Source: Parundibacterium terreum (GTDB taxonomy: Bacteria > Pseudomonadota > Gammaproteobacteria > Burkholderiales > Burkholderiaceae_D). From it: a stretch of DNA of 64,000 nt. Position numbers and translations under genes: made by a program. This document shows, piece by piece, positions 1 to 64,000 of this stretch (the first letter of the stretch is position 1; each line of letters begins with the position of its first letter). The notes under the pieces are model-generated. The model was not told the DNA's origin. It did not search any database and worked only from the letters and a program-made list of their open reading frames with translations. Where the stretch lies: the NCBI RefSeq assembly GCF_014636315.1, contig NZ_BMED01000001.1, positions 558,316 to 622,315 on the forward strand, given 5' to 3'.

Positions 1-1
1 G

Positions 2-124
2 GGAATGTCATCAGGCATGGCGCTAGGCGATGCTTTTGCCGGCTGCCTGGCCGCAATTGCCTGCGCTGCCATGTTATGGATGCTAGGCATAGGCCGGCCT
101 TCTCCCATCACATCCGGCATATAA
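2..124 (+). CDS. C-terminal end of an integral membrane protein (partial)
   Basis: An open frame runs in from the left edge and ends at a TAA at 122-124, giving about 40 residues. The visible part is rich in Gly, Ala and hydrophobic residues, with one likely membrane helix (AFAGCLAAIACAAMLWMLG) and a short polar tail (GRPSPITSGI). This is the kind of C-terminus found in MFS-type permeases, but the fragment is too short to name a family. The next gene starts 114 bases downstream on the same strand. Confidence 0.5.
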   Translation, partial: GMSSGMALGDAFAGCLAAIACAAMLWMLGIGRPSPITSGI

Positions 125-238
125 GCACATCGACGCCCCATATTAAGCCTCTGCAACAACTGCGTACGCTAAATTCGAAGTTAGACGCTGTCCGTGATAT
201 GCTACGCACCTTAATTAACCCCGTTTGCTGTTTTGTCA

Positions 239-703
239 ATGAATACGAAAGAAACCGGTACCGCTCCTAGCCCTGTGCATCTTGCCCGCGCGCTGCTTAA
301 ACAATTGCAAAGCGATTTTGTCGCCTTTCGCGATACATTGCCGCTGGCGATAGGGATAGACAAGCAAATCCTGGCAAAACTGCCGGAGCTGGATCGTAAG
401 GTCCTGCGCATCGCTTTGGGCTTACATACCAAATCACCGCGCTACATGCATGTGATGGCCAAGGCGACCAACAGGTTCGATCTGGAAGGCAATGCCGGCG
501 AAGCGGTGACAGACGAGCATCGCAATCACGCGGTCTTGATGCTGAAAGAGCGCGCAAAGAAAGAAGCCGAAGTGCGCAAGGCCAGATTCGCGGAACAAAA
601 AGCGAAAGCCAACGCAGAACGCAAAGCCAAGGAAGAAGAAGATGCCGAGCGCAAGCGCGGAGAGAAACTGCAGCAGCTGGCCGCAAAATTCGCCAAGAAA
701 TAA
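239..703 (+). CDS. ProQ/FinO-family RNA chaperone
   Basis: A 154-residue protein. An N-terminal ProQ/FinO-type domain spans about residues 10-110 (pattern PLAIGIDKQIL, then LGLHTKSPRYMHVM, then RFDLEGN). A highly charged, Lys/Glu/Ala-rich helical tail ends in KFAKK. Known members bind structured RNAs and 3' ends and help sRNA-based regulation in the cytoplasm; the basic tail fits RNA binding. An in-frame TTG lies two codons upstream at 233, but the ATG at 239 is the simpler start. Neither has a strong ribosome site. The gene is convergent with pssA, and an inverted repeat separates the two. Confidence 0.85.
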   Translation: MNTKETGTAPSPVHLARALLKQLQSDFVAFRDTLPLAIGIDKQILAKLPELDRKVLRIALGLHTKSPRYMHVMAKATNRFDLEGNAGEAVTDEHRNHAVLMLKERAKKEAEVRKARFAEQKAKANAERKAKEEEDAERKRGEKLQQLAAKFAKK

Positions 704-719
704 AGTAGCAATATAAAAC

Positions 720-749
720 GATGGATGCCCGGCATAGCAGGCATCCATC
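720..749 (-). terminator. Hairpin terminator between proQ-like gene and pssA
   Basis: Perfect 10-base arms GATGGATGCC (720-729) and GGCATCCATC (740-749). Read on the minus strand the hairpin is followed by CGTTTTATATT, so it best serves as the terminator of pssA, which ends at 760. It may also slow transcription from the plus-strand gene. Confidence 0.6.
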
Positions 750-759
750 AGCAATCAAA

Positions 760-1410
760 TTAGAATTTGGGAATCCGGAAGGTCTTGCTGATCATCAGCG
801 ACCCGGACACTACAAAGAGTAAAGCCAGCGGATGCAAGCCTATCCCGGCAATCTGCCAGACCCCTCCTAGCATTACCTCGCCTAACTGATCTTTCCACGC
901 AGCAAAAGCCAATATGCCGGTCAGCACGACACTGGTTGGTATCGGCGTACCCTCAAAATAAGCCACCTTGTCCGCGCCTGCAGACAGGCTCTCTGCCGTC
1001 ACGTTGTATCGCGCCAGGCGGCTCACGCCGCAGCATACAAAATAAATCAGGCATATCCAGTCCCAGCCGCCCTGCATGCCGGCGGCAAAGGCCAGCGATG
1101 CCGGTGCCAGACCAAACGAGATTACATCCGCAAGTGAATCAAGCTCCCGCCCCATGGCTGAATGCTGGCGACGCCAGCGGGCGATCCTACCATCCAGCAC
1201 GTCAAACAAGAATGCCGCTGGCGCCATGATGGCCGCCAGGTAAAAAAGCGATTTTGCATCACCAGCCGGGCGGGACATATATAGCATGGATAAGAATACG
1301 GCAGCCACGCCGCATGCGGCATTTCCCAGCGTAAAAAAATCCGCGAGATGAAATCCGCGGATCATAGAAAAATGCCTGGCTTTAGGGTGGCTTGCGTCAT
1401 TCGCGGACAT
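760..1410 (-). CDS. pssA: CDP-diacylglycerol--serine O-phosphatidyltransferase (CDP-alcohol phosphatidyltransferase family)
   Basis: A 216-residue polytopic membrane enzyme. It has the full CDP-alcohol phosphotransferase signature DG-x2-AR-x8-G-x3-D-x3-D (DGRIAR ... G RELDSLAD) near residues 70-95. Such enzymes move a phosphatidyl group from CDP-diacylglycerol to an alcohol; the serine enzyme makes the precursor of phosphatidylethanolamine. I chose the ATG at 1410 because AGGAG lies 5 bases upstream; an in-frame ATG at 1425 lacks a ribosome site. The assignment to serine rather than another alcohol rests on overall resemblance to bacterial type II PssA and on length. Confidence 0.85.
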   Translation of the reverse strand: MSANDASHPKARHFSMIRGFHLADFFTLGNAACGVAAVFLSMLYMSRPAGDAKSLFYLAAIMAPAAFLFDVLDGRIARWRRQHSAMGRELDSLADVISFGLAPASLAFAAGMQGGWDWICLIYFVCCGVSRLARYNVTAESLSAGADKVAYFEGTPIPTSVVLTGILAFAAWKDQLGEVMLGGVWQIAGIGLHPLALLFVVSGSLMISKTFRIPKF

Positions 1411-1467
1411 ACTCGCTCCTGTCATTGAAATAAACCAGCATCTTACCTTTACAGGCTGATTCTGAGG

Positions 1468-1932
1468 CTATTGAACCGGAGTTCCTGCTGGTACGGGAAT
1501 CACTTCCTTGTACTCCCTCAAGATACCGCCTGCAGCAACGCTACCTGATTTTTCGCCCTCACCAAGTATGCGGCGCTCACATGCGGCTTTGTCGTCGGCG
1601 CTCACTTGTTGCTGGCAACGTTGCAAGGCGTTGCGCTGGTAATCACTGCGATCGACTTCGTAGAGCCGCCCATTTTTTGCATCCTGCAGTGCTGCCCCCG
1701 CCTCTTTCAGGCAGGTTGCCTTGTCCTGGTTGGATTGCCCGCTCAGGCAGATAGCCCGCTCGCGCTGATAGTTCGCTTGTGCATCAGCCAGCTTGCCGGA
1801 TACAGGTGCCGCCGCAGCAGCACCTGCCACCAACAACAATATTGCCAATAAAATCACGCCCCACAGTACCGTTGCATGTACTGAATGTGGGGATGAAAAC
1901 TGTGGTCCGCGCTGCCTGTCTAAGTGTCGCAT
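1468..1932 (-). CDS. Hypothetical secreted or membrane-anchored protein
   Basis: A 154-residue protein not assigned to a named family. An N-terminal hydrophobic helix (about residues 22-42, VLWGVILLAILLLVAG followed by AAAAA) could be a signal peptide or anchor. The following region is helical, rich in Ala, Gln and charged residues, and has four Cys in a C-x8-C ... C-x10-C arrangement that could form disulfides in the periplasm. The start is well supported by AGGAGAG upstream of the ATG. It lies upstream of pssA on the same strand, 57 bases away, so the two may be co-transcribed. Confidence 0.6.
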   Translation of the reverse strand: MRHLDRQRGPQFSSPHSVHATVLWGVILLAILLLVAGAAAAAPVSGKLADAQANYQRERAICLSGQSNQDKATCLKEAGAALQDAKNGRLYEVDRSDYQRNALQRCQQQVSADDKAACERRILGEGEKSGSVAAGGILREYKEVIPVPAGTPVQ

Positions 1933-2097
1933 GATATCTCTCCTTTGCCTTGCTGGTCATAATGGCAAAAGTGTATGCCGCGAATTCGCCGGGCTTTGTT
2001 CGGTAGTCAACTTATGAGCATCGAATGGCTGATCTCCATGACAGTTCTATGACAAATAGTGTTTGCCGACAACAGCAAGAGGAAAACGTGATAGCCT

Positions 2098-4875
2098 ATG
2101 CCCACATTTCCTTATCGCAATTTTCCTCGTATCGCCGAACTGCACTGTATGAGAAAAAATATAACTCTCCCATCAATGGGACAGCTAAAGAATTTTGCTT
2201 TTCTCAAGGAAAACCTGGGCTTCATCCTCGTCTGGCCCTTGCTCTGCGCAGCGCTCGCAGCCTTGCTATGGGGGCAGACTTTATCCACGATCAAAGAAGA
2301 CAAGCGGCTGCTAAAAGACAGTGCGCTGAAAGATGCCGCCACGCTATCGCGCGCTTATGCGCAATACCTGACCCGCACTACCGAGCAAATTGACCAGATC
2401 AGCATGCACGTCAAATATGACTGGGAAAATTCACACGGCCACCTGAGACTGGAAGACCTGCGCCAACGCGGCCTGTTCACCGCATCCCAGTTCGCAGTGG
2501 TTTCCATCTTGGGCCGCGATGGCAAGCCCATCACGTCTACCTCGACCAATGGGCGCTGGCAAGACAAAGCGCTTGCTGAACAATTCAACTTCCATAGAAA
2601 CAATAACTCCAGCGCCCTGAGGGTCGCCATGCCAGAAACCGGCGCCGCTGAAGAGAAAAGACTGGTACATTTCACACGCCGGTTGGAAAGAGAAGAGGAT
2701 GCCTTTGACGGCATCGTCGTCCTCTCTGTCGAAGCAGCATATTTATCCACCTTTTACGATGAGCAGAGCCTGGGCAAAAATGGTTTGTTGGCTGTCCTCG
2801 GCGAAAAAAACAAGATCGGTACCTCGCGCATAGGAGATCAAATCAACGATCCTGGCGGCCAGGCATTTATCAGCGAGCTGGTCCTGGATGCAGACAATGG
2901 CTCCCTTCGCGTTGAAGGGAGCAATCATTTTAGCGATAGGCAGTCGCGCTATGTCGGCTGGCAAAACCTGCGTGCCTATCCTCTGATTGCCATCGTCGGC
3001 TTGTCCGAGGAAGAACTATTGAGCACGCATCGCAATGACTGGAGCAGCACCAGGCGCTACACGATTGCAGGCAGTGTCTTTCTGCTTCTCTTCGCGCTGG
3101 TCGCCAGCATCATGTCGGCCCGCCTTTCGTGGCGCAAGCACCAGGCCCGGGAAGTCAGGGACACCTACAGGCTGGCAACCGAAGGCACGGACGACGGCTT
3201 CTATATGATGAACGCGTTGCGCGATTTGCAGGGGCAAATTATCGATTTCCAGTTCATCGATTGCAATGCGCGAGGGGCCGAGTTCTTTGGTCTCAATCGC
3301 GAGGAGCTAATAGACGTCAAGCTATCGTCGCTGCAAGGTGAGGCCTACTTCAAGGTGCTGCTTGCCATCTATTCAAAGGCCATGGAAACCGGCTTCTATG
3401 AAGACGAATACCAGCTCTCAAAAGAAAGCGGTCTGAACATGGCATGGGCGCGCAGGCGCCTGGTGCGCTCGGGATCCGGCCTAGCCGTCACCATACAAGA
3501 CATCAGCGTAAAGAAAGAGAATGAGCGCGAGCTGGAGCTATTGGCCAATCATGACGGACTGACCGGCCTGCATAACCGCCACTGGCTGCTGAATTTTTTG
3601 CCCGATGCCATTAGCAAAGCGAGCGCCGGACAGCATAAACTCGCCCTGCTGTTCATTGACCTGGATGGCTTTAAAAATGTGAACGATACACAAGGCCATG
3701 CAGCCGGCGACAATATGCTGAAATCGGTCGCATCTCGCCTGCAGTCGGTGCTACGGCCTACCGACAATGTGATCCGTTTGGGCGGTGACGAGTTTGTCGT
3801 CATCCTGCAACCGGTAGAACGGGACAGCAAGCCCGCCCGGGTTGCAGAAAGAATTGCAGAGGCCTTCCAGCAACCATTCTGGTGGGCGGGAGAAAAACAC
3901 CAGATTGGCGCATCAATCGGCATCAGCATGTTTCCGCGCGATGGCGAAGACAGTGAGACGCTGCTGAAGAATGCCGATATCGCGATGTATTCCGTCAAGG
4001 CCGCCGGCAAAGGCGACTACGACTTCTTCCGACCAGAACTGTATGCAAGGCTGCGGGCACGCTTTGAACTGGAACAGGCACTGATGCAGGCACTGGAGCA
4101 AAACCAGTTTGTACTGCACTACCAGCCGCGCGTCGATACGCTGAGCGGTGAAATGGCCAGCATGGAAGCACTGGTGCGCTGGATACATCCCGAACGCGGC
4201 CTGGTATCACCCGCTGAATTTATTCCCATAGCGGAAAACACAGGCTTGATCCTGCGCCTGGGCGATATGGTGATGGAAAAGGCCTGCGCGCAGATTGCGG
4301 CGTGGAAGGCAATGCAATTGCCTGAGCTGCCGGTCTCCATTAATGTATCGGCCAAGCAATTTCATGCCGGCAAGCTGCATCAAAAGCTCAGCGATTGCCT
4401 CCGCAAATACAATGTACGCGCAGACTTGCTGGAAGTCGAAATCACGGAGTCCTCCATGATGGGAGAAGACAATGCCATCATGGAAGAACTGGCAGCCATA
4501 CGGGCGCTGGGCATCAAGTTGCTGGTAGATGACTTCGGCACCGGTTATTCCTCCTTATCGCAACTGCAGCGGCTGGATATGGATATCCTGAAAATAGACC
4601 GGGTATTTACCAATGAACTGGATAAATCTGCAGAGGGAAAAATTTTCTTCAAGGCCATCGTTTCAATGGCCCATGCACTGGATATGACAGTCGTTGCCGA
4701 GGGGGTAGAGAGCAATGCGCAACTAGCCCTGCTGAGGGAACTCAACTGCGATGAAATACAGGGATATTTTATCTCTCGCCCTGTTCCCGCAGAGCAAATA
4801 CCTGCGCTGATGCAAAAATTATTGCTACTACCTGATGATTTAAGCAGTGATGCCACTTTATTAACTGCAGCCTAA
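2098..4875 (+). CDS. Membrane sensor diguanylate cyclase/phosphodiesterase (Cache-like, PAS, GGDEF, EAL)
   Basis: About 925 residues. A membrane helix near 40-58 and a second near 321-343 enclose a periplasmic sensor region that resembles a double-Cache domain. Next come a PAS-like region (about 360-475), a GGDEF domain with an intact GGDEF at 562-566 and an RPTD inhibitory I-site just before it, and an EAL domain (EAL at 690-692, then LEVEITES, DDFGTGYSSL, KIDRVF, AEGVES). All key residues for making and breaking cyclic di-GMP seem present, so the net activity cannot be read from sequence. The start is uncertain: 2098 has only a distant AAGAGG, and an in-frame ATG at 2176 would still keep the first helix. 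Confidence 0.9.
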   Translation: MPTFPYRNFPRIAELHCMRKNITLPSMGQLKNFAFLKENLGFILVWPLLCAALAALLWGQTLSTIKEDKRLLKDSALKDAATLSRAYAQYLTRTTEQIDQISMHVKYDWENSHGHLRLEDLRQRGLFTASQFAVVSILGRDGKPITSTSTNGRWQDKALAEQFNFHRNNNSSALRVAMPETGAAEEKRLVHFTRRLEREEDAFDGIVVLSVEAAYLSTFYDEQSLGKNGLLAVLGEKNKIGTSRIGDQINDPGGQAFISELVLDADNGSLRVEGSNHFSDRQSRYVGWQNLRAYPLIAIVGLSEEELLSTHRNDWSSTRRYTIAGSVFLLLFALVASIMSARLSWRKHQAREVRDTYRLATEGTDDGFYMMNALRDLQGQIIDFQFIDCNARGAEFFGLNREELIDVKLSSLQGEAYFKVLLAIYSKAMETGFYEDEYQLSKESGLNMAWARRRLVRSGSGLAVTIQDISVKKENERELELLANHDGLTGLHNRHWLLNFLPDAISKASAGQHKLALLFIDLDGFKNVNDTQGHAAGDNMLKSVASRLQSVLRPTDNVIRLGGDEFVVILQPVERDSKPARVAERIAEAFQQPFWWAGEKHQIGASIGISMFPRDGEDSETLLKNADIAMYSVKAAGKGDYDFFRPELYARLRARFELEQALMQALEQNQFVLHYQPRVDTLSGEMASMEALVRWIHPERGLVSPAEFIPIAENTGLILRLGDMVMEKACAQIAAWKAMQLPELPVSINVSAKQFHAGKLHQKLSDCLRKYNVRADLLEVEITESSMMGEDNAIMEELAAIRALGIKLLVDDFGTGYSSLSQLQRLDMDILKIDRVFTNELDKSAEGKIFFKAIVSMAHALDMTVVAEGVESNAQLALLRELNCDEIQGYFISRPVPAEQIPALMQKLLLLPDDLSSDATLLTAA

Positions 4876-5111
4876 AATCGGTCTATCAGCAAAGAAATAG
4901 CCGGCAACCGCAAGTACAGTTCCATGTGGCAATAAAATCCCCGATAGGGAAACAGGCTGCCTATCTGCGGGCAAGAATTGATGAATTATATGCATTCGCT
5001 TTTGAATGCAATGCCCGATATGATGCACACAACTCCGAAATGGAGCCGCAGTGAAAGAATCACCTCAAGAAAAAATCCCCTTTTTTCAAAGTCATTCTGT
5101 CAGGAGTCACC

Positions 5112-5339
5112 ATGTTCGGCATACAGCGAAAGCCCATGCAGGCAGTCACAGGGACGGAATCTCCCGGCTCTGTACAGCGCCATGACCTGGCCACCGAAAA
5201 AACCGTAGAAAAAGGCATATCTCTGCAATATTCCGTCGGCACCGTTTGCGCACTGGAATTCCTGCAGGCTGAAGGCGTCAGTCATACCGTAGCGCAACGG
5301 GTTTTATCCGAACCTGCCCGACGCCGCAACCGACACTAA
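5112..5339 (+). CDS. Small hypothetical protein
   Basis: A 75-residue protein with no family I recognise. An AGGAG ribosome site lies 6 bases before the ATG, which is the main support. It has no membrane segment or signal peptide; the C-terminus is basic (PARRRNRH). The middle (YSVGTVCALEFLQAEGVSHTV) could form a short alpha/beta fold. It stands alone between the GGDEF-EAL gene and the convergent fetB. The 236 bases upstream show no other gene. Confidence 0.55.
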   Translation: MFGIQRKPMQAVTGTESPGSVQRHDLATEKTVEKGISLQYSVGTVCALEFLQAEGVSHTVAQRVLSEPARRRNRH

Positions 5340-5372
5340 GCCCACTACCCTCTTCCACACAAGCCCAGAGGC

Positions 5373-6164
5373 TTACTGCATGCGGTCCAGCCGCAGACGG
5401 TGTCGTTCGTCCGTCACAGCCCGGGCGGCAAGATATACGGCGCCTACCGCCGCCAATCCACCGGCACCGGTAAGCAGGAACATCAGCAATATCTGGTATT
5501 TCACTGCCTCAACAGGGTCCATGCCGGCCAATATCTGCCCTGTCATAATGCCCGGCAAGGTAATGATGCCTGCCGCGGACATCTGGTTGATGATAGGAAT
5601 CAAACCTTTGCGAATCGCATCGCGCATCAGCGGCGCCAGCGCCTGGCTGCGGGTTGCCCCCAGCGCCAGCCGCCCTTCTATCTCGGACCGCCCCTTTACT
5701 ATGCCGCTAAAGAATACGTCCAGGCCCAGGCTGGCGGAGTTCAGTACGCTGCCCAGCACAATACCCATCAAGGGGATCGCATAACGCGGATCGTACCAGG
5801 GCTCAGGCCGGATCGCGGTCAGCAGCGCCAGCAACACCGTTGCCATCCCCGATACTCCAACAACGATCGCCCCTATCCTGAAATTAGCCCAGCCATACAG
5901 CCGCTGGGAAGGCCTGCCCGCAACTTCGCGGGCCGCTGCCAAAATCATCAGCATCACAATCGCCAATGTCATCGCAGGCGAACTCAGGCTAAATACAATC
6001 CTCAATACAAAGCCCACCAGCAGCAGTTGCACGACCATTCGCACCGCCGCCAGCAACACCTGCTTATGCAGGCGCAAGCCCAAGGCTATGGAAATCGCCA
6101 CGTCCAGCAATACCAGCAAAGACGCCAGGCAAATATCAAGCGTATCGAGATGGATAGGTTTCAT
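5373..6164 (-). CDS. fetB: FetB/UPF0014-family ABC transporter permease (iron export)
   Basis: A 263-residue membrane protein with about seven hydrophobic segments and the UPF0014/FetB hallmark stretch GSVLNSASLGLD near residues 135-147, followed by LALGATRSQAL and MSAAGIITLPGIMTGQILAG. In E. coli the FetAB pair exports iron and helps survival under oxidative stress. Here the ATG overlaps the stop of the ATP-binding partner by four bases (ATGA), showing translational coupling. It is the last gene of a two-gene operon. Confidence 0.88.
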   Translation of the reverse strand: MKPIHLDTLDICLASLLVLLDVAISIALGLRLHKQVLLAAVRMVVQLLLVGFVLRIVFSLSSPAMTLAIVMLMILAAAREVAGRPSQRLYGWANFRIGAIVVGVSGMATVLLALLTAIRPEPWYDPRYAIPLMGIVLGSVLNSASLGLDVFFSGIVKGRSEIEGRLALGATRSQALAPLMRDAIRKGLIPIINQMSAAGIITLPGIMTGQILAGMDPVEAVKYQILLMFLLTGAGGLAAVGAVYLAARAVTDERHRLRLDRMQ

Positions 6165-6802
6165 AGCGCGTGCAACTGTCTTTCGCGAATTTCAAAGCGC
6201 CGCCCGCTGACACGACCAGCCTGCTCGTCAGAATGCGTAACCCAGATGACGGCGAGCCCTTGCTCCATGCGCTGATGCAGCAGCTTTTCCACCGCCAGGA
6301 TGGACGCCTGATCCAAGGCTGCAGTCGGCTCATCCAGCAACAACACGCGAGGTTCGCATGCCAGCGAGCGTATCAGCGCCAGCCGCTGCCTTTGTCCGGT
6401 TGACAGGCGCGTCACATCCGATTCCAGCAAAGCCGGCTCCAGGCCGAGTTGCTCCATCATACCTAGCACCGCAGGCAAGTCTTCAGCGGAAAAATGCGCT
6501 GCTGCACTCGGCTCCCACCAGGCAGGCTCCGCCGCCTGATACACCACCTTGCGCCGCCATTCCGGCGCCGGCATCGCGTCACGGGCGGTATCCTCCAGAT
6601 ACACTTGGCCGGCATGCGGATCCAGGTCAGCGATCATGCGTAGCAATACACTCTTGCCGGAGCCCGATGCACCCATAATGGATGTGCATTCACCGGCAGC
6701 GAGTTCCAGCGAAAACGGGCCGCGGTGGCTGGACTGCAGCGCCAATAGGCGCAGCAATGGCTGGCTCTGCACAGCGTGCGAAGTATCTTTGTCAGGCGGC
6801 AT
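6161..6802 (-). CDS. fetA: FetA-type ABC transporter ATP-binding protein
   Basis: A 213-residue ATPase: Walker A GASGSGKS, a signature-like LSTGQRQRLALIRSL, Walker B VLLLDEPTAALD, and the switch His in WVTHSDEQ. It is short, as expected for a stand-alone nucleotide-binding subunit. It overlaps fetB by four bases and so almost certainly powers that permease. The start has only a weak AGGGA about 9 bases upstream. An orphan terminator-like hairpin lies about 90 bases upstream on the same strand. Confidence 0.88.
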   Translation of the reverse strand: MPPDKDTSHAVQSQPLLRLLALQSSHRGPFSLELAAGECTSIMGASGSGKSVLLRMIADLDPHAGQVYLEDTARDAMPAPEWRRKVVYQAAEPAWWEPSAAAHFSAEDLPAVLGMMEQLGLEPALLESDVTRLSTGQRQRLALIRSLACEPRVLLLDEPTAALDQASILAVEKLLHQRMEQGLAVIWVTHSDEQAGRVSGRRFEIRERQLHAL

Positions 6803-6893
6803 GGATGCTGGTCCCTATAAACTTGATGTCCATACATGATTGTAAAGGGAAACCAAGGATGCCATGCCCAAGTCACCCTCCATTACCGCATGG

Positions 6894-6930
6894 GCAAAAA
6901 AAAAGCCCGCAGGTGTTCAGGCTGCGGGCT
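6894..6930 (-). terminator. Rho-independent terminator on the minus strand with no gene before it
   Basis: Perfect 9-base arms AGCCCGCAG (6904-6912) and CTGCGGGCT (6922-6930). On the minus strand this is followed by an unbroken run of about ten U residues, a textbook terminator. The only minus-strand DNA that could feed it is the roughly 150 bases upstream of the divergent uppP gene, where no ORF has a ribosome site. It may end a small RNA, or form a leader/attenuator for fetAB. Confidence 0.7.
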
Positions 6931-7165
6931 AAATCCAATTCCTTAGGGAGTAATTGGGAGAGTGTCGCCATTATGCGCATCAACTATGACGCGCTTATGA
7001 CACAGTTTTAAATTTTTTAATTTACATTCTTCTCGCGATAAACCAGGCTGATCTCGCCAAATAAGAATTAAAAATAATCATAACGATTTGATACACCTAT
7101 CCGGCATTTGCAATGTTATATTTCTGCCGGATCAAATTTTTACTTATTCAACAACGGGAGATCAC

Positions 7166-8038
7166 GTGTCCATTTCTTGCCCCGGCGGCCTGGATATAGG
7201 CTTTGCTTCACTGGATTATCTACAAATTGCCATTCTCGGCGTCGTGCAAGGGATCACCGAGTTGCTGCCCATTTCTTCCACCGCGCATATGCGTATCATC
7301 CCTGCCATATTAGGCTGGAACGATCCGGGCTCCGCGTTTTCGGCAGCAATGCAACTGGCAGCGCTGGCCGCCGTCGTCAGCTATTTCTGGCGCGATGTAC
7401 GTGGCGTGATCGTCGGCAGCAGCACAGCCATTCGCACCCGTGATTTTGACCACCACTCTTTCCGGCTGGCAGTCGCGATCATACTGGCGACCATCCCTAT
7501 CGGCATCGCCGGGCTGGCCTTGTCATCTGTACTGAATGCCTGCAATTCGCCTTTGCGCAGCCTGACCGTCATCGGCATCTCGTCGCTGGCAATGGCAGTA
7601 TTGCTGGCAATCGCGGAATTCAGTTGCCGCCACCTGCGCAGCATGCAGGAGATGCGTTTGCGCGATGCGCTGATCGTCGGCATTGCCCAGGTCGGAGCAC
7701 TGATACCTGGCGTATCCCGCTCCGGCTCGACCTTGACGGCCGCCCTGTTCCTGAACATGAAGCGAGATGAAGCCGCGCGTTTTTCTTTCTTGCTGGGTTT
7801 GCCGGCCATTGCGCTGGCGGGCCTGAAAGAACTGTGGGTTCTGTATCACGCGCATATTCCACTGGAGGCCTGGAAACTGCTGGGTTTTGGACTGGTTATC
7901 GCAAGTATCTCGGCATTCTGCGCGATCTGGGGTCTGATGCGCTTCCTGGAAAAATTCTCGACCTGGCCTTTCGTGATCTACCGCGCAGCAATGGGCATAT
8001 TCCTGATCGGCGCCGTGTATATGGGCTTTCTACACTAA
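7166..8038 (+). CDS. uppP: Undecaprenyl-diphosphate phosphatase
   Basis: A 290-residue polytopic membrane enzyme of the BacA/UppP family. It recycles the lipid carrier for peptidoglycan and O-antigen by removing a phosphate from undecaprenyl diphosphate. Both family motifs are present: GITELLPISSTAHM near residues 30-45 and PGVSRSGST near 180. I chose the GTG at 7166 because GGGAG sits 5 bases before it; an upstream in-frame ATG at 7088 has no ribosome site and would add 26 atypical residues. Confidence 0.92.
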   Translation: MSISCPGGLDIGFASLDYLQIAILGVVQGITELLPISSTAHMRIIPAILGWNDPGSAFSAAMQLAALAAVVSYFWRDVRGVIVGSSTAIRTRDFDHHSFRLAVAIILATIPIGIAGLALSSVLNACNSPLRSLTVIGISSLAMAVLLAIAEFSCRHLRSMQEMRLRDALIVGIAQVGALIPGVSRSGSTLTAALFLNMKRDEAARFSFLLGLPAIALAGLKELWVLYHAHIPLEAWKLLGFGLVIASISAFCAIWGLMRFLEKFSTWPFVIYRAAMGIFLIGAVYMGFLH

Positions 8039-8090
8039 GAGACACTGGCTGACAGGGGTGGCGGGGGTGGCAGCAGAGCGCCACCCCGCC

Positions 8091-9782
8091 TTAGTTGTTG
8101 ATCAGCCTCAGTACCCGCAATTGCCGACGCAAAGCTTCGCTCGGCGTTTTCAATGTGGATGCACAACGGTCCAGGTCTCCGGCATGATCCTGCAGCGCCT
8201 GCCTTATTTCATCTTGTGGAATAGCCTCGGCCCACCGTATCTGTGGATGGTTTTCCAACAGCTTATACATGGTCGGGCGCGAAATCCCCAGTTGCTGGGC
8301 GGCGTTGCTGATGCGCCAGGCATTGCTCTCCATCGCGGAAAGAATATCTTCGTGCGTCAATTCAGACAGCCTGGGTTTGCGTACCGCCTCTTCAGCGGGA
8401 ATCAGTGAAGCAAGGTCGGCCACCGGCTCATTGCTGGCAGGGCTAATCGCCTTTGCCGTAGCAGCATGCACAGGCTCGGCACTACCTTCCCGGCTCATGC
8501 TTCGCTGCGCGCTACTAGCAGTGCGATGGGCTGAACTGACCTTATGGCTACGCACAAAATCCGCCAGCACCGGCACGTCGCCGGCACTCGCCACCATCAC
8601 CGCGCGGCGCAGTACCTGCGCCAATTGGCGTATATTACCGGGCCAGTCGTCGTTGCACATCTCACTGATGAAAGGCATGGGCAATTCCACCTGAACGCCC
8701 GTCTGCGCGGTCCATTGTCTTAGGAAGTGTGCAATCAGCAGGCCGATATCCTCACGTCTCTCACGCAGGGCGGGCACATGGATGACGAAGGCTTCCAATC
8801 GGCGCAGCAAGGCCTGGTTAAAAGCACGCGCGTCGAGATCCTGATCAGTCGCAGCAATCAGCCGGGCGCTGGAGCGCTGGTCTGCACGCGCGCCCAATGG
8901 CCGGTAGTCACCAGTCTCCAGCACGCGCAGCAGCATGGGCTGCACGGTCACCGGGGTGTCGCCAATCTCATCCAGGAATAGCGTGCCGCCGTCCGCCTCC
9001 GCAAACAAGCCGGCACGCGAATTCTGTGCCCCGGTATAAGCTCCTTTGACTGCGCCAAACAGATCGGCTGCCGCCAGCGATTCATTCAGCGCCGCCATAT
9101 TCACCGCAACCATGGGGCCGTCCTTGCATTTGCTGGAGGCATGCACGGCACGCGCAGCCACTTCCTTGCCGGTACCGGTCTCGCCCAGCAACAGCACCGT
9201 CAAATCAGTCTGGGCCACCTGCCGTATCTGATCGCGCATGGTGATCGCCGCGCTGCTGACGCCCAGCAAACCGTCCATGCCGTTGGCTTTGGGTGCATTG
9301 CGCATCCAGTGTATGCACACCAGCACGACCCCGCCCAGCGCCAGGACAACGCCTTTGTCCACTTCTTCGCGCGACAAGCTCAATGAGGAAACCAGAGGGC
9401 TGCCATTAACCTCCACCTCCATCAGGCTCTCTGCAGCAATGATTTCTACCGTATCCAGCGCATTGCGCCTGATTGTGAGCGGCGCGCGTGCAATGCAGCG
9501 ATGCCCTAGAGCCACGCCCCCTTTGCCCGGCTGATGAAAAAAGGGAAAGGAGCGGCTCAATTCAACAACACCCTCGCCTGCCGGCCCCATGAATTGCTCA
9601 CCGACCCTGTCCATCTCTGGATGCCACAGGATAGTCAGGCCCAGCATGGGGCCGCTATTGCGCTGCAATGCAGGCAAACGCGAGGTCAAGGTGTATTCGG
9701 TATTGTCGCTCACAAACTGCTCACTGAGATGGAATCGAAGGCATAGCAGATTATCGTCTACTGATGCTTGCACTTCAAGCAA
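8091..9782 (-). CDS. Sigma-54-dependent transcriptional activator with N-terminal FHA domain
   Basis: A 563-residue enhancer-binding protein. Residues about 45-150 form an FHA-like domain ([11 protein letters not shown], then VEVNGSPL), which reads phosphothreonine instead of a receiver domain. An AAA+ domain follows, with Walker A GETGTGKE, sigma-54 contact loop GAYTGA, Walker [10 protein letters not shown] and an arginine-finger region. The C-terminus carries a Fis-type helix-turn-helix ([16 protein letters not shown]). The TTG start at 9782 is supported by AAGGGGAA just upstream. It is transcribed away from two DUF1842-type genes across a repeat-rich region with a -24/-12 promoter, so it probably controls them. 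Similar FHA activators act in type VI secretion and under Ser/Thr kinase signalling, but neither is visible here. Confidence 0.9.
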
Positions 9783-9790
9783 TGTTCCCC

Positions 9791-9893
9791 TTTTACACCG
9801 GCAGCGAACGCCATTGACATGTAAAAGCGGCTTTTTTTACACAAACATGCCCACCTAAAGCCAATCCCGGGTGCTTTTTTACAGCAATCCCGG
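9791..9893. promoter_or_regulatory. Candidate upstream activator sites: repeated TTTTACA/TGTAAAA half-sites
   Basis: TTTTACA occurs at 9791-9797, 9835-9841 and 9877-9883, with the complement TGTAAAA at 9820-9826. The 9820/9835 pair forms a perfect palindrome with an 8-base spacer. A longer direct repeat (CAATCCCGG followed shortly by a T6 run) is present at 9862 and 9885. The cluster lies 20-110 bases upstream of the sigma-54-type promoter, where enhancer-binding proteins usually bind, and immediately beside the activator gene. Confidence 0.55.
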
Positions 9894-9903
9894 CTTTTTT
9901 AGC

Positions 9904-9918
9904 TGGCATGCAATTTGA
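9904..9918 (+). promoter_or_regulatory. Candidate sigma-54 (-24/-12) promoter
   Basis: TGGCAT at 9904-9909 and TTGA at 9915-9918 match the TGGCAC-N5-TTGC consensus with the right 10-base spacing between the GG and the GC-equivalent pair; the last base is A instead of C. Transcription would start near 9930, leaving a leader of about 55 bases before the first DUF1842 gene. Confidence 0.55.
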
Positions 9919-9985
9919 CTATACAAGCACAGCGACCGGATTGCTCCGGCCTACCTGAACCAGCTCAATAGCCAAGGACGCCATC

Positions 9986-10459
9986 ATGACCGGCTTGTTT
10001 TTCGTCTCATACATACTCGGAGATCCGGCTGCCATCGGCCCGATGCTGCAACTGAACCTGTCCGTCGACAGCCATAACCACAGTATACGCGGCCATTGCC
10101 TGGTCATGCAGCAAGGAACCCAATCCGGCCTGCCTGTTACCGGCAGTTTTGAAGCGATCAGCATTCCCAATGCCACAGGCAAGCTGGTGGCGGTAGAACT
10201 AGAGGCCGACCTGCCTGCGGCCGACGCGCTCAAAACTGAATTCAATTTGCATATGCTCGTCACTGCGGACTGGAAAGACGGCAATGCCAGTTTTCGCTTT
10301 CAGCATCATGTAATACCCGACGTGCCTGTGCTGCTGGAACCAACCAGGCAACTCAAGCAGGCAGCTCTGGGGCAACTGCAGGAATATCTGCGCTGCACCT
10401 ATGGGCGCGCATTCGGCGCCTACCTGCCCGCCGCTTTCGACCTGAATTTCGTCGAGTGA
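9986..10459 (+). CDS. DUF1842 domain-containing protein
   Basis: A 157-residue soluble protein starting MTGLFFVSYILGDP, which resembles the start of DUF1842 proteins (GLFFVSYKLG-type), and containing the later LxxTADWKDGNASFRF stretch. The function of the family is unknown. The fold looks beta-rich; there is no signal peptide or membrane segment. It is the first gene after the sigma-54-type promoter and overlaps the next gene through TGATG. The C-terminal helix (about residues 120-140, RQLKQAALGQLQEYLRC) differs from the rest and may be an interaction segment. Confidence 0.72.
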   Translation: MTGLFFVSYILGDPAAIGPMLQLNLSVDSHNHSIRGHCLVMQQGTQSGLPVTGSFEAISIPNATGKLVAVELEADLPAADALKTEFNLHMLVTADWKDGNASFRFQHHVIPDVPVLLEPTRQLKQAALGQLQEYLRCTYGRAFGAYLPAAFDLNFVE

Positions 10460-10872
10460 TGGGCGCTGCCATGACACGTCAGGCGCCAGCCAGCTTCCAG
10501 GCATCCTACCTGCTCGAAAGCAGCAGCGAATTCGGCTCCAGCCTGAAACTGGAACTCTGCGTGGACACCATGCTGAAAAGAATCCGCGGGATTTGCCATG
10601 TACAGCGGGGCCCGGTCCAGTTCGACCTGGAACTGGACGGCGGATATAGCGAACTAGCAAGGCAATGTGGCCGGGATGGTGAGGGTGGCGAGCAGGCGCT
10701 GCAGGTCAACCTCGTCGGCAATCCCAGGACCATTCCATTGCGCGACTCCGCGCTGTTGCTCAAAATGAGGCTTACACCGGATTGGAAAGCAGGCAGGGCC
10801 GACTATCATCTTTTTTCCAGAAAAATCGACGATGCACTGGTAAGACAGGATGACAAATGGCTGGGGAGATGA
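10459..10872 (+). CDS. Second, diverged DUF1842-like protein
   Basis: A 137-residue protein. It shares the layout of its neighbour: an N-terminal (F)xASYLLE strand, LxLELCVDTxxxxIRGICHV, and LKMRLTPDWKAGRADYHLF, which lines up with LHMLVTADWKDGNASFRFQ next door. I infer an old tandem duplication. The ATG shares its A with the last base of the upstream TGA, so translation is coupled; an ATG at 10471 is an alternative start. No function is known. Confidence 0.62.
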   Translation: MGAAMTRQAPASFQASYLLESSSEFGSSLKLELCVDTMLKRIRGICHVQRGPVQFDLELDGGYSELARQCGRDGEGGEQALQVNLVGNPRTIPLRDSALLLKMRLTPDWKAGRADYHLFSRKIDDALVRQDDKWLGR

Positions 10873-10932
10873 AGGTAAGAACATGCGCGGGCAAAGCCGC
10901 AAAAACCAGGCGATGATAATCAGAGAAGATAA

Positions 10933-11439
10933 TCAGGCGATGATGTTCAGGCTTTCTATGATTCCCTGATTATACGAATTGCCGATCAGAATAGACGACA
11001 GATTGGGGTTGTAGCGCAGCAAGCTGCCCAAGTCGGTTACGCGAGAAAAAGGCAGGCTTTCCAGTACGCCCGTCGCATTATAGACACCCGCTCCAATAGA
11101 TTTGGCCGACAGCGTGGCAACAATCTCCTTGTCCACGGCATCCTGCAAGACAGAATCTGAATTACTCCCGTTGGCTTGCAGCCATGCATAAGGATCGCTC
11201 GCCAAATTCGTATCCACAGACAGGTTGCCGCTGAGCAAGCCCGTAGGCGCATAAGTCAAAGCAGCGCTACCACTCCCTCCGGACAGTGCTGCAATCACGC
11301 TGGAGTCCTCAGTCAGCACAACATTGGCTTCTTGCTGGGCAACCGCCGCGCTACTTCCGGCGTCGACAGCCGTAGTAGAGGGATAGGCGGACACCCCACT
11401 GCTGTCAGGATAGCTGGATCCAATACCGGAAATAGGCAT
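10933..11439 (-). CDS. Hypothetical Ser/Ala/Gly-rich protein
   Basis: A 168-residue protein of unusual composition, rich in Ser, Ala, Gly, Val and Asn and poor in charged residues, with no signal peptide. Motifs such as DSSVIAALSGG, LLRYNPNLSSILIGNSYNQG and the hydrophobic end SLNIIA do not match a family I know. The ATG lacks a clear ribosome site. The composition recalls surface or secreted proteins of proteobacteria, but there is no secretion signal to support that. It is convergent with the DUF1842 pair. Confidence 0.5.
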   Translation of the reverse strand: MPISGIGSSYPDSSGVSAYPSTTAVDAGSSAAVAQQEANVVLTEDSSVIAALSGGSGSAALTYAPTGLLSGNLSVDTNLASDPYAWLQANGSNSDSVLQDAVDKEIVATLSAKSIGAGVYNATGVLESLPFSRVTDLGSLLRYNPNLSSILIGNSYNQGIIESLNIIA

Positions 11440-11611
11440 GATAATAAATCGCTAGATAAACACTGGGTACTGCGCAAGTCTCAAAGCGGCGCTATGAATA
11501 CGTCCATCCAATAGTACCTATTTGTACTATAGATGCTTCCGAACGAAATTCCAGATATCTAAAATGTAATAAAGCGTAAAATTTTGCTGGCGAAATTATT
11601 TTAAGCAACAT

Positions 11612-11638
11612 GGAATAAACCGGTGCCCGGTTCTGTTT
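11612..11638 (+). promoter_or_regulatory. Possible ECF-sigma-type promoter before the COG4315/sigma/anti-sigma genes
   Basis: GGAATAAAC begins at 11612 and resembles the GGAAY -35 element used by many ECF sigma factors. A CTGTTT lies 16 bases after GGAAT. This would allow the ECF sigma factor encoded downstream to drive its own operon. The -10 match is weak. Confidence 0.28.
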
Positions 11639-11678
11639 ACGTTCATGCAAGTCCATCAATCACCTTACCGGAGCCACC

Positions 11679-12056
11679 ATGAAAAAAATTTCCCTGCTTG
11701 TCGCCCTGCTTTCATCCTGCCTGGCCACCAGTGCTGCTTTTGCGCAAGAAGCTCCCGTTAAAAAAACCGGGGATATTCTCGTCAGCGATTCCGGCATGAC
11801 TTTATACACTTTCGACAAGGATGCGGCCGGTAGCGGGAAGAGCGCATGCAATGGTCCCTGCGCTGGCCTGTGGCCGCCCCTGATGGCATCTGCAGGCGCC
11901 AAGGACAACGGCGACTACAGCGTAATTACGCGTGATGACGGCGGCAAGCAATGGGCCTTCAAAGGCAAGCCTTTATACATGTACACTCCTGACAAGAAGG
12001 CCGGAGACCGCGCCGGTGACAATTTCAAGGACATCTGGCACGTGGTGAAAAACTAA
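11679..12056 (+). CDS. Secreted COG4315 / Lipoprotein_15-repeat protein
   Basis: A 125-residue protein with a clear signal peptide (residues 1-23, ending SAAFAQ). Two copies of the secreted repeat follow: SDSGMTLYTFDKD ... CNGPCAGLWPPL, and later KQWAFKGKPLYMYTPDKKAGD. The family has no proven biochemical role; members occur next to ECF sigma/anti-sigma pairs across proteobacteria. The CNGPC pair of cysteines could form a disulfide or bind a metal or haem. The gene leads a three-gene cluster with a sigma factor and its regulator. Confidence 0.85.
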   Translation: MKKISLLVALLSSCLATSAAFAQEAPVKKTGDILVSDSGMTLYTFDKDAAGSGKSACNGPCAGLWPPLMASAGAKDNGDYSVITRDDGGKQWAFKGKPLYMYTPDKKAGDRAGDNFKDIWHVVKN

Positions 12057-12082
12057 GCATGATTCAAGGCCAGGCCGTCTGA

Positions 12083-12610
12083 ATGGAAAACTTGCCGGAA
12101 CAAGATCATCTGTTGATTGCGTGCATCCCGCGCCTGCGCCGTTATGCGCGGGCGCTGGTCAGCGACCATGCGCAAGCGGACGACCTGGTGCAGGATACGC
12201 TGGAGCGTGCATGGAACAAGCTGGCGCTGTGGCGCAACGGCAGCGACATGCGCGCATGGTTGTTCGGCATCATGCACAACCTGCATGTGAACCAGGTACG
12301 CAAACCGGCCCTGGCCACCGTTGCCATGGATGAGGACGCATTCGCGCAAGCAGTGCGTGCCAGCCAGAGCGACCAGCTGGAAGTGCGCGACCTGCACGGC
12401 GCCCTCCAGTTACTGCCAGGCGATCAGCGCGCAGTATTGCTGCTGGTGGCGCTGGAGCAAATGTCGTATGAGGAAGTGGCAAACACACTGGACATCCCTA
12501 TCGGCACCGTCATGTCGCGCCTGGCGCGTGGCAGGGAAAAATTAAGAGTACTGATGCAGGGTCGCGCCGCGGCCCCGGCATCTGCCGTAGCGCTGAAAGT
12601 CGTCAAATGA
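12083..12610 (+). CDS. ECF-type RNA polymerase sigma factor
   Basis: A 175-residue sigma-70-family factor with only regions 2 and 4. Region 2: RRYARALVSDHAQADDLVQDTLERAW, then MRAWLFGIMHN. Region 4: LPGDQRAVLLLVALEQMSYEEVANTLDIPIGTVMSRLARGREKLR in outline, a typical helix-turn-helix that binds the -35 element. Its stop overlaps the ATG of the anti-sigma gene (ATGA). The cluster suggests a cell-envelope or oxidative stress response. Confidence 0.92.
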   Translation: MENLPEQDHLLIACIPRLRRYARALVSDHAQADDLVQDTLERAWNKLALWRNGSDMRAWLFGIMHNLHVNQVRKPALATVAMDEDAFAQAVRASQSDQLEVRDLHGALQLLPGDQRAVLLLVALEQMSYEEVANTLDIPIGTVMSRLARGREKLRVLMQGRAAAPASAVALKVVK

Positions 12611-13428
12611 AGCCTGAACCGATTACCGAAGCTGAACTGCATGCCTACGTTGATGGCTTGTTACCCGCAGCCAAACGGCAGCAGGTCGAGGCATGGCTGC
12701 AAGCCACGCCTGAGGATGCAGAGCTGGTAAGGATTTATCGCGAACAAAATGCCGCGCTGCGCGAGCTGTTTGATCCTGTGCTGGAAGAAGCTGTTCCTGC
12801 TTCGCTGCAACAGCCGGAGCATGGCGCATCGCACAACCCTGGAGCCAGGCAGTTTTCTCCATGGTCCCTGCAGCGCATTGCCGCCAGCGTCTTGCTGGCA
12901 TTTGCCGGCGGCATTGCTGGATGGACGCTGCATGGCTGGCAATCCACGCCAGCGGCAGATGCGCTGGCAGTCACAGCCCATCCAATGCAATTACTCAGCG
13001 CCCTGCCGCAGCAGGCAGCCATTGCGCATATTGTATTCAGCCCCGAAGTCAGGCATCCGGTAGAGGTGGGTGTAGACCAGGAGGCGCATCTGGTGGCATG
13101 GCTGTCAAAACGGCTGGGAACCAGCCTGCACCCACCCAAGCTGGGGGCATTGGGCTATGAATTAATCGGCGGCAGGCTCTTGCCGGGCAATAATGGCCCG
13201 GTAGCGCAGTTCATGTATAACGACGCATCCGGCCAGCGGCTTACTTTGTATGTAGCGACCGAAAATAGCGAAAACCACGACACCGGTTTCCGCTTCGCGC
13301 AGGAAGGCCAGGTCAATGTCTTTTACTGGATAGACGGAAAGTTCGGCTATGCCATGTCGGGCAGCATAGCCAAGCCAGAGCTATCTCGCATCGCAGGCAG
13401 CGTCTACGATCAGTTGCAGGCCAAATAG
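12607..13428 (+). CDS. Transmembrane anti-sigma factor
   Basis: A 273-residue protein. The N-terminal cytoplasmic segment (ITEAELHAYVDGLLPAAKRQQVEAWL) is typical of anti-sigma domains that hold ECF factors, but it lacks the zinc-binding H-x3-C-x2-C motif. One membrane helix lies near 88-108 (ASVLLAFAGGIAGWTL). The periplasmic part (ISPEVRHPVEVG-type start, then LGYELIGGRLLPG and TGFRFAQEGQVNVFYWIDGKFGYA) is the sensing region common to this group. It is translated from the ATGA overlap with the sigma gene. Confidence 0.88.
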   Translation: MKPEPITEAELHAYVDGLLPAAKRQQVEAWLQATPEDAELVRIYREQNAALRELFDPVLEEAVPASLQQPEHGASHNPGARQFSPWSLQRIAASVLLAFAGGIAGWTLHGWQSTPAADALAVTAHPMQLLSALPQQAAIAHIVFSPEVRHPVEVGVDQEAHLVAWLSKRLGTSLHPPKLGALGYELIGGRLLPGNNGPVAQFMYNDASGQRLTLYVATENSENHDTGFRFAQEGQVNVFYWIDGKFGYAMSGSIAKPELSRIAGSVYDQLQAK

Positions 13429-13491
13429 GCAAATAGCAAATAGCCACACATCCAGCACTGGATGACGCGTCAGACCGAGCCTGCAGTTGCT

Positions 13492-13851
13492 TCAACTGTG
13501 CTGCAATTCCGTCCACACCGCTTCGACGATCAGCATGGCTGCGCGATCGGCGTCAGCTTGCTGGCCGCAGGCTGCGGTAAGCAAGGCATCATTGCCGCTC
13601 TCCAGCCCATAGTAGCGGCGTATGCCGTGCGCCCAGCCATGATGAAAGATCATCAGGTCTTCCCTCTTGGTGGCCTTCACCATTGCCTTGTCTTGCGCCG
13701 ACATGCGCGACAACAGGCTGTCGACGGTGTCTTCCATGCTTGCAGGCCAACGGCTCTGCGGCAGCACATCGGGCCGTCGGGAAAGCACATCGGGAGTAAA
13801 CGGAACCAGTAGCGCCGTCATTGTTTCGGCGATCGTTTTTATTGTATGCAT
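13492..13851 (-). CDS. DUF6794-like hypothetical protein
   Basis: A 119-residue protein. The pattern PASMEDTVDSLLSRMS followed by DLMIFHHGWAHGIRRYYGL and SGNDALL matches the small DUF6794-type family, whose role is unknown. The start at 13851 is chosen because GGGGAGG lies 4 bases before the ATG; the longer version to 13935 would run into the preceding gene and add residues without family support. It follows another small gene on the same strand. Confidence 0.7.
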   Translation of the reverse strand: MHTIKTIAETMTALLVPFTPDVLSRRPDVLPQSRWPASMEDTVDSLLSRMSAQDKAMVKATKREDLMIFHHGWAHGIRRYYGLESGNDALLTAACGQQADADRAAMLIVEAVWTELQHS

Positions 13852-13906
13852 GTAGCCTCCCCAGAAGTCGGACCACAGAAAGCGGCCTTGCACCGCTTTC
13901 TCAAGT

Positions 13907-14245
13907 TTATGCGAGGATTTCCAGGCCTCGCTCATCGTGCAATATAGCTCCCAAACGGGATGCCAGTTCCCTGGCTTTCAGCAGCACCTGCTGATCGTAA
14001 CGCGCCGCGATTTTTCCATGCACGTATTCAAACACATACAAGCTGCCCTGAACCGGGTGCATGTAAAAAGCACAGCCATTGCTTGCCACCTGTTCCGCTT
14101 CGCCCGTCGCCGGATTCACCGCGGACAACTCGCTCACCACGCGCAGCGAAGGATCGGTGCTACAGGCGGATAACCATTCTTCAAGGCAGATGTGATTGTC
14201 GTTTGTGTCGTGCTGCTTTCTTGCAATATAAATCTCACCCGCCAT
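13907..14245 (-). CDS. Small hypothetical protein
   Basis: A 112-residue soluble protein, MAGEIYIARKQHDTN to GLEILA, which I cannot place in a family. Strand-like segments (GCAFYMHPVQGSLYVFEYVHG) precede a C-terminal helix. GGAAG lies 5 bases before the ATG at 14245; an upstream ATG at 14257 has poorer spacing. It is followed 55 bases later on the same strand by the DUF6794-like gene, so they may form an operon. Confidence 0.6.
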   Translation of the reverse strand: MAGEIYIARKQHDTNDNHICLEEWLSACSTDPSLRVVSELSAVNPATGEAEQVASNGCAFYMHPVQGSLYVFEYVHGKIAARYDQQVLLKARELASRLGAILHDERGLEILA

Positions 14246-14257
14246 CTTGTCTTCCAT

Positions 14258-14558
14258 GCCTTGATGCTACTCCGAACATTCCTGATTATCCAGGCCCGTT
14301 GTTCTGCAAAAGAGAGGCTTCCCCCCGCTTAACTGAAAAAACTCAAAACCCGCGCCGGCATTACATTTCCAGGTGGAAACAAGCCATTGTAAGCTCTTAG
14401 GCAGAGCACGCATTCTGCCCCTGTTTTAATTATTTGTCATTAGCATGCAAGCATCCCGATCAGAGAATTTTGTAAATCTTACAGGGGGCCTTAGCCCCGA
14501 CGTTCATCCAGCAATCAAATCCGGGTTCGATAAATTTGTTGATCGGATTTATTCAGCA
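14258..14558. other. Stretch without a convincing gene
   Basis: About 300 bases between divergent regions. It holds a weak inverted repeat (AAATCCG near 14518 and CGGATTT near 14545) downstream of the FAH-family gene, which might act as its transcript end, and a short GGGGCC-TTA-GCCCC hairpin near 14484-14497. No ORF has a ribosome site. Confidence 0.4.
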
Positions 14559-15326
14559 TTACTCCACCAGCAACTCAACAACGCCCAGTCCTGGAAATAC
14601 CGCTTTGACCCTCGTGCCTGGTTTGGCATAGGTCAATCCGGTGCAAGAACCGGTAGTGATAATCTGTCCGCTGCGCAGCCCTCCGCAACGCATTGCCGCG
14701 TGATTGGCAAGCCAGGTCACCAGCTCCCAGATGTCGCCAACCGGATTGCCTCCCGTTGCTGCTACCACCTGCTCCACATCGAAATACAGCTCCACCGCCT
14801 GCAGCGTCTGATCAATCTCAATATCCGTGGTTCGCCCCGGGCCTACCACCAAAGCCTCATTGCTCAAGCTGTCGGCAAGGCCTGCCAGCGGATTGGATTG
14901 CGTTGACGAAAAGCGCGAAGAGACCACCTCCAATGTGGGATGCAGCGAGGCGACCGCTGCTATCACTTCGGCGCGGGTATACGCGGAGGACTTGAGAGGC
15001 AAATCCTGCTTCAGCAATAACGCGATCTCCGCTTCCACTGCGCAACGCCCCCTTCCAGCAGCGGAGATCGGCACCGGCGACTCATGAATCAGGCTGCGCG
15101 GCAAAGCAGCACAATTGGCCTGCATACCCGGCCCGCGGGCGCCGACTTTCCAGCCGCCAGTCTCACCCAGTGAGCTCGTCACAATATCCTGGATCGCATA
15201 GGCATCCGCCGCATCTTGCGGCATGGCATCATCGTCCAGGGTCGCGAGCAAGGTGCCGCTGCGTCTGGCCTCCAGTAGCAGTTGCGCGGCGGCCAGATTT
15301 CTTGGAGTGTGCATAGGTGCTTTCAT
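14559..15326 (-). CDS. 2-keto-4-pentenoate hydratase / fumarylacetoacetate hydrolase family protein
   Basis: A 255-residue enzyme of the MhpD-like group. It shows the expected AYAIQDIV, GGWKVGARGP (substrate loop), CAVEAEIALLLKQDLP (acidic metal-binding region) and the C-terminal GQIITTGSCTG ... GTRVKAVFPGLG. Family members add water to 2-hydroxypentadienoates or decarboxylate oxo-acids in aromatic ring breakdown. No other ring-cleavage gene is nearby, so the substrate is unknown. The ATG at 15326 marks the start of family similarity; residues further upstream do not look real, and the ribosome site is weak. Confidence 0.82.
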   Translation of the reverse strand: MKAPMHTPRNLAAAQLLLEARRSGTLLATLDDDAMPQDAADAYAIQDIVTSSLGETGGWKVGARGPGMQANCAALPRSLIHESPVPISAAGRGRCAVEAEIALLLKQDLPLKSSAYTRAEVIAAVASLHPTLEVVSSRFSSTQSNPLAGLADSLSNEALVVGPGRTTDIEIDQTLQAVELYFDVEQVVAATGGNPVGDIWELVTWLANHAAMRCGGLRSGQIITTGSCTGLTYAKPGTRVKAVFPGLGVVELLVE

Positions 15327-15765
15327 TTCTGGAATGGCTAATTGCAATAGGAGGAAAATGCGCTGCTGCGAAGCGATAAAGAGTCGAGCAGAATTTATGC
15401 AAGATTCATGCAAAACAGCGAACTCGTATATTGCCAGAGTTTTGCGGCCAGGAATAAGGCTGTCAAGTAACATAAGCACAACATGCCACATGGCAAAAAG
15501 CAAAAAATACACACCGGAAACATTTCAAGCGCATACTTGCAATGCAGCAAGCAAAAACTATTTCGGTTCGCCTTGATATAAAGCAAGAGACCGCATTGCG
15601 AAGCTTGCTCAGCATGGTTCATAATAGACTTACCGCATTCAGCTCTTATTGGTGATGCAGCATCTTTTGGGGCGCGTCCGCAGGCACTTAAAAAGTGTGC
15701 TTTACGGTCCGCCAGAAGCGCACTTCAACAGCGCGTTTCACAAGATCAACGAACCGAAATGAAGT
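15327..15765. other. Gene-free stretch with one doubtful small ORF
   Basis: About 440 bases. On the plus strand AGGAGG at 15349-15354 precedes an ATG at 15358 that opens 72 codons to 15576, but the spacing is only 3 bases and the product (Ser-, Lys-, Cys-rich) resembles no protein, so I do not call it. The stretch should hold the promoters of the minus-strand FAH-family gene and the plus-strand gene at 15766. Confidence 0.35.
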
Positions 15766-16068
15766 ATGAGACATGAACAGGAAAGTGACCGATTTGGAGT
15801 TCCGCTAAGCAATTTGCAGGCAGCAGAAAAGTGGTGCAAGACTTATGACAAGAAACCTTGCCATGTTCCATCGCGCAAGGAAGTAGCAAACCTGGCCCCG
15901 AAGAAGATCACCGCGATGTTGATCACATGGATGTGCGACAGCCCAACCGAGATCATTCCCAGCCGGGCCCAGATTGCAGAAGTCAAAGCCGTGTTGCAAG
16001 CCAGGCCGGATGCAGACAAATTATCGGCACTGATCACGATGTGCAATAACTACATCAGCGGCGACTGA
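15766..16068 (+). CDS. Small hypothetical protein
   Basis: A 100-residue soluble protein that I cannot assign. It looks mostly helical (LSNLQAAEKWCKTYD, SRAQIAEVKAVLQARPDADKLSALI) with three Cys in the first 60 residues. The ribosome site is weak (GAAATGAAG). Codon use and an amphipathic pattern make it more credible than the shadow frames, but evidence is limited. Confidence 0.45.
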   Translation: MRHEQESDRFGVPLSNLQAAEKWCKTYDKKPCHVPSRKEVANLAPKKITAMLITWMCDSPTEIIPSRAQIAEVKAVLQARPDADKLSALITMCNNYISGD

Positions 16069-16132
16069 ACTGGCTGTTTATTGCTCGAGAAGCGAGCTGG
16101 CGATGTGCGGGCTTTCTGGCTGAGCGCCAGTT

Positions 16133-17038
16133 CTACATTGCCGGACTAAGGGCTCCTGCACCCGACGCATTGGCCGCCTGCTTCCCCAGCAAATCGGCAA
16201 ACACGGTAGCAAAGCGATGCACGTCGCCGGGCCAGCGCGCGGAAACGTAATTGCCGTCTACCACAACGAAGGCCGGGCTATCGTCAGTCACGCTATCCCG
16301 AAACAAGCCGCTGGTTTTGCGAAAGAAACCGGGCGAGGTTTTTGGCACATCCTGAAAGTCCCTGACCCGCGCCAGCGCCCTTCTGACTTCGCCCTCTACG
16401 CTCCAATATCCCGTCGGCTCCCCGTCTTCCTCCAGATAGGTACGGTAATACGCGGGGTCCCAAAACCTGCCCGCATATTTCATCAATGACCAGGCCGTGT
16501 TTTCAAGCTTCCACGTCAGCGCCGTAGTCTGCCGTCCAAACAGCACAGACTTTCCGTTACGGGCAGAAATGCTGCGGGCAGCAACCAGTACGCCATGACA
16601 AATAGCTGCCACCGGTTTATCCGCGTCAAAGAATGTTGCAACAAAGCGGTGCAGAGTTTCATTTTCCAGATAAGCCAGCATGCCCCGCGCCCTATGGCCG
16701 CCCGGCAGCAACAAACCGTCATAGTCTTGCGTGTTCAAATCTGCGTAGGCAAGCGGCTGCCGAAACGCCGGGTCTTGCTGCAATAGTTGATACGCCTGGC
16801 GCGCTCCGGCATTGGCGCGCAGGCTTAGCCCCAGTATCTTCAGTTTCCGCAGCAGCGGGATAAAACTCCAGAAATCCAGTCCCTCCCCAGTCAACATGGC
16901 CGGATCCGCCGCGGCAGCTCGGCCATCCGGCGTTGCAAACACCAGGCTGTGGCCCTGCTCGCGCAGAATTTTCCATGGAATCGCAACTTCACTGGGATCG
17001 AAATCCAGGTTGGGAAGCGGAATGATGATGTTTGCCAT
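16133..17038 (-). CDS. DJ-1/PfpI-family protein (type 1 glutamine amidotransferase-like)
   Basis: A 301-residue cytoplasmic protein. The nucleophile elbow AAICHGV places Cys147-His148 after the strand YDGLLLPGGH (about 106-115), the standard DJ-1/PfpI layout. It is longer than the usual 180-230 residues because of a C-terminal extension (DVPKTSPGFFRKTSG ... WPGDVHRFATVFADLLGKQ). Family members include glyoxalases, chaperones and proteases, so the activity is undecided. AAGGACC lies before the ATG. Confidence 0.85.
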   Translation of the reverse strand: MANIIIPLPNLDFDPSEVAIPWKILREQGHSLVFATPDGRAAAADPAMLTGEGLDFWSFIPLLRKLKILGLSLRANAGARQAYQLLQQDPAFRQPLAYADLNTQDYDGLLLPGGHRARGMLAYLENETLHRFVATFFDADKPVAAICHGVLVAARSISARNGKSVLFGRQTTALTWKLENTAWSLMKYAGRFWDPAYYRTYLEEDGEPTGYWSVEGEVRRALARVRDFQDVPKTSPGFFRKTSGLFRDSVTDDSPAFVVVDGNYVSARWPGDVHRFATVFADLLGKQAANASGAGALSPAM

Positions 17039-17385
17039 GATGGTCCTTGATCTGATGCCGCGCTGTTTGCGCGACAGTGCGGGGCGACGGCAGAGCGAAG
17101 TGCCCCGGCCCGAATCTAAACATTGCTAAGATAAATATACCGATGAAACTAAACACTGTCAAGATTGAGTATTGCGATCAAAACAGGTATTGCCTAAAAA
17201 AATAAAATATCTATAAAAATCAATACCATAGCGCAATCTGGCATTGATTTCGGAAATTAAAATAGCGCCCTGTCCAGCATGGTGAATGCGCCGCACCAAA
17301 ATTTCCCCCCACCAAGAATTTGTTTGGAATTCACAACAGATTCTGCGTCATTTTGGTGAAATATTCATATGCTAATGACTATTTC

Positions 17386-17443
17386 TTGACTTGTTTTTGG
17401 CATAGGCGGTTAATGGCTAAAACGCAATGCGCAAACGTTTGCG
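17386..17443 (+). promoter_or_regulatory. Promoter with downstream LacI/GalR-type operator for the TonB-dependent receptor
   Basis: TTGACT at 17386-17391 and GTTAAT at 17409-17414 are spaced by 17 bases. A perfect 14-base palindrome CGCAAACGTTTGCG sits at 17430-17443, just after the expected start of transcription. The CAAACG/CGTTTG core is typical of LacI-family repressor sites, which usually respond to sugars. The receptor ATG follows about 95 bases later. Confidence 0.65.
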
Positions 17444-17537
17444 TCTGAATTAAGGAAGTGCCGTAAAAAGGATTACTGTCAGGAATAGTTATCTCCCTAT
17501 TCCGATTGGGAAGAAGTAAATAACCGAGGAAGAGCAC

Positions 17538-19832
17538 ATGCAAAAGAAGCTAACCAACCATTCCGTAATGCAAGGAGCAACGCGGACATTGATCGCTCTG
17601 GCGATCGCCTCCGCCTTTCCCATGCATGCGGCGCTGGCGCAAACAGCGCCGGCTGCTGCCGTCACCGCCGACGCCCCGGCTGATTCCACCAAACTGGAAA
17701 CAGTCATCGTCACGGGCACACGCCGCACAGAAAATCTGCGCGACGTGCCTATGTCTATCTCCTCGATCAAGGGCGAAGTGCTGGATACCTACAACGCCAG
17801 CGGCCAGGACATCACCTTCCTTGCGCAACGCGTACCTAGCTTGAACGTAGAGTCTGATTTCGGCCGCACCTTCCCGCGTTTCTATATCCGCGGCCTGGGA
17901 AATACCGATTTCGACATGAATGCATCGCAGCCCGTCGGCCTGATTTTTGACGACGTCGTGCAGGAAAGCCCGATCCTGAAAGGTTTCCCTGTATTTGACG
18001 TGGGTAATATCGAAGTACTGCGCGGTCCGCAAGGCACGCTGTTCGGCCGCAACTCGCCGGCTGGTATCGTCAAGTTCGATTCCGTCAAACCTAGCAATGT
18101 ATTTGAAGGCTATGCCAATGCGGGCTACGGCAATTACGGCGCGGTCAACCTGGAAGGCGCAATCAACGTACCGCTGAGCGACCGCTGGGCAATGCGCTTC
18201 TCCGGCCAGGCACAAAGCCGCGACGACCGCGTGTACAACACCAACCCGAATCCCAATACGGCGACCAGGTCCTTTGAGGGCTACCACGATAATGCCGCGC
18301 GTCTGCAGTTCCAGTACAAGGATGCAGGCTTTACCGCTTTGTTCAGCGCCCATGGCCGCGACATGGCGGGTAATGCAACGCTATTCCGCGCCAATATCAT
18401 CCAGAAAGGCACCAACAATATCGTGCCTGGCTTCAGCTATGACAGCTATCCAACCGACGGCATCAACAGGCAGACGCTGACTTCCAGCGGTCTGAATGTG
18501 AACCTGAAGTGGGATCTGGATACAATAAGCCTGTATTCGATTTCAGGCTACGACAAGGCAAAAGTATATAGCCGCGCCGACGTTGACGGTGGCTACGGTG
18601 CTTCGTTCGCATTGCCTATGGGCCCAGGCTTCATCCCCTTCCCATCAGAAACAGCAGACGGCCTGCCTTTCCTGAGGCAGCTCACCCAAGAGTTTCGCGT
18701 TCAGTCCAATACCAAGGATCCTCTGCAATGGATAGGCGGCGTCTATTTCTTCAAAGAAGACATCCAGGTTGACAGCTTCGACTTCAACTCACTGGCTGGC
18801 AATGTGCAGGATGGTTATGCGAACCAGCATCAGCATGCCAAGTCCTGGGCAACTTTCGGTAACATCAAGTATGCCGTCAGTGACAAACTGAAGCTGACCG
18901 CCGGCGTACGCTATACCAACGACAAGAAAGACTTTGATGCAAAACGCTATGTCACTCCGGGCGCAGGCCCTGGCGACACAGGCACACCAGTGTTAACCGC
19001 CCATCCACGTTCCAACAACGCGAGCTGGGATCTGAGCGCCAACTACACGATAGACGCCGACACCTCGGTGTTCGGCCGCATTGCAACCGGTTACCGCGCT
19101 CCAAGTATCCAGGGGCGCGTATTGTTCGGCAATAATATCTCGGTGGCAGATGCGGAAAAAAATCTGTCGTTTGAAGCCGGTATCAAGAAAGACCTGCTGG
19201 AAAACACGGCACGTATCAGCGCCACGGTCTACCACTACCGCGTGAAAGACATGCAGTTGACCGCCGGTAGCGGCGCCGTCAACCAGAACCAACTGGTGAA
19301 CGCCGATAAAGTCGAAGGCCAGGGTTTTGAACTGGAAGCGCAAGCCAAACTGAACCGTAACTGGAAAACCACGTTCAGCACCAGCTACAACAAGACCGAA
19401 ATCAAAGATCCCGGCTTGTTCGCAGCTCCTTGCGGCAACGGTTGTACTGTAACCAATGCGCCAGGTCCATTGCCAGGCACCGTGTCCATCAACGGCAACC
19501 CTTTGCCTCAAGCACCTAAGTGGGTAGCCAACTTCACGCTGCAATACACGGTTCCATTCGGCGAAGGCGATCTGTATGCGTTCACGGACTGGTCTTATAA
19601 AGGCAAGTTCAACGAGTTCCTTTATGAATCCAAGGAATACACCGCAAAACCTCTGACATTGGGCGGCGTACGCGTCGGCTACAAATGGGGTAACGGCAAG
19701 TATGAACTCGCTGCCTACGGCCGTAACATCACCAACAGGCAACAAATCGTCGCAGGTATCGACTTCGACAACCTGACAGGTATCCTGAACGAACCACGCG
19801 CCTACGGCGTGCAATTCAAGGCTAACTTCTGA
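17538..19832 (+). CDS. TonB-dependent outer-membrane receptor
   Basis: A 764-residue protein. The signal peptide covers residues 1-34 (AALAQ). A TonB box (LETVIVTGTRR) lies near 53-63, then a plug domain (RDVPMSIS ... IRGLGNTD ... IEVLRGPQGTLFGRNSPAGIV) and a 22-strand barrel ending in the Phe-terminal YGVQFKANF. It imports a large or scarce ligand across the outer membrane using TonB energy. A LacI-type operator upstream suggests a carbohydrate ligand rather than a siderophore. GAGGAA lies 7 bases before the ATG. The gene is monocistronic, with a terminator at 19851. Confidence 0.93.
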   Translation: MQKKLTNHSVMQGATRTLIALAIASAFPMHAALAQTAPAAAVTADAPADSTKLETVIVTGTRRTENLRDVPMSISSIKGEVLDTYNASGQDITFLAQRVPSLNVESDFGRTFPRFYIRGLGNTDFDMNASQPVGLIFDDVVQESPILKGFPVFDVGNIEVLRGPQGTLFGRNSPAGIVKFDSVKPSNVFEGYANAGYGNYGAVNLEGAINVPLSDRWAMRFSGQAQSRDDRVYNTNPNPNTATRSFEGYHDNAARLQFQYKDAGFTALFSAHGRDMAGNATLFRANIIQKGTNNIVPGFSYDSYPTDGINRQTLTSSGLNVNLKWDLDTISLYSISGYDKAKVYSRADVDGGYGASFALPMGPGFIPFPSETADGLPFLRQLTQEFRVQSNTKDPLQWIGGVYFFKEDIQVDSFDFNSLAGNVQDGYANQHQHAKSWATFGNIKYAVSDKLKLTAGVRYTNDKKDFDAKRYVTPGAGPGDTGTPVLTAHPRSNNASWDLSANYTIDADTSVFGRIATGYRAPSIQGRVLFGNNISVADAEKNLSFEAGIKKDLLENTARISATVYHYRVKDMQLTAGSGAVNQNQLVNADKVEGQGFELEAQAKLNRNWKTTFSTSYNKTEIKDPGLFAAPCGNGCTVTNAPGPLPGTVSINGNPLPQAPKWVANFTLQYTVPFGEGDLYAFTDWSYKGKFNEFLYESKEYTAKPLTLGGVRVGYKWGNGKYELAAYGRNITNRQQIVAGIDFDNLTGILNEPRAYGVQFKANF

Positions 19833-19850
19833 TCCTTGCGGAAAAAAACA

Positions 19851-19888
19851 AAACCGGGCTCATGCAAATGAAGCCCGGTTTTTTTTAT
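19851..19888 (+). terminator. Rho-independent terminator of the TonB-dependent receptor gene
   Basis: Stem AACCGGGCT (19852-19860) with AGCCCGGTT (19872-19880) followed by a run of T residues, directly after the receptor stop codon. The A run on the other side could also serve the convergent Sel1 gene. Confidence 0.85.
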
Positions 19889-19907
19889 GCCAATTTTATG
19901 CTAATTA

Positions 19908-20651
19908 CTACCGCGCGACATTCCAATGCATGCGCCTTTCCTCGGTCGCTTCTTTCAACAAATGCCGCGCACGATCAGGGTCTTTCTGCAATTGCAGATC
20001 CCCGCCTTCTGCTGCCATTGCCAGCGCCTGTATCGCCACCGGAAAGTCGCCTTGCGCGGATTTCTCCAGCCAGCTACGCGCCAATACTTCGTTGCGCTCT
20101 ACTCCATCGCCTGACAGATAGGCATTGGACAGCAAGAACATCGCCTGCGCATTGCCCTGCTCGCTGGACAGTTTCAGCCATTTGACAGATGCCGCCACAT
20201 CCAGTTGCGTGCCGTCACCGTACTTGGCCATGCGCGACAGCATCAGCGCCGCCTTGTCCTCGCCATGCTGCGCCGCCTGCTCATACCACTTCCAGGCCAT
20301 GCCTGCATCGCGGCTGACGCCCAGCCTGGCAAAATAATACGCCTCGCCCAGATTGAATGCAGCTTCACCGTCGCCTGCACTAGCTGCTTTTTCAAACCAG
20401 CCGCGCGCCTCCGCATAGCCGGCAGGCGAATGCTGCAGCAACAATGCCAGCTCACGCTGGGCAACCGGCATGCCCTGCTCTGCCCACTGCCGCAATTGCG
20501 CAGCCGCTTTTTCCTGCCGCCCCTGATTCGCCTGGATGGACAGCGACTCTATTTGCGCCGTAGTAGGCGGAGTTCCCGACTGCTGTGCGCAGCCGCTCAC
20601 CAGCAAGATGGTTAAGACGATAGGGGTGAGTTTTCCTGAATATTGAAACAT
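19908..20651 (-). CDS. Sel1-repeat lipoprotein
   Basis: A 247-residue lipoprotein. A lipobox LVSGC with the modified Cys at position 21 ends the signal sequence. Sel1-type helical repeats follow, for example AEARGWFEKAASAGDGEAAFNLGEAYY-like units with A-x2-W-x-E/K-x2-A pattern, about five copies. Such solenoids mediate protein contacts in the periplasm. It is convergent with the TonB-dependent receptor and follows the nucleotidase gene, from which a strong hairpin separates it. Confidence 0.85.
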   Translation of the reverse strand: MFQYSGKLTPIVLTILLVSGCAQQSGTPPTTAQIESLSIQANQGRQEKAAAQLRQWAEQGMPVAQRELALLLQHSPAGYAEARGWFEKAASAGDGEAAFNLGEAYYFARLGVSRDAGMAWKWYEQAAQHGEDKAALMLSRMAKYGDGTQLDVAASVKWLKLSSEQGNAQAMFLLSNAYLSGDGVERNEVLARSWLEKSAQGDFPVAIQALAMAAEGGDLQLQKDPDRARHLLKEATEERRMHWNVAR

Positions 20652-20667
20652 GATTCTCTAATCCCAA

Positions 20668-20699
20668 AATCCGGCAGGCCCTAAGACAAGGCCTGCCGG
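20668..20699 (-). terminator. Terminator between the nucleotidase and Sel1 genes
   Basis: Ten-base arms CCGGCAGGCC and GGCCTGCCGG around CTAAGACAA. On the minus strand the hairpin is followed by ATTTTGGG, a short U run. It ends the transcript of the nucleotidase gene (stop at 20732). Confidence 0.7.
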
Positions 20700-20731
20700 T
20701 GTACTCGCTTTGCAAGACGAGCAATTTAAAA

Positions 20732-22819
20732 CTATTTGCTCAGGTCTATCGCATACTTGGCAAATCCGCTTGCATCCAGAGCCCCTTCAGATTTCACGCG
20801 GCTCAGGCCTATCGCCTGTGCTATCGCCAGCTTGCCTGGTGTAGAGCGCAGGATGACCGGTCCCTGTGTCGCTACCCTCACAAAGCTCCAGCTTTGGCCG
20901 TTGCCATTAGTTGCCAGTGTTACCTTGCCGATTTTTTGCAGGTAGCTGCTGACCACTGCCTGGCTCGCATCCGGCGACTTGATGATGGTCTTGCTGCCGT
21001 CTATGCCAGGGAAGTTGCCACCGCCGCCTGCACGATAGTCATTGGTCGCCACGATGAAATCATCCGTCGCTGCTACCGCCTTGCCCTGGTAAGTCAGGTT
21101 GACGATACGGCTACCGACTGCCTGTGTCACGTCGATCTGGTACTGCAGTGCATTGCCTTCTGCGTAGAACACGTCGTAGTTGTAGATCGTGGAATAGGAC
21201 GGTACCAGGTCTTGTTCAGCCGTGCTGTTCGGATCGATCTTGCCGAATTGCGAAGCCGCTGTTTCCAGCCAGTTTTTCAAATCGGAGCCCTTGATCTTCA
21301 CTGCCTGCAGATTGTTGTTGCTATACAGGTAGAGGTCGCCCGGATTGCGAACCTGCAAGCCAAACGGCGCGGCAGGAGTCGCTGTCGGCGCCACATCGGT
21401 AAAGTCGGTAGGACCATTGCGGCCGGCCTTGAATGGCGCGCTGCAAGAAATCACCGGTATAGACTTGTAGCTGGACAAGGTTGCATCGGTAGTCGTCGCC
21501 AGGAAATTTTTCACATAGTCGATTTGTGCCTGGTTGACGATCTGAATAGCGCCAACATCACCAGCCAGCGAGAAGTAGGACGACATTTCAAAGTCTGTTG
21601 TCGTGCCCAGAGGCTGCTGTGCGTAGGCGATGGTTGCTTTGTGCTCAGTCGAGACGATAGGAGCAATAGCAGGGTCTGCCGCAACGATGGTTGCGCCATC
21701 GGTATATTTGAAACCGCGCGCTTCTACCGTGGTCTGTGGTTTTTGCACGACCCATTTACCACCCTGGTAAATCAATGTCATCTTGATGATGCCCAGGCGA
21801 CGGCCCCAGCTTTGTGCCATCACGGTCGGCACGCCGTTCACGAAGCCATTGGTGGCATCGACCAGCGGCTTCGGCAACGCAGCCAGAGAAGCATCGATCG
21901 CAGGCGCATTCTTTTCCTTGGCTTGCGGGAAAATCAAATGCGAATGGCCCACCAGCAAGGCATCAATGCCTGTGGAAGCAAGGTAGAGGCTGCCGTTTTC
22001 CATTTTAGGGCTATAAGGCGATGCGTCCAGGCCGCCATGGGACAAGGCCACGATCAGATCGGCGCCGGCACTACGCAGCGCAGGAACATACTGGTTGGCA
22101 GACTCTTGCACACCGTTGACAAACACTTTGCCGGCCAGGTTCTTTTGATCCCAGTCCATGATTTGCGGCGGCACAAAACCCATGATGCCGACATTCAGCT
22201 TGACGTTGATCGCCGCACCATCAGGGCCGGTCGCGGTAAATTGCTTGGGGATCACTGCATAAGGATTGAAGATAGGCTTCTGGCTAGCCACGCTATACAC
22301 GTTGGACAATACCAATGGGAAGCTGGGGGCGCCGCAGCTGACAGGCTTGGAAACGCCGGTCACGCCAAAGTCGGTATTGGTGATCTGGCTCAGGAAACCC
22401 AGGCCATAATTGAATTCATGATTACCCAGGCCGCCGCCGTCATACTTTAGCGCATTCATGACCTTGTGCACGGCCAGCGTGTTGGCGCAAGGATTAGGGG
22501 AAGCTACCGCCTGGTAATCGCCCAGCAAAGTACCCTGGATCACGTCGCCATCATCGAACAATACATTGTTCGGATTCTCTGCCCTGGCGCTTTGTATCAG
22601 CGTCGATGTCCGGTCCAGCCCAAGGCTGGTATCTTCGGACAAAGAATAGTAGTTGTAACCCAGCACGTTGGAATGGATGTCCGTCGTTTCCAGGATCGCC
22701 ATCTTCAGCGTAGTACCTTCTGGAATTGTGGGGGCCGTCGTATTAGAACCGCTGCCGCATGCGGCAAGCAATGCGGTGGCCATGACCGTCAGTACGGGGG
22801 CCGATATTTTTTTCAACAT
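20732..22819 (-). CDS. Bifunctional 2',3'-cyclic-nucleotide 2'-phosphodiesterase/3'-nucleotidase (5'-nucleotidase family lipoprotein)
   Basis: A 695-residue protein with lipobox LLAAC (Cys21). The metallophosphoesterase half shows ETTDIHSN, DDGDVIQGT, GNHEFNYG, ALSHGG and GHSHLIFP, all the metal-binding motifs. The C-terminal nucleotidase half includes TTDFEMSSYFSLAGDV, then VDNQIDVTQ-like and NDYRAGGGGNFPG. The best fit is CpdB, which scavenges phosphate and nucleosides from nucleotides in the periplasm; UshA-like specificity cannot be excluded. The ATG at 22819 starts the lipoprotein signal and has GGAG upstream; the longer ATG-start form does not. A Pho-box-like repeat lies about 140 bases upstream. 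Confidence 0.88.
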   Translation of the reverse strand: MLKKISAPVLTVMATALLAACGSGSNTTAPTIPEGTTLKMAILETTDIHSNVLGYNYYSLSEDTSLGLDRTSTLIQSARAENPNNVLFDDGDVIQGTLLGDYQAVASPNPCANTLAVHKVMNALKYDGGGLGNHEFNYGLGFLSQITNTDFGVTGVSKPVSCGAPSFPLVLSNVYSVASQKPIFNPYAVIPKQFTATGPDGAAINVKLNVGIMGFVPPQIMDWDQKNLAGKVFVNGVQESANQYVPALRSAGADLIVALSHGGLDASPYSPKMENGSLYLASTGIDALLVGHSHLIFPQAKEKNAPAIDASLAALPKPLVDATNGFVNGVPTVMAQSWGRRLGIIKMTLIYQGGKWVVQKPQTTVEARGFKYTDGATIVAADPAIAPIVSTEHKATIAYAQQPLGTTTDFEMSSYFSLAGDVGAIQIVNQAQIDYVKNFLATTTDATLSSYKSIPVISCSAPFKAGRNGPTDFTDVAPTATPAAPFGLQVRNPGDLYLYSNNNLQAVKIKGSDLKNWLETAASQFGKIDPNSTAEQDLVPSYSTIYNYDVFYAEGNALQYQIDVTQAVGSRIVNLTYQGKAVAATDDFIVATNDYRAGGGGNFPGIDGSKTIIKSPDASQAVVSSYLQKIGKVTLATNGNGQSWSFVRVATQGPVILRSTPGKLAIAQAIGLSRVKSEGALDASGFAKYAIDLSK

Positions 22820-22959
22820 GAAGCTGATCTCCAGGTAAGAAAGCCGCGACGAAATCGATTGCGCGACCGGAATTGAGTCATCCTGCCGCCTCACTGACTC
22901 TGTTTTTTAAATCAGAAATTAGTGTTTGGGCAAGAACGCGCAAAGTGTCGCTTCTAAAT

Positions 22960-22977
22960 GTGACCGCTTAATGACCG
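22960..22977 (-). promoter_or_regulatory. Pho-box-like direct repeat upstream of the nucleotidase gene
   Basis: On the minus strand CGGTCAT and CGGTCAC stand as direct repeats separated by TAAG, matching the PhoB box layout CTGTCAT-N4-CTGTCAC with one change per half. It lies 141 bases before the nucleotidase start codon, and phosphate control of such an enzyme makes sense. Confidence 0.4.
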
Positions 22978-23116
22978 GATAAAAACTCGACAAAGAAAAA
23001 TCGAATTCGGTTATAGCTACGTTGGAAACGAATAAAAATGGATAAAATCACCATCCAAAAAGTAACTCGCGTGGATTTCAAACGCCACGGAGCCTGCGGC
23101 ACGTGGTCTGATTTAC

Positions 23117-23479
23117 TTAAATCGCCAGACCCAGCAATTTTCCAACAGCACAATTCATTCTGGTCAGCTCTTCGCTGTGAGACAGCGTCTCTTTTAATCG
23201 CGACCAGAAGCCTTTGATTATGCCCTTGTCTTGTTGCAATGCAGGCTTGCACAGTTCCGCAGTCAGGCTGTCAATATCGGTCAGGCTGCTCTTTCTCTGA
23301 AAAGGCGATAGCTCACCCGACTCTCCAATCGCGGTGTGCAGATTCACCAAGGTATGCTTCAGCAAATTCTCTTCCTCGCTGGCGCTGAACCCCAGATTGA
23401 TCTGCTGCGCATAGCTGGATTCAGCCTCCAGTATCTGAGCAGGAATAATGGTGTTGCCTGTAAGTGTGATTGACGACAT
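23117..23479 (-). CDS. Small hypothetical protein
   Basis: A 120-residue soluble, helical protein (MSSITLTGNTIIPAQ to KLLGLAI) without a recognised family. Two stretches, EEENLLKHTLVNLHTAIG and GFWSRLKETLSHSEELTRMN, look like amphipathic helices. The ATG at 23479 follows a G-rich segment (GGGGCGGG) that may act as a ribosome site; a TTG at 23491 is an alternative. It stands alone between the nucleotidase and a divergent efflux pump. Confidence 0.5.
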   Translation of the reverse strand: MSSITLTGNTIIPAQILEAESSYAQQINLGFSASEEENLLKHTLVNLHTAIGESGELSPFQRKSSLTDIDSLTAELCKPALQQDKGIIKGFWSRLKETLSHSEELTRMNCAVGKLLGLAI

Positions 23480-23743
23480 CGCCCGCCCCAAAGCATTTTT
23501 CAGTTCTGCATTGACAATTCAGTGTAATTAATCATTGCTGAATTTGCAATTAAACAAGAAAATTGCGTGCACTTCTTTTCTTCAGGAAACTATAAAAATT
23601 GCATGGTCTCCAGCTTCGCCTGCGGCATCTTGCAGAATGGATTATCATCTCGCCTACGGCGTAGCAATCTTGCACCGGTTTCTGCTCTTGCTTTTCACCC
23701 TCCCGCTTCGCGCCATACCCAATACCCGATACCTCCGGCCACG

Positions 23744-25144
23744 ATGACCAATATCGAAACAAAAAAATATCTGCCCTGGGTCGTCGCCACGGCCCTGTTC
23801 ATGGAACAGCTGGACTCCACTATCGTCAACACCGCAATCCCCACCATGGCTGCCAGCCTGGGGGTTACGCCGCTGAGCCTGAAAGCCGTGGTGACCAGCT
23901 ACATCCTCAGCCTGGCGGTTTGCATCCCCATCAGCGGCTGGATGGCGGACCGCTTCGGCACCAAGCGGGTATTCATGATTGCAGTCACCGTATTTACGGT
24001 TGCATCCATCCTGTGCGGCTTGTCGGTCAATTCACCGATGCTGGTTGCCGCGCGGCTGCTGCAAGGCATAGGCGCGGCGATGATGATGCCGGTCGGCCGG
24101 CTCGCCATCGTGCGCACCTTCCCCAAATCGGAATTGCTGGCCGCAATGAATTTTGTGATTATCCCGGCGCTGATAGGCCCCTTGCTGGGCCCAACCATAG
24201 GCGGCCTGATCGTGCACTGGATGAGCTGGCGCGAGATATTTTTCGTCAATGTACCTGTCGGTTTTGCGGCGCTCTATCTGATCCATCGCTACATGCCGGA
24301 CTACCATGGCGATGAGCCACGCCCCATCGACCTGATCGGCCTGGTGCTGTACGGCACCGGCGTTGCTCTATTGTCCTGGCTGCTGGAAATCTTCGGCGAA
24401 CACCAGATAGACCCGACTTCCGGCGCAGTCTTGTTTGTGCTGGCGATCTGTCTGCTGGCCGCGTATACATGGCATGCCGGCCAATCCGAGTTTCCATTAC
24501 TGCGCATCACGCTGCTGAAGATCAGGACTTTCCGCGTTGCCGTGATAGGCGGATTTATCACGCGGCTTGGCATAGGCGGCCTGCCCTTCCTGCTGCCGCT
24601 GCTGTATCAACTGGGCATGGGTTTGCCGGCCTGGCAATCGGGGCTGCTGATGATGCCGTCTGCCTTTGCCGCCATGGGGATGAAGTTGATTGCACCCAGG
24701 GTGCTGCGACAATACGGTTACCGCCAGGTGCTGATCGTGAATACAGTGCTGATCGGCGTCACTATCAGCATGTTCTCGTTTGTCACCGGCAGCACGTCGG
24801 TATGGTTTATCGTCCCTCTCAGCCTGACCATGGGCTTCTTTAATTCGCTGCAATTTTCCAGCATGAATTCCATGGCCTATGCAGACATAGGCGACAAGGA
24901 TTCCAGCATGGCCAGCAGCATCGCCAGCTCGCTGCAGCAATTGTCGCTGAGCTTCGGTCTGGCCTTCGGCTCGCTGATTACCGCGTGGTTCCTGGGCAAC
25001 CATCCACAGACGGACAAGGCGCTACTGACCTCCTCGCTGCACCACGCCTTCCTGACCCTGGGAATACTGACAGCATTGTCATCGCTGTCTTTCTGGACCC
25101 TGCGACCAGCCGATGGCGAGAATGTCAGTCGCGGAGGTAGTTGA
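23744..25144 (+). CDS. DHA2-family (EmrB/QacA-type) MFS drug efflux transporter
   Basis: A 466-residue membrane protein with about 14 hydrophobic segments. Family marks: MEQLDSTIVNTAIPTMA (motif D1-like) near residue 20, SGWMADRFGTKRVF (motif A) near 65-80, and ARLLQGIGAAMMMPVGR (motif B) near 105. These pumps export drugs or cationic toxins by proton antiport. The ATG at 23744 opens the conserved part; the upstream in-frame codons are not typical. The ribosome site is weak. No TetR or MarR regulator is adjacent. Confidence 0.88.
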   Translation: MTNIETKKYLPWVVATALFMEQLDSTIVNTAIPTMAASLGVTPLSLKAVVTSYILSLAVCIPISGWMADRFGTKRVFMIAVTVFTVASILCGLSVNSPMLVAARLLQGIGAAMMMPVGRLAIVRTFPKSELLAAMNFVIIPALIGPLLGPTIGGLIVHWMSWREIFFVNVPVGFAALYLIHRYMPDYHGDEPRPIDLIGLVLYGTGVALLSWLLEIFGEHQIDPTSGAVLFVLAICLLAAYTWHAGQSEFPLLRITLLKIRTFRVAVIGGFITRLGIGGLPFLLPLLYQLGMGLPAWQSGLLMMPSAFAAMGMKLIAPRVLRQYGYRQVLIVNTVLIGVTISMFSFVTGSTSVWFIVPLSLTMGFFNSLQFSSMNSMAYADIGDKDSSMASSIASSLQQLSLSFGLAFGSLITAWFLGNHPQTDKALLTSSLHHAFLTLGILTALSSLSFWTLRPADGENVSRGGS

Positions 25145-25153
25145 AACAAAGAG

Positions 25154-25224
25154 GCATGCTATCGAAACCGGCCCGGCGATACGGGCCAATTTAGCAACAT
25201 AGTGTATCGGTAGCATGCTTTTTT
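25154..25224 (+). terminator. Long, nested-hairpin terminator after the efflux gene
   Basis: Outer arms GCATGCTA (25154-25161) and TAGCATGC (25211-25218) are followed by TTTTTT. An inner hairpin GGCCCG-GCGATA-CGGGCC lies at 25170-25187. Together they form a branched structure that ends in a U run. Confidence 0.65.
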
Positions 25225-25274
25225 ACTACCTGTGATATACACTAAGCGCGTTATAGATTCAGATTCGGAACACT

Positions 25275-25922
25275 ATGCCATCTCGTCGCAATGTATTAAA
25301 GAAGGGCCTGTGGCTGACGGCAGCCGGATTGTTCACCGGCATGCATATCGCCAACGCGGCAGAACCCGAGGCCGGCAAAACACCCCCCGGCCATCTAGAA
25401 CCGCCACCGGATTTGTTCGACTCCCAATCGCTGGACATAGAATTCTGGGTCAAGCCCCGCACCCTGGACGTAATCCGCCCCGCCACCGGCGAGCACACCA
25501 AGCTGTTGTACTGGAAAGACGGCGACATCCAGGAATCGGCATACCAGCAACTGTGCCACATGCTGCGCGATGTCAACGGCAAGCAAACTGCGCCGATCGC
25601 CCCCAAATTGCTGGAAACCTTGTGGGCAACGCAAGCCTACGTGGAAAGGTTCGGCATGACACAGCCGCTGCAGATTCTTTCCGGCTATCGCACGCCGGAA
25701 TCCAATCGCAGGCTGATCGAGGAAGGCGTACCGGCGGCCAGGAAGTCCTTGCACCTGGAAGGCCGCGCAGCCGACATCCGCATTTCCAAGTTACATGAGG
25801 AAGTACTCGGCGGCCTGATACGCAGCTTCCGCCAGGGCGGCGTGGGCTTTTATTACCGCCCTAGCGCACAAGGCGGCTGGATACACACGGATACCGGCCT
25901 GCAACGCATCTGGAAAGGCTGA
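25275..25922 (+). CDS. DUF882 / YcbK-like M15-type peptidase, Tat-exported
   Basis: A 215-residue protein. The N-terminus SRRNVLKKG plus a hydrophobic stretch ending in IANAAE is a twin-arginine signal. The M15-type core has SGYRTPESN, SLHLEGRAADIR (zinc ligands His and Asp), GGVGFYYR and GGWIHTDTG (last zinc His), the pattern of YcbK-like proteins. They are thought to act on peptidoglycan; LD/DD-carboxypeptidase activity is inferred from the fold. No partner such as an L,D-transpeptidase is adjacent. Confidence 0.87.
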   Translation: MPSRRNVLKKGLWLTAAGLFTGMHIANAAEPEAGKTPPGHLEPPPDLFDSQSLDIEFWVKPRTLDVIRPATGEHTKLLYWKDGDIQESAYQQLCHMLRDVNGKQTAPIAPKLLETLWATQAYVERFGMTQPLQILSGYRTPESNRRLIEEGVPAARKSLHLEGRAADIRISKLHEEVLGGLIRSFRQGGVGFYYRPSAQGGWIHTDTGLQRIWKG

Positions 25923-25926
25923 TCAC

Positions 25927-26070
25927 TCAAGCTCTTAGCCGCATTGGTTCATTCACATGCGGTGCGGGCGGCGGATCCTTGACAGGCTCATCATCCGGCC
26001 TGTCCGGCTGCGGCGGTATCACCGGTTCAGGCTTGGGATCGGGTTCTGGCGGAATTCTGGGTAAACTCAT
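25927..26070 (-). CDS. 47-residue proline-rich protein
   Basis: A short frame with good support: GAGG about 7 bases before the ATG at 26070, and 14 or more prolines among 47 residues in a repeating acidic pattern (PPEPDPKPEPVIPPQPDRP), ending PMRLRA. It has no signal peptide. Such Pro-rich micro-proteins are seen in several proteobacteria without a known role. It ends five bases from the stop of the convergent DUF882 gene. Confidence 0.6.
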   Translation of the reverse strand: MSLPRIPPEPDPKPEPVIPPQPDRPDDEPVKDPPPAPHVNEPMRLRA

Positions 26071-26167
26071 AGCGTCCTCGGCTGGCGTAAAACTAAAAGC
26101 CCACCTTACCAGACGTCCATTTCAACTTCTGTGTGCGAACACACTTTGCAGCCTGCCGAATACCAGC

Positions 26168-26761
26168 CTACGCCGCGCTGTCATCCTTATGGGATGCCAG
26201 GCTCTGCGATAGGCGCTGCGTAATCTTCACCATATCCGCTTCATCCCTGTCAAAACCATAGACGGTCAGCGGAAAATTCAGCGTCTTCTGCACCTCCCAG
26301 ATCTTGTCATGCTCGTGCGGTGCAAACATCTGCGCTGGGGCGCCAACCGCCACCCAGCCTATGGGCACAAAAGCACCCACCGGGAGCCGGGTCTTGATAT
26401 GCACAACGCCGTTGATCCTGACCTCGCTGCCCTTCTCCAGATGCGCGGCATGAAACACGGCCGCGCCTGTGGCGACAAAGACCTCATCCTCTATCGTGCA
26501 GCCGACCACATGGGTTTGCGGGCCTATCAGGCAATTATTGCCTATGCTTAGCGGGTGTTGCGCCGAACTTCTCAGCACTGCATTTTCCATCACGATGCAT
26601 TCTTTTCCTATCGTGATGGAGCCGCTTTCTGCGATCAACTGCGCACCGAACAGGATGCGGCAACCAGCCCCTATAGTGACATCACCACAGACCACCGCAT
26701 TCGGTGCGACATAAGCGCCAGGGTCAATATGGGGAGTTTTACCCTGATGGCTGATGATCAT
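26168..26761 (-). CDS. Left-handed beta-helix (hexapeptide-repeat) protein, gamma-carbonic-anhydrase-like
   Basis: A 197-residue protein of hexapeptide repeats, for example YVAPNAVVCGDVTIGAGC and LSIGNNCLIGPQTHVVGC, forming a trimeric beta-helix. It resembles the gamma-carbonic anhydrase/acyltransferase (PaaY/YrdA) group. The zinc-binding histidines of true gamma-carbonic anhydrases are not all obvious (HPLSIG and HVVG are present), so I do not claim carbonic anhydrase activity. The ATG at 26761 opens the first repeat. The C-terminus is a long helix (KITQRLSQSLAS). Confidence 0.78.
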   Translation of the reverse strand: MIISHQGKTPHIDPGAYVAPNAVVCGDVTIGAGCRILFGAQLIAESGSITIGKECIVMENAVLRSSAQHPLSIGNNCLIGPQTHVVGCTIEDEVFVATGAAVFHAAHLEKGSEVRINGVVHIKTRLPVGAFVPIGWVAVGAPAQMFAPHEHDKIWEVQKTLNFPLTVYGFDRDEADMVKITQRLSQSLASHKDDSAA

Positions 26762-26833
26762 TGCGTCGTCCCGGAAAAGATTATGGAGTGAAAGATGCTG
26801 CCACAAGCAATCGGCGTTCGTCAATGCAGCTTG

Positions 26834-27025
26834 TCACATCGCCTCTTCTTGGCGATGCGGACACACATGCGCCTCCAGCAACGCATGCACAGCCTTGCCG
26901 GACAAAACGAACACCACAGCGCCCAGATTAAATTCCAGCTTCAACATCAGGCTAATCAATCCCAGTAGCGCCATAGTCAAACGCGGATGCCCTTTCATTC
27001 CCTTGTTTAAAATAATCCTAGTCAT
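26834..27025 (-). CDS. Small membrane protein, hypothetical
   Basis: A 63-residue protein with one or two hydrophobic segments (ALLGLISLMLKLEFNLGAVVFVLSG) and a His/Cys-containing tail (AHVCPHRQEEAM). GGAGAG lies 8 bases before the ATG, good support for a real gene. No family is recognised. It lies between the beta-helix gene and the SDR pair, all on the minus strand. Confidence 0.6.
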   Translation of the reverse strand: MTRIILNKGMKGHPRLTMALLGLISLMLKLEFNLGAVVFVLSGKAVHALLEAHVCPHRQEEAM

Positions 27026-27102
27026 TTAATGACTCTCCAAAAAACGGGCAGGCTTTCATGCTATCGGCCTGCCCTGCACCTGCCTGTTTCAAGCGATCCG
27101 CC

Positions 27103-27999
27103 CTATGCTGCTTTAGGCATTACCTGCAGCAGGTCATCTATACCTATGCGCCTGGCAAAATCCGTCCGGACTTGCTCGGCCACTTCCGTCACTTCCGCCG
27201 CACCATCACCGATAAAGTCGATCACGCTCCTGAAAGGACGAGTGCCCGCCGGCAGGCTGACGATGCGCGCAATGTCATCCGCTACTGCCTGTGGATCTGC
27301 ATCATCCGGTGTCAGCGCGCTGAGACGGGCGCCGACCTGATCCATCAGACCGTTATAGCGGCTATAAGCAGCGGCCGTGGTTTCATCAGCGGGTTTGCCT
27401 GCATTTGGAAAATGCGCAGTACCACGAGTAAAAGCACCCGGCACCACGATTGAAGTCTCGATGCCGAAGCGTGTCAACTCATACGACATCGTCACCGCAA
27501 TAGAATCCATTGCCGCTTTCGCTGCAGCGTAAGGCCCCATGAAAGGAGGGAAACCACCGCGCACCGTGGTGCTGCTGACCCACAGCATCAGGCCCGAGCC
27601 GTTATTGCGCATCGCAGGCAAGGCCGCGCGGTTGACCCTTTGCACACCCAGCACATTGGTATCGAAGACCTTGCTGATTTCTTCCGGGCTGAAAGCTTCC
27701 ATTGCACCGACTACCAGATGGCCAGCATTGTGTACGACCGTGTCCAGTCGTCCCTGCTCTTCCATAATGGCTTTTACTGCCTGATCTGCAGACTCTTGCG
27801 ACAACACATCCAGCTCAAGCGCGCGCAGGCTGTAGCCATTGGCAAATGCATAGTCCACCAGCGCCCTGGCTCGCGGCGCATTGCGCCCCTTGATGTCACG
27901 CATGCTGGCATACACAGTATGTCCTGCTGCTGCCAGCGCCTTCGCTGCCAGATTGCCGATGCCGGTGGATGCGCCTGTAACCAATACGACTGATTTCAT
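27103..27999 (-). CDS. SDR-family oxidoreductase (classical)
   Basis: A 298-residue Rossmann enzyme: TGASTGIG cofactor loop at the N-terminus, HNAG (NNAG variant), a catalytic Ser in WVSSTT, and Y-x3-K in YAAAKAAM. The C-terminal part is longer than usual and may cap the active site. AAGGAG precedes the ATG. It follows a second SDR on the same strand with a 56-base gap, and both face a LysR gene, so the three probably form a regulatory unit. The substrate is unknown. Confidence 0.87.
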   Translation of the reverse strand: MKSVVLVTGASTGIGNLAAKALAAAGHTVYASMRDIKGRNAPRARALVDYAFANGYSLRALELDVLSQESADQAVKAIMEEQGRLDTVVHNAGHLVVGAMEAFSPEEISKVFDTNVLGVQRVNRAALPAMRNNGSGLMLWVSSTTVRGGFPPFMGPYAAAKAAMDSIAVTMSYELTRFGIETSIVVPGAFTRGTAHFPNAGKPADETTAAAYSRYNGLMDQVGARLSALTPDDADPQAVADDIARIVSLPAGTRPFRSVIDFIGDGAAEVTEVAEQVRTDFARRIGIDDLLQVMPKAA

Positions 28000-28055
28000 G
28001 ATGTACTCCTTGAGAATAAGTAATTAGCGAATATAAGATTGACTGAATAAGGGGT

Positions 28056-28826
28056 TTAGACGATGCCGCCATTGGCGCGCAGGGTCTGGCCATTGATCCA
28101 GCCGCCGTCATTGCTGACCAGGAAAGCCACGGCCGCAGCAATATCTTCAGGCGTACCCAGGCGCTCCAGCGGAGCTGCCTTGCTCATGCGTTCTATCACC
28201 TCATCCGTTTTTCCGGTCAGGAACAAGGCAGTCGCTGTCGGCCCTGGAGCAATTGCGTTCACAGTGATCTGTTTGCCGCGCAATTCCTTGGCAAAGATAT
28301 TGGTCATCGTTTCTATCGCTGACTTGGATGCGGCGTAGACCGAGTAGCCAGGCAGTGCCAAACCGCTGACGCTGGTAGAGAAATTCACGATACGGCCACC
28401 GGATTGCAGACGCTTTGCAGCCTGGCGCATGGTGTTAAAGCTGCCTTTGACATTGATATTGAAGATGCTGTCAAAAGCTGCATCATCGGTATCTGCCAGT
28501 GCAGGCAAGCCGGCCGGCATTACGCCTGCATTGTTGATCAGCACATCCACCTTGCCGAAAGCGATTTCGGCGGCGTCAAACAACTGGGCCACAGCCAGCG
28601 AATCAGCAACATCGGCCTTCACCGCTATGGCTTTGCCGCCCTGGGCTGTGATTTTTGCCACCAGCGCGTCTGCCTCATCGCTACGGCTTGCGTAGTTAAT
28701 AACAACGGCCATACCTTCGCTGGACAGGCGCTGCGCGATGGCTGCACCGATGCCGCGGGAAGCGCCGGTAATGATGGCTACTTTGCCTTGGGATGATGCT
28801 GCATTAGTTGTGTAGATGGTAGTCAT
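28056..28826 (-). CDS. SDR-family oxidoreductase (FabG-like)
   Basis: A 256-residue enzyme with the classical motifs: TGASRGIG (cofactor), NNAGVMPAG, NFSTSVSG (catalytic Ser), YAASKSA (Tyr-Lys), and the NAIAPGPTAT proline loop; the end GGWINGQTLRANGG is typical of 3-ketoacyl reductase-like SDRs. CAAGGAG lies before the ATG. It is the first gene of the pair divergent from LysR. Substrate unknown. Confidence 0.9.
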   Translation of the reverse strand: MTTIYTTNAASSQGKVAIITGASRGIGAAIAQRLSSEGMAVVINYASRSDEADALVAKITAQGGKAIAVKADVADSLAVAQLFDAAEIAFGKVDVLINNAGVMPAGLPALADTDDAAFDSIFNINVKGSFNTMRQAAKRLQSGGRIVNFSTSVSGLALPGYSVYAASKSAIETMTNIFAKELRGKQITVNAIAPGPTATALFLTGKTDEVIERMSKAAPLERLGTPEDIAAAVAFLVSNDGGWINGQTLRANGGIV

Positions 28827-29001
28827 GAAATGCTCCTTGATATAAAGGTAAGTAATAAGGTAAGTAACGAAACAGTGAACTTTCTGCTAAGGCTGCGCAG
28901 CTTTGCGTGAGCCAGTGAATGCATTATGCCTATTGATTCTGAGTGGATAAACTAGGTAAAATTGCCTTAACTGTGCAATTTAAATCAACAATAGGTATTC
29001 C

Positions 29002-29898
29002 ATGGACAGATTCGAATCAATGCGGATCTTTACCCGCATCGTAGAGCTGGGCAGCTTTACCAAGGCGGGCGAGGAACTGGGCTTCCCCAAGGCGACCGTC
29101 ACCCATGCCATCAAGCAACTGGAAGCAAGGCTCAGGGTGCGCCTGCTGCACCGGACCACGCGCCAGGTCACCGCAACGCTGGATGGCGATGCCTATTACC
29201 GGCGCTGCATGCGCCTGCTGGCCGACCTGGAGGAAACAGAAAACATCTTCAGCGAAGCGGCCGTGAATCCTGCCGGCAAGCTGCGCATAGACATGCACGG
29301 CACGCTGGGCATGCATTTTGTAATGCCTGTATTGCCGCAGTTTTGCGAGCGCTATCCGAATATAGAGCTGGAAATAGGCATGGGCGACCGCCTGATCGAT
29401 CTCGTCAGGGAAAGCGTGGATTGCGTCTTGCGGGTGGGAGAACTACGCGACTCATCAATGGTGGCGCGGCGGGTAGGAACGCTGGAACAAGTCACCTGTG
29501 CCAGCCCGGCTTATCTGAAAAAATACGGTATACCGCAAACACCGGCAGAATTGGAGCAGCACCGCGGCGTGAATTTCTTTTCTTCGCAAACCGGCAAGGC
29601 GTTCCCTTTCGACTTCATCGAAGACGGCAAGCAAACCAGCTACCAGCTCAAAGGCAGCGTATCGATCAATAATGCCGATGCGTATGCGGCCTGCTGCACC
29701 AACGGTTTTGGCCTGATACAGGTGCCGCGCTATCATGTGGAAGAAGCATTGCAGCAAGCCAAACTGCAAGAGATACTTGCCGGCTTCAGGCCGGACCCGA
29801 TGCCGGTGGCTGTGCTCTATCCGCATCACCGGCAGTTGTCGCCCAGGGTCAGGGTATTTGTAGATTGGATGGCAGAGATTTTTGCCAAAGCACATTAA
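29002..29898 (+). CDS. LysR-family transcriptional regulator
   Basis: A 298-residue protein with an N-terminal winged helix-turn-helix (MDRFESMRIFTRIVELGSF ... GFPKATVTHAIKQLEARLRVRLLHRTTRQV in outline) and a C-terminal substrate-binding domain (residues about 90-298). It belongs to the CrgA-like group whose members often control adjacent oxidoreductase genes. It is divergent from the two SDR genes with about 175 bases between, the classic arrangement for regulating them. The ribosome site is weak. Confidence 0.9.
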   Translation: MDRFESMRIFTRIVELGSFTKAGEELGFPKATVTHAIKQLEARLRVRLLHRTTRQVTATLDGDAYYRRCMRLLADLEETENIFSEAAVNPAGKLRIDMHGTLGMHFVMPVLPQFCERYPNIELEIGMGDRLIDLVRESVDCVLRVGELRDSSMVARRVGTLEQVTCASPAYLKKYGIPQTPAELEQHRGVNFFSSQTGKAFPFDFIEDGKQTSYQLKGSVSINNADAYAACCTNGFGLIQVPRYHVEEALQQAKLQEILAGFRPDPMPVAVLYPHHRQLSPRVRVFVDWMAEIFAKAH

Positions 29899-29935
29899 TG
29901 ACGTACATGAACAAAGCAAGCATTACAGGAAAATA

Positions 29936-30286
29936 ATGATGATAGACAACCAGGCATTGTGCGAAGAACTGAAAGCCTTTGCGGCGGAGCGCGATTGGGA
30001 GCAATTCCATACCCCCAAAAATCTGGCCGCCTCCATTTCGATAGAAGCCGCTGAACTGCTGGAATTGTTCCAATGGTCGCGCGGCCAGCAATGGGGCGAA
30101 CTGCAAGACCCAAAACTGAAGAACCGCACCGCTGAGGAGCTGGCCGATATCCTGCTGTACCTGATACGCTTTGCCGACTTGGCCGGGATAGACCTGGAAC
30201 AGGCCGCCCGGCAAAAGATGCTGGCCAATGCGGCCAAGTATCCGGCCGCTGAGTTCAAAGGCTCGGACCGTAAATACAATGAATAA
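29936..30286 (+). CDS. MazG-like nucleotide pyrophosphohydrolase (RS21-C6/dCTPase type)
   Basis: A 116-residue all-helical enzyme. The MazG metal motif appears as SISIEAAELLELFQW ... EELADILLYLIRFAD (E-x2-E ... E-x2-D). It probably hydrolyses non-canonical or surplus dNTPs to the monophosphate and PPi. ATG codons at 29936 and 29939 are both possible, with AGGAAA just upstream. It lies 37 bases after the LysR gene. Confidence 0.87.
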   Translation: MMIDNQALCEELKAFAAERDWEQFHTPKNLAASISIEAAELLELFQWSRGQQWGELQDPKLKNRTAEELADILLYLIRFADLAGIDLEQAARQKMLANAAKYPAAEFKGSDRKYNE

Positions 30287-30347
30287 AAAGCTTGGACGCG
30301 TTTCCGCAAACCTCGACGTGTCAATCGCCTAAGTAAATCGCCTACAT

Positions 30348-31025
30348 TTATTTTTCTTTATTCGCTCTCTCATCTGCAGCCTTGCTGACCAAGGCATCCA
30401 GCACAGGCATCAGAGCCGCCACATAGTCAGCTTCAGGCAAGCTACCGGGCAACTTGCGTCCGGCAATCTGTGGAGAGGTCAGATAGCGCCCGTCGACAAT
30501 AATACTTGGCACCCCGGAAAGACCATAAAAACTTTCCAGTTGCGCAGTGCGCACTGCCTTGGTTCTGACGGTGAAGGATCGTGATGCTTCCAGATATTTC
30601 TGCTGGTCGATGCCTTGCTTGACGACAAACTCGAGTGTGGATTTTTCGTCGTTCAAGCTTAAGTTTTGCTGATGGATAGCGTCAAAAATTTTCTTGTGCA
30701 TCTCCACACCAAGCCCCATCGCCTCCAAAGTGAAATACATGCGTTGCTGCGGTAGAGTCTTACCCAAATACGAAGTGTGCAAGCGAGTGAAGCTGATCTT
30801 GTCACCCTGCTTTTTTACCCAGGCCTCCAATGTTGAATCCAGCGCATAGCAATGCGGACAGAAATAACCAAAAAACTCTGTTACCTCTACTTTTTTGCCC
30901 GGCGTGAGCATCGTAGTTCTTTCCAGCACATCGTAACCCACTCCATTTTCAATAGACTGGGCAAACGTGATAGAGCAAAAGCCCGCAATGAATAACGTAA
31001 ACAGCCAACGGCGTAAGAATCGCAT
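30348..31025 (-). CDS. dsbA: Periplasmic thiol:disulfide oxidoreductase DsbA
   Basis: A 225-residue thioredoxin-fold protein with a signal peptide (about residues 1-22). The active site CPHC is at 56-59 in EFFGYFCPHCYALD, and the cis-proline loop is SGVPSIIVDGRY. It introduces disulfides into exported proteins; DsbB is not in the window. The charged tail ERANKEK is unusual. The ATG at 31025 is preceded by AAGGACG; a longer in-frame version has no signal peptide. Confidence 0.9.
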   Translation of the reverse strand: MRFLRRWLFTLFIAGFCSITFAQSIENGVGYDVLERTTMLTPGKKVEVTEFFGYFCPHCYALDSTLEAWVKKQGDKISFTRLHTSYLGKTLPQQRMYFTLEAMGLGVEMHKKIFDAIHQQNLSLNDEKSTLEFVVKQGIDQQKYLEASRSFTVRTKAVRTAQLESFYGLSGVPSIIVDGRYLTSPQIAGRKLPGSLPEADYVAALMPVLDALVSKAADERANKEK

Positions 31026-31149
31026 GAACGTCCTTGAAATTGAGAAATGCTGGAGATTATTATTCATCTCGCCCACTGCCGCAGCCTGGCTTGGCGAACA
31101 CTGCGCGCAAGCAAGCTGGCAAAGAAAGCGGCTTGCGCCTGGTCTTGCC

Positions 31150-31983
31150 CTATTCCACCGGCAAACCAAACACACTGCGTATGCAGCGATAGAGCGTCGC
31201 CCATTTCAGCGGTTTGAAAATATAGCCGTCTGCACGCGCTTTCAGGCCGTGCATGACGTCCTTGTCGCTGATCTGGGACGTAACCATGATGACAGGTATG
31301 GCCGCCAGGCGCGGATCATTGCGGATTACTTCCAGCACATGGAAACCGTCCTTGTCGGCAAGGCCGGGCACGACCACGTCCAGCAGCACCAGGTCTGGAA
31401 CGCTCTCGCCCTGCAAAGCGGTCAGCGCTGTCGGTATGTCGAACACCTGCGTCACCCTAACCTCCTTGCTGGTGAGCATGGTTGCCATCAGGTTGGAGAT
31501 GTCTTCATCGTCTTCCATGATCAATACCGAAAGACCCGACAAGCTGATTCTGGGGAATGCCTTATTCTTGCTATGGGTATAAAAGCCTTTTTGCTGCAGA
31601 GCCTGCGAGCCTCTTTGCGCTTCAGCCCAGGCCTGCACGCTGTCTTCCGGCGACAATTCCGTTACTTCAATTTCCGAGGCCGGAGGAATGGAGGATGATA
31701 GGGAAAACTCTATTTTTCCGTCCTTGTCTGCAGCCGGCTCAACAATATCCTGAGAGGTCTGCGTCAAAACGCGCACGTAGCCACTTCTCTCCAGCGCGTC
31801 CAGTGCCTCCCTCAGTTTCTGCATAGTCATGCCGCTCAGGCCTGCGAGCAAGGCGACGCTATTGGAGCGCCCATCCACCTGGGACAGCACCTTCAGGCTA
31901 TCCCGATTCAACTCCTTGGTGCCGGCTCTCAGCGCGGCGAGCCCTTTGGCGGTCTTGCTGTATATCTTGTCTACTGTATTCAT
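31150..31983 (-). CDS. Receiver-domain protein with N-terminal helical region
   Basis: A 277-residue protein. The N-terminal part (about 30-75: KVLSQVDGRSNSVALLAGL ... LREALDALERSGYVRVL) resembles a winged helix, followed by a variable linker. The C-terminal receiver domain begins near residue 150: acidic pair in MEDDED, phosphorylated Asp in LLDVVVPG, Thr in MVTSQ, Lys in IFKPL. This reverses the usual receiver-then-output order. No histidine kinase is nearby. GAGG precedes the ATG at 31983. Confidence 0.8.
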   Translation of the reverse strand: MNTVDKIYSKTAKGLAALRAGTKELNRDSLKVLSQVDGRSNSVALLAGLSGMTMQKLREALDALERSGYVRVLTQTSQDIVEPAADKDGKIEFSLSSSIPPASEIEVTELSPEDSVQAWAEAQRGSQALQQKGFYTHSKNKAFPRISLSGLSVLIMEDDEDISNLMATMLTSKEVRVTQVFDIPTALTALQGESVPDLVLLDVVVPGLADKDGFHVLEVIRNDPRLAAIPVIMVTSQISDKDVMHGLKARADGYIFKPLKWATLYRCIRSVFGLPVE

Positions 31984-32228
31984 TTGCACCTCTACGACAT
32001 AATTCACTTACAAATCCAATTCAATCTCTTGCTGAAACCTGTACAAAACAGATAACGGCATCTACAGGCATTACGATACAGCAAATGCGAGGAATGTATT
32101 TATTTACAAGTTAATTATATTGCAGGGTTGCAATAGAAGGCAGTGCTAAAGTGTAACCATCTGTCAGCCGGGCAGTCGTAGATCGTAAGTTGTAGCCTGC
32201 CCCTGGACACAAGCTTCTCCCAGCTAGC

Positions 32229-32272
32229 AAAAGGCCTGCGTGCGCCAACAGATTGGCAAACGCAGGCCTTTT
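32229..32272 (-). terminator. Terminator after the MHS transporter
   Basis: Arms AAAAGGCCTGCGT and ACGCAGGCCTTTT (32229-32241 and 32260-32272) with an 18-base loop. The stop of the transporter lies at 32292 on the minus strand, and the hairpin is followed on that strand by GCTAGC rather than a long U run; the built-in A/T ends still give U residues. A second inverted repeat (GGGCAG ... CTGCCC) lies close by near 32170-32205. The rest of the 31984-32291 stretch shows no gene. Confidence 0.6.
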
Positions 32273-32291
32273 ATTCTAATGCAGGCGTTGC

Positions 32292-33611
32292 TTAAGGCGT
32301 ATGCACCAGATAACCTTCTTTGCCCGGGTCGCGCATGCGGAAAGAAACCAGGAAGGCAATCAGGCACATGAAGGAAACATACCAGTAAAAACTGGATTCC
32401 ATGCCCCAGGATTTCAGGCTCAGCGCCACAAATTCAGCCGACCCGCCAAACGCGGCATTCCCCACCGCATAGGACAAGCCAACACCCAGTGCGCGCACTT
32501 CAGGCGGGAACATCTCGGCCTTGATCAAACCGCTGATCGACGTATACAGGCTGACCACGGCCAGCGCCACAACCACCAGGCCAAAGGCTTCATACGGATC
32601 GGTCACATCCTTCAGCGCATGCAAGACAGGCACCGTCATGATCGTTGCCAGCGCACCGAACCACAGCATAGATGTACGGCGGCCTATCTTGTCGGACAAG
32701 GCGCCAAACAGCGGCTGCATGATCATGTAGACGAACAGAGCGCCGGTCATCACATTGCTGGCAGTCTTTGCAGGCATACCGGCAGTGTTCACCAGATACT
32801 TTTGCATATAGGTAGTGAAGGTATAGAAAATCAAGGAGCCGCCCGCAGTAAAGCCAACCACCGTAAAAAATGCCGCCTTGTGTTTCATCAAGGCTTTCAG
32901 CGTGCCGGCTTCCTTGTTCTTACGCTGCTCTTCTGTCGTTGTTTCACTCAGTGATTTACGCAGGTAAAGCGCGATGACTGCTGTGATCGCGCCCAACACG
33001 AAAGGAATGCGCCAACCCCAGGCCTTCAACTCATCCAGGCTCAGCAACTGCTGCAGAATGACCAGCACCAGCACCGCCAGCAACTGGCCGCCGATCAGCG
33101 TCACATACTGGAAGGAAGCATAAAAGCCGCGCTTGCCCTTCATTGCGACCTCACTCATGTAGGTAGCACTGGTGCCGTATTCGCCGCCCACAGACAGGCC
33201 CTGGAACAGCCGTGCCAGCAACAGCAGTGCCGGAGCAAGTGCGCCTATGCTGGCATAGGTCGGCAGGCAGGCGATCAGCAAGGAGCCGCCGCACATCATC
33301 AATACGGAAATCATCATCGAAGTACGCCGGCCGTGCTTGTCAGCAATGCGGCCAAACAGCCAGCCGCCTATAGGGCGCATCAGGAAGCCGGCGGCGAACA
33401 CGCCTGCCGTGTTCAGCAATTGCGAAGTCGGATCGCCTTTGGGAAAGAAAGCCGGCGCAAAATAAATGGCGCAAAACGAATACACATAAAAATCGAACCA
33501 TTCAACAAGGTTGCCGGACGAGGCGCCAAGGATCGCAAAGATGCGCCGGCGTTCATCGGCACGCTTTTCCGCGTGCTCAGTGGCTGTCATGGGAATATCA
33601 ATATTGGACAT
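32292..33611 (-). CDS. MHS-family MFS transporter (metabolite:H+ symporter)
   Basis: A 439-residue, 12-helix permease with family marks [14 protein letters not shown] near residue 35, [21 protein letters not shown] near 85-105, and [21 protein letters not shown] near 135. Members import dicarboxylates, shikimate, alpha-ketoglutarate or proline/betaine with protons. GGAG lies 5 bases before the ATG at 33611. The 270-base leader holds a tiny ORF and hairpins (see 33826 and 33781). Confidence 0.9.
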
Positions 33612-33780
33612 GGGGTCTCCTAAGGTAAATATCTTTGTCAGCCACAATGAACGTCAGAAATGCTGGCGCTAAATTCAAGGTGACTGGCGTAGTGCCAAAT
33701 TGCAGCGTGCAATAATTTGCGGTCGGACTTCACCCGTCATGTGGACGACTTCGACGCTGAATTCGGTCTGATCTGGATAA

Positions 33781-33839
33781 GCCAAGTCTGCTGAGACTGA
33801 CTTTGATCTGCTTATGTACGGCAGTCTAACCGGCTTGGC
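33781..33839 (-). other. Nested hairpin in the transporter leader
   Basis: GCCAAG (33781-33786) pairs with CTTGGC (33834-33839) and inside it AGACTG (33794-33799) pairs with CAGTCT (33822-33827). On the minus strand the first arm starts inside the last codons of the small ORF at 33826. A second stem (CAAAT-TGCA-GCG-TGCA-ATAATTTG, 33696-33719) lies nearer the transporter. Together they look like a translation-coupled leader. Confidence 0.4.
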
Positions 33840-33885
33840 GATTGCCTGCAGACGTGCAGCGCTGTGGATAGTGATTGAAAGGCAT
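33826..33885 (-). CDS. Candidate 19-residue leader peptide (uORF)
   Basis: AGGAGACCAGC precedes an ATG at 33885, a strong ribosome site. The frame encodes MPFNHYPQRCTSAGNRQAG and stops at 33826. It lies 214 bases upstream of the MHS transporter on the same strand, and its last codons overlap one arm of the nested hairpin. It has no run of a single amino acid, so the effector is unclear. Chance cannot be excluded for so short a frame. Confidence 0.35.
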   Translation of the reverse strand: MPFNHYPQRCTSAGNRQAG

Positions 33886-34257
33886 GCTGGTCTCCTATGG
33901 GTTGAATTATTCCAAGGCTTAATGCAGGCTTCGTGCCAGCTTATGATTCAGCAGTAAGTAATTGATTTATTTGAGCTAAACAAATTTGCTGTAAATGAAA
34001 GGCGGCATTCGTGTGTGAAAATCCAGAATTCGGCACGCTGCGATTCCGATTATCCGCCGATTATGAGGGTTGAGGAAAATACTTGAAAAACGAGGATATA
34101 CCCAGGAAATTCTGTTCAAAAGCAAGGACTTAGCTCGTGCTTCAGGCACGTGCGCAGACAACTTTTCTTTTGCGTTCGTTGTTCGCACGCACTTTAAAAC
34201 CGGGCCAGAGTAATCGGGGGAAATCCCTGAAATTCCCCCAAATTGCTGCTTATCCGA
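33886..34257. other. Stretch without a gene
   Basis: About 370 bases. It should contain the promoter of the transporter leader. A near-perfect hairpin (GGGGGAAAT, 34217-34225; AATTCCCCC, 34231-34239) follows the lysE-type gene and may mark its transcript end. The 70-codon minus-strand frame 33976-34188 lacks a ribosome site and was not accepted. Confidence 0.35.
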
Positions 34258-34884
34258 TTAGCGTTGCGACCACGCCAGGCGTGCAGCAAGTCCCAGAAAT
34301 ACCGTGCCGGCTATCCAGTTTAATATGCGCTGCGCTCGCAGCGAGCGCTGAAAGATTTGCCCAAACGTTGCGGCAAAATAAGCAATGGCGCCAAAGGTCA
34401 CCAGCGTCGCCAGCATGAACACAAATCCCAGGCTGATGATCTGCAGGCCGACATTGCCGGCACCTGCGTTGACGAACTGCGGCAAGAAAGCCAGGAAGAA
34501 AATCGCCACCTTGGGATTGGTGATATTCATCAGCACCCCGCGCCTATACATATGGGAGGAACTTGCAGGCTCCATCTGCTGCGCCCCAAGGTTGCCGACC
34601 GGCGCACGAAATGCACCCCATGCCATATATACAAGGTAGGCAGCACCGCTCAATTTTAAAATGGTAAATGCCAGCGCAGACGTGGCAAAAATGGCAGCAA
34701 GGCCAAGAGCGACGGCAGTGGTGTGTACCAGCAAGCCGGTGCAAAGACCCAGGACCACAAACATGCCGGCCTTGCGTCCGCGCATCGCAGATTGCAGCAG
34801 CACAAAGACGTTATCGGGGCCAGGGCTCAAACCCAGCAAGATGGACAAGCCAAAAAAAGTAAGCGCAGTTTGTAGAGAAATCAT
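34258..34884 (-). CDS. LysE/RhtB-family amino acid exporter
   Basis: A 208-residue membrane protein with about six helices and the family start GLSPGPDNVFVLLQSAMRGRKAG, plus LKLSGAAYLVYMAWGAFRAP near 70-90. These exporters remove excess amino acids or homoserine lactones. The substrate cannot be read from sequence. The ATG lacks a clear ribosome site. Confidence 0.88.
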   Translation of the reverse strand: MISLQTALTFFGLSILLGLSPGPDNVFVLLQSAMRGRKAGMFVVLGLCTGLLVHTTAVALGLAAIFATSALAFTILKLSGAAYLVYMAWGAFRAPVGNLGAQQMEPASSSHMYRRGVLMNITNPKVAIFFLAFLPQFVNAGAGNVGLQIISLGFVFMLATLVTFGAIAYFAATFGQIFQRSLRAQRILNWIAGTVFLGLAARLAWSQR

Positions 34885-35040
34885 GGTCGTTTTTTTACAT
34901 TAAGGCAGCCTGGCACGTCTAAGCTTGGAGCGCAGGTCTACACACATTCAATAGGGCCTAAGTATATGCGAATACCGGAATGTGTATTGGCCCCAAAATC
35001 AAAGCCGGGACATCGGCGACTTAAAATAAAAAAAGTCGCA

Positions 35041-35074
35041 AAAAAAAATGCCGCTCAACATAAGGAGCGGCATT
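35041..35074 (-). terminator. Rho-independent terminator of the chemoreceptor gene
   Basis: Arms AATGCCGCTC (35047-35056) and GAGCGGCATT (35065-35074). On the minus strand the hairpin is followed by a U run, just after the chemoreceptor stop at 35099. Confidence 0.85.
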
Positions 35075-35098
35075 CTTAACTGAGCTGTAGCTTAAAGC

Positions 35099-36820
35099 TT
35101 AAAACTCTTCCCAGCTATCGTCAGCCTGGCTGGATGCCCTTGACAGCTGCCTTGGTGCCGGCTTGGATGCAGGCTTGCTTACCGGCTTGGCGGCGGCACG
35201 CACCGCCACCGCTGGAGCTTTACGCCGCGTGGACGCCGATGCCGCTGATACCGCCGAACCATGGGCTGCCGACTGGTTGACTTTAAAGACACTGACCACC
35301 TGCGCCAGATTGGCCGCCTGGTTTTGCATGGACTCGGCAGCGGCAGCAGCCTCCTCCACCAGCGCCGCATTTTGCTGCGTTACCTGGTCCATTTGGCCGA
35401 TGGCGGTATTCACTTCTTCTATGCCCACGCTTTGCTCGGTGCTGGCTGCAGTAATTTCGCTGATGATATCGGTAACGCGCTGCACGCTGCTGACGATCTC
35501 TTGCATCGTAGTGCCGGCTTCGGCAACCAGCTTGTTGCCGACGTTGACCTTGTCCACAGAATCCCCAATCAGGGTCTTGATTTCTTTCGCAGCAGAAGCC
35601 GAGCGCTGTGCCAGATTGCGCACTTCGGTGGCCACCACGGCAAAGCCGCGGCCCTGCTCGCCTGCACGCGCGGCTTCCACCGCCGCATTCAGGGCTAGGA
35701 TGTTGGTCTGGAAGGCAATGCCGTCAATGACGGAAATGATATCGACAATCTTCTTCGATGAATCATTGATGGAATCCATCGTACCAACCACCTGCGCCAC
35801 CACGTCGCCACCCTTGACAGCAACGCTGGAAGCGGACGCTGCCAGTTGGTTTGCCTGGCGCGCGTTGTCGGCATTGTTCTTCACAGTGGACGTCAGCTCC
35901 TCCATTGACGATGCGGTTTCTTCCAGCGAGCTGGCTTGCTGCTCGGTACGGGAAGACAGATCCTGGTTACCGGCGGCGATTTCGGATGAGGAAGTTGCGA
36001 TGTTTTCGGTGCCGTTGCGCACTTCGGTCACGATATTCAGCAAACTGCTATTCATTTCCCTCAGGGCCTGCAAGAGTTGGCCGGTTTCATCGGTAGAATC
36101 GACGGCGATTTCACCGGTCAGATCGCCACCCGCCACACGTCGTGCCGCATCCACTGCATTACGCAGCGGACGAGTAATACCGGTGGTCAGCAGCCAGGCG
36201 CAGACGACGCCAAAAACCAGCGACAGTAACGCCAGTAACAGCAGCAGCCTGGTTGCTGCTGCTGCCACCTCATCAATTCTTTTTGCCGACGCATCGATGG
36301 TATCGCGCTGCATCTTGACCCAGTCCAGCATCAGGCCTTCATAACGCGCAGCGCCAGGCACAAACACTTGCGAGAAGACACGCTCCGCGTCTTCCGCCTG
36401 TCCGGCTGCCTTAAACTTGGCGGCTTCATCGCGAGAGGATAGGTAAACCTTGCGCAACTCGCCTATCTGCTTGAACAATTGGGTCTCGGCCTCTCCGGAC
36501 ACGAGCGGTTCCAGCTTGCTTTGCAGTTCAGCGGACGCTTTGGAAGAAGCTGCAGCTGCCTCCTTGAAATACGGGCCGAGGGCGGTATCGCTGCTCTTGG
36601 CAATCGCGGTTGTGCGGCTGACGGCACTGTGCAGGTTGCTGTACCAATCAGAAATCATCCTCTCCTTGGCAAGGGGAAGCTGCATCATTTCCCGCGTCGC
36701 ACTGGCCACGGTCTGCAAGCGCCAGATGCCGATTGCTGTGATCAGCATGGAGAAAGCCAGAATCACCGCAAAGCCCATTCCCAGGCGTTTGCCGATGCCA
36801 ATGTTCTTGAACATATTCAT
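35099..36820 (-). CDS. Methyl-accepting chemotaxis protein
   Basis: A 573-residue chemoreceptor. A membrane helix (about 12-32), a four-helix-bundle ligand domain, a second helix near 190-212 ([20 protein letters not shown]), a HAMP domain, and a cytoplasmic signalling domain with the hairpin tip [16 protein letters not shown] and [29 protein letters not shown] in outline. It ends in a SWEEF pentapeptide, which resembles the NWETF tether for CheR/CheB and suggests a methylation-competent major receptor. AGGA lies about 9 bases before the ATG. No other chemotaxis gene is adjacent. Confidence 0.93.
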
Positions 36821-36865
36821 TTTAGTATCCTATTTGACGAAACCTGAGCCGCCGGAAATTCTGCC

Positions 36866-36893
36866 ATCCCGGCGCATTAATTTTGATCTTTTA
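36866..36893 (-). promoter_or_regulatory. Weak candidate FliA (sigma-28) promoter for the chemoreceptor
   Basis: On the minus strand TAAA (36890-36893) and GCCGGGAT (36866-36873) are separated by 16 bases, near the sigma-28 layout TAAA-N15-GCCGATAA. The -10 half has two mismatches and the spacing is one too long. It lies about 45 bases upstream of the chemoreceptor start. Confidence 0.3.
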
Positions 36894-37455
36894 TCTTGCC
36901 GACGCTTTTGGCAGCCAACGGTCCAATCAGCACCGATCAGCAAAGAAGCAAGCATGCTCGACGCACGTCGCGGGTGATCCCGTCTGCTTGTGGGCAGGTA
37001 CTTGGCAGGTGCTTTTTTCGCGACATCATCACCTGGAATTTTCTGCAATCTTGATTCGGATTCTGCGTATTGTTCAATGCGGAAGGCCGATCACGACGAG
37101 TCTAGTGTGCTCGCCTTTAAAGAAATACCAAGGAATTATGGCGCAGATAGGCAAACTAGGCAGTATTTTAGCGCAATTACCGAGCAGCAACTATTATACA
37201 ATATGTTACAGCTTACCCCTCCTCTTGCTCATAAATATGTTAACGGTAACAGAGCGGTAAGAAATTTCAGGCAAACTCTCTGCGACGCGGGCATTTCTCA
37301 AAGCGGCGATGTAAGTGTTTTTTGCTGCTCTATTCTTCCTCTGAAATTTTCTTGCAACTTGCATAATAACTACCAAATTACCAGTCCTGATATCGCGCAT
37401 CCGGCAGACACAATCTGCGCCATGTGCACGGCATCGCCATACATCGGATACAGCT
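36894..37455. other. AT-richer intergenic stretch before the FliD-like gene
   Basis: About 560 bases with no convincing gene. A plus-strand 40-codon frame (ATG at 37138, stop at 37258) begins 3 bases after AAGGA and ends in a hydrophobic run (YSLPLLLLINMLTV); spacing is poor and it is left uncalled. No clear sigma-28 promoter was found before fliD. Confidence 0.35.
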
Positions 37456-38847
37456 ATGAGAGTTACCACCTTCACCCCTGGCTATACGCCGCCTGCAAGC
37501 AGTTCCGGCAGCAATGGCAGCGCTTCAGTGGATATCTATAACAAAGTCAGCCAGATGATGCAATCGCAAAACACGATTGCGCCCAAGCTAAATGCAGCGA
37601 TCGCTACCGATCAGGCGACCCTGTCAGGCCTGGGTAAACTAAGCAGCCTGCTGTCGGTATTCCAGGGTCTGGCAAATTCCGTATCGGGTGCAGGCATGCT
37701 GGCAGCGGCCACCTCCTCCGACAAGACAGTACTGACAGCGAGCACCTCCAGCACCAGCGCTGCCGGCAGCTACGAGATCAATGTCAAGCAACTGGCGCAG
37801 GCGCAGACCCTGGTGTCCAAAAGCGTGTCCAGCGCCACCACCGCGCTGGGAGCCGGCAATACCAAGGCAGCCTCCAGCACGATCAAGTTTGAATTCGGCA
37901 CTACCAACGGCAATCAATTCACGCCAGGCAGAGATAGCGCCAAAACAGTTTCCATTCCTAACGGCGCCAGCCTGCAGGACATCGCCACGGCAATCAATCA
38001 GGCCAACATAGGCGCCAAGGCCAGCGTAGTACAAAAAGGCGACGGCTACGCACTGGTGCTGAACTCCCCCAGCGGCGCGGCCAGCAGCATGCGCATCGGC
38101 GTCGATGGCGACACGGCATTGCAGGGCTTGATCGGCTTTGATCCTGCAGGTACCAAAGGGCTCACCCAAACGGCAGCAGCCCAGGATGCCCAACTGACAG
38201 TGGATGGCAATACCGTCAGCAGCGCCACCAACACCGTCACAGGCAAAGACAGCCTTGCCGGCATTACCTTGAACCTGACAGCCACCGGCAGGACCACGCT
38301 GACGGTGCAACAGAACTCATCCCAGATCGCCAATAACGTGACGACCCTGGTCAATAACTACAATGCACTGAACTCCAGCCTGAACAACCTGAAGCAAGGC
38401 GACTTGAAATCGGATGGCATTGCCGGCAATATCAAGACCCAGATGAACGCCATCGTCAGTGGCGTCAGCGGTTCATTGTCCGCAATAGGCATCACTGTTG
38501 CCGCCAACGGCGATATGCAGATCGACAAGACAAAACTGCAGAACGCCATCGCCAGCGACCCGGATACGGTCAGCAAGCTATTCACCAATAGCGGCAACGG
38601 CATCGCCGACCGCTGGTCCAAACAGATTACCGGCCTCAACGGCGCCGATGGCAGCATTGCAAAAGACAAGAGCAAGGTCAACAAGGACATAGCCGCGCTA
38701 ACCACGCAAAAAGACACGGTAACCAAGGCACTGACAGCGCAAGCAAATGCGCTGGTAGATTTCTATACCAAGCAAAGCCAGCAGTCCGGCACCGGCATCA
38801 CCGGCCAGGACGGTCAGCCGCATTCGCTGTTTGATATGCTGGGTTAA
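37456..38847 (+). CDS. fliD: FliD-like flagellar hook-associated (filament cap) protein
   Basis: A 463-residue Ser/Thr/Ala/Asn-rich protein. It has the FliD_C features: TSKSV-type start, SGAASSMRIGVDG, LAGITLNLTATGRTTLTVQQNSSQIANNVTTLVNNYNALN in outline (residues about 265-305) and an end with a coiled KDKSKVNKDIAALTTQKDTVTKAL. The usual FliD start with GSGLDVNSLV is missing; instead the N-terminus reads SSSGSNGSASVDIYNKV. FliD caps the filament and guides flagellin folding. The gene is isolated from other flagellar genes, so it could be a divergent or secondary copy. Confidence 0.78.
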   Translation: MRVTTFTPGYTPPASSSGSNGSASVDIYNKVSQMMQSQNTIAPKLNAAIATDQATLSGLGKLSSLLSVFQGLANSVSGAGMLAAATSSDKTVLTASTSSTSAAGSYEINVKQLAQAQTLVSKSVSSATTALGAGNTKAASSTIKFEFGTTNGNQFTPGRDSAKTVSIPNGASLQDIATAINQANIGAKASVVQKGDGYALVLNSPSGAASSMRIGVDGDTALQGLIGFDPAGTKGLTQTAAAQDAQLTVDGNTVSSATNTVTGKDSLAGITLNLTATGRTTLTVQQNSSQIANNVTTLVNNYNALNSSLNNLKQGDLKSDGIAGNIKTQMNAIVSGVSGSLSAIGITVAANGDMQIDKTKLQNAIASDPDTVSKLFTNSGNGIADRWSKQITGLNGADGSIAKDKSKVNKDIAALTTQKDTVTKALTAQANALVDFYTKQSQQSGTGITGQDGQPHSLFDMLG

Positions 38848-38862
38848 TCCCCCTGCAACACC

Positions 38863-39114
38863 TCAATCCGGCCGGGTTTGCAGCCGGTAGCCCGCCCGCG
38901 GATGCTTGTTTTCAAGCGCAGCGAGGCGCCGCTCCAGATCCGCGTGATCTTCCGCGGCAGCAAGGTAGGCAAGTTCTCGCGCCCCGCGCAACTCAGGAAC
39001 ATTCCCGCTCCGCCTTCCAAGCGCCTTTTTCAAGGAGAAGAAAGTCTTCCGCCAAGCCTCAAGCCAGCTTGCATGCGCTTTCCCATTATTAGAAAAAGTA
39101 TCTATACTCAACAT
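38863..39114 (-). CDS. DUF3563-like small protein
   Basis: An 83-residue protein. Its second half (RELAYLAAAEDHADLERRLAALE) matches the DUF3563 pattern of betaproteobacteria, where a Tyr-Leu-Ala segment precedes DLE-R-(L/M)-x-x-L. The first half is basic (SWLEAWRKTFFSLKKALGRRSG). No function is known. GAGGG lies upstream of the ATG. Confidence 0.65.
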   Translation of the reverse strand: MLSIDTFSNNGKAHASWLEAWRKTFFSLKKALGRRSGNVPELRGARELAYLAAAEDHADLERRLAALENKHPRAGYRLQTRPD

Positions 39115-39225
39115 AAATCCCTCGCTATAAATTCAGATTCGGGTGAAACTTATGCTTAGAATAGAAGGATATCGACATACGGAATAGCAACATTTTCTAT
39201 CAATGCCATTAGAAAATTTAACACC

Positions 39226-40125
39226 TTGAACAAACCTCTGCCGCCAATGAAGGCCTTGAAGGTCTTTGAATCCGTAACCCGCACTCGCAACCTGACGCTG
39301 GCAGCCGCCGAGCTGCACGTCACCCACAGCGCCATCAGTCAGCAGCTTAAATTGCTGGAGGAATACTTCGGCCAGGTGCTGTTCCTGCGCAACTCGCGCG
39401 GCGTGCAGCCCACCGGTGCCGCGCTGAAGTTCTATGCCGAAGTCAAGGCAAGCCTGGACCGGATCGCCGACGCGGCCGAACAATTGACTATGGAGGGAAA
39501 AAATCGGATCGTGCGTGTGAATACCACGCCATCGATCGCCATGCGCTGGCTGATTCCGCGCCTCTCGTCTTTCCAGATAGAGAATCCGCGCATAGAAGTC
39601 CGCGTGACCACCTCCGCCACCGATGCCATCGCAGACCTGACCGAATCCTTCGATGTGATCATCCGCCGTGACGCACATCAGCTCAGCGGTTATGAGTGCA
39701 TCCGTTTCCTGGATGATGTTTCGGCGCCGCTGGCGTCTCCCGGTTATCTGGAACGCCAGCACATTTCGCAACCCGCAGACTTGCGCGACGCCAGCTTGCT
39801 GCACCTGGGAAGCCGACCCGAAGCATGGAACCGCTGGCTGAGCCAGGCCGGAGTTCCTCTACAAGAGCAATTGCGGGGCCAGATATACCAGCATTTCTTC
39901 CTTAGCCTTCAGGCTGCTGTGGCAGGTCTCGGCGTCGCGATGGGCTCGCTGGAATTGCTGGAAGACGATCTGGACAACGGCCGCCTGGTGCAGTTGTTCC
40001 CGCATATCGTATTAAAGGATGTCGGCTTTCATATGCTGTATCGCGCCAGCGCCGACACGGGCAGTCCGCTGCAGATTTTTACGAACTGGCTGCACCTGAT
40101 GGGCTCGCGACCGCGTTATCCGTAA
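39226..40125 (+). CDS. LysR-family regulator, GcvA-like
   Basis: A 299-residue regulator. The start NKPLPPMKALKVFESV and HVTHSAISQQLKLLEEYFG in outline match GcvA-type LysR proteins, whose N-terminus begins with RPLPPLxALRAFE. This similarity supports the TTG start at 39226 over the ATG at 39247. The substrate-binding domain covers residues about 95-290. No gene is divergent at close range, so its target is unknown. Confidence 0.88.
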   Translation: MNKPLPPMKALKVFESVTRTRNLTLAAAELHVTHSAISQQLKLLEEYFGQVLFLRNSRGVQPTGAALKFYAEVKASLDRIADAAEQLTMEGKNRIVRVNTTPSIAMRWLIPRLSSFQIENPRIEVRVTTSATDAIADLTESFDVIIRRDAHQLSGYECIRFLDDVSAPLASPGYLERQHISQPADLRDASLLHLGSRPEAWNRWLSQAGVPLQEQLRGQIYQHFFLSLQAAVAGLGVAMGSLELLEDDLDNGRLVQLFPHIVLKDVGFHMLYRASADTGSPLQIFTNWLHLMGSRPRYP

Positions 40126-40139
40126 TAGTCGGTTCTATT

Positions 40140-40553
40140 TTACAAAGCCGAACCGCAGGACGGGCAGACCTGCCCCAGCCAAAGCAATAATTCTGGAATA
40201 GAAATGGCCGCGCCGTCGCTACTCAAGCTGGCGCACCAGAAGAGCGCCGCCAGCAGAAGCAGGCGCGCGCCCGCTTTCAACCTTACCCTGCCCTGGGCAT
40301 GCAGGTAGCAGTACAGCGCATAAAGCCCAAACAGGAAAATGATTGCCGAACTCAGCCTGGCCAGCGCATCGAATACATTCAACGCGCCAAAGCTGCCGTA
40401 CACGGGAACACCCAGCGTGATCAACAGCGCCATCACGCCAAGCAAGCCCAGCATCAGCAAACTCCCATAGCACAGCGAATAATCTGCCAGCGAGTTCAGA
40501 TTATGTGCCTCTCCGGCGCTTACGCGCTCCTGCCCTATCTGTTCGGCTATCAT
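40140..40553 (-). CDS. Hypothetical membrane protein
   Basis: A 137-residue protein with about four hydrophobic segments (LCYGSLLMLGLLGVMALLIT, AIIFLFGLYALYCYL, LLLLAALFWCASL) and a C-terminal CPSCG, a possible metal site. AGAGG lies 6 bases before the ATG at 40553, which supports that start over the upstream 40589. No family is recognised. Confidence 0.6.
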   Translation of the reverse strand: MIAEQIGQERVSAGEAHNLNSLADYSLCYGSLLMLGLLGVMALLITLGVPVYGSFGALNVFDALARLSSAIIFLFGLYALYCYLHAQGRVRLKAGARLLLLAALFWCASLSSDGAAISIPELLLWLGQVCPSCGSAL

Positions 40554-40685
40554 CGCCGCCTCTTTTTTGTAGACGACAAGATAATTCATTGTCGTATTTA
40601 CAATATAGGCGTGATCTCTAATAAATGGAATGGGGGATTGTTAAACACTGTTTCGCTCCACGCGTCCCTCAGCGCAATTCCCCTG

Positions 40686-41546
40686 CTACTCCTTGTAGTA
40701 CACCACCTGATGGCTAGTGGCGAGCAATTGCCCAGCGGCACTCCAGACTTCGGCAGTCTGGTCAAAGTAGCCGTTGCTAAAATTCAATGCCCGCGCGCAT
40801 CCTAGTAATGCATCGGTACCGCATGCGGCCAGCGCCGCAGAATCAGCATGAAAATACGTGGTCAGCGACACAGTGCCGACCGGCACCCATTTTGGCCTGC
40901 GCACGAACAGGCGCGGGTAAAAGGCATCGCAAATCGCCGCCAGTGAGATGAAGTCCAGCGTACGCGCAGGTTCATCCCGTATCCACAACTGGCTGACGGA
41001 ATCCGGCTCAGCCCCCGCACCTGCATCCATCGCCCATTTTCCATCTGCGCCGGGTCCGCCGCGCACGAAACGCATGTCGTATTGCGCTGTCCACGCAGCA
41101 CGCTCCAGCGGCGGCGTACGCTCGATAGCGGCAGCAGAAGGAACATCCGGAAAACGCAATTCAGTAGCAGACCAGGTATCGCGCCGAGTTGCCGTCACCA
41201 CGGTCGCCGTGGCGGCAGTCGCGCCTGCCTGCAGCATACGGATGAGCCAATGCTGGGTGGAGCGATTGGTGCGCACCGGCTCTGCAATCATCGTAAATTC
41301 GCCATCCGCCAAAGGGCCGGCAAAATTGACGGTCAGCGCAACCGGCTCACCTAGGCGATCGGGATGCTGCATCACAGACTGTAGCAATGTCGCCGCAGTG
41401 ACGCCGCCAAACGGCCCCACCATATTGCCGTAAGCGGCACTAGTGCTGCCGGCAAAGCTGCCATCCTGCTGGCGCTGGACTGCGGTGGCGATATCCAGCG
41501 CGTGAGCTGGCTGGGCGGCATCCGATGTTTTTACTGCTGTCTCCAA
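40686..41546 (-). CDS. Acyl-CoA thioesterase family protein (double hotdog)
   Basis: A 286-residue protein resembling TesB/4HBT_3 double-hotdog thioesterases: GSTSAAYGNMVGPFGGVTAATLLQSVM near residues 35-60 (the substrate-entry helix) and PVGTVSLTTYFHADSAAL near 220, ending with AEVWSAAGQLLATSHQVVYYK, the typical family end. It would release acyl groups from CoA. AAGGA lies before the TTG start at 41546. Confidence 0.82.
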   Translation of the reverse strand: METAVKTSDAAQPAHALDIATAVQRQQDGSFAGSTSAAYGNMVGPFGGVTAATLLQSVMQHPDRLGEPVALTVNFAGPLADGEFTMIAEPVRTNRSTQHWLIRMLQAGATAATATVVTATRRDTWSATELRFPDVPSAAAIERTPPLERAAWTAQYDMRFVRGGPGADGKWAMDAGAGAEPDSVSQLWIRDEPARTLDFISLAAICDAFYPRLFVRRPKWVPVGTVSLTTYFHADSAALAACGTDALLGCARALNFSNGYFDQTAEVWSAAGQLLATSHQVVYYKE

Positions 41547-41697
41547 TTTTTATCCTTTTATGAGTGAATAAACCTGCGGCCCCAAACCGGCCGGACCAAC
41601 GAAGGAATGAATAAGGCAAGCCAGAGTATAGCCTCGCATCAAAGATACCGCTGGCCACACCTGCCTGATCTACCGGCGCTACTTGGAGGAAAGCCCT

Positions 41698-42342
41698 TCA
41701 GCAGGCACTGCCGCCTATGGTCTTCCACTCTTCATTGCCGATCAGCGTGGAACGATAGACCTTGAGGCCGGCGCAGCCGTCGATAGCCTTGATCGCCTCC
41801 TTGGTGGCATCGGCCAGGTTCTTGTGCAGCCAGGGGCTTAGCGATATGCGCTCTATGCAACTCAGCGGCAAAGTGATATCCAGGCTGCGCATCGTCTGGT
41901 CGCCGGATTCAAAGATCGCGCGAAACTCTTGCTCATCAACAAAAGCAGCACGCTTGATGAAAGGCAGCCCGGCAATACTGGGCGCCTGCTTCCTGGCCTG
42001 CGCCAGCGTCATGTAATTAACCTCGCCCAGCATCACCCCTGCCCGCTTGCGCAAGGCACGCAGCAAGGGCTCCCGCTTGAAGCGTATGCACACCCCGGAA
42101 GAACTGCCGGAAAAAACGCGCCAGTGATGATAGGTTTCATCCGCCTGCGAAAAGCAGATCGCCAGCACGCTGCTCAAGGCTTTTTTCTCCTTATACCGGG
42201 ACAGATAGTGCGAATCATTGCTGTCATCCCAGCTCGCCGGATCCAGCAAGGTGATCTTCTTTTCCTTCAGCATGTACAGCAAGGCAGGTAAATCGGTATA
42301 GCGGCGCAGGTATTGCGGCATGGGCGAGCTCGGTGCAGGCAT
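41698..42342 (-). CDS. DUF2971-like protein
   Basis: A 214-residue protein. The layout L-x(n)-PASWDDSNDSHYL, then AICFSQADETYHHWRVFSGSSSGVCIRF, resembles DUF2971, in which a nuclear FND/CFS/GVCIGF pattern occurs; such proteins are linked to accessory and defence regions, with unknown function. The ATG at 42342 opens a short Pro-rich lead; the ATG at 42321 (MPQYLRRY) is an alternative. Confidence 0.6.
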   Translation of the reverse strand: MPAPSSPMPQYLRRYTDLPALLYMLKEKKITLLDPASWDDSNDSHYLSRYKEKKALSSVLAICFSQADETYHHWRVFSGSSSGVCIRFKREPLLRALRKRAGVMLGEVNYMTLAQARKQAPSIAGLPFIKRAAFVDEQEFRAIFESGDQTMRSLDITLPLSCIERISLSPWLHKNLADATKEAIKAIDGCAGLKVYRSTLIGNEEWKTIGGSAC

Positions 42343-42606
42343 GAGGATATCCAGAGTGAACAGGCAAGGCTTGCCAATGACGCAAAAGTCTAGCAAGCGC
42401 TACCGGCTTTGTCCATGCAGGCAACGCGTCCACACTACCCTGCGCACGGTGCAGCTTCGAGTCTTGCCCGCTCGTATAAACTTATTGCAATATCAACTTT
42501 CTCGTGGCAGCATCTGTCCACATTGGCGCAAACTTATTGGCCTGCTTAGACCACGGGTGCCCCCGTACCTCGTATATATCTTAGAGTTTTTACCAAATAG
42601 GACTCC

Positions 42607-42831
42607 ATGCACGGAATTACACAGGAAGAACTGCTGGAATTGGTTAGAGATGCTTTCAAATACCATGCACCCGCCTGCATAGGCATAGCAGAAATCTCTT
42701 ACTTGATTGAATGGGCCAAAAAAAGCACTCCGACAGAGACCGAAATACTTGCCTGTATCGATCAACTTCTGCACATCGGCTTTGTGACTCGCAGTGGATA
42801 CGGATGGCAAATATCACATACCCGAGGCTAG
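42607..42831 (+). CDS. Small hypothetical protein
   Basis: A 74-residue, mostly helical soluble protein (EELLELVRDAFKYHAP ... ETEILACIDQLLHIGFVTRSGYGWQIS). The C-terminal half looks like a small winged helix, with a helix followed by a strand-turn-strand. TAGGACTCC precedes the ATG with good spacing. No family is recognised. Confidence 0.58.
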   Translation: MHGITQEELLELVRDAFKYHAPACIGIAEISYLIEWAKKSTPTETEILACIDQLLHIGFVTRSGYGWQISHTRG

Positions 42832-42980
42832 GACTAAGCAGCAGCTTCTCATACAGCCCGCGAGCGGCCATTTTGAGCGCTGTTCCGAAATGGTGGCAAA
42901 GTTGAAAATTGAGTTGAACACGCGGATCGGTGCGGTGGATTGACTATGCTGAAATTCGAGAAATAAAAGAAAGATCCGAA

Positions 42981-43409
42981 ATGAAATACGACGACGCAAC
43001 ATGGCATACCGCTGGAAACTTCCCGTCCGAGCTTCCGCCAGAAGCCGGCGCGACACACACCGGAATGTTTCTGGCATGGGCCTTATTGTCTGGATTAGCC
43101 GGGGATTTGCACATCAAAGACCTCCCACAAAACATTCCATTATTGCAGTCTCGCCAGGTGACTCCGGGGGAGTTCTTTCTAACCGCGTGCGACGGAAAAT
43201 TTGTAGATGAAGATTTAAATGCGGAAGGAAATTCTTTTGCCGCCCTCTATTTTGATCTTCAGCGAGGTAGCTATATTCATGATTATGAAAAGATTTTGGC
43301 AAAGGGTTTGCCTGGCGCCTATCACGTTCCGGATACTTGGGAAAGTTTCGACAAGCTGAAGCCATACCTTGATAAAAGATTGAATCAATTTCGGACAATG
43401 CCTACATAA
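42981..43409 (+). CDS. Conserved hypothetical protein of the YDDAxWH family
   Basis: A 142-residue soluble protein starting KYDDATWHTAGNFPSELPP, followed by EAGATHTGMFLAWALLSGL. This opening is shared by many hypothetical proteins of proteobacteria; the type is often found in polymorphic-toxin and other accessory settings, where immunity roles are suspected. No toxin gene is visible here. AAAGA lies before the ATG. The middle is strand-rich and the C-terminus basic. Confidence 0.65.
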   Translation: MKYDDATWHTAGNFPSELPPEAGATHTGMFLAWALLSGLAGDLHIKDLPQNIPLLQSRQVTPGEFFLTACDGKFVDEDLNAEGNSFAALYFDLQRGSYIHDYEKILAKGLPGAYHVPDTWESFDKLKPYLDKRLNQFRTMPT

Positions 43410-43521
43410 GGTAATCCCTTACGACCCCGCTTTTGGCTAGAACCGTCATTGAAATTGGCAGTTGCTGCCCTCTTCCGGCCAGCAGTTGTCAAGCAGTGAA
43501 ACATCGGGAGTAAATGGAAGT

Positions 43522-44016
43522 ATGTATGAAATAACTCTTGCCAGTACCGCTGAACTCAATGGCATAGCTGCCCTGTTGCAGTCCAACTCGCCTTCTCGTG
43601 GCGGCTCGCTGACAGGAGAGTTCTCCCGTGACGTAGTCGCGCGGATGCTAGCAGATGGTGCGCCGGTTGTAATCGCAAAACGCGATGCTCAAGTCCTTGG
43701 CGTGCTGTTCAGCTCGGCCAAGGACAATCCAGCCGCACCGCCAACAATACATGCAATGCTGGCGGCCTGGCCAGGCAAGCCAGATGCCTATGTGTATGGG
43801 CCGGTGTGCATCGCCGAAACTGAGCGCGGCCGCAATTTGCTGCCAAAGTTATATTCAGCGCTACAGGCACACCATGTCGGCAGAGAGGCGGTACTGTTCA
43901 TCCGTAGCGACAATGCCGCCTCGATGAAAGCGCATCTGCGTTTGGGCATGCACAGGGTAGCGAACTTCACGCTGGACAACGCTGATTACCTGGTCTTGAG
44001 TGATTGGGCGCCATGA
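43522..44016 (+). CDS. GNAT-family N-acetyltransferase
   Basis: A 164-residue protein with the GNAT fold: an N-terminal helix after MYEITLASTAELNGIAALL, then PVVIAKRDAQVLGVLFSS and YVYGPVCIAETERGRNLLPKLYSAL, where the R/Q-x2-G-x-G/A acetyl-CoA loop appears as ERGRN. The end RSDNAASMKAHLRLGMHRVANFTLDNADYLVL in outline is typical of GNATs. GGAAG precedes the ATG. Substrate unknown. Confidence 0.85.
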   Translation: MYEITLASTAELNGIAALLQSNSPSRGGSLTGEFSRDVVARMLADGAPVVIAKRDAQVLGVLFSSAKDNPAAPPTIHAMLAAWPGKPDAYVYGPVCIAETERGRNLLPKLYSALQAHHVGREAVLFIRSDNAASMKAHLRLGMHRVANFTLDNADYLVLSDWAP

Positions 44017-44105
44017 AAAAGGGTTCCGGCTTTCATCTGCTCAATCGGAAGAAACCGGCCAACAGCAGCCTGTCGCCTATATCGCGACAATTCGTGCTGG
44101 AAGAG

Positions 44106-44573
44106 TTAGCCATGCGATCTCCACGGCCAATTCCAGGTCATGTAGATGCCGGCAGTAACCATGGCCAGCAATATCGCCAACAAGAAAAGGGTGTTCCAAT
44201 AGTCGTAATGCATATCCTGCGGAGCGGTGCGGCGATACCGTAGCCTCACTATATCGCCGACGTCCAGTCTAATCAGTGTAGCGGCTTCTACGGACACATA
44301 CGCGCAGCTTGCGAGCGTGAGTTGGAACGTCGCGTAATACCTCCAGTTACTATAGCCATCCGAATCCGGCCGCTCGACAGCTCTTACCTGAAGGACCTTG
44401 GCGTGTGCGGGCTCACTGACAAAGTAGAAGCATAGAGTTCGCAGCATTGCGTAAACGAGAACTGCAAGAATAGTCAGCAGAACTATACTGATTGCCAGTC
44501 GCGCACTGTAAAAGACCCATACCGATGACAGCAGTAGCAAGGCCAAGCAGATTATTTTCTTTTGATTGTTCAT
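44106..44573 (-). CDS. DUF3592-like membrane protein
   Basis: A 155-residue protein with two N-terminal helices (ICLALLLLSSVWVFYSARLAISIVLLTILAVLVY in outline), a soluble middle domain, and a C-terminal helix (LFLLAILLAMVTAGIYMTW). The middle contains GYSNWRYYATFQL and GDIVRLRYRRTAPQDMHYDYW, reminiscent of DUF3592 (GxxVxVRYxPxDPxxA). Role unknown. Confidence 0.6.
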   Translation of the reverse strand: MNNQKKIICLALLLLSSVWVFYSARLAISIVLLTILAVLVYAMLRTLCFYFVSEPAHAKVLQVRAVERPDSDGYSNWRYYATFQLTLASCAYVSVEAATLIRLDVGDIVRLRYRRTAPQDMHYDYWNTLFLLAILLAMVTAGIYMTWNWPWRSHG

Positions 44574-44826
44574 GATGTCTCAATCTTAATCGAGAAGTTG
44601 ACTTTTTTGTGGCAATAGCAGACAGTGAATTTGATGAACGTTAAAAAACGTAATGCAGCGCGACCTATGCCATAGAGGCGAGCTCTGCCTAGCAGTGACA
44701 ATGCGTAGCCGTGGCCTGGAAGAGTCTACGGGTTGAACGTGCGACAATCCCCGGCGCGTTTCGGCCAGAAGCAGTCAGTGAAGAATCGACTGAAACAACC
44801 GTGCGTTGAATAATTTTTTGCCAAGG

Positions 44827-45303
44827 ATGAATTCCTTGCGATATACAGTGAAACTAGCACCAATGACGATTCTGAAGAGAATTTGGCTGACAGCCAATAC
44901 CGAACACGAAGGCTTTCCGATTTATTTCCGCCGCCCAGATGTCAGGGTTGCTGAGTTTGAGGCGCTACGACCAAAGTACCCGATGCTGTTGGTCGTCACG
45001 CACGTGTTGGCTTGTGTGAAAGAGAACGGTCTCCCAGAACATGATTACAATGACTCGCTTGAATCCCTGGATGTGTCATTAACCGCGGCCTTTGAAGATG
45101 AAACTGTGGGGCTGATCGCTCTGATCGAAACCTTCGCTGGCAAGCGCACCTACTATATTTACCTTGCCACATCATTTGTAGTTGATGGCTACATTCGTGA
45201 GGTTAAGAATAATTTTCCCCGAGAAGAACTCACCTTCGAGGTAGACGGCGATCCTTTTTGGCGTCTATTCAACGGTTACGCAGCGGATTTTCATTTCACG
45301 TAA
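44827..45303 (+). CDS. DUF695-like protein
   Basis: A 158-residue protein. The pattern HEGFPIYFRRP, then GLIALIETFAGKRTYYIYL, then DPFWRLFNGY matches DUF695, a family of unknown function often found with accessory genes. The start is uncertain: ATG at 44827, TTG at 44806 or ATG at 44863 are all in frame and none has a good ribosome site. Confidence 0.7.
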   Translation: MNSLRYTVKLAPMTILKRIWLTANTEHEGFPIYFRRPDVRVAEFEALRPKYPMLLVVTHVLACVKENGLPEHDYNDSLESLDVSLTAAFEDETVGLIALIETFAGKRTYYIYLATSFVVDGYIREVKNNFPREELTFEVDGDPFWRLFNGYAADFHFT

Positions 45304-45542
45304 GGCGCTGCAAAAGGGTAATTTTAGAAAACACGACCTAATTTATCGGGTATAGCTCTATTTCTGAGTATCCGCTTCGGGGCGATAGCGGAAGTACGCT
45401 GAATTCAGATCCAAGAAAGGTACTAGACTAGCAAAGCAGCACAAATCAGAGCAACGGCGAAAAAAGCGTGAGGGCCGTCGCTCCGTCACATTCTTAAAAA
45501 CCAATCGCCAGCACACAGGCGACTCAACCAGTGAGACACATC

Positions 45543-46754
45543 ATGGCATCTGGAAAAATCCTGGTCGCCCAAGGCGGTGGACCGACGGCAGTCATCAATC
45601 AATCGCTGGCGGGCGTGGTGCTGGAGGCGCGGCGCTTTCGCGCTATTGATCAGGTGTATGGCGCGCGGCATGGTGTGCGCGGCATCATCAATGAAGACCT
45701 GGTCAACCTGACCCATGAAACCAGCCTGAACCTGGAAGCGGTGGCGAACACGCCCTCTTCCGCGCTCGGCTCCACACGGGACAAGCCGGACGATAAATAT
45801 TGCCAGGAAATTTTCAAGGTCTTGCGCGCGCATGAGATCGGACATTTCTTTTACATAGGCGGTAACGACTCATCCGATGCGGTGCGCATCGTCAGCCTGG
45901 AGGCGCAAAAGGCGGCTTATCCACTACGCTGCATCCATATCCCTAAGACAATAGATAATGATCTGGTCGGCAGCGACCATACACCGGGCTTCCCTTCAGC
46001 GGCGCGTTTTGTCGCACAAGCCTTTGCCGGCGCCAATCTGGACAATGCCTCGCTGCCCGGCGTGTACATAGGCGTAATCATGGGCCGCCATGCGGGTTTT
46101 CTGACTGCCGCCGCCGCACTGGCCAGGAAATTTCCTGATGACGGGCCGCACTTGATCTATCTGCCGGAACGCAACTTCTCGATGGAGCAGTTCCTGGTCG
46201 ATGTCAAGGAAACCTATCAGCGCTACGGACGCTGCGTAGTGGCAGTGTCCGAGGGCATACACGATGCATCCGGCACGGCAATCGCCAGTCTTCTTGCCAA
46301 GGAAGTGGAGCGCGATGCGCACGGCAATGTGCAGTTGTCCGGCACCGGCGCACTGGCAGACCTGCTATGCGATGAAATCAAGGCCAAGCTGAATATCAAG
46401 CGCGTGCGCGGCGATACCTTTGGCTACCTGCAGCGCTCTTTCTTGGGCTGCGTGTCGGATGTGGATCAGCGCGAGGCGCGTGAAGTCGGTGAAAAAGCAG
46501 TGCAATTTGCGATGTGGGGCCAGCGCGACGGCTCGGTGGCTATAAAGCGTTCCGGCAACTATGCGGTCAACTATGAGCTGCTGGCGCTGGAGGCGGTTGC
46601 CGGCAAGACGCGCGTGATGGAAGATGAATTCATCAATGCCAGCGGCACCGGCGTAACAGATGCCTTCCGGCTTTATCTGCAGCCGCTGCTGGGTGCTGGC
46701 ATGCCGGATGCGCACAGGCTGCGCTTCAGCCCTGTGGCCAAGGTCCTGAAATAG
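45543..46754 (+). CDS. 6-phosphofructokinase, probably pyrophosphate-dependent
   Basis: A 403-residue enzyme. It has the substrate motifs GGGPTAVIN, GGNDSSDAV (where ATP enzymes have GGDGS), HIPKTIDND, and GVIMGRHAGFLT. The GGN-D and PKTIDND combination marks the PPi-type PFK branch, which runs fructose-6-phosphate phosphorylation both ways without ATP. The start is the ATG at 45543; a GTG at 45531 is also in frame. It is alone in its operon. Confidence 0.87.
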   Translation: MASGKILVAQGGGPTAVINQSLAGVVLEARRFRAIDQVYGARHGVRGIINEDLVNLTHETSLNLEAVANTPSSALGSTRDKPDDKYCQEIFKVLRAHEIGHFFYIGGNDSSDAVRIVSLEAQKAAYPLRCIHIPKTIDNDLVGSDHTPGFPSAARFVAQAFAGANLDNASLPGVYIGVIMGRHAGFLTAAAALARKFPDDGPHLIYLPERNFSMEQFLVDVKETYQRYGRCVVAVSEGIHDASGTAIASLLAKEVERDAHGNVQLSGTGALADLLCDEIKAKLNIKRVRGDTFGYLQRSFLGCVSDVDQREAREVGEKAVQFAMWGQRDGSVAIKRSGNYAVNYELLALEAVAGKTRVMEDEFINASGTGVTDAFRLYLQPLLGAGMPDAHRLRFSPVAKVLK

Positions 46755-46764
46755 AGCTTATTGC

Positions 46765-47880
46765 TCAAGACGAGGTTCTTGGCGCAGGCATCACACGGGC
46801 AATAACGCCGCGCAAACGCTGCCTGAGCCAGGGTTCGGCAAGCTGCGCGACCAGCGCGGCAAGTGCCATGACGATCAGGATGGGGATAAGCGGAATCAGG
46901 ATGGCCGGCAGCCATGGCGCGACGCGGCCGATCTGGATGATCATGGCTACCATCAGATTCTCGTGCAACAGGTAAAGCGGATAGCTGATCACACCCAACC
47001 ACACCAGCACCGGGCTAGCGCATAGCTTTTGCGCCAGCCCCGCGGTGATTGCCAGGCTGAACAATGCCACTACCACTAGGGCTGCCACCACCTCTTCCAC
47101 TCCCTTACCATACGCCAGCGCCGCGCAGCATGTCAGCACGACGGCGAGGCCGAGATCCCATTTTTTGCCATGCTTAAAGTATCTGAAATACAGCGCACCG
47201 GCGGCAAACCAGCCGAAATGCTGGGCGCCAGACCAATACAACAAGGTGGACGCAAGCGAAACCATGCGTGACTGAGCAGCCCCGTCAACCGGCAACAGCA
47301 GCCCGCTCAGCACACTGGCAAAAAACAGCAGCGCCAGACCTGTCAGCGCAGCACGGCTGCCCAGCACAAAATACATCAGACCAAACAGTACATAGAATTT
47401 CACCTCTATATACAAGGACCAGAACACGCCCTCCAGTGCGCCCTGCGGTGCATGCAACAGCTTGCTCCACACATAGGGCTCGATAAAACTCAGCCCCGGC
47501 AGCATATCCCTCAGAACCGGCTGGCCCGCCGGGCGCTCAGGAAAATAGCCGGCAGTGATGAAAATGAATATCGAACAAATCAGCATCGCCGGAAACAGCC
47601 GCAGCCAGCGCTTCAGCATGAAGGACAGAAAGCCAGAGCATTTTTCCAGCGTCATCAGGATGACAAAGCCGGAGATCATGAAGAACAATTGCACGCCGAG
47701 CATACCGTAGGCAAACACCGGCACGCCGGTGAAGCGGCTGCCAAAAGGATAGATGTCTGCCCAGCGCGCATACGCATGGAATAGCAAGACCATAAGGATA
47801 GCAATGCCCCGCAAGCCATCGAGGAAGGCAATTCTATCGGCGTGCGGAGTTGTTATCGGCGGCAAGTTGGCATTACGCAT
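46765..47880 (-). CDS. OafA/YrhL-type membrane acyltransferase
   Basis: A 371-residue protein with about ten hydrophobic segments and the Acyltransferase_3 start FLDGLRGIAILMVLLFH (catalytic His and R-x10-H pattern), then FFMISGFVI and WSLYIEVKFYVLFGL. Such enzymes acetylate surface polysaccharides or lipids. It is convergent with the PFK gene, leaving only ten bases. The ATG at 47880 opens family similarity; longer starts lack a ribosome site. Confidence 0.86.
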   Translation of the reverse strand: MRNANLPPITTPHADRIAFLDGLRGIAILMVLLFHAYARWADIYPFGSRFTGVPVFAYGMLGVQLFFMISGFVILMTLEKCSGFLSFMLKRWLRLFPAMLICSIFIFITAGYFPERPAGQPVLRDMLPGLSFIEPYVWSKLLHAPQGALEGVFWSLYIEVKFYVLFGLMYFVLGSRAALTGLALLFFASVLSGLLLPVDGAAQSRMVSLASTLLYWSGAQHFGWFAAGALYFRYFKHGKKWDLGLAVVLTCCAALAYGKGVEEVVAALVVVALFSLAITAGLAQKLCASPVLVWLGVISYPLYLLHENLMVAMIIQIGRVAPWLPAILIPLIPILIVMALAALVAQLAEPWLRQRLRGVIARVMPAPRTSS

Positions 47881-48030
47881 GGAGGGCTTCGGGCTGGGCA
47901 ATGCCTGCATGATGCCGTGCTGCAAGGGGAAGATCAAGCAGGGTTTGCAAATCGCAGGTCTTTTCAGGCACGCGCTGTCCAAATAAAATCTATGCCTGTA
48001 TGATCATAAAAACCATCTACAGGAAGCCCG

Positions 48031-48537
48031 ATGAACAGGTATTTCTCCGCTCCATCTGCGGCAATCCTTTTCGCCGCAACTACGCTGGCGGGCACAGCCT
48101 GTTTGGCGCAAGCATCGACAGCCACCTCCAAGGAAACCAGAATGACCCAGCATATCAAAGGCAGCTTCGACGTAAAGCTCACTCCGCAAACCTCCCCCGG
48201 CAAGCCGGCAGACACCGTGCCGGGACGCATGTCCATCGACAAGCAATTCAATGGTGAGCTGGATGCCCACAGCGTGGGCGAAATGCTGGCAGCAATGGGC
48301 AATGTGAAGGGTTCTGCCGGCTACGTGGCGATAGAACAGGTCACCGGCAAGCTGCAGGGCCGCAGCGGCACTTTCGTGCTACAGCACACCGGCACGATGA
48401 ATCGCGGCGCAGCCCAGTTGTCCGTCACGGTAGTGCCCGATTCCGGGACGGGAGAATTAACCGGGCTGGAAGGCAGCATGAAGATCGACATTGTTGACGG
48501 CAAGCATTTTTATGAGTTTGACTACACACTGCCCTGA
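48031..48537 (+). CDS. DUF3224-domain protein, exported
   Basis: A 168-residue protein with a signal peptide (residues 1-26, ending ACLAQA) and the DUF3224 pattern GSFDVKLTPQ ... MSIDKQFNGEL ... GEMLAAMGNVKGSAGYVAIEQVTGKLQGRSGTFVLQHTGTMNRG in outline, ending YEFDYTLP. This small beta-barrel family has no known role; members are usually cytoplasmic, so the added signal peptide is notable. It is followed by a good terminator. Confidence 0.83.
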   Translation: MNRYFSAPSAAILFAATTLAGTACLAQASTATSKETRMTQHIKGSFDVKLTPQTSPGKPADTVPGRMSIDKQFNGELDAHSVGEMLAAMGNVKGSAGYVAIEQVTGKLQGRSGTFVLQHTGTMNRGAAQLSVTVVPDSGTGELTGLEGSMKIDIVDGKHFYEFDYTLP

Positions 48538-48571
48538 GCCGGCTTTTGCTTCTTGCCGACGGGTAAATACG

Positions 48572-48599
48572 ATGGATGCCTAAGGTGTCCATTTTTTTT
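48572..48599 (+). terminator. Terminator of the DUF3224 gene
   Basis: Stem ATGGA ... TCCAT with inner CC-TAA-GG pairs (48572-48591), followed by eight T residues. It lies about 35 bases after the stop codon. Confidence 0.7.
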
Positions 48600-48606
48600 C
48601 ACCCTT

Positions 48607-50701
<2,095 letters not shown>

Positions 50702-50741
50702 ATAAAAAACCGAGAAAACCAAACAAAAATCAGGAGACACC

Positions 50742-51194
50742 ATGACAACGCTCAACAAAGTTACTCCCGCCGTAGCCGCCTCGCTGGCAACCTGGCACCA
50801 GATGGTCGCCAGCAAGGATATGTCTGCGCTGCCTGGCCTGGTCCATCCGCAGGCGGAGTTCCGTTCACCCATGGCAAATTCACCGTATAAATCGGCGGAA
50901 GCCGTGGTGCTGGTGCTGGGCACCGTGATCAATGTATTTGAAAATTTTGCCTATCACCGCGAACTGTCATCCGATGACGGCCTGAACGTGGTGCTGGAGT
51001 TCAGCGCCAACGTCGGCGACAGGCAATTGAAGGGTATCGATCTGGTGCGCTTTGACGAGCACGGCAAGATCGTCGAGTTTGAAGTGATGATACGCCCGCT
51101 GAGCGGCCTGCAAGCGCTGGGGGAAGAAATGGGCAAACGCCTGGGCCAGCACCTGCCGGCCTTTAAAGCTCAAAAAGCAGCCAAGCCGGAATAA
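50742..51194 (+). CDS. SnoaL-like/NTF2-fold protein
   Basis: A 150-residue cone-shaped NTF2-like protein: VAASLATWHQMVASKDMSALPGLVHPQAEFRSP near the start, then DGLNVVLEFSANVGDRQLKGIDLVRFDEHGKIVEFEVMIRPLSGL in outline. Members are enzymes or binding proteins; here the gene sits between fadH and padR (50742 start, 40 bases after fadH; 8 bases before padR), so it probably acts with fadH in the same pathway. AGGAG precedes the ATG. Confidence 0.85.
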   Translation: MTTLNKVTPAVAASLATWHQMVASKDMSALPGLVHPQAEFRSPMANSPYKSAEAVVLVLGTVINVFENFAYHRELSSDDGLNVVLEFSANVGDRQLKGIDLVRFDEHGKIVEFEVMIRPLSGLQALGEEMGKRLGQHLPAFKAQKAAKPE

Positions 51195-51201
51195 GCCATC
51201 C

Positions 51202-51735
51202 ATGTCGCTACCGCACGCCCTGCTAACCTCACTGCTGGAGCAGCCCTGCTCCGGCTTTGAGCTGGCCCGCCGCTTCGACCGCTCCATCGGCTTTTTCTGG
51301 CATGCGACGCATCAGCAGATCTACCGCGAGCTGGGGCGACTGGAAGAAAGCGGCTGGCTGGAATCGCTGCCGCCGGAATCCGGCCGGGGGCGCAAAAAGG
51401 TATATCGCCTGCTGCCTGCGGGCCGCGAGGAACTGCAGCGCTGGACCGGAGAAAGCCAGGACCCCAGGCCTTTGCGCGAAGAACTGATGCTGCGGCTGCG
51501 GGCAGAAGCAGTAGTCGGCCCTACCCTGCTGGCCGAAGATATACAGCGCCGCCTGCAACTGCACAAAGAAAAGCTGGAGCTATACCGGCAACTTGAACAG
51601 CATGATTTTCCGCCGGAAAAAGATGCGCGAGAAGCACAGATACAGCATCTGGTGCTGCAAGCTGGGATCATGCATGAAGCGCTGTGGGTGGAGTGGTCCG
51701 AGATGGCGCTGAAGGTACTGGCACAGCCAACCTGA
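51202..51735 (+). CDS. PadR-family transcriptional regulator
   Basis: A 177-residue protein with the PadR winged helix (LLTSLLEQPCSGFELARRFDRSIGFFWHATHQQIYRELGRLEESGWLE in outline) and a helical C-terminal dimerisation tail (residues 90-177). The start is typical of PadR repressors that control phenolic or lipid genes. It is the last gene of the fadH operon; the palindrome at 48607 is a likely binding site. Confidence 0.9.
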   Translation: MSLPHALLTSLLEQPCSGFELARRFDRSIGFFWHATHQQIYRELGRLEESGWLESLPPESGRGRKKVYRLLPAGREELQRWTGESQDPRPLREELMLRLRAEAVVGPTLLAEDIQRRLQLHKEKLELYRQLEQHDFPPEKDAREAQIQHLVLQAGIMHEALWVEWSEMALKVLAQPT

Positions 51736-51769
51736 ACATCGCGCGGCCCAGCCGTACGAATTGGCAAGC

Positions 51770-52525
51770 TCAGCCTAGTTTCCCCATGTGCGTCTTGACC
51801 CAGGATTGATAGTTCATCACATCCTCAAAGTACTTGCTGGAGATGCGGGGATATTTTTCCTTCAGCAAACCTATCAGTTTGAAATCCATATGCGGCTGCA
51901 AAGCCTCATGGCATTCCTTGCAGATGATGACGCTATTACGTTCGCCATGCCCGCCGCCCGGCCCCCAGGCAACTGCCGTCTGATGGCTGCTGAATTCCAC
52001 GTCCAGGTAGCGCGAAGGCGCCTGGCCGCAAATCAGGCAGCGCCTGCGGCCGCGGAATATTCCCAGGCGCAGCCTCTTTGCCGCAAGCACACCCGCTGGC
52101 AAGTCTGCATTTTTCCCATTACCGGCATCTCCGTTGACAACGGGAGGCCGGCCGGTAGAACTGGCAAGGCTGACGCGCGGGCCGACGTGATGGGAAAAAC
52201 ATTTTTCCGCGATGGACTTCAGTATCAGCGCGTAACCGCCGAAAGCGTGAAAATATTTAAGATCGGCTTCATCATTGATGATCAGCGCGGGATAGCCGGT
52301 ATCGTGCAGGCGCTCGCGTTCTTGCGCGCCATGAAATAGCGTACCTTCATGGATCTCTCGCCGCTCCTTGCCTTCTGTGTAGCCGCACCAATGCGTCTGC
52401 ACCGACCATTGGTAACCTGTGTTCTTGTTATGGATCATCGCGAACCGGTAATACTGGCTCTCGGCCAATTCAGGCTGGGTCAGCAGGCGAACGATTTCTT
52501 CGTGGAAAGGCAATACGGGCTTCAT
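51770..52525 (-). CDS. Hypothetical protein with a CxxC zinc-ribbon-like region
   Basis: A 251-residue soluble protein. The N-terminal 150 residues have no family I recognise. The end (residues 168-240) has two pairs of cysteines, CLICG and CKECHEALQPH, separated by about 40 residues, the layout of a zinc ribbon or HNH-like fold, but no HNH catalytic motif is clear. It is convergent with padR. Role unknown. Confidence 0.6.
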   Translation of the reverse strand: MKPVLPFHEEIVRLLTQPELAESQYYRFAMIHNKNTGYQWSVQTHWCGYTEGKERREIHEGTLFHGAQERERLHDTGYPALIINDEADLKYFHAFGGYALILKSIAEKCFSHHVGPRVSLASSTGRPPVVNGDAGNGKNADLPAGVLAAKRLRLGIFRGRRRCLICGQAPSRYLDVEFSSHQTAVAWGPGGGHGERNSVIICKECHEALQPHMDFKLIGLLKEKYPRISSKYFEDVMNYQSWVKTHMGKLG

Positions 52526-52714
52526 CTTTGCTGGCGTTAAAATCAGGTGAATACATTCACTCTAGTTGGCAGACTGGCATATCCGAAAATCGTCCGGCCA
52601 TATCCAGCGATTAAGCGCAAACAAATCTTCAGGTCAGACAAAGCGTAAAATGAATCGGCATCCTTGTCCAGAAGAACCCGGGAGATTGTGCAAATACAAC
52701 TTATTTCAATTCCG

Positions 52715-52748
52715 TCTGGAAATAATATTGTTAAATATTATTTCCAGA
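52715..52748 (-). repeat. Perfect 34-base palindrome downstream of the membrane-receiver gene
   Basis: Fifteen-base arms 52715-52729 and 52734-52748 (TCTGGAAATAATATT and its complement) around the loop GTTA. It lies 9 bases after the stop of the receiver gene on the minus strand, with no U run, so it is a strong 3' hairpin or a protein-binding site. Confidence 0.75.
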
Positions 52749-52757
52749 TAGGCTGAG

Positions 52758-53414
52758 CTAGGCGTGAGCGTCGGACTTCCTGCGGCGCGGCGCCTGCTCG
52801 GGGGATCGGCGCAGTTGGGCCAGTGCCTCTACCCGCTTCAAAAGCTCCCTGTCATTCCACGGTTTTTTGAAGATGCCGTACAAGCCCTGATATTCATGCA
52901 CACGCGCCTGCAGTTCGTCATGCCCGGTGATGGCGATAATCGGCAAGTCCTCAGTCTCCAGGCTGCCTTGTATGGAGGCAATCAGCTCCAGCCCATTCAT
53001 GTTCGGCATTTCCAGATCCGTGATCAGCACGGAGAAGAAGGTGGCAGAGAGTTTTTCCAATGCCTGCAAGCCATCATTGGCAACGACAACATGATAGCCG
53101 CTGGACTGGAATAGCTTGCCCAGCTTGGCCCTGGCAACGGCAGAATCGTCCACGATCAGTATCGCCAGCTTGCCTGCCTCGGCAGGCTCTTCAGCAGCCT
53201 GCTCCTGAGCAAGAGTCTCTGGCGCAGGGCTGCGGTCCTGGCCCAGATCAAGCGGAGTAACTTCCGCATTGTTGCCGCTTTTCCCTCTACCCAGGCCAAA
53301 CAGGATGATCACAACCGCGATGACGATTGCAATGCCGATAGGCACCAGATACATGGTCAACATGTCCTGGACATGAGAACTGATGTTGGAGAAAGGAGAC
53401 AGAATGGAATTCAT
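52758..53414 (-). CDS. Membrane-anchored response-regulator receiver protein
   Basis: A 218-residue protein. One membrane helix near residues 22-43 (LVPIGIAIVIAVVIILFGL), an acidic Ala/Glu/Pro linker, and a receiver domain at about 84-204: acidic pair in IVDDSA, phospho-Asp in LITDLEMPNMNG, Thr in AITGHDE, Lys in IFKKPW. It has no output domain but a basic tail (PRRRKSDAHA). A receiver tethered to the membrane is unusual. No kinase is nearby. The ATG starts near a weak ribosome site. Confidence 0.82.
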   Translation of the reverse strand: MNSILSPFSNISSHVQDMLTMYLVPIGIAIVIAVVIILFGLGRGKSGNNAEVTPLDLGQDRSPAPETLAQEQAAEEPAEAGKLAILIVDDSAVARAKLGKLFQSSGYHVVVANDGLQALEKLSATFFSVLITDLEMPNMNGLELIASIQGSLETEDLPIIAITGHDELQARVHEYQGLYGIFKKPWNDRELLKRVEALAQLRRSPEQAPRRRKSDAHA

Positions 53415-53652
53415 CTAGCGATATTTGTTCTTAATGATGTGTGCAGCATTTGCGTGCCAGGCTGGCGAAAGGATTTAGCTAATATGAACCAAGTGTTTAT
53501 CCGCGTCAACTTTGTGTAACGGCAAGTGTCGTTGCTGAATTGCAGCAAGCAGTTCTTGTCCAACTAAATCGCCCCTGCCCGCCAATACTAGCACCATTGG
53601 CACCGGTTTCAATACCGCAGCTTGTACACAGAAAGCGATTTGGCCCGGGCGT

Positions 53653-53850
53653 TCATTTATCTTTGCCAGTTCCCACTTTGCGCGCCACCAGAAAGGCGAT
53701 CAGGCCGGTGGCAAACACGGCAGCGCCATTGATCGCCCACTGCATCTGCCCAGTCATGAAACTGCCGGGCAAGATATTAATGCCCTGCAAGAACCAGATA
53801 GTGCCGAGCAACATCAAAATGATACCCAGCGTTTTTAATGTAGATTTCAT
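53653..53850 (-). CDS. Small conserved membrane protein
   Basis: A 65-residue protein with two helices (TLGIILMLLGTIWFLQGINILPGSFM and AAVFATGLIAFLVAR in outline) and the widely shared LLGxxWFLQGxNxLPGSFMxGQxQWAxxG pattern, whose function is unknown. AGGGAAGAGC precedes the ATG at 53850. It lies downstream of a gene for an unknown exported protein on the same strand. Confidence 0.75.
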   Translation of the reverse strand: MKSTLKTLGIILMLLGTIWFLQGINILPGSFMTGQMQWAINGAAVFATGLIAFLVARKVGTGKDK

Positions 53851-53898
53851 GCTCTTCCCTAAACCTGTTACCGGCCATACCACCGTTAATAACAGGCT

Positions 53899-54942
53899 TC
53901 AATAATCATAGACATGCTCAACCCGCAGCCCGCGCTGCGGCGCACCCAGCAAAAATGCCGACAAATCCCTGACGGGCACAATAAGCGCCACGCGCTTCCT
54001 GCCGGGCATCGTCATCAGCGGCTGCTCGAACAATACCCGCAAATGGGCGTCTTTGAAAGCCGTATCCGCCCACACCGTCACCAGAATGACCGACTGGTTG
54101 CCGGCAATATCCAGCAAGCTGACACCCTGCTGTGCCAGCGAGGTGGCGGCAATGCGGAAGTCATAGTAGCGCGGCATATCTAGAATCGCCGTGCCATCCG
54201 GCAGCCGGCGCAGCAACTTGACCTTGTCTATTGCCAGGCCTTCCGGCATGCGGTCGACCTGCACGCGGGTCGTCATCAAGGCTGGCGTGTAGGCAGCGCG
54301 CGTGGCTTTTTCTATCAGCTTGCCATAAGCCGCCTTGACGACATACTCAGTCGTCAGCGCATAGCGCCTTTCCCATTTGCGCACCATGTCCGGGCCAAAG
54401 GCCGGCACCGTGCTCCACAGCTTCTTCAGCTTCGCGCCAAAGTCGTAGAGATACCAGGGCTCCTGCCGGATAAAGTCGACATAGTCTTGCGCCACCACAG
54501 CCGCATAGCGGTCTTCCTCGCTAAGCCGGCCGGAGGATAGCGCCCAACTGATGCGTCCCAGCGTGTTTTCATATATCCAGCGCAATGCGTATTCCAGCGT
54601 GGTGCTGCCGGCGATGACGCCTATCATCACGTGATAGCCCGGGTTTGCTGGGTAATCCTGGCGCACCTGCTCGCGTATCACGCTGGCATAGCTGGACCAC
54701 AATTGACCGATATGCCCTGCAAACGGAAACTCATGCGCGGGATGCGCGGCGATCTCGCTGGCGAACTCAGCCGGACTGTGTACCAGGAACCATTCAGGGT
54801 AAGTCAGGAAGGTTTGTTCCACTCCCCTGCGCTCTTCCGGTTCTATAAGGCTTTCCGTTGACGGAGAGGCAGACGCCGGAGCAAATATTGCGGCAAGCGC
54901 CATCACCGCCGACAACAAAGCAAAACGCACATTGCCCGCCAC
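53899..54942 (-). CDS. Conserved hypothetical exported protein
   Basis: A 347-residue protein with an N-terminal hydrophobic segment (LLSAVMALAAIFAPASAS) that looks like a signal peptide. The rest is without a known family: PEERRGVEQTFLTYPEWFLVHSPAEF, YALRWIYENTLGRISWALSSG, EPWYLYDFGAKLKKLWSTVP, and a strand-rich end (ALIVPVRDLSAFLLGAPQRG). The GTG start at 54942 lies 1 base after the stop of the oxidase-methyltransferase gene, with GGAGG 9 bases upstream, so translation is coupled to that gene. It may act in the same pathway. Confidence 0.68.
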   Translation of the reverse strand: MAGNVRFALLSAVMALAAIFAPASASPSTESLIEPEERRGVEQTFLTYPEWFLVHSPAEFASEIAAHPAHEFPFAGHIGQLWSSYASVIREQVRQDYPANPGYHVMIGVIAGSTTLEYALRWIYENTLGRISWALSSGRLSEEDRYAAVVAQDYVDFIRQEPWYLYDFGAKLKKLWSTVPAFGPDMVRKWERRYALTTEYVVKAAYGKLIEKATRAAYTPALMTTRVQVDRMPEGLAIDKVKLLRRLPDGTAILDMPRYYDFRIAATSLAQQGVSLLDIAGNQSVILVTVWADTAFKDAHLRVLFEQPLMTMPGRKRVALIVPVRDLSAFLLGAPQRGLRVEHVYDY

Positions 54943-54943
54943 C

Positions 54944-57154
54944 TTAGCTCGCCTCCGCGCGGCGGAAGGCCAGCAGCACATTATCGGAAGGATCACCGGC
55001 CTGCACTATCCTGGCGCCCGTGTGCGACAGGCCTACTGCTTCCACCCTTTGTATCCAGGTCTCCAGGCTTTCGAAGAAACGCAGTTCCGCCGCATTTGTT
55101 GCCCAGGGCTCTTCCAGTCCTGCATTAAATACGCAATGCGCCAGACTGACAAAGGCGTCCATTTCGGGTGAAGTGACATCATGGTCGCGCAAAATAAAGT
55201 AGCCGCCCGGCCGCAAGGTCCTGGCGATAGAGGCCAGGAAAGGTTGCAATTTTTCCGGCTCCATATGATGCAGCCCGACGTAGCAGCTCACCAGATCGGC
55301 GCTGGCCGGCGGCAGGTCCAGTGGCGCATAATCGTTCAGCGGCACGAACTTGCCTATTTTCCCCAACTGCCCGCGCTCCACGATGTCAACCGGCGAATTG
55401 CTCGCTTCCTTATCATGCACCAGCGTCACGCCTCCGCTCAGATGCAGATGCTTGCGCAAGGCGTTCACATAACGGCCGGTGCTGCCTATTTCCACATAGT
55501 CGGCAAATTTTACTTTTTTGCCCAATAATTCCGCAGTCTGCAAGCCCATCTCCTCCTTCTGCGCCCTCAGGGAAGGCAAGGCATAACGCAGCAAGGACAA
55601 GGGCGGGCTGATCGCCGGCAAGCCGGCTTGCAAGGCACGGTATATGGATTCGTCATCCTTATGCTGCGCTATCGACTGCTTGATCAGCGTATGAAAACGG
55701 TCTTCTGGATATAGGTGGAAGATGTTTTGCAGGAAGGCATAAAACTTGTCCGCCATTAGCGGGTCTTTGTACACCGTGTGGAATAGCGATGGGCTGGCCT
55801 GGCCGGCGGCATTGGCGCTGAGGGTTGGCATATAGTATTTATCCCAGAGGGAGCCGCGCAAGCGGTATTCAGGATCCAGCTTGCGCTTCAGTTCAAACAG
55901 TTTTTGCGCGCCGGGATAGGCGCGATGAAATTGTTCCTGCGTTGCATGCGGCTGATACGGCAGGTAGTAAGTGCCGCCGCAAGAGATCACTGCATCGATC
56001 AGTTCACGCGTCCAGACGCCTACCCTCTCCTTGGCATTGTCGCGGGTTCTCTGCTTGTGATACAGCACAAAGGCAAAGGTTTCACCGCGCGCCCAGGCCA
56101 GCAAGGTACCCGGATCCGCCAGCGCATGCCGGATCGAGATATTGATCATATTGACCTTGTGCTTGTTCAATATCGCAGCCATCTTAGGCACAAATTCCAG
56201 CAGGCGCTCATACGGCACAAAGTATTCCTGCAGCACGTAGGTGCGGCGCTGGCGCCCTGTCGGCTCCAGCTCTGCAGTGTCGTAGCCGGCCTCGTAATTG
56301 CGCCAGTAGACTTTTTTGGACAGATACAGCAAAGGGTCAATCAGATACTCGCGTCTCAGCTTGCCCATAGGCGTTTCCGAGATCGCCCACAGAAAATATT
56401 TTTCCAGCGGATAGATGCGGCGCAAAGGCTGCAGGCGGTGCCGGGTGGAAGGCGGGCTGTCTGTCTTGAACCAGGAGACCGCACGCGCACGCTGATACAA
56501 AGGCGGATACAGGTCGGCATTATGAAAAATTGCATCGCTGCGATGCCGCACATTGGCATCAAACCATGCAGGATAAGCGGCGGTGGGTATCTTGGTGCTG
56601 CTGCGCTCTATCCGCACATTCTCGACCAGATCCAGCTCCACTTCGGTAATGATGCCTATCGCACCATAGCTGCCGATTGCGGCATAGAACAGCTCCGCAT
56701 TTTCTGCAGGGCTGGCGATTCTGGCCTCGCCATCGGCGGTGACCAGCACAATCTGGCGCACCGACAGCACGACCGGGCCAAGCCCTATGTACCGGCCATG
56801 CGCATTCACGGACAAGGATCCGCCGACCGTAAAATTGGCATAGGTCTGCATGATCTTGACGGCCAGGCCGTGAGGATCCACGAAGCGCTGGATATCGCAC
56901 CAGCGTATGCCTGCCTGTACCCGTATGGTCCTGGCCTGCGGATCAAATCCCAGCACCTGGTTCATCTCGCGCATGTCCAGGTGCAGGCTGCCGGGGCTGG
57001 CCGTTTGACCGCCCATACTGAAGTGGCCGCCGCCGACCGAGACAGGGAAAGAAGAGTTTTTCAGTATCGCCTGGACATCGTGCGTGGAATGCGGATTGGC
57101 AACTGCAAGAACCGGTATGCGGTTAAGCTGGGTGACGTCGTTGACCGTAGGCAT
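54944..57154 (-). CDS. FAD-linked oxidase fused to a class I methyltransferase
   Basis: A 736-residue fusion. The first half is a VAO/PCMH-type flavin oxidase: PHSTHDVQAIL, SVGGGHFSMGGQ (His44 may carry FAD), a second FAD part (GLGPVVLSVRQIVLVTADG, SYGAIGIITEVELDLVE), and a C-terminal region typical of alditol/aldonolactone oxidases (KRKLDPEYRL). From about residue 554 a SAM-dependent methyltransferase follows: VEIGSTGRYV (motif I), LPPASADLVSCYVGLHHM and LRPGGYFILRDHD. I read it as one chain; no frameshift is needed. It lies 4 bases from the DUF805 gene upstream and overlaps none. Substrate unknown. Confidence 0.83.
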   Translation of the reverse strand: MPTVNDVTQLNRIPVLAVANPHSTHDVQAILKNSSFPVSVGGGHFSMGGQTASPGSLHLDMREMNQVLGFDPQARTIRVQAGIRWCDIQRFVDPHGLAVKIMQTYANFTVGGSLSVNAHGRYIGLGPVVLSVRQIVLVTADGEARIASPAENAELFYAAIGSYGAIGIITEVELDLVENVRIERSSTKIPTAAYPAWFDANVRHRSDAIFHNADLYPPLYQRARAVSWFKTDSPPSTRHRLQPLRRIYPLEKYFLWAISETPMGKLRREYLIDPLLYLSKKVYWRNYEAGYDTAELEPTGRQRRTYVLQEYFVPYERLLEFVPKMAAILNKHKVNMINISIRHALADPGTLLAWARGETFAFVLYHKQRTRDNAKERVGVWTRELIDAVISCGGTYYLPYQPHATQEQFHRAYPGAQKLFELKRKLDPEYRLRGSLWDKYYMPTLSANAAGQASPSLFHTVYKDPLMADKFYAFLQNIFHLYPEDRFHTLIKQSIAQHKDDESIYRALQAGLPAISPPLSLLRYALPSLRAQKEEMGLQTAELLGKKVKFADYVEIGSTGRYVNALRKHLHLSGGVTLVHDKEASNSPVDIVERGQLGKIGKFVPLNDYAPLDLPPASADLVSCYVGLHHMEPEKLQPFLASIARTLRPGGYFILRDHDVTSPEMDAFVSLAHCVFNAGLEEPWATNAAELRFFESLETWIQRVEAVGLSHTGARIVQAGDPSDNVLLAFRRAEAS

Positions 57155-57158
57155 AGGC

Positions 57159-57521
57159 TTAAAGTGAAATATCGACAGTCAGGTAGCCGCTGCGGGCCAT
57201 GGGATCTTTTCCGTAACGGTTGCTGCCCTCAACGCCGCGCTTCAGCAGTTGCGTGATCAACCATAGCGGCCCCAGCACGGGAATCAGCAAGAACAGTAAA
57301 GCCCAGCCGGAACGTCCTATATCATGCAGGCGCTGCAAAAACAGCGCGCAGGCGCACCACACAAAAATCACCGCAAAGGCAGCGCTGCCATAATTACCGG
57401 CCAACTCGCCACCCAGCGTGCCAAACGCTGCACACAGAGCAGCCAGGATAATCAAGCGATAGAACATGGTGCCGCGCGCGATGCGTCCGTCACCTGATAC
57501 GAATAGAGCCAGTATTTCCAT
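57159..57521 (-). CDS. DUF805 membrane protein
   Basis: A 120-residue membrane protein with three or four helices and the DUF805 end pattern RLHDIGRSGWALLFLLIPVLGPLWLI ... GSNRYGKDP in outline. Role unknown. Its stop is 4 bases before the ATG of the oxidase-methyltransferase gene, so it heads that operon. No gene was seen between 57522 and 57746. Confidence 0.83.
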   Translation of the reverse strand: MEILALFVSGDGRIARGTMFYRLIILAALCAAFGTLGGELAGNYGSAAFAVIFVWCACALFLQRLHDIGRSGWALLFLLIPVLGPLWLITQLLKRGVEGSNRYGKDPMARSGYLTVDISL

Positions 57522-57746
57522 ATCTTGCAGGCCGCCTTGAGGGTAAAGTCACTAAGGATCACTCAGGATCATTAAGGGCAAATGGCTTCTGGATGAATAT
57601 AAATTATTCAGCAGAAACTAGTTGCAAATATGCCAGCAATCCTGCCACGGATAGGCGAACAGCGCAATAAGAATGGCAAATAAACCCGGCTCTCCTCCGA
57701 TTTTCGCAACAGGACGCCGGGGCGGGTAATTCACTTTACATTTCGT

Positions 57747-58994
57747 TCAGGGACGGCTGATCTTGCATTCGCTTCCCTGGGCCAGTTCATTGCCTGAATA
57801 CACGGCATCGGTGCGGAAGCCATAATTGGTTCCCTCCCAGCCCGCCTTCACCGCCTTGCCGTCCACCGGCGCGATGGTATTCACCACCTGCGGCAACAAT
57901 AGCTGATGGTCTTCCGCGCGCATGCGCACCGGGCCCACCACGGAATCATAAGTCAGGCCTTCCAGTGCGCGGGCGATCTTGACGCTATCCAGCGATTGCG
58001 CCTTGTTGATGGCGGCAGCCAGTATCAGCGGCGTAAATACCACGCGCGGCGCATAAAAATCGCTGCCGGTCTTTTGCTTGAATGCCTTTGCCTGCGCTTC
58101 CGCCTTCGGCACATCGGCCTCGCCCGGATGCCATTCACCGACCCAGGTCACCTGCCCTATCTTGGCCTGCGCAACCGCCGGCACCGTTCCCGGTGCTGAG
58201 CCGGCGCTGTGATTGAAATAACGCAGGTTATAGCTGGCTTCGCTGGCAGAGCGCAGCAACAGGTTCAAATCCGGCCCCCAGTTACCGGTGATCACCGCAT
58301 CTGCACCGGCTGCCTTCATCTTGGCGACATAAGGAGAAAAATCCTTGACCTTGCCTATCGGGTGCAAGGTCTCGCCGACGAATTTGATATCCGGCCTGGC
58401 CAGCCCCACCAGTTCCTGTCCATATTTGGCCCACTGGCGGCCATGCGCATAATCCTGGTTCAGCAGATACACATTCTTGATGCTGGGCTGGGTCTTGATG
58501 TAATTGGCCAGCGCCTTCATCTTCATCGCGGTATTGGCCTCAAACTGAAAATGCCAGAAACTGCAGTTCTTGCCTGTCAGCTCAGGGTCTATCGAAGAGT
58601 GATTCAGGACGATGACTGCTTTGTCGGGATTGCGCTCATTGTGCCGTGCCGCCGTCTGCACAACCGCATTCACAACGGAAGAGCCGGAGCCGCCCACCAG
58701 GATCACGCGCGCGCCCTGGTCTATCGCATTCTGCAAAGCGGTCTGGCTCTCCTGTGCAGAGAGCTTGCTGTCCAGCTTGATCATCTCGAACTTGACGCCC
58801 TTCAATACTCCGCCCCTGGCATTCACTTCATCCACGCCGTACTGCAGATTATTGACGAAGATCTCGCCAATATTGGCGAAGGGTCCGCTGAGCGGATCAA
58901 TGAAAGCCAGCTTCAGGGTTTGCTGTGCGGACGCAATGCCGGCGCTGGAAGCTAACAGGCCGGCAACGGCCGCCGAGATGAACAACTTTTTCAT
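57747..58994 (-). CDS. Branched-chain-amino-acid-type ABC transporter substrate-binding protein
   Basis: A 415-residue periplasmic protein with a signal peptide (residues 1-23, SAGIASAQQ) and the LivJ/Peripla_BP_6 fold: IDPLSGPFANIGEIF, GGSGSSVVNAVVQTAARHNERN and NQDYAHGRQWAKYGQ. This family binds branched-chain amino acids, but members near acyl-CoA genes often bind aromatic or other carboxylic acids. Permease and ATPase genes are not in the window. It follows the tetR gene by 58 bases. Confidence 0.87.
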   Translation of the reverse strand: MKKLFISAAVAGLLASSAGIASAQQTLKLAFIDPLSGPFANIGEIFVNNLQYGVDEVNARGGVLKGVKFEMIKLDSKLSAQESQTALQNAIDQGARVILVGGSGSSVVNAVVQTAARHNERNPDKAVIVLNHSSIDPELTGKNCSFWHFQFEANTAMKMKALANYIKTQPSIKNVYLLNQDYAHGRQWAKYGQELVGLARPDIKFVGETLHPIGKVKDFSPYVAKMKAAGADAVITGNWGPDLNLLLRSASEASYNLRYFNHSAGSAPGTVPAVAQAKIGQVTWVGEWHPGEADVPKAEAQAKAFKQKTGSDFYAPRVVFTPLILAAAINKAQSLDSVKIARALEGLTYDSVVGPVRMRAEDHQLLLPQVVNTIAPVDGKAVKAGWEGTNYGFRTDAVYSGNELAQGSECKISRP

Positions 58995-59052
58995 GCAAGT
59001 CTCCGATTATTAGAATTAGAAATTTGATGCAGTGAAACGGGGTTGAAAGTGA

Positions 59053-59682
59053 TTAATTCATGTTGCGCAGTCCCAGCACCCTCCAGGCCAGTTGCGATAA
59101 TTCCTGCACCATCTCTTCCTGGCTCAGGCGGCCATCGGGCTTGTACCAGGTATAGAGAAAGCCCGGCAGGCTGCAGGCTGCCAGCGCAGTAATCTTGGTC
59201 TCATGAAAATCCAGCATGCCGTCGCGCCTGCCCTGCTCCAGCAACTCGCATAGGCGGTCATAGAAATGGTGGGCCAGCTTGTTCAGTTTTTCCTTGTAGG
59301 CAGCGCTGTACACCTGCGGCTCGCGGTAACCGAAGAAGGCGGATGGATAGTGGCTAATGGTGGCGCGTATCAGCCGCTGTATGCCGTCGGCGATTTTCTC
59401 GTGCGCCGCGCGCGCATCGTCATCCGCAAAATCCATCGTGCTCAGGCATTCCAGTGTGGGCCGCCAGGAGAGAGTTTCAAAAATCTCCTGCTTATTGCGG
59501 AAGTAGTAATACACAAAAGGTTTGGTCACCCCCAGCGCCTGCACGATCTGGTCCATCGTGGTGCTGGCATAGCCCTGCTCAAAGAACAGGGTTTCCGCCA
59601 CGCTTAAAATGCGCTCGCGCTTTTCATCGCTGCTGGTGGTCGCAATCTTTTGCCTGCCTTGGGTGGATGCTGCTGTTTTCAT
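59053..59682 (-). CDS. TetR-family transcriptional regulator
   Basis: A 209-residue repressor with a TetR helix-turn-helix near residues 22-60 (RERILSVAETLFFEQGYASTTMDQIVQALGVTKPFVYYYFRNKQEIF in outline). The C-terminal domain is the ligand part, possibly an acyl-CoA sensor, by analogy with regulators beside acyl-CoA genes. The ATG at 59682 is chosen because residues upstream are not typical. Divergent from the ligase/carboxylase genes; the palindrome between them is the expected operator. Confidence 0.88.
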   Translation of the reverse strand: MKTAASTQGRQKIATTSSDEKRERILSVAETLFFEQGYASTTMDQIVQALGVTKPFVYYYFRNKQEIFETLSWRPTLECLSTMDFADDDARAAHEKIADGIQRLIRATISHYPSAFFGYREPQVYSAAYKEKLNKLAHHFYDRLCELLEQGRRDGMLDFHETKITALAACSLPGFLYTWYKPDGRLSQEEMVQELSQLAWRVLGLRNMN

Positions 59683-59734
59683 AGTTTTTGTACTTGTTCT
59701 GTTTTTTTGAAGCTTACACCATCCGGCGGACAAA

Positions 59735-59775
59735 TTATACTCATTGGTAGATTTATTATACTACTGAGTATAATA
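59735..59775. promoter_or_regulatory. Divergent promoter with TetR-type palindromic operator
   Basis: TATTATACT (59754-59762) and AGTATAATA (59767-59775) are 9-base inverted arms around ACTG. A further TTATACTCA half-site lies at 59735-59743, forming an inverted repeat with TGAGTATAA. TATAAT at 59769-59774 could be the -10 box of the ligase gene, and a TATAAT in the other direction could serve tetR, so a bound repressor would block both. Confidence 0.6.
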
Positions 59776-59853
59776 TAAGAAAAATTGCCCCAAGAACCCA
59801 TACAGGGCAGCAAGCACAGCACATAAAAGATTCATACTGAGGAGACACAGGAA

Positions 59854-61440
59854 ATGAAACCTTTGCACGAACACCTGCGCCAGCACGCGCGCACCCAGCC
59901 CGACAAGGCAGCCTATATCTGGTACGGCAAACGCATCAGCTATGCTGAACTGGACCGCGCCAGCGATGCCTTCGCCGCGCGACTGGAAGAACTGGGTGTC
60001 AAGCCCGGCGACCCGGTGGCGCTGTTCATGAACAATTGCCCGCAATATGCAATGGCGCACTACGGCATACAAAAACTGGGCGCCATCGTCTGCCCTTGCG
60101 GCCCGCTGAACAAAGAGCATGAACTGGAATACCAGTTAAACGACCTGCGGGCGCGCATCATCGTCGCGGCGGACAATCTGCTGCCTATCGTTGACAAGGT
60201 TCGCAGCAAAACCGCACTGGAACACATTTTTACCGTGCGCTACACCGATCTGCTGCCGGACCAGCCCAGCCTTGCATTGCCGCCGGAGCTGCAAGCAATG
60301 CGCGGACAACCCATAGAAGCAGCGGCAGGCACCATCGATTTCCTGGCCGCAGTAGGCAACGGCGGAGAATCGCCACAGCCCGAATTGGCAATGGACGACG
60401 TCGCATTGATGACCTACACCTCAGGCACCACCGGCCTGCCCAAAGGCGCGATGCTGACTTATCGCAATGCGGTCTACAAAACCGCTGCCGGTGTTGACAG
60501 CAGCAGGATCAGCAAGGATGACGTGCTGCTCGCCGTAGCCCCGCTTTACCATATCGCCGGCATGGTGATGGGCGTTAACTGCACCGTCTATTCCGGCGCT
60601 ACCTGCGTGCTACTGTATCGCTTTGATCCGCTGGCCGTGCTGCAGGCGATAGACCAGTACAAGGTCAGCTATTTCTACAGCATCGCACCGATGAACGTGG
60701 CGCTGATGCAGGTGCCTACCATCAAAGTATTTGATCTATCCAGCCTGCGCACCAACCTGGTGACCAGCTTTGGCATCACATTTACCGAAGCGCTAGCGAA
60801 CCAGTGGAAGCAATACGTTCCCCAATGCGGCATGTCGGAGGCTGCGTACGGCCTGAGCGAAACGCATACCGTGGATACCTACATGCCGCTAGATGCGATA
60901 CGCTGGGGCACCCAGGGCAAGGCCATTGCTGGCAATGAAATCCGTATCATCGACCCGGACACCCGGCAGGTATGCGCGCCCGGCGAAGTCGGCGAGATCA
61001 CCTTGCGCAGCGCAGGCGTATTCAAGGGTTACTGGAACAAGCCGGAAGCCACCGCACAAACCTTGCGCAATGGCTGGGTATACACCGGCGACATGGGATC
61101 GATGGATGCCGATGGTTACCTCACTTTCATCGGCCGCTTCAAGGAAATGATCAAGGTATCCGGCTACAGCGTGTTTCCAGAAGAAGTGGAAACCATCCTG
61201 ATCAAGCATCCGGCCGTGGCGCAGGCAGCAGCAATCGCCATACCGGATGCCGAGAAAGGCGAAGTCGTCAAAGCCTTCATCGTACTCAAGTCCGGCCAGC
61301 AGGCAGAGGCCGCAGACATCATCGCCTGGTCGCGCGACAATATGGCGACCTATAAAGCACCCAAGGAGGTCAGGTTCATCGATGCCCTGCCCGCCACCGG
61401 TGCAGGCAAGGTGCTGCGCCGCCTGCTGAAAGATATATAA
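59854..61440 (+). CDS. Acyl-CoA synthetase (AMP-forming ligase)
   Basis: A 528-residue ANL enzyme. P-loop TYTSGTTGLPKGAM near 187-200, AYGLSETH, GWVYTGDMGSMDADGYLTFIGRFKEMIKVSGYSVFPEEVE in outline (hinge Asp and Arg), and the catalytic Lys in GAGKVLRRLL near the C-terminus. It activates a carboxylic acid with ATP and CoA. The substrate is unknown; the neighbouring carboxylase suggests a branched or medium/long-chain acid. AGGAAATG gives a close ribosome site. It is followed 70 bases later by the carboxylase gene. Confidence 0.9.
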   Translation: MKPLHEHLRQHARTQPDKAAYIWYGKRISYAELDRASDAFAARLEELGVKPGDPVALFMNNCPQYAMAHYGIQKLGAIVCPCGPLNKEHELEYQLNDLRARIIVAADNLLPIVDKVRSKTALEHIFTVRYTDLLPDQPSLALPPELQAMRGQPIEAAAGTIDFLAAVGNGGESPQPELAMDDVALMTYTSGTTGLPKGAMLTYRNAVYKTAAGVDSSRISKDDVLLAVAPLYHIAGMVMGVNCTVYSGATCVLLYRFDPLAVLQAIDQYKVSYFYSIAPMNVALMQVPTIKVFDLSSLRTNLVTSFGITFTEALANQWKQYVPQCGMSEAAYGLSETHTVDTYMPLDAIRWGTQGKAIAGNEIRIIDPDTRQVCAPGEVGEITLRSAGVFKGYWNKPEATAQTLRNGWVYTGDMGSMDADGYLTFIGRFKEMIKVSGYSVFPEEVETILIKHPAVAQAAAIAIPDAEKGEVVKAFIVLKSGQQAEAADIIAWSRDNMATYKAPKEVRFIDALPATGAGKVLRRLLKDI

Positions 61441-61510
61441 AAGCCTTTGAACGGCAACCCCGATGTCGCTGAAAGATTATTGCAAGACTATTGAAAGCCG
61501 AAGGAATAAC

Positions 61511-64000
61511 GTGTTCAACAAAATACTGATCGCCAATCGCGGTGAAATCGCTCTGCGTATACTGCGCGCCGCGCGCGACCTGGGCATAGCCAGCGTTGCC
61601 GTCTATGCGCAGGACGATGCCCATGCACTGCACGTGGCGAGCGCAGATCAGGCCATTGCGCTCAATGCCACCGGCGCCGCTGCCTATCTGGATGTCGCGA
61701 GGCTGATCAGCATCGCACAGGAAACCGGCTGCGACGCCATCCACCCCGGTTACGGCTTTCTCAGCGAACGCGCCGATTTTGCGCAAGCTTGCGCGGATGC
61801 AGGCATACGCTTCATCGGCCCCGATGCGGCCCACCTGGATATTTTCGGCGACAAGGCCAAGGCGCGCGAACTGGCACAGCAATGCAAGGTTCCGCTGATA
61901 CCGGGCACCGGCGCCGTCACGCTGGAACAGGCACAGGCGTTCTTTGCAGCTCTTCCTGCCGGTAACGGCGCAATGATCAAGGCCATAGGTGGAGGCGGCG
62001 GACGCGGCATGCGTGTGGTGCAGGATGCGGCAGAGCTACCGGCTGCCTACGCGCGCTGCGTGTCTGAGGCACATGCGGCATTTGGCGTGGACAGCGTCTA
62101 TCTGGAACGCCTGATCACGCATGCGCGGCATATAGAGATACAGATCGCAGGCGATGGCGATCAGGTCATGGCATTGGGCGACCGTGAATGCACCTTGCAA
62201 AGGCGCTTCCAAAAACTGGTGGAAATTGCGCCCAGCCCTACGCTGTCTGCGGAGCTTCGCCGCCGCATCACCGATGCGGCATTGGAGCTGGCGCGCCAGG
62301 TCCGCTACCGCAGCCTGGGAACTTTTGAGTTCCTCGTGGACGACAGCTCCGGCGACCTGCCCTTCGTTTTCATCGAAGCCAATCCCCGCCTGCAGGTAGA
62401 GCACACGGTAACGGAAGAAGTCACCGGCATCGACCTGGTGCAACTACAGATACGGATTGCCGCCGGCGATTCGTTGGCCGATTGCGGTCTTGACCCGTCT
62501 GCACCGCCACAACAGCAAGGCTTCGCGATGCAATTGCGCATCAATGCAGAAACTGTCGATGCCCAGGGCAATGCCTTTGCTTCCGGCGGCAGCCTGGAGC
62601 ATTTCGACCTGCCTTCCGGCCCCGGCGTGCGGGTGGATACGCACGGCTATGCTGGCTACGCACCGTCTCCCCATTACGATACCCTGCTGGCCAAGCTGAT
62701 CGTCAGCAGCCGCAGCCCGCAGTTTAGCGATCTCGTGCGCCGCGCGCGCCGGGTGCTGGACGAATGCCGCATCACAGGTATGGACACCAACCTGCCCCTG
62801 CTGAGGGCGCTGGCAGCACGGCCCGAGTTTGCTCCGCATGAAGTGCATACCCGTTTTGTTGAGCAGCATTTGCCGGAGCTATTGCAGGCCGCCGCAAAAA
62901 TGACAGACAAGCACGGCCCTACGCCTGCAGCAAAAAAGCTGACGGCCACGGCCTTGCAGCAGGAAGATTTTGACGACACCCTCATCACCTCACGTTCACC
63001 GATGCCCGCCAAGCTGGTACAGATTGCCGTCAAGGTGGGAGATACGGTCACGGCAAGGACCCAGCTTGCGGTGATAGAAGCAATGAAGATGGAGCATGTG
63101 GTGCTGGCGGAAAGCGCTGGCCGCATACTGGAAATCCGTGTGCAAGCCGGCGAATTCCTGTCGCAAGGCCAGGTCCTGATCCTGCTGGAACCGGTGGATG
63201 CAGAAGCCGCATCCCATTCGGAAGAACGCCAGGCAGACATAGAACATATCAGGCCGGACCTGCAAAAGATCATAGATCGGCACGCATACACATTGGATAT
63301 CAATCGGCCTGCCGCCGTGGACAAGCGCCACGCCCAGGGCGGCCGCACCGCCCGTGAAAACATTGCCGACCTGTGCGACGACGGCAGCTTTATCGAATAC
63401 GGCGCGCTGGCCATTGCAGCGCAGACCCGCCGCCGCACTATCGAAGACCTGATCGCCAATACCCCGGCAGACGGCATGGTCACCGGCCTGGGCAGCATCA
63501 ATGGCGCATTGTTCGGCGCGGAAAAATCGCGCTGCGCCGTACTGGCCTACGACTATACCGTGCTGGCCGGCACCCAGGGCATGCGCAACCACCACAAGAC
63601 CGATCGCCTGCTGGCGCTGGCGCACCAGCTCAAGGTACCGGTGGTGCTGTTTGCCGAAGGTGGCGGTGGCCGCCCCGGCGATACCGACATGCCCATCGTT
63701 GCCGGGCTGAACAATCATACCTTCAGCCAGTTTGCGGCACTGTCCGGCAAGGTGCCGGTAGTGGGCATCGTGCATGGCCGCTGCTTCGCGGGCAACGCCG
63801 CATTGCTGGGATGCAGCGACGTCATCATCGCCACCGCCAGCAGCAATATCGGCATGAGCGGCCCGGCCATGATAGAAGGCGGCGGGCTGGGAACCTACAG
63901 GCCGGAAGAGATCGGCCCCAGCAACGTACAGACGGCCAACGGCGTGATCGACATCCTGGTACCGGATGAGGCGCACGCGGTAAAAGCCGCCAAGCAATAC
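61511..64000 (+). CDS. Single-chain biotin-dependent acyl-CoA carboxylase (BC-BCCP-CT fusion), partial
   Basis: An open frame from a GTG start (AAGGA just upstream) to the right edge, 830 codons, incomplete. Biotin carboxylase covers residues 1-about 445: ILIANRGEIALRI, HPGYGFLSERADF, GGGGGRGMRVV, EANPRLQVEHTVTE. A biotin carrier follows with EAMKM, biotin Lys526. A carboxyltransferase part starts near 580 (ERQADIEHIRPDL, then GTQGMRNHHKTDRLL and GRCFAGNAALLG). The order BC-BCCP-CT on one chain is the long-chain acyl-CoA carboxylase type, not the usual split subunits. It likely carboxylates the CoA ester made by the preceding ligase. Confidence 0.85.
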   Translation, partial: MFNKILIANRGEIALRILRAARDLGIASVAVYAQDDAHALHVASADQAIALNATGAAAYLDVARLISIAQETGCDAIHPGYGFLSERADFAQACADAGIRFIGPDAAHLDIFGDKAKARELAQQCKVPLIPGTGAVTLEQAQAFFAALPAGNGAMIKAIGGGGGRGMRVVQDAAELPAAYARCVSEAHAAFGVDSVYLERLITHARHIEIQIAGDGDQVMALGDRECTLQRRFQKLVEIAPSPTLSAELRRRITDAALELARQVRYRSLGTFEFLVDDSSGDLPFVFIEANPRLQVEHTVTEEVTGIDLVQLQIRIAAGDSLADCGLDPSAPPQQQGFAMQLRINAETVDAQGNAFASGGSLEHFDLPSGPGVRVDTHGYAGYAPSPHYDTLLAKLIVSSRSPQFSDLVRRARRVLDECRITGMDTNLPLLRALAARPEFAPHEVHTRFVEQHLPELLQAAAKMTDKHGPTPAAKKLTATALQQEDFDDTLITSRSPMPAKLVQIAVKVGDTVTARTQLAVIEAMKMEHVVLAESAGRILEIRVQAGEFLSQGQVLILLEPVDAEAASHSEERQADIEHIRPDLQKIIDRHAYTLDINRPAAVDKRHAQGGRTARENIADLCDDGSFIEYGALAIAAQTRRRTIEDLIANTPADGMVTGLGSINGALFGAEKSRCAVLAYDYTVLAGTQGMRNHHKTDRLLALAHQLKVPVVLFAEGGGGRPGDTDMPIVAGLNNHTFSQFAALSGKVPVVGIVHGRCFAGNAALLGCSDVIIATASSNIGMSGPAMIEGGGLGTYRPEEIGPSNVQTANGVIDILVPDEAHAVKAAKQY

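Follow-up and report, generated by a model that had tools for sequence, protein, structure and literature searches.

Probable lineage-specific rewiring of a kinase-linked, FHA-fold sigma-54 activator module at a DUF1842 locus in Parundibacterium terreum

A sigma-54 activator gene divergent from two small overlapping genes, found within a 64,000-nucleotide stretch of the Parundibacterium terreum genome (the window), raises the question of what the activator senses and what it controls. The initial annotation regarded the locus as a compact, self-contained signalling unit, in which an FHA-domain activator faces two tandem DUF1842 genes behind a -24/-12-like promoter and may answer a Ser/Thr kinase encoded elsewhere. 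The open reading frames lie where that annotation placed them, and the activator is indeed divergent from the two small genes. Among the literature matches listed, no paper was recognised as describing either a kinase/FHA-activator module or the function of DUF1842.

The activator gene (8091-9782, minus strand) encodes 563 amino acids if read from TTG 9782, but translation may start at GTG 9713, which is likelier because the longest open reading frames of relatives begin near a conserved threonine, Thr31. In 11 of 22 aligned relatives they begin no more than 10 residues from it; the residue count at this position is 7 from GTG 9713 and 30 from TTG 9782. The product fits the sigma-54 enhancer-binding proteins, with an AAA+ domain, a GAFTGA-type loop and a helix-turn-helix (HTH). 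Pfam detected Sigma54_activat (PF00158, E = 3.9e-52), AAA_lid_14 and HTH_8, and no NCBIfam model reached its cut-off among the best 25 of 32. The AAA+ sigma-54 interaction domain and lid span residues 174-420 (8523-9263, minus strand; PF00158 and PF25601), and the Fis-type HTH residues 480-507 (8262-8345, minus strand; PF02954, 1.3e-9). The GAYTGA loop is read from the translation at residues 247-252 (9027-9044, minus strand), and its G247, A248, Y249, G251 and A252 are invariant across the alignment of activator relatives. The annotated AAA+ part with GAYTGA and the Fis domain were thus both recovered. This core is shared with PspF/NtrC-type enhancer-binding proteins, from which the window activator differs in its FHA-fold sensor. 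Compared with the sister genome (G655), the activator has a dN/dS of approximately 0.07, at a dS of 1.0-1.3 between window and sister that is near saturation. A BacA/UppP gene comes after the activator in the window; its row was dropped from the dN/dS comparison because of a bad alignment (42 amino acids, 17%), the sister gene probably being cut by the contig end.

The N-terminal domain (residues 25-166; 9285-9710, minus strand) is an FHA fold according to structure prediction. A Foldseek search of the PDB with an AlphaFold model (pLDDT 87.6) returned six matches at E ≤ 0.001, the top one at 4.6e-5; five of them carry an FHA label and the sixth is the T3SS protein PscD. A profile match to the PDB FHA domain 3gqs gave E = 0.0034. 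No Pfam match to PF00498 was found in the window activator at E ≤ 1, PF00498 is not among the families listed (best 25 of 42) for 23 members of the activator family, and hhalign of the N-domain against the three FHA sequences of the same genome was not significant (E = 0.14). Conserved residues of the phosphothreonine pocket in FHA domains are the Arg of a GR motif, the Ser of SxxH and the Asn of NG. In weak alignments that set the residue register, 57 of 58 rows carry Met at the position of the binding Asn and the Ser position holds S in 40, A in 16 and T in two, with Ala in the window; the presumed GR Arg, placed by eye alone, is invariant (58/58). Phosphothreonine sensing by this domain is doubtful because the pocket residues look altered (Ser to Ala, Asn to Met). 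The annotated FHA domain is borne out as a predicted fold; it has no Pfam support, and its pocket looks altered. The FHA enhancer-binding proteins of Myxococcus xanthus are regarded as a link from Ser/Thr phosphorylation to sigma-54 promoters. In those proteins an FHA domain is joined to a sigma-54 activator, as Jelsbak et al. reportedly described in 2005, and the window activator shares this architecture; it differs in an FHA domain below Pfam detection, in its altered pocket residues, in belonging to a family found mostly in Oxalobacteraceae, and in its proposed operator and divergent target.

Both small genes belong to the DUF1842 family, scoring above the PF08896 gathering cut-off of 23 bits. 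Protein A (157 amino acids; 9986-10459, plus strand) scores 48.0 bits and follows an AAGGA ribosome-binding-like sequence read directly at 9974-9978 (plus strand). Protein B (138 amino acids; 10456-10872, plus strand; start GTG 10456 or ATG 10459) scores 26.8 bits, in keeping with the annotated divergence of the second copy, and is 27% identical to A. The stop codon of A (10457-10459) overlaps the start of B, and the pair is probably translationally coupled. They are the sole DUF1842 genes found in the 6.37-Mb genome, with dN/dS values against the sister of 0.19 for A and 0.31 for B. The 8-stranded beta-barrel domain of the solved DUF1842 protein Q63NT7 (PDB 8t0b, 8t1m, 8t1n) matches A in sequence (8t0b, 7.7e-5). 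Q63NT7 carries a C-terminal DUF1843 (PMC10994174); A has a different conserved tail in that place, and B has almost none. Comparison with the sister showed this tail (residues 111-157; 10316-10456, plus strand) to be better conserved (37/47 identical) than the preceding part of A (57/110). An AlphaFold structure of A was set aside (pLDDT 47.8, from an alignment of four sequences). A plasmid or phage origin was rejected because neither A nor the FHA domain matched the plasmids searched, and neither A nor B matched viral contigs. A scan of named genomes with A alone found no relative.

The relatives of the activator point to a kinase. Of 59 related loci, mostly from Oxalobacteraceae, 48 have a Hanks-type kinase gene adjoining the activator, which is convergent with it in 46 and runs in the same direction in two. 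Among the 11 loci without a kinase gene, one (L174) is not an activator gene, four (L116, L123, L125, L134) have sequence that stops approximately 0.8 kb or less past the activator end, five (L155, L157, L160, L165, L170) are second Massilia copies, and L148 has none over 2.9 kb. In a distant MAG (L173), an FHA-like activator is followed by a Pkinase gene. In the activator tree, the two DUF1842-linked proteins fall within a 10-row group alongside eight kinase-linked ones (85/85), and within a 21-row group (100/97). Because the root is the midpoint and the L173 branch is very long, the tree does not prove kinase loss over gain.

No TPR-type Ser/Thr kinase gene lies next to the window activator, and a search of the same genome did not find a full-length orthologue of the partner kinase: the best match reaches 33% across approximately 256 of 728 residues, while two other genomes (G507 and G438) give 60-69% across upwards of 700. 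The suggested link to a Ser/Thr kinase is thus borne out as gene linkage at related loci, whereas no full-length orthologue of the partner was found elsewhere in this genome. Kinase absence is less certain in the sister, since that genome is 56% complete and its contig ends approximately 0.8 kb past the activator.

A candidate operator (ACATGTAAA / TGTAAA-N10-TTTACA) is found upstream of many of these activators. The motif CATGTAAA, chosen as the most enriched 8-mer, occurs upstream of 25 of 58 activators, where random segments average 0.9. Of 81 occurrences of operator 9-mers in the 58 loci, a count in which overlapping palindromes enter twice, 57, spread over 30 loci, lie no further than 350 bp upstream of the activator; the other 28 loci have none there. 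A divergent near-consensus sigma-54 promoter is present in 27 of 59 upstream regions, compared with 1.45 in Markov-resampled sequence, and the window and sister are not among the 27.

In the window, the predicted operator ACATGTAAA...TTTACA (9817-9841) contains the inverted pair TGTAAA-N10-TTTACA at 9820-9841, with extra TTTACA half-sites at 9792-9797 and 9878-9883. Downstream lies a -24/-12 sigma-54-like element, TGGCATGCAATTTGACT (9904-9920, plus strand). The half-sites and the element (TGGCATGNAATTTGACT) are common to window and sister at identical spacing, with 89 bp between operator and -24 in both. Motif columns, picked partly from these same two sequences, are 34/35 identical against 44/75 for the other columns (p = 8e-6). 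The element has TTGA at -12 where the consensus is TTGC, and scores 11.9 of 15.4, below the sigma-54 threshold used; scores upstream of other DUF1842 genes reach 12.5. By score the element is no better than chance, and the putative promoter rests on its conservation, so that the annotated -24/-12-like promoter survives as a conserved element with an off-consensus -12. The operator pattern has four sites in the genome, one inside a ribosomal-protein-like gene, against one site for a control pattern. The other three have no nearby sigma-54 match under a strict pattern that would miss the window element too. A wider regulon was rejected, as chance-match scores near these three sites (11.4-13.0) are mostly not below that of the window and give no separation. 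Allowing one mismatch, the window promoter sequence has one other match in the genome, without half-sites. No RNA family reached its gathering threshold.

DUF1842 is not a general partner of FHA activators: among the genomes sampled, the pair is divergent from the activator in the window genome and its one sister only, and general co-occurrence, which the annotation proposed to check, was rejected. The facing of an FHA-fold activator and a DUF1842 operon stands. Outside the lineage, 21 DUF1842 genes have no operator pair and no promoter at the sigma-54 threshold, below which the window element also falls, so that the refuting condition named in the annotation applies there.

We consider it probable that the pairing arose when a conserved kinase/FHA-activator/sigma-54 module was rewired in this lineage. 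The ancestral switch would have comprised an FHA-fold activator, a TPR-repeat Hanks-type Ser/Thr kinase acting on it, the operator of the activator and a divergently oriented sigma-54 promoter. In the lineage shared by window and sister, the partner kinase would have been lost, altering the input, and the divergent output would have become the overlapping DUF1842 pair. The activator would bind the TGTAAA/TTTACA half-sites, which precede the -24 element by 26-112 bp, and its AAA+ ring would hydrolyse ATP and open sigma-54 polymerase at TGGCATGCAATTTGACT, so that A and B are made together. Autoregulation is suggested because the operator is near the activator's own start. What the activator answers to now is probably another kinase or contact with a protein. 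Such a locus resembles a natural experiment in which a kinase was lost and an output exchanged, and offers a compact system for asking how kinase-linked sigma-54 switches get rewired. Kinase, activator, operator and promoter, linked in many Oxalobacteraceae, form a testable family, and the predicted operator, usable in regulon searches, is a possible regulatory handle on DUF1842, whose fold is solved.

Other readings were weighed against this rewiring. The domain might still read phosphothreonine, with another Hanks kinase of the same genome in place of the lost partner. This is possible but unlikely: the genome has nine Pkinase matches, the fold and the presumed Arg are kept and the N-domain is under purifying selection (dN/dS 0.11), but the residues aligned to the pocket Ser and Asn are changed and the Pfam-detectable FHA proteins of the genome are three others, one of them approximately 1.1 kb from a kinase. 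Conversely, the family may have given up canonical phosphothreonine reading while staying kinase-linked, and the DUF1842 pair may, after kinase loss, be both product and FHA ligand in a feedback loop replacing phosphorylation; we offer this as speculation, with little confidence. A decaying locus with no present function would account for the missing kinase and the divergence of B, yet is scarcely credible given dN/dS values of 0.07-0.31, a conserved control region and intact activator motifs.

The DUF1842 pair could instead use an ordinary promoter, the divergent layout being synteny inherited without regulation. The off-consensus -12, the chance-level score and the 21 genes elsewhere agree with this, but it appears distinctly improbable, as the control elements are kept in the sister, many relatives combine this layout with a near-consensus promoter, and a sigma-70 scan gave two matches against 2.1 by chance, none at 9783-9985. 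Very improbable, too, is that A and B are peptide-maturation substrates left from a radical-SAM 'trio' system (TIGR03913; GDL-motif peptides). That system has tandem DUF1842 genes, as the window does; DUF1842-DUF1843 tandems adjoin the TIGR03913 maturase in two genomes (G032 and G205), and a similar cluster is described in Chromobacterium subtsugae (PMC12114271). Against it, A and B are under purifying selection and have no Pfam DUF1843 match at E ≤ 1. DUF1843 was not found in the genome either, in a search whose control genomes also gave none and which does not show absence. Maturases in the genomes compared have 487-524 amino acids, and no ORF of that size besides the activator lies at 4000-15000, where those above 300 amino acids have 925, 563, 317 and 316. 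While some DUF1842 genes elsewhere sit with the 'trio' maturase, others adjoin msrA, and sodB was noted as a neighbour as well.

A further promoter arranged like that of the DUF1842 pair precedes a 48-amino-acid ORF in the sister; this ORF is present in one of 392 genomes and may not be a real gene. The small proteins encoded between activator and kinase in relatives matched no named family and gave no convincing PDB match, and a comparison gave no support for their homology with DUF1842; two sets of them are related to each other.

The ORFs proposed at this locus in the initial annotation are real and correctly placed. The gene at 8091-9782(-) is indeed a sigma-54 activator, with PF00158 (3.9e-52), an AAA lid and a Fis-type HTH by Pfam and a GAYTGA motif, and the tandem genes for protein A (9986-10459(+), 48.0 bits) and protein B (10456-10872(+), 26.8 bits) both score above the Pfam cut-off for DUF1842; they are the only two DUF1842 genes found in the genome. 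Protein A matches the solved DUF1842 protein Q63NT7 (PDB 8t0b; 7.7e-5). The gene 3' of the activator is BacA/UppP. In 11 of 22 aligned relatives, the longest ORF starts at most 10 residues from the conserved Thr31 of the activator, which lies 7 residues from GTG 9713 and 30 from TTG 9782; GTG 9713 may therefore be the true start.

FHA-type sigma-54 activators are known from Myxococcus and join an FHA domain to a sigma-54 activator, as the window family does. Pfam FHA has no match in the window activator at E<=1, and is not among the best 25 of 42 Pfam families for 23 family members. Searched against PDB sequences, the domain profile had the FHA domain 3gqs (E 0.0034) as its single match with E under 0.5; an hhalign comparison with three FHA sequences encoded in the same genome was not significant (E 0.14). 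The domain was modelled with AlphaFold from 58 sequences (pLDDT 87.6), and the model has six PDB structural matches at E<=0.001, the best being the FHA structure 1uht (4.6e-5). Five of the six carry an FHA label, and the sixth is the T3SS protein PscD. Because of the 3gqs match and the FHA-labelled matches of the model, the predicted fold of the N-terminal domain is FHA. Putative phosphothreonine-pocket positions were placed in a weak register from the 3gqs match and hhalign to the FHA sequences of the same genome: the Ser position holds Ala in the window activator (across 58 rows, Ser in 40, Ala in 16 and Thr in 2), the Asn position is Met in 57/58 rows, and the Arg that we read as the 'GR' Arg is invariant (58/58). 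Since these positions are putative and the register is weak, loss of phosphothreonine reading in the family is only suspected. Of the FHA sensing initially proposed, the fold is thus retained, but Pfam FHA has no match and the pocket looks altered.

A named-genome scan with the domain profile, relying on conserved peptide patterns that distant relatives can escape, found 59 loci, mostly Oxalobacteraceae (Massilia, Duganella, Undibacterium, Janthinobacterium and others, with a few MAGs bearing only broad names). A Ser/Thr kinase match adjoins the activator in 48 (46 convergent, 2 co-directional). For 44 of these 48 kinases the alignment to the kinase-TPR query covers 690 residues or more, and all four that were checked against Pfam combine Pkinase with TPR. 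Among the 11 loci lacking a kinase match, L174 is not an activator gene, the sequence ends within ~0.8 kb of the activator at L116, L123, L125 and L134, L148 has no kinase match over 2.9 kb, and L155, L157, L160, L165 and L170 are second activator copies in Massilia. These second copies, from five genomes, share a gene row of their own (clusters c19, c20, c7) and have neither an adjacent kinase nor operator half-sites. In a distant MAG (L173:5920-10207), the gene immediately after an FHA-like sigma-54 activator combines Pkinase and FGE-sulfatase domains, which suggests that the kinase link predates Oxalobacteraceae. Small proteins (L122:7558-8202, L152:7551-7922 and equivalents) match beside the activator in 39/59 loci, and in many of them a DPE motif lies close to the C-terminus; those tested have no Pfam or NCBIfam name.

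The Ser/Thr kinase link suspected initially therefore holds for the family, but a full-length orthologue of the partner kinase was not found in the window's own genome (99.3% complete, nine Pkinase matches), where the best match (33%) is confined to the kinase domain; the positive comparison gave 60-69% over the full length in two kinase-linked genomes. The activators of the window and of the sister, a genome (G655) with the same arrangement placed in the window's genus by kinship label, group with eight kinase-linked rows (support 85/85) inside a 21-row group (100/97). On this midpoint-rooted tree with its very long L173 branch, kinase loss in the window/sister lineage would be the simpler reading, unproven given the root. 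In one lineage the module seems to have undergone rewiring: a conserved ancestral set of kinase, FHA-activator, operator and sigma-54 promoter would have lost its partner kinase, and its output would have been replaced by the A and B pair. From sequence, we infer that the activator and sigma-54 control A and B.

The most enriched 8-mer upstream of family activators is CATGTAAA, present in 25/58 regions, whereas random segments average 0.9. Counting overlapping palindromes twice, 57 of 81 operator 9-mers lie within 350 bp upstream of the activator, in 30/58 loci; 28/58 have none in that interval. Near-consensus sigma-54 promoters face away from the activator in 27/59 regions (1.45 expected) and towards it in 4/59 (1.4 expected). 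The window and sister are not among the 27. Both share TGGCATGNAATTTGACT and the operator half-sites, among them the inverted pair TGTAAA-N10-TTTACA (9820-9841 in the window). Operator and -24 are 89 bp apart in each, and motif columns of their control regions, partly chosen from these sequences, are identical at 34/35 positions vs 44/75 elsewhere (p 8e-6). The -24/-12-like promoter first noted (9904-9920(+)) is kept in the sister at identical spacing, but its -12 reads TTGA in both genomes and the window copy scores no better than chance (11.9 of 15.4); scores near three other operator sites of the window's genome are 11.4-13.0. The sister carries a second operator and TGGCACGGAATTTGA promoter of the same layout (L181:1490-1870) before a 48-aa ORF that, among 392 genomes searched, only the sister has (1/392).

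Between window and sister the activator is 88% identical (dN/dS ~0.07), and A and B are each 60% identical (~0.19 and ~0.31), at dS of 1.0-1.3. The best-kept part of A is its C-terminal 47 residues (37/47 identical vs 57/110 in the preceding part), in the position of DUF1843 in the solved protein. An unnamed 168-aa gene adjoining B (10933-11439), with no Pfam match, is also present in the sister (67% identity, C-terminus strongly conserved). The secreted-repeat (PF03640), ECF-type sigma factor and 273-aa genes at 11679-13428 have no counterpart at the equivalent place in the sister contig.

DUF1842 is rare, passing the cut-off in 3/300 genomes of the order and 5/398 of the phylum, own included; in the family, protein search found it in 14/392, namely the window's genome, the sister and 12 of one Duganella-type genus. 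Co-occurrence with the FHA activator, expected initially, was seen among the genomes sampled in the window's genome and the sister only. Of 21 DUF1842 genes elsewhere (G032, G205, the Duganella-type genomes and the four other phylum genomes above cut-off, leaving out a below-cut-off match in G029), none has the operator pair in 400 bp upstream, and their highest sigma-54 score, 12.5, falls short of the 13.4 threshold. In published reports, Burkholderia thailandensis increases expression of DUF1842 genes as stationary phase approaches (PMC12322963), those of Chromobacterium go up with quorum sensing (PMC12114271, PMC10197875), and one C. violaceum gene, adjoining a putative sodB, is up with iron (PMC4216352). 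The solved protein is described as apparently monomeric and is not assigned a function (PMC10994174). Two genomes (G032, G205) carry a TIGR03913 maturase next to tandem DUF1842 genes with DUF1843. In the Duganella-type genus (L076-L087), a single DUF1842 gene adjoins an msrA-like gene in 9/12 loci by clustering, hinting at a role in oxidative stress; one of the nine neighbors was confirmed as MsrA.
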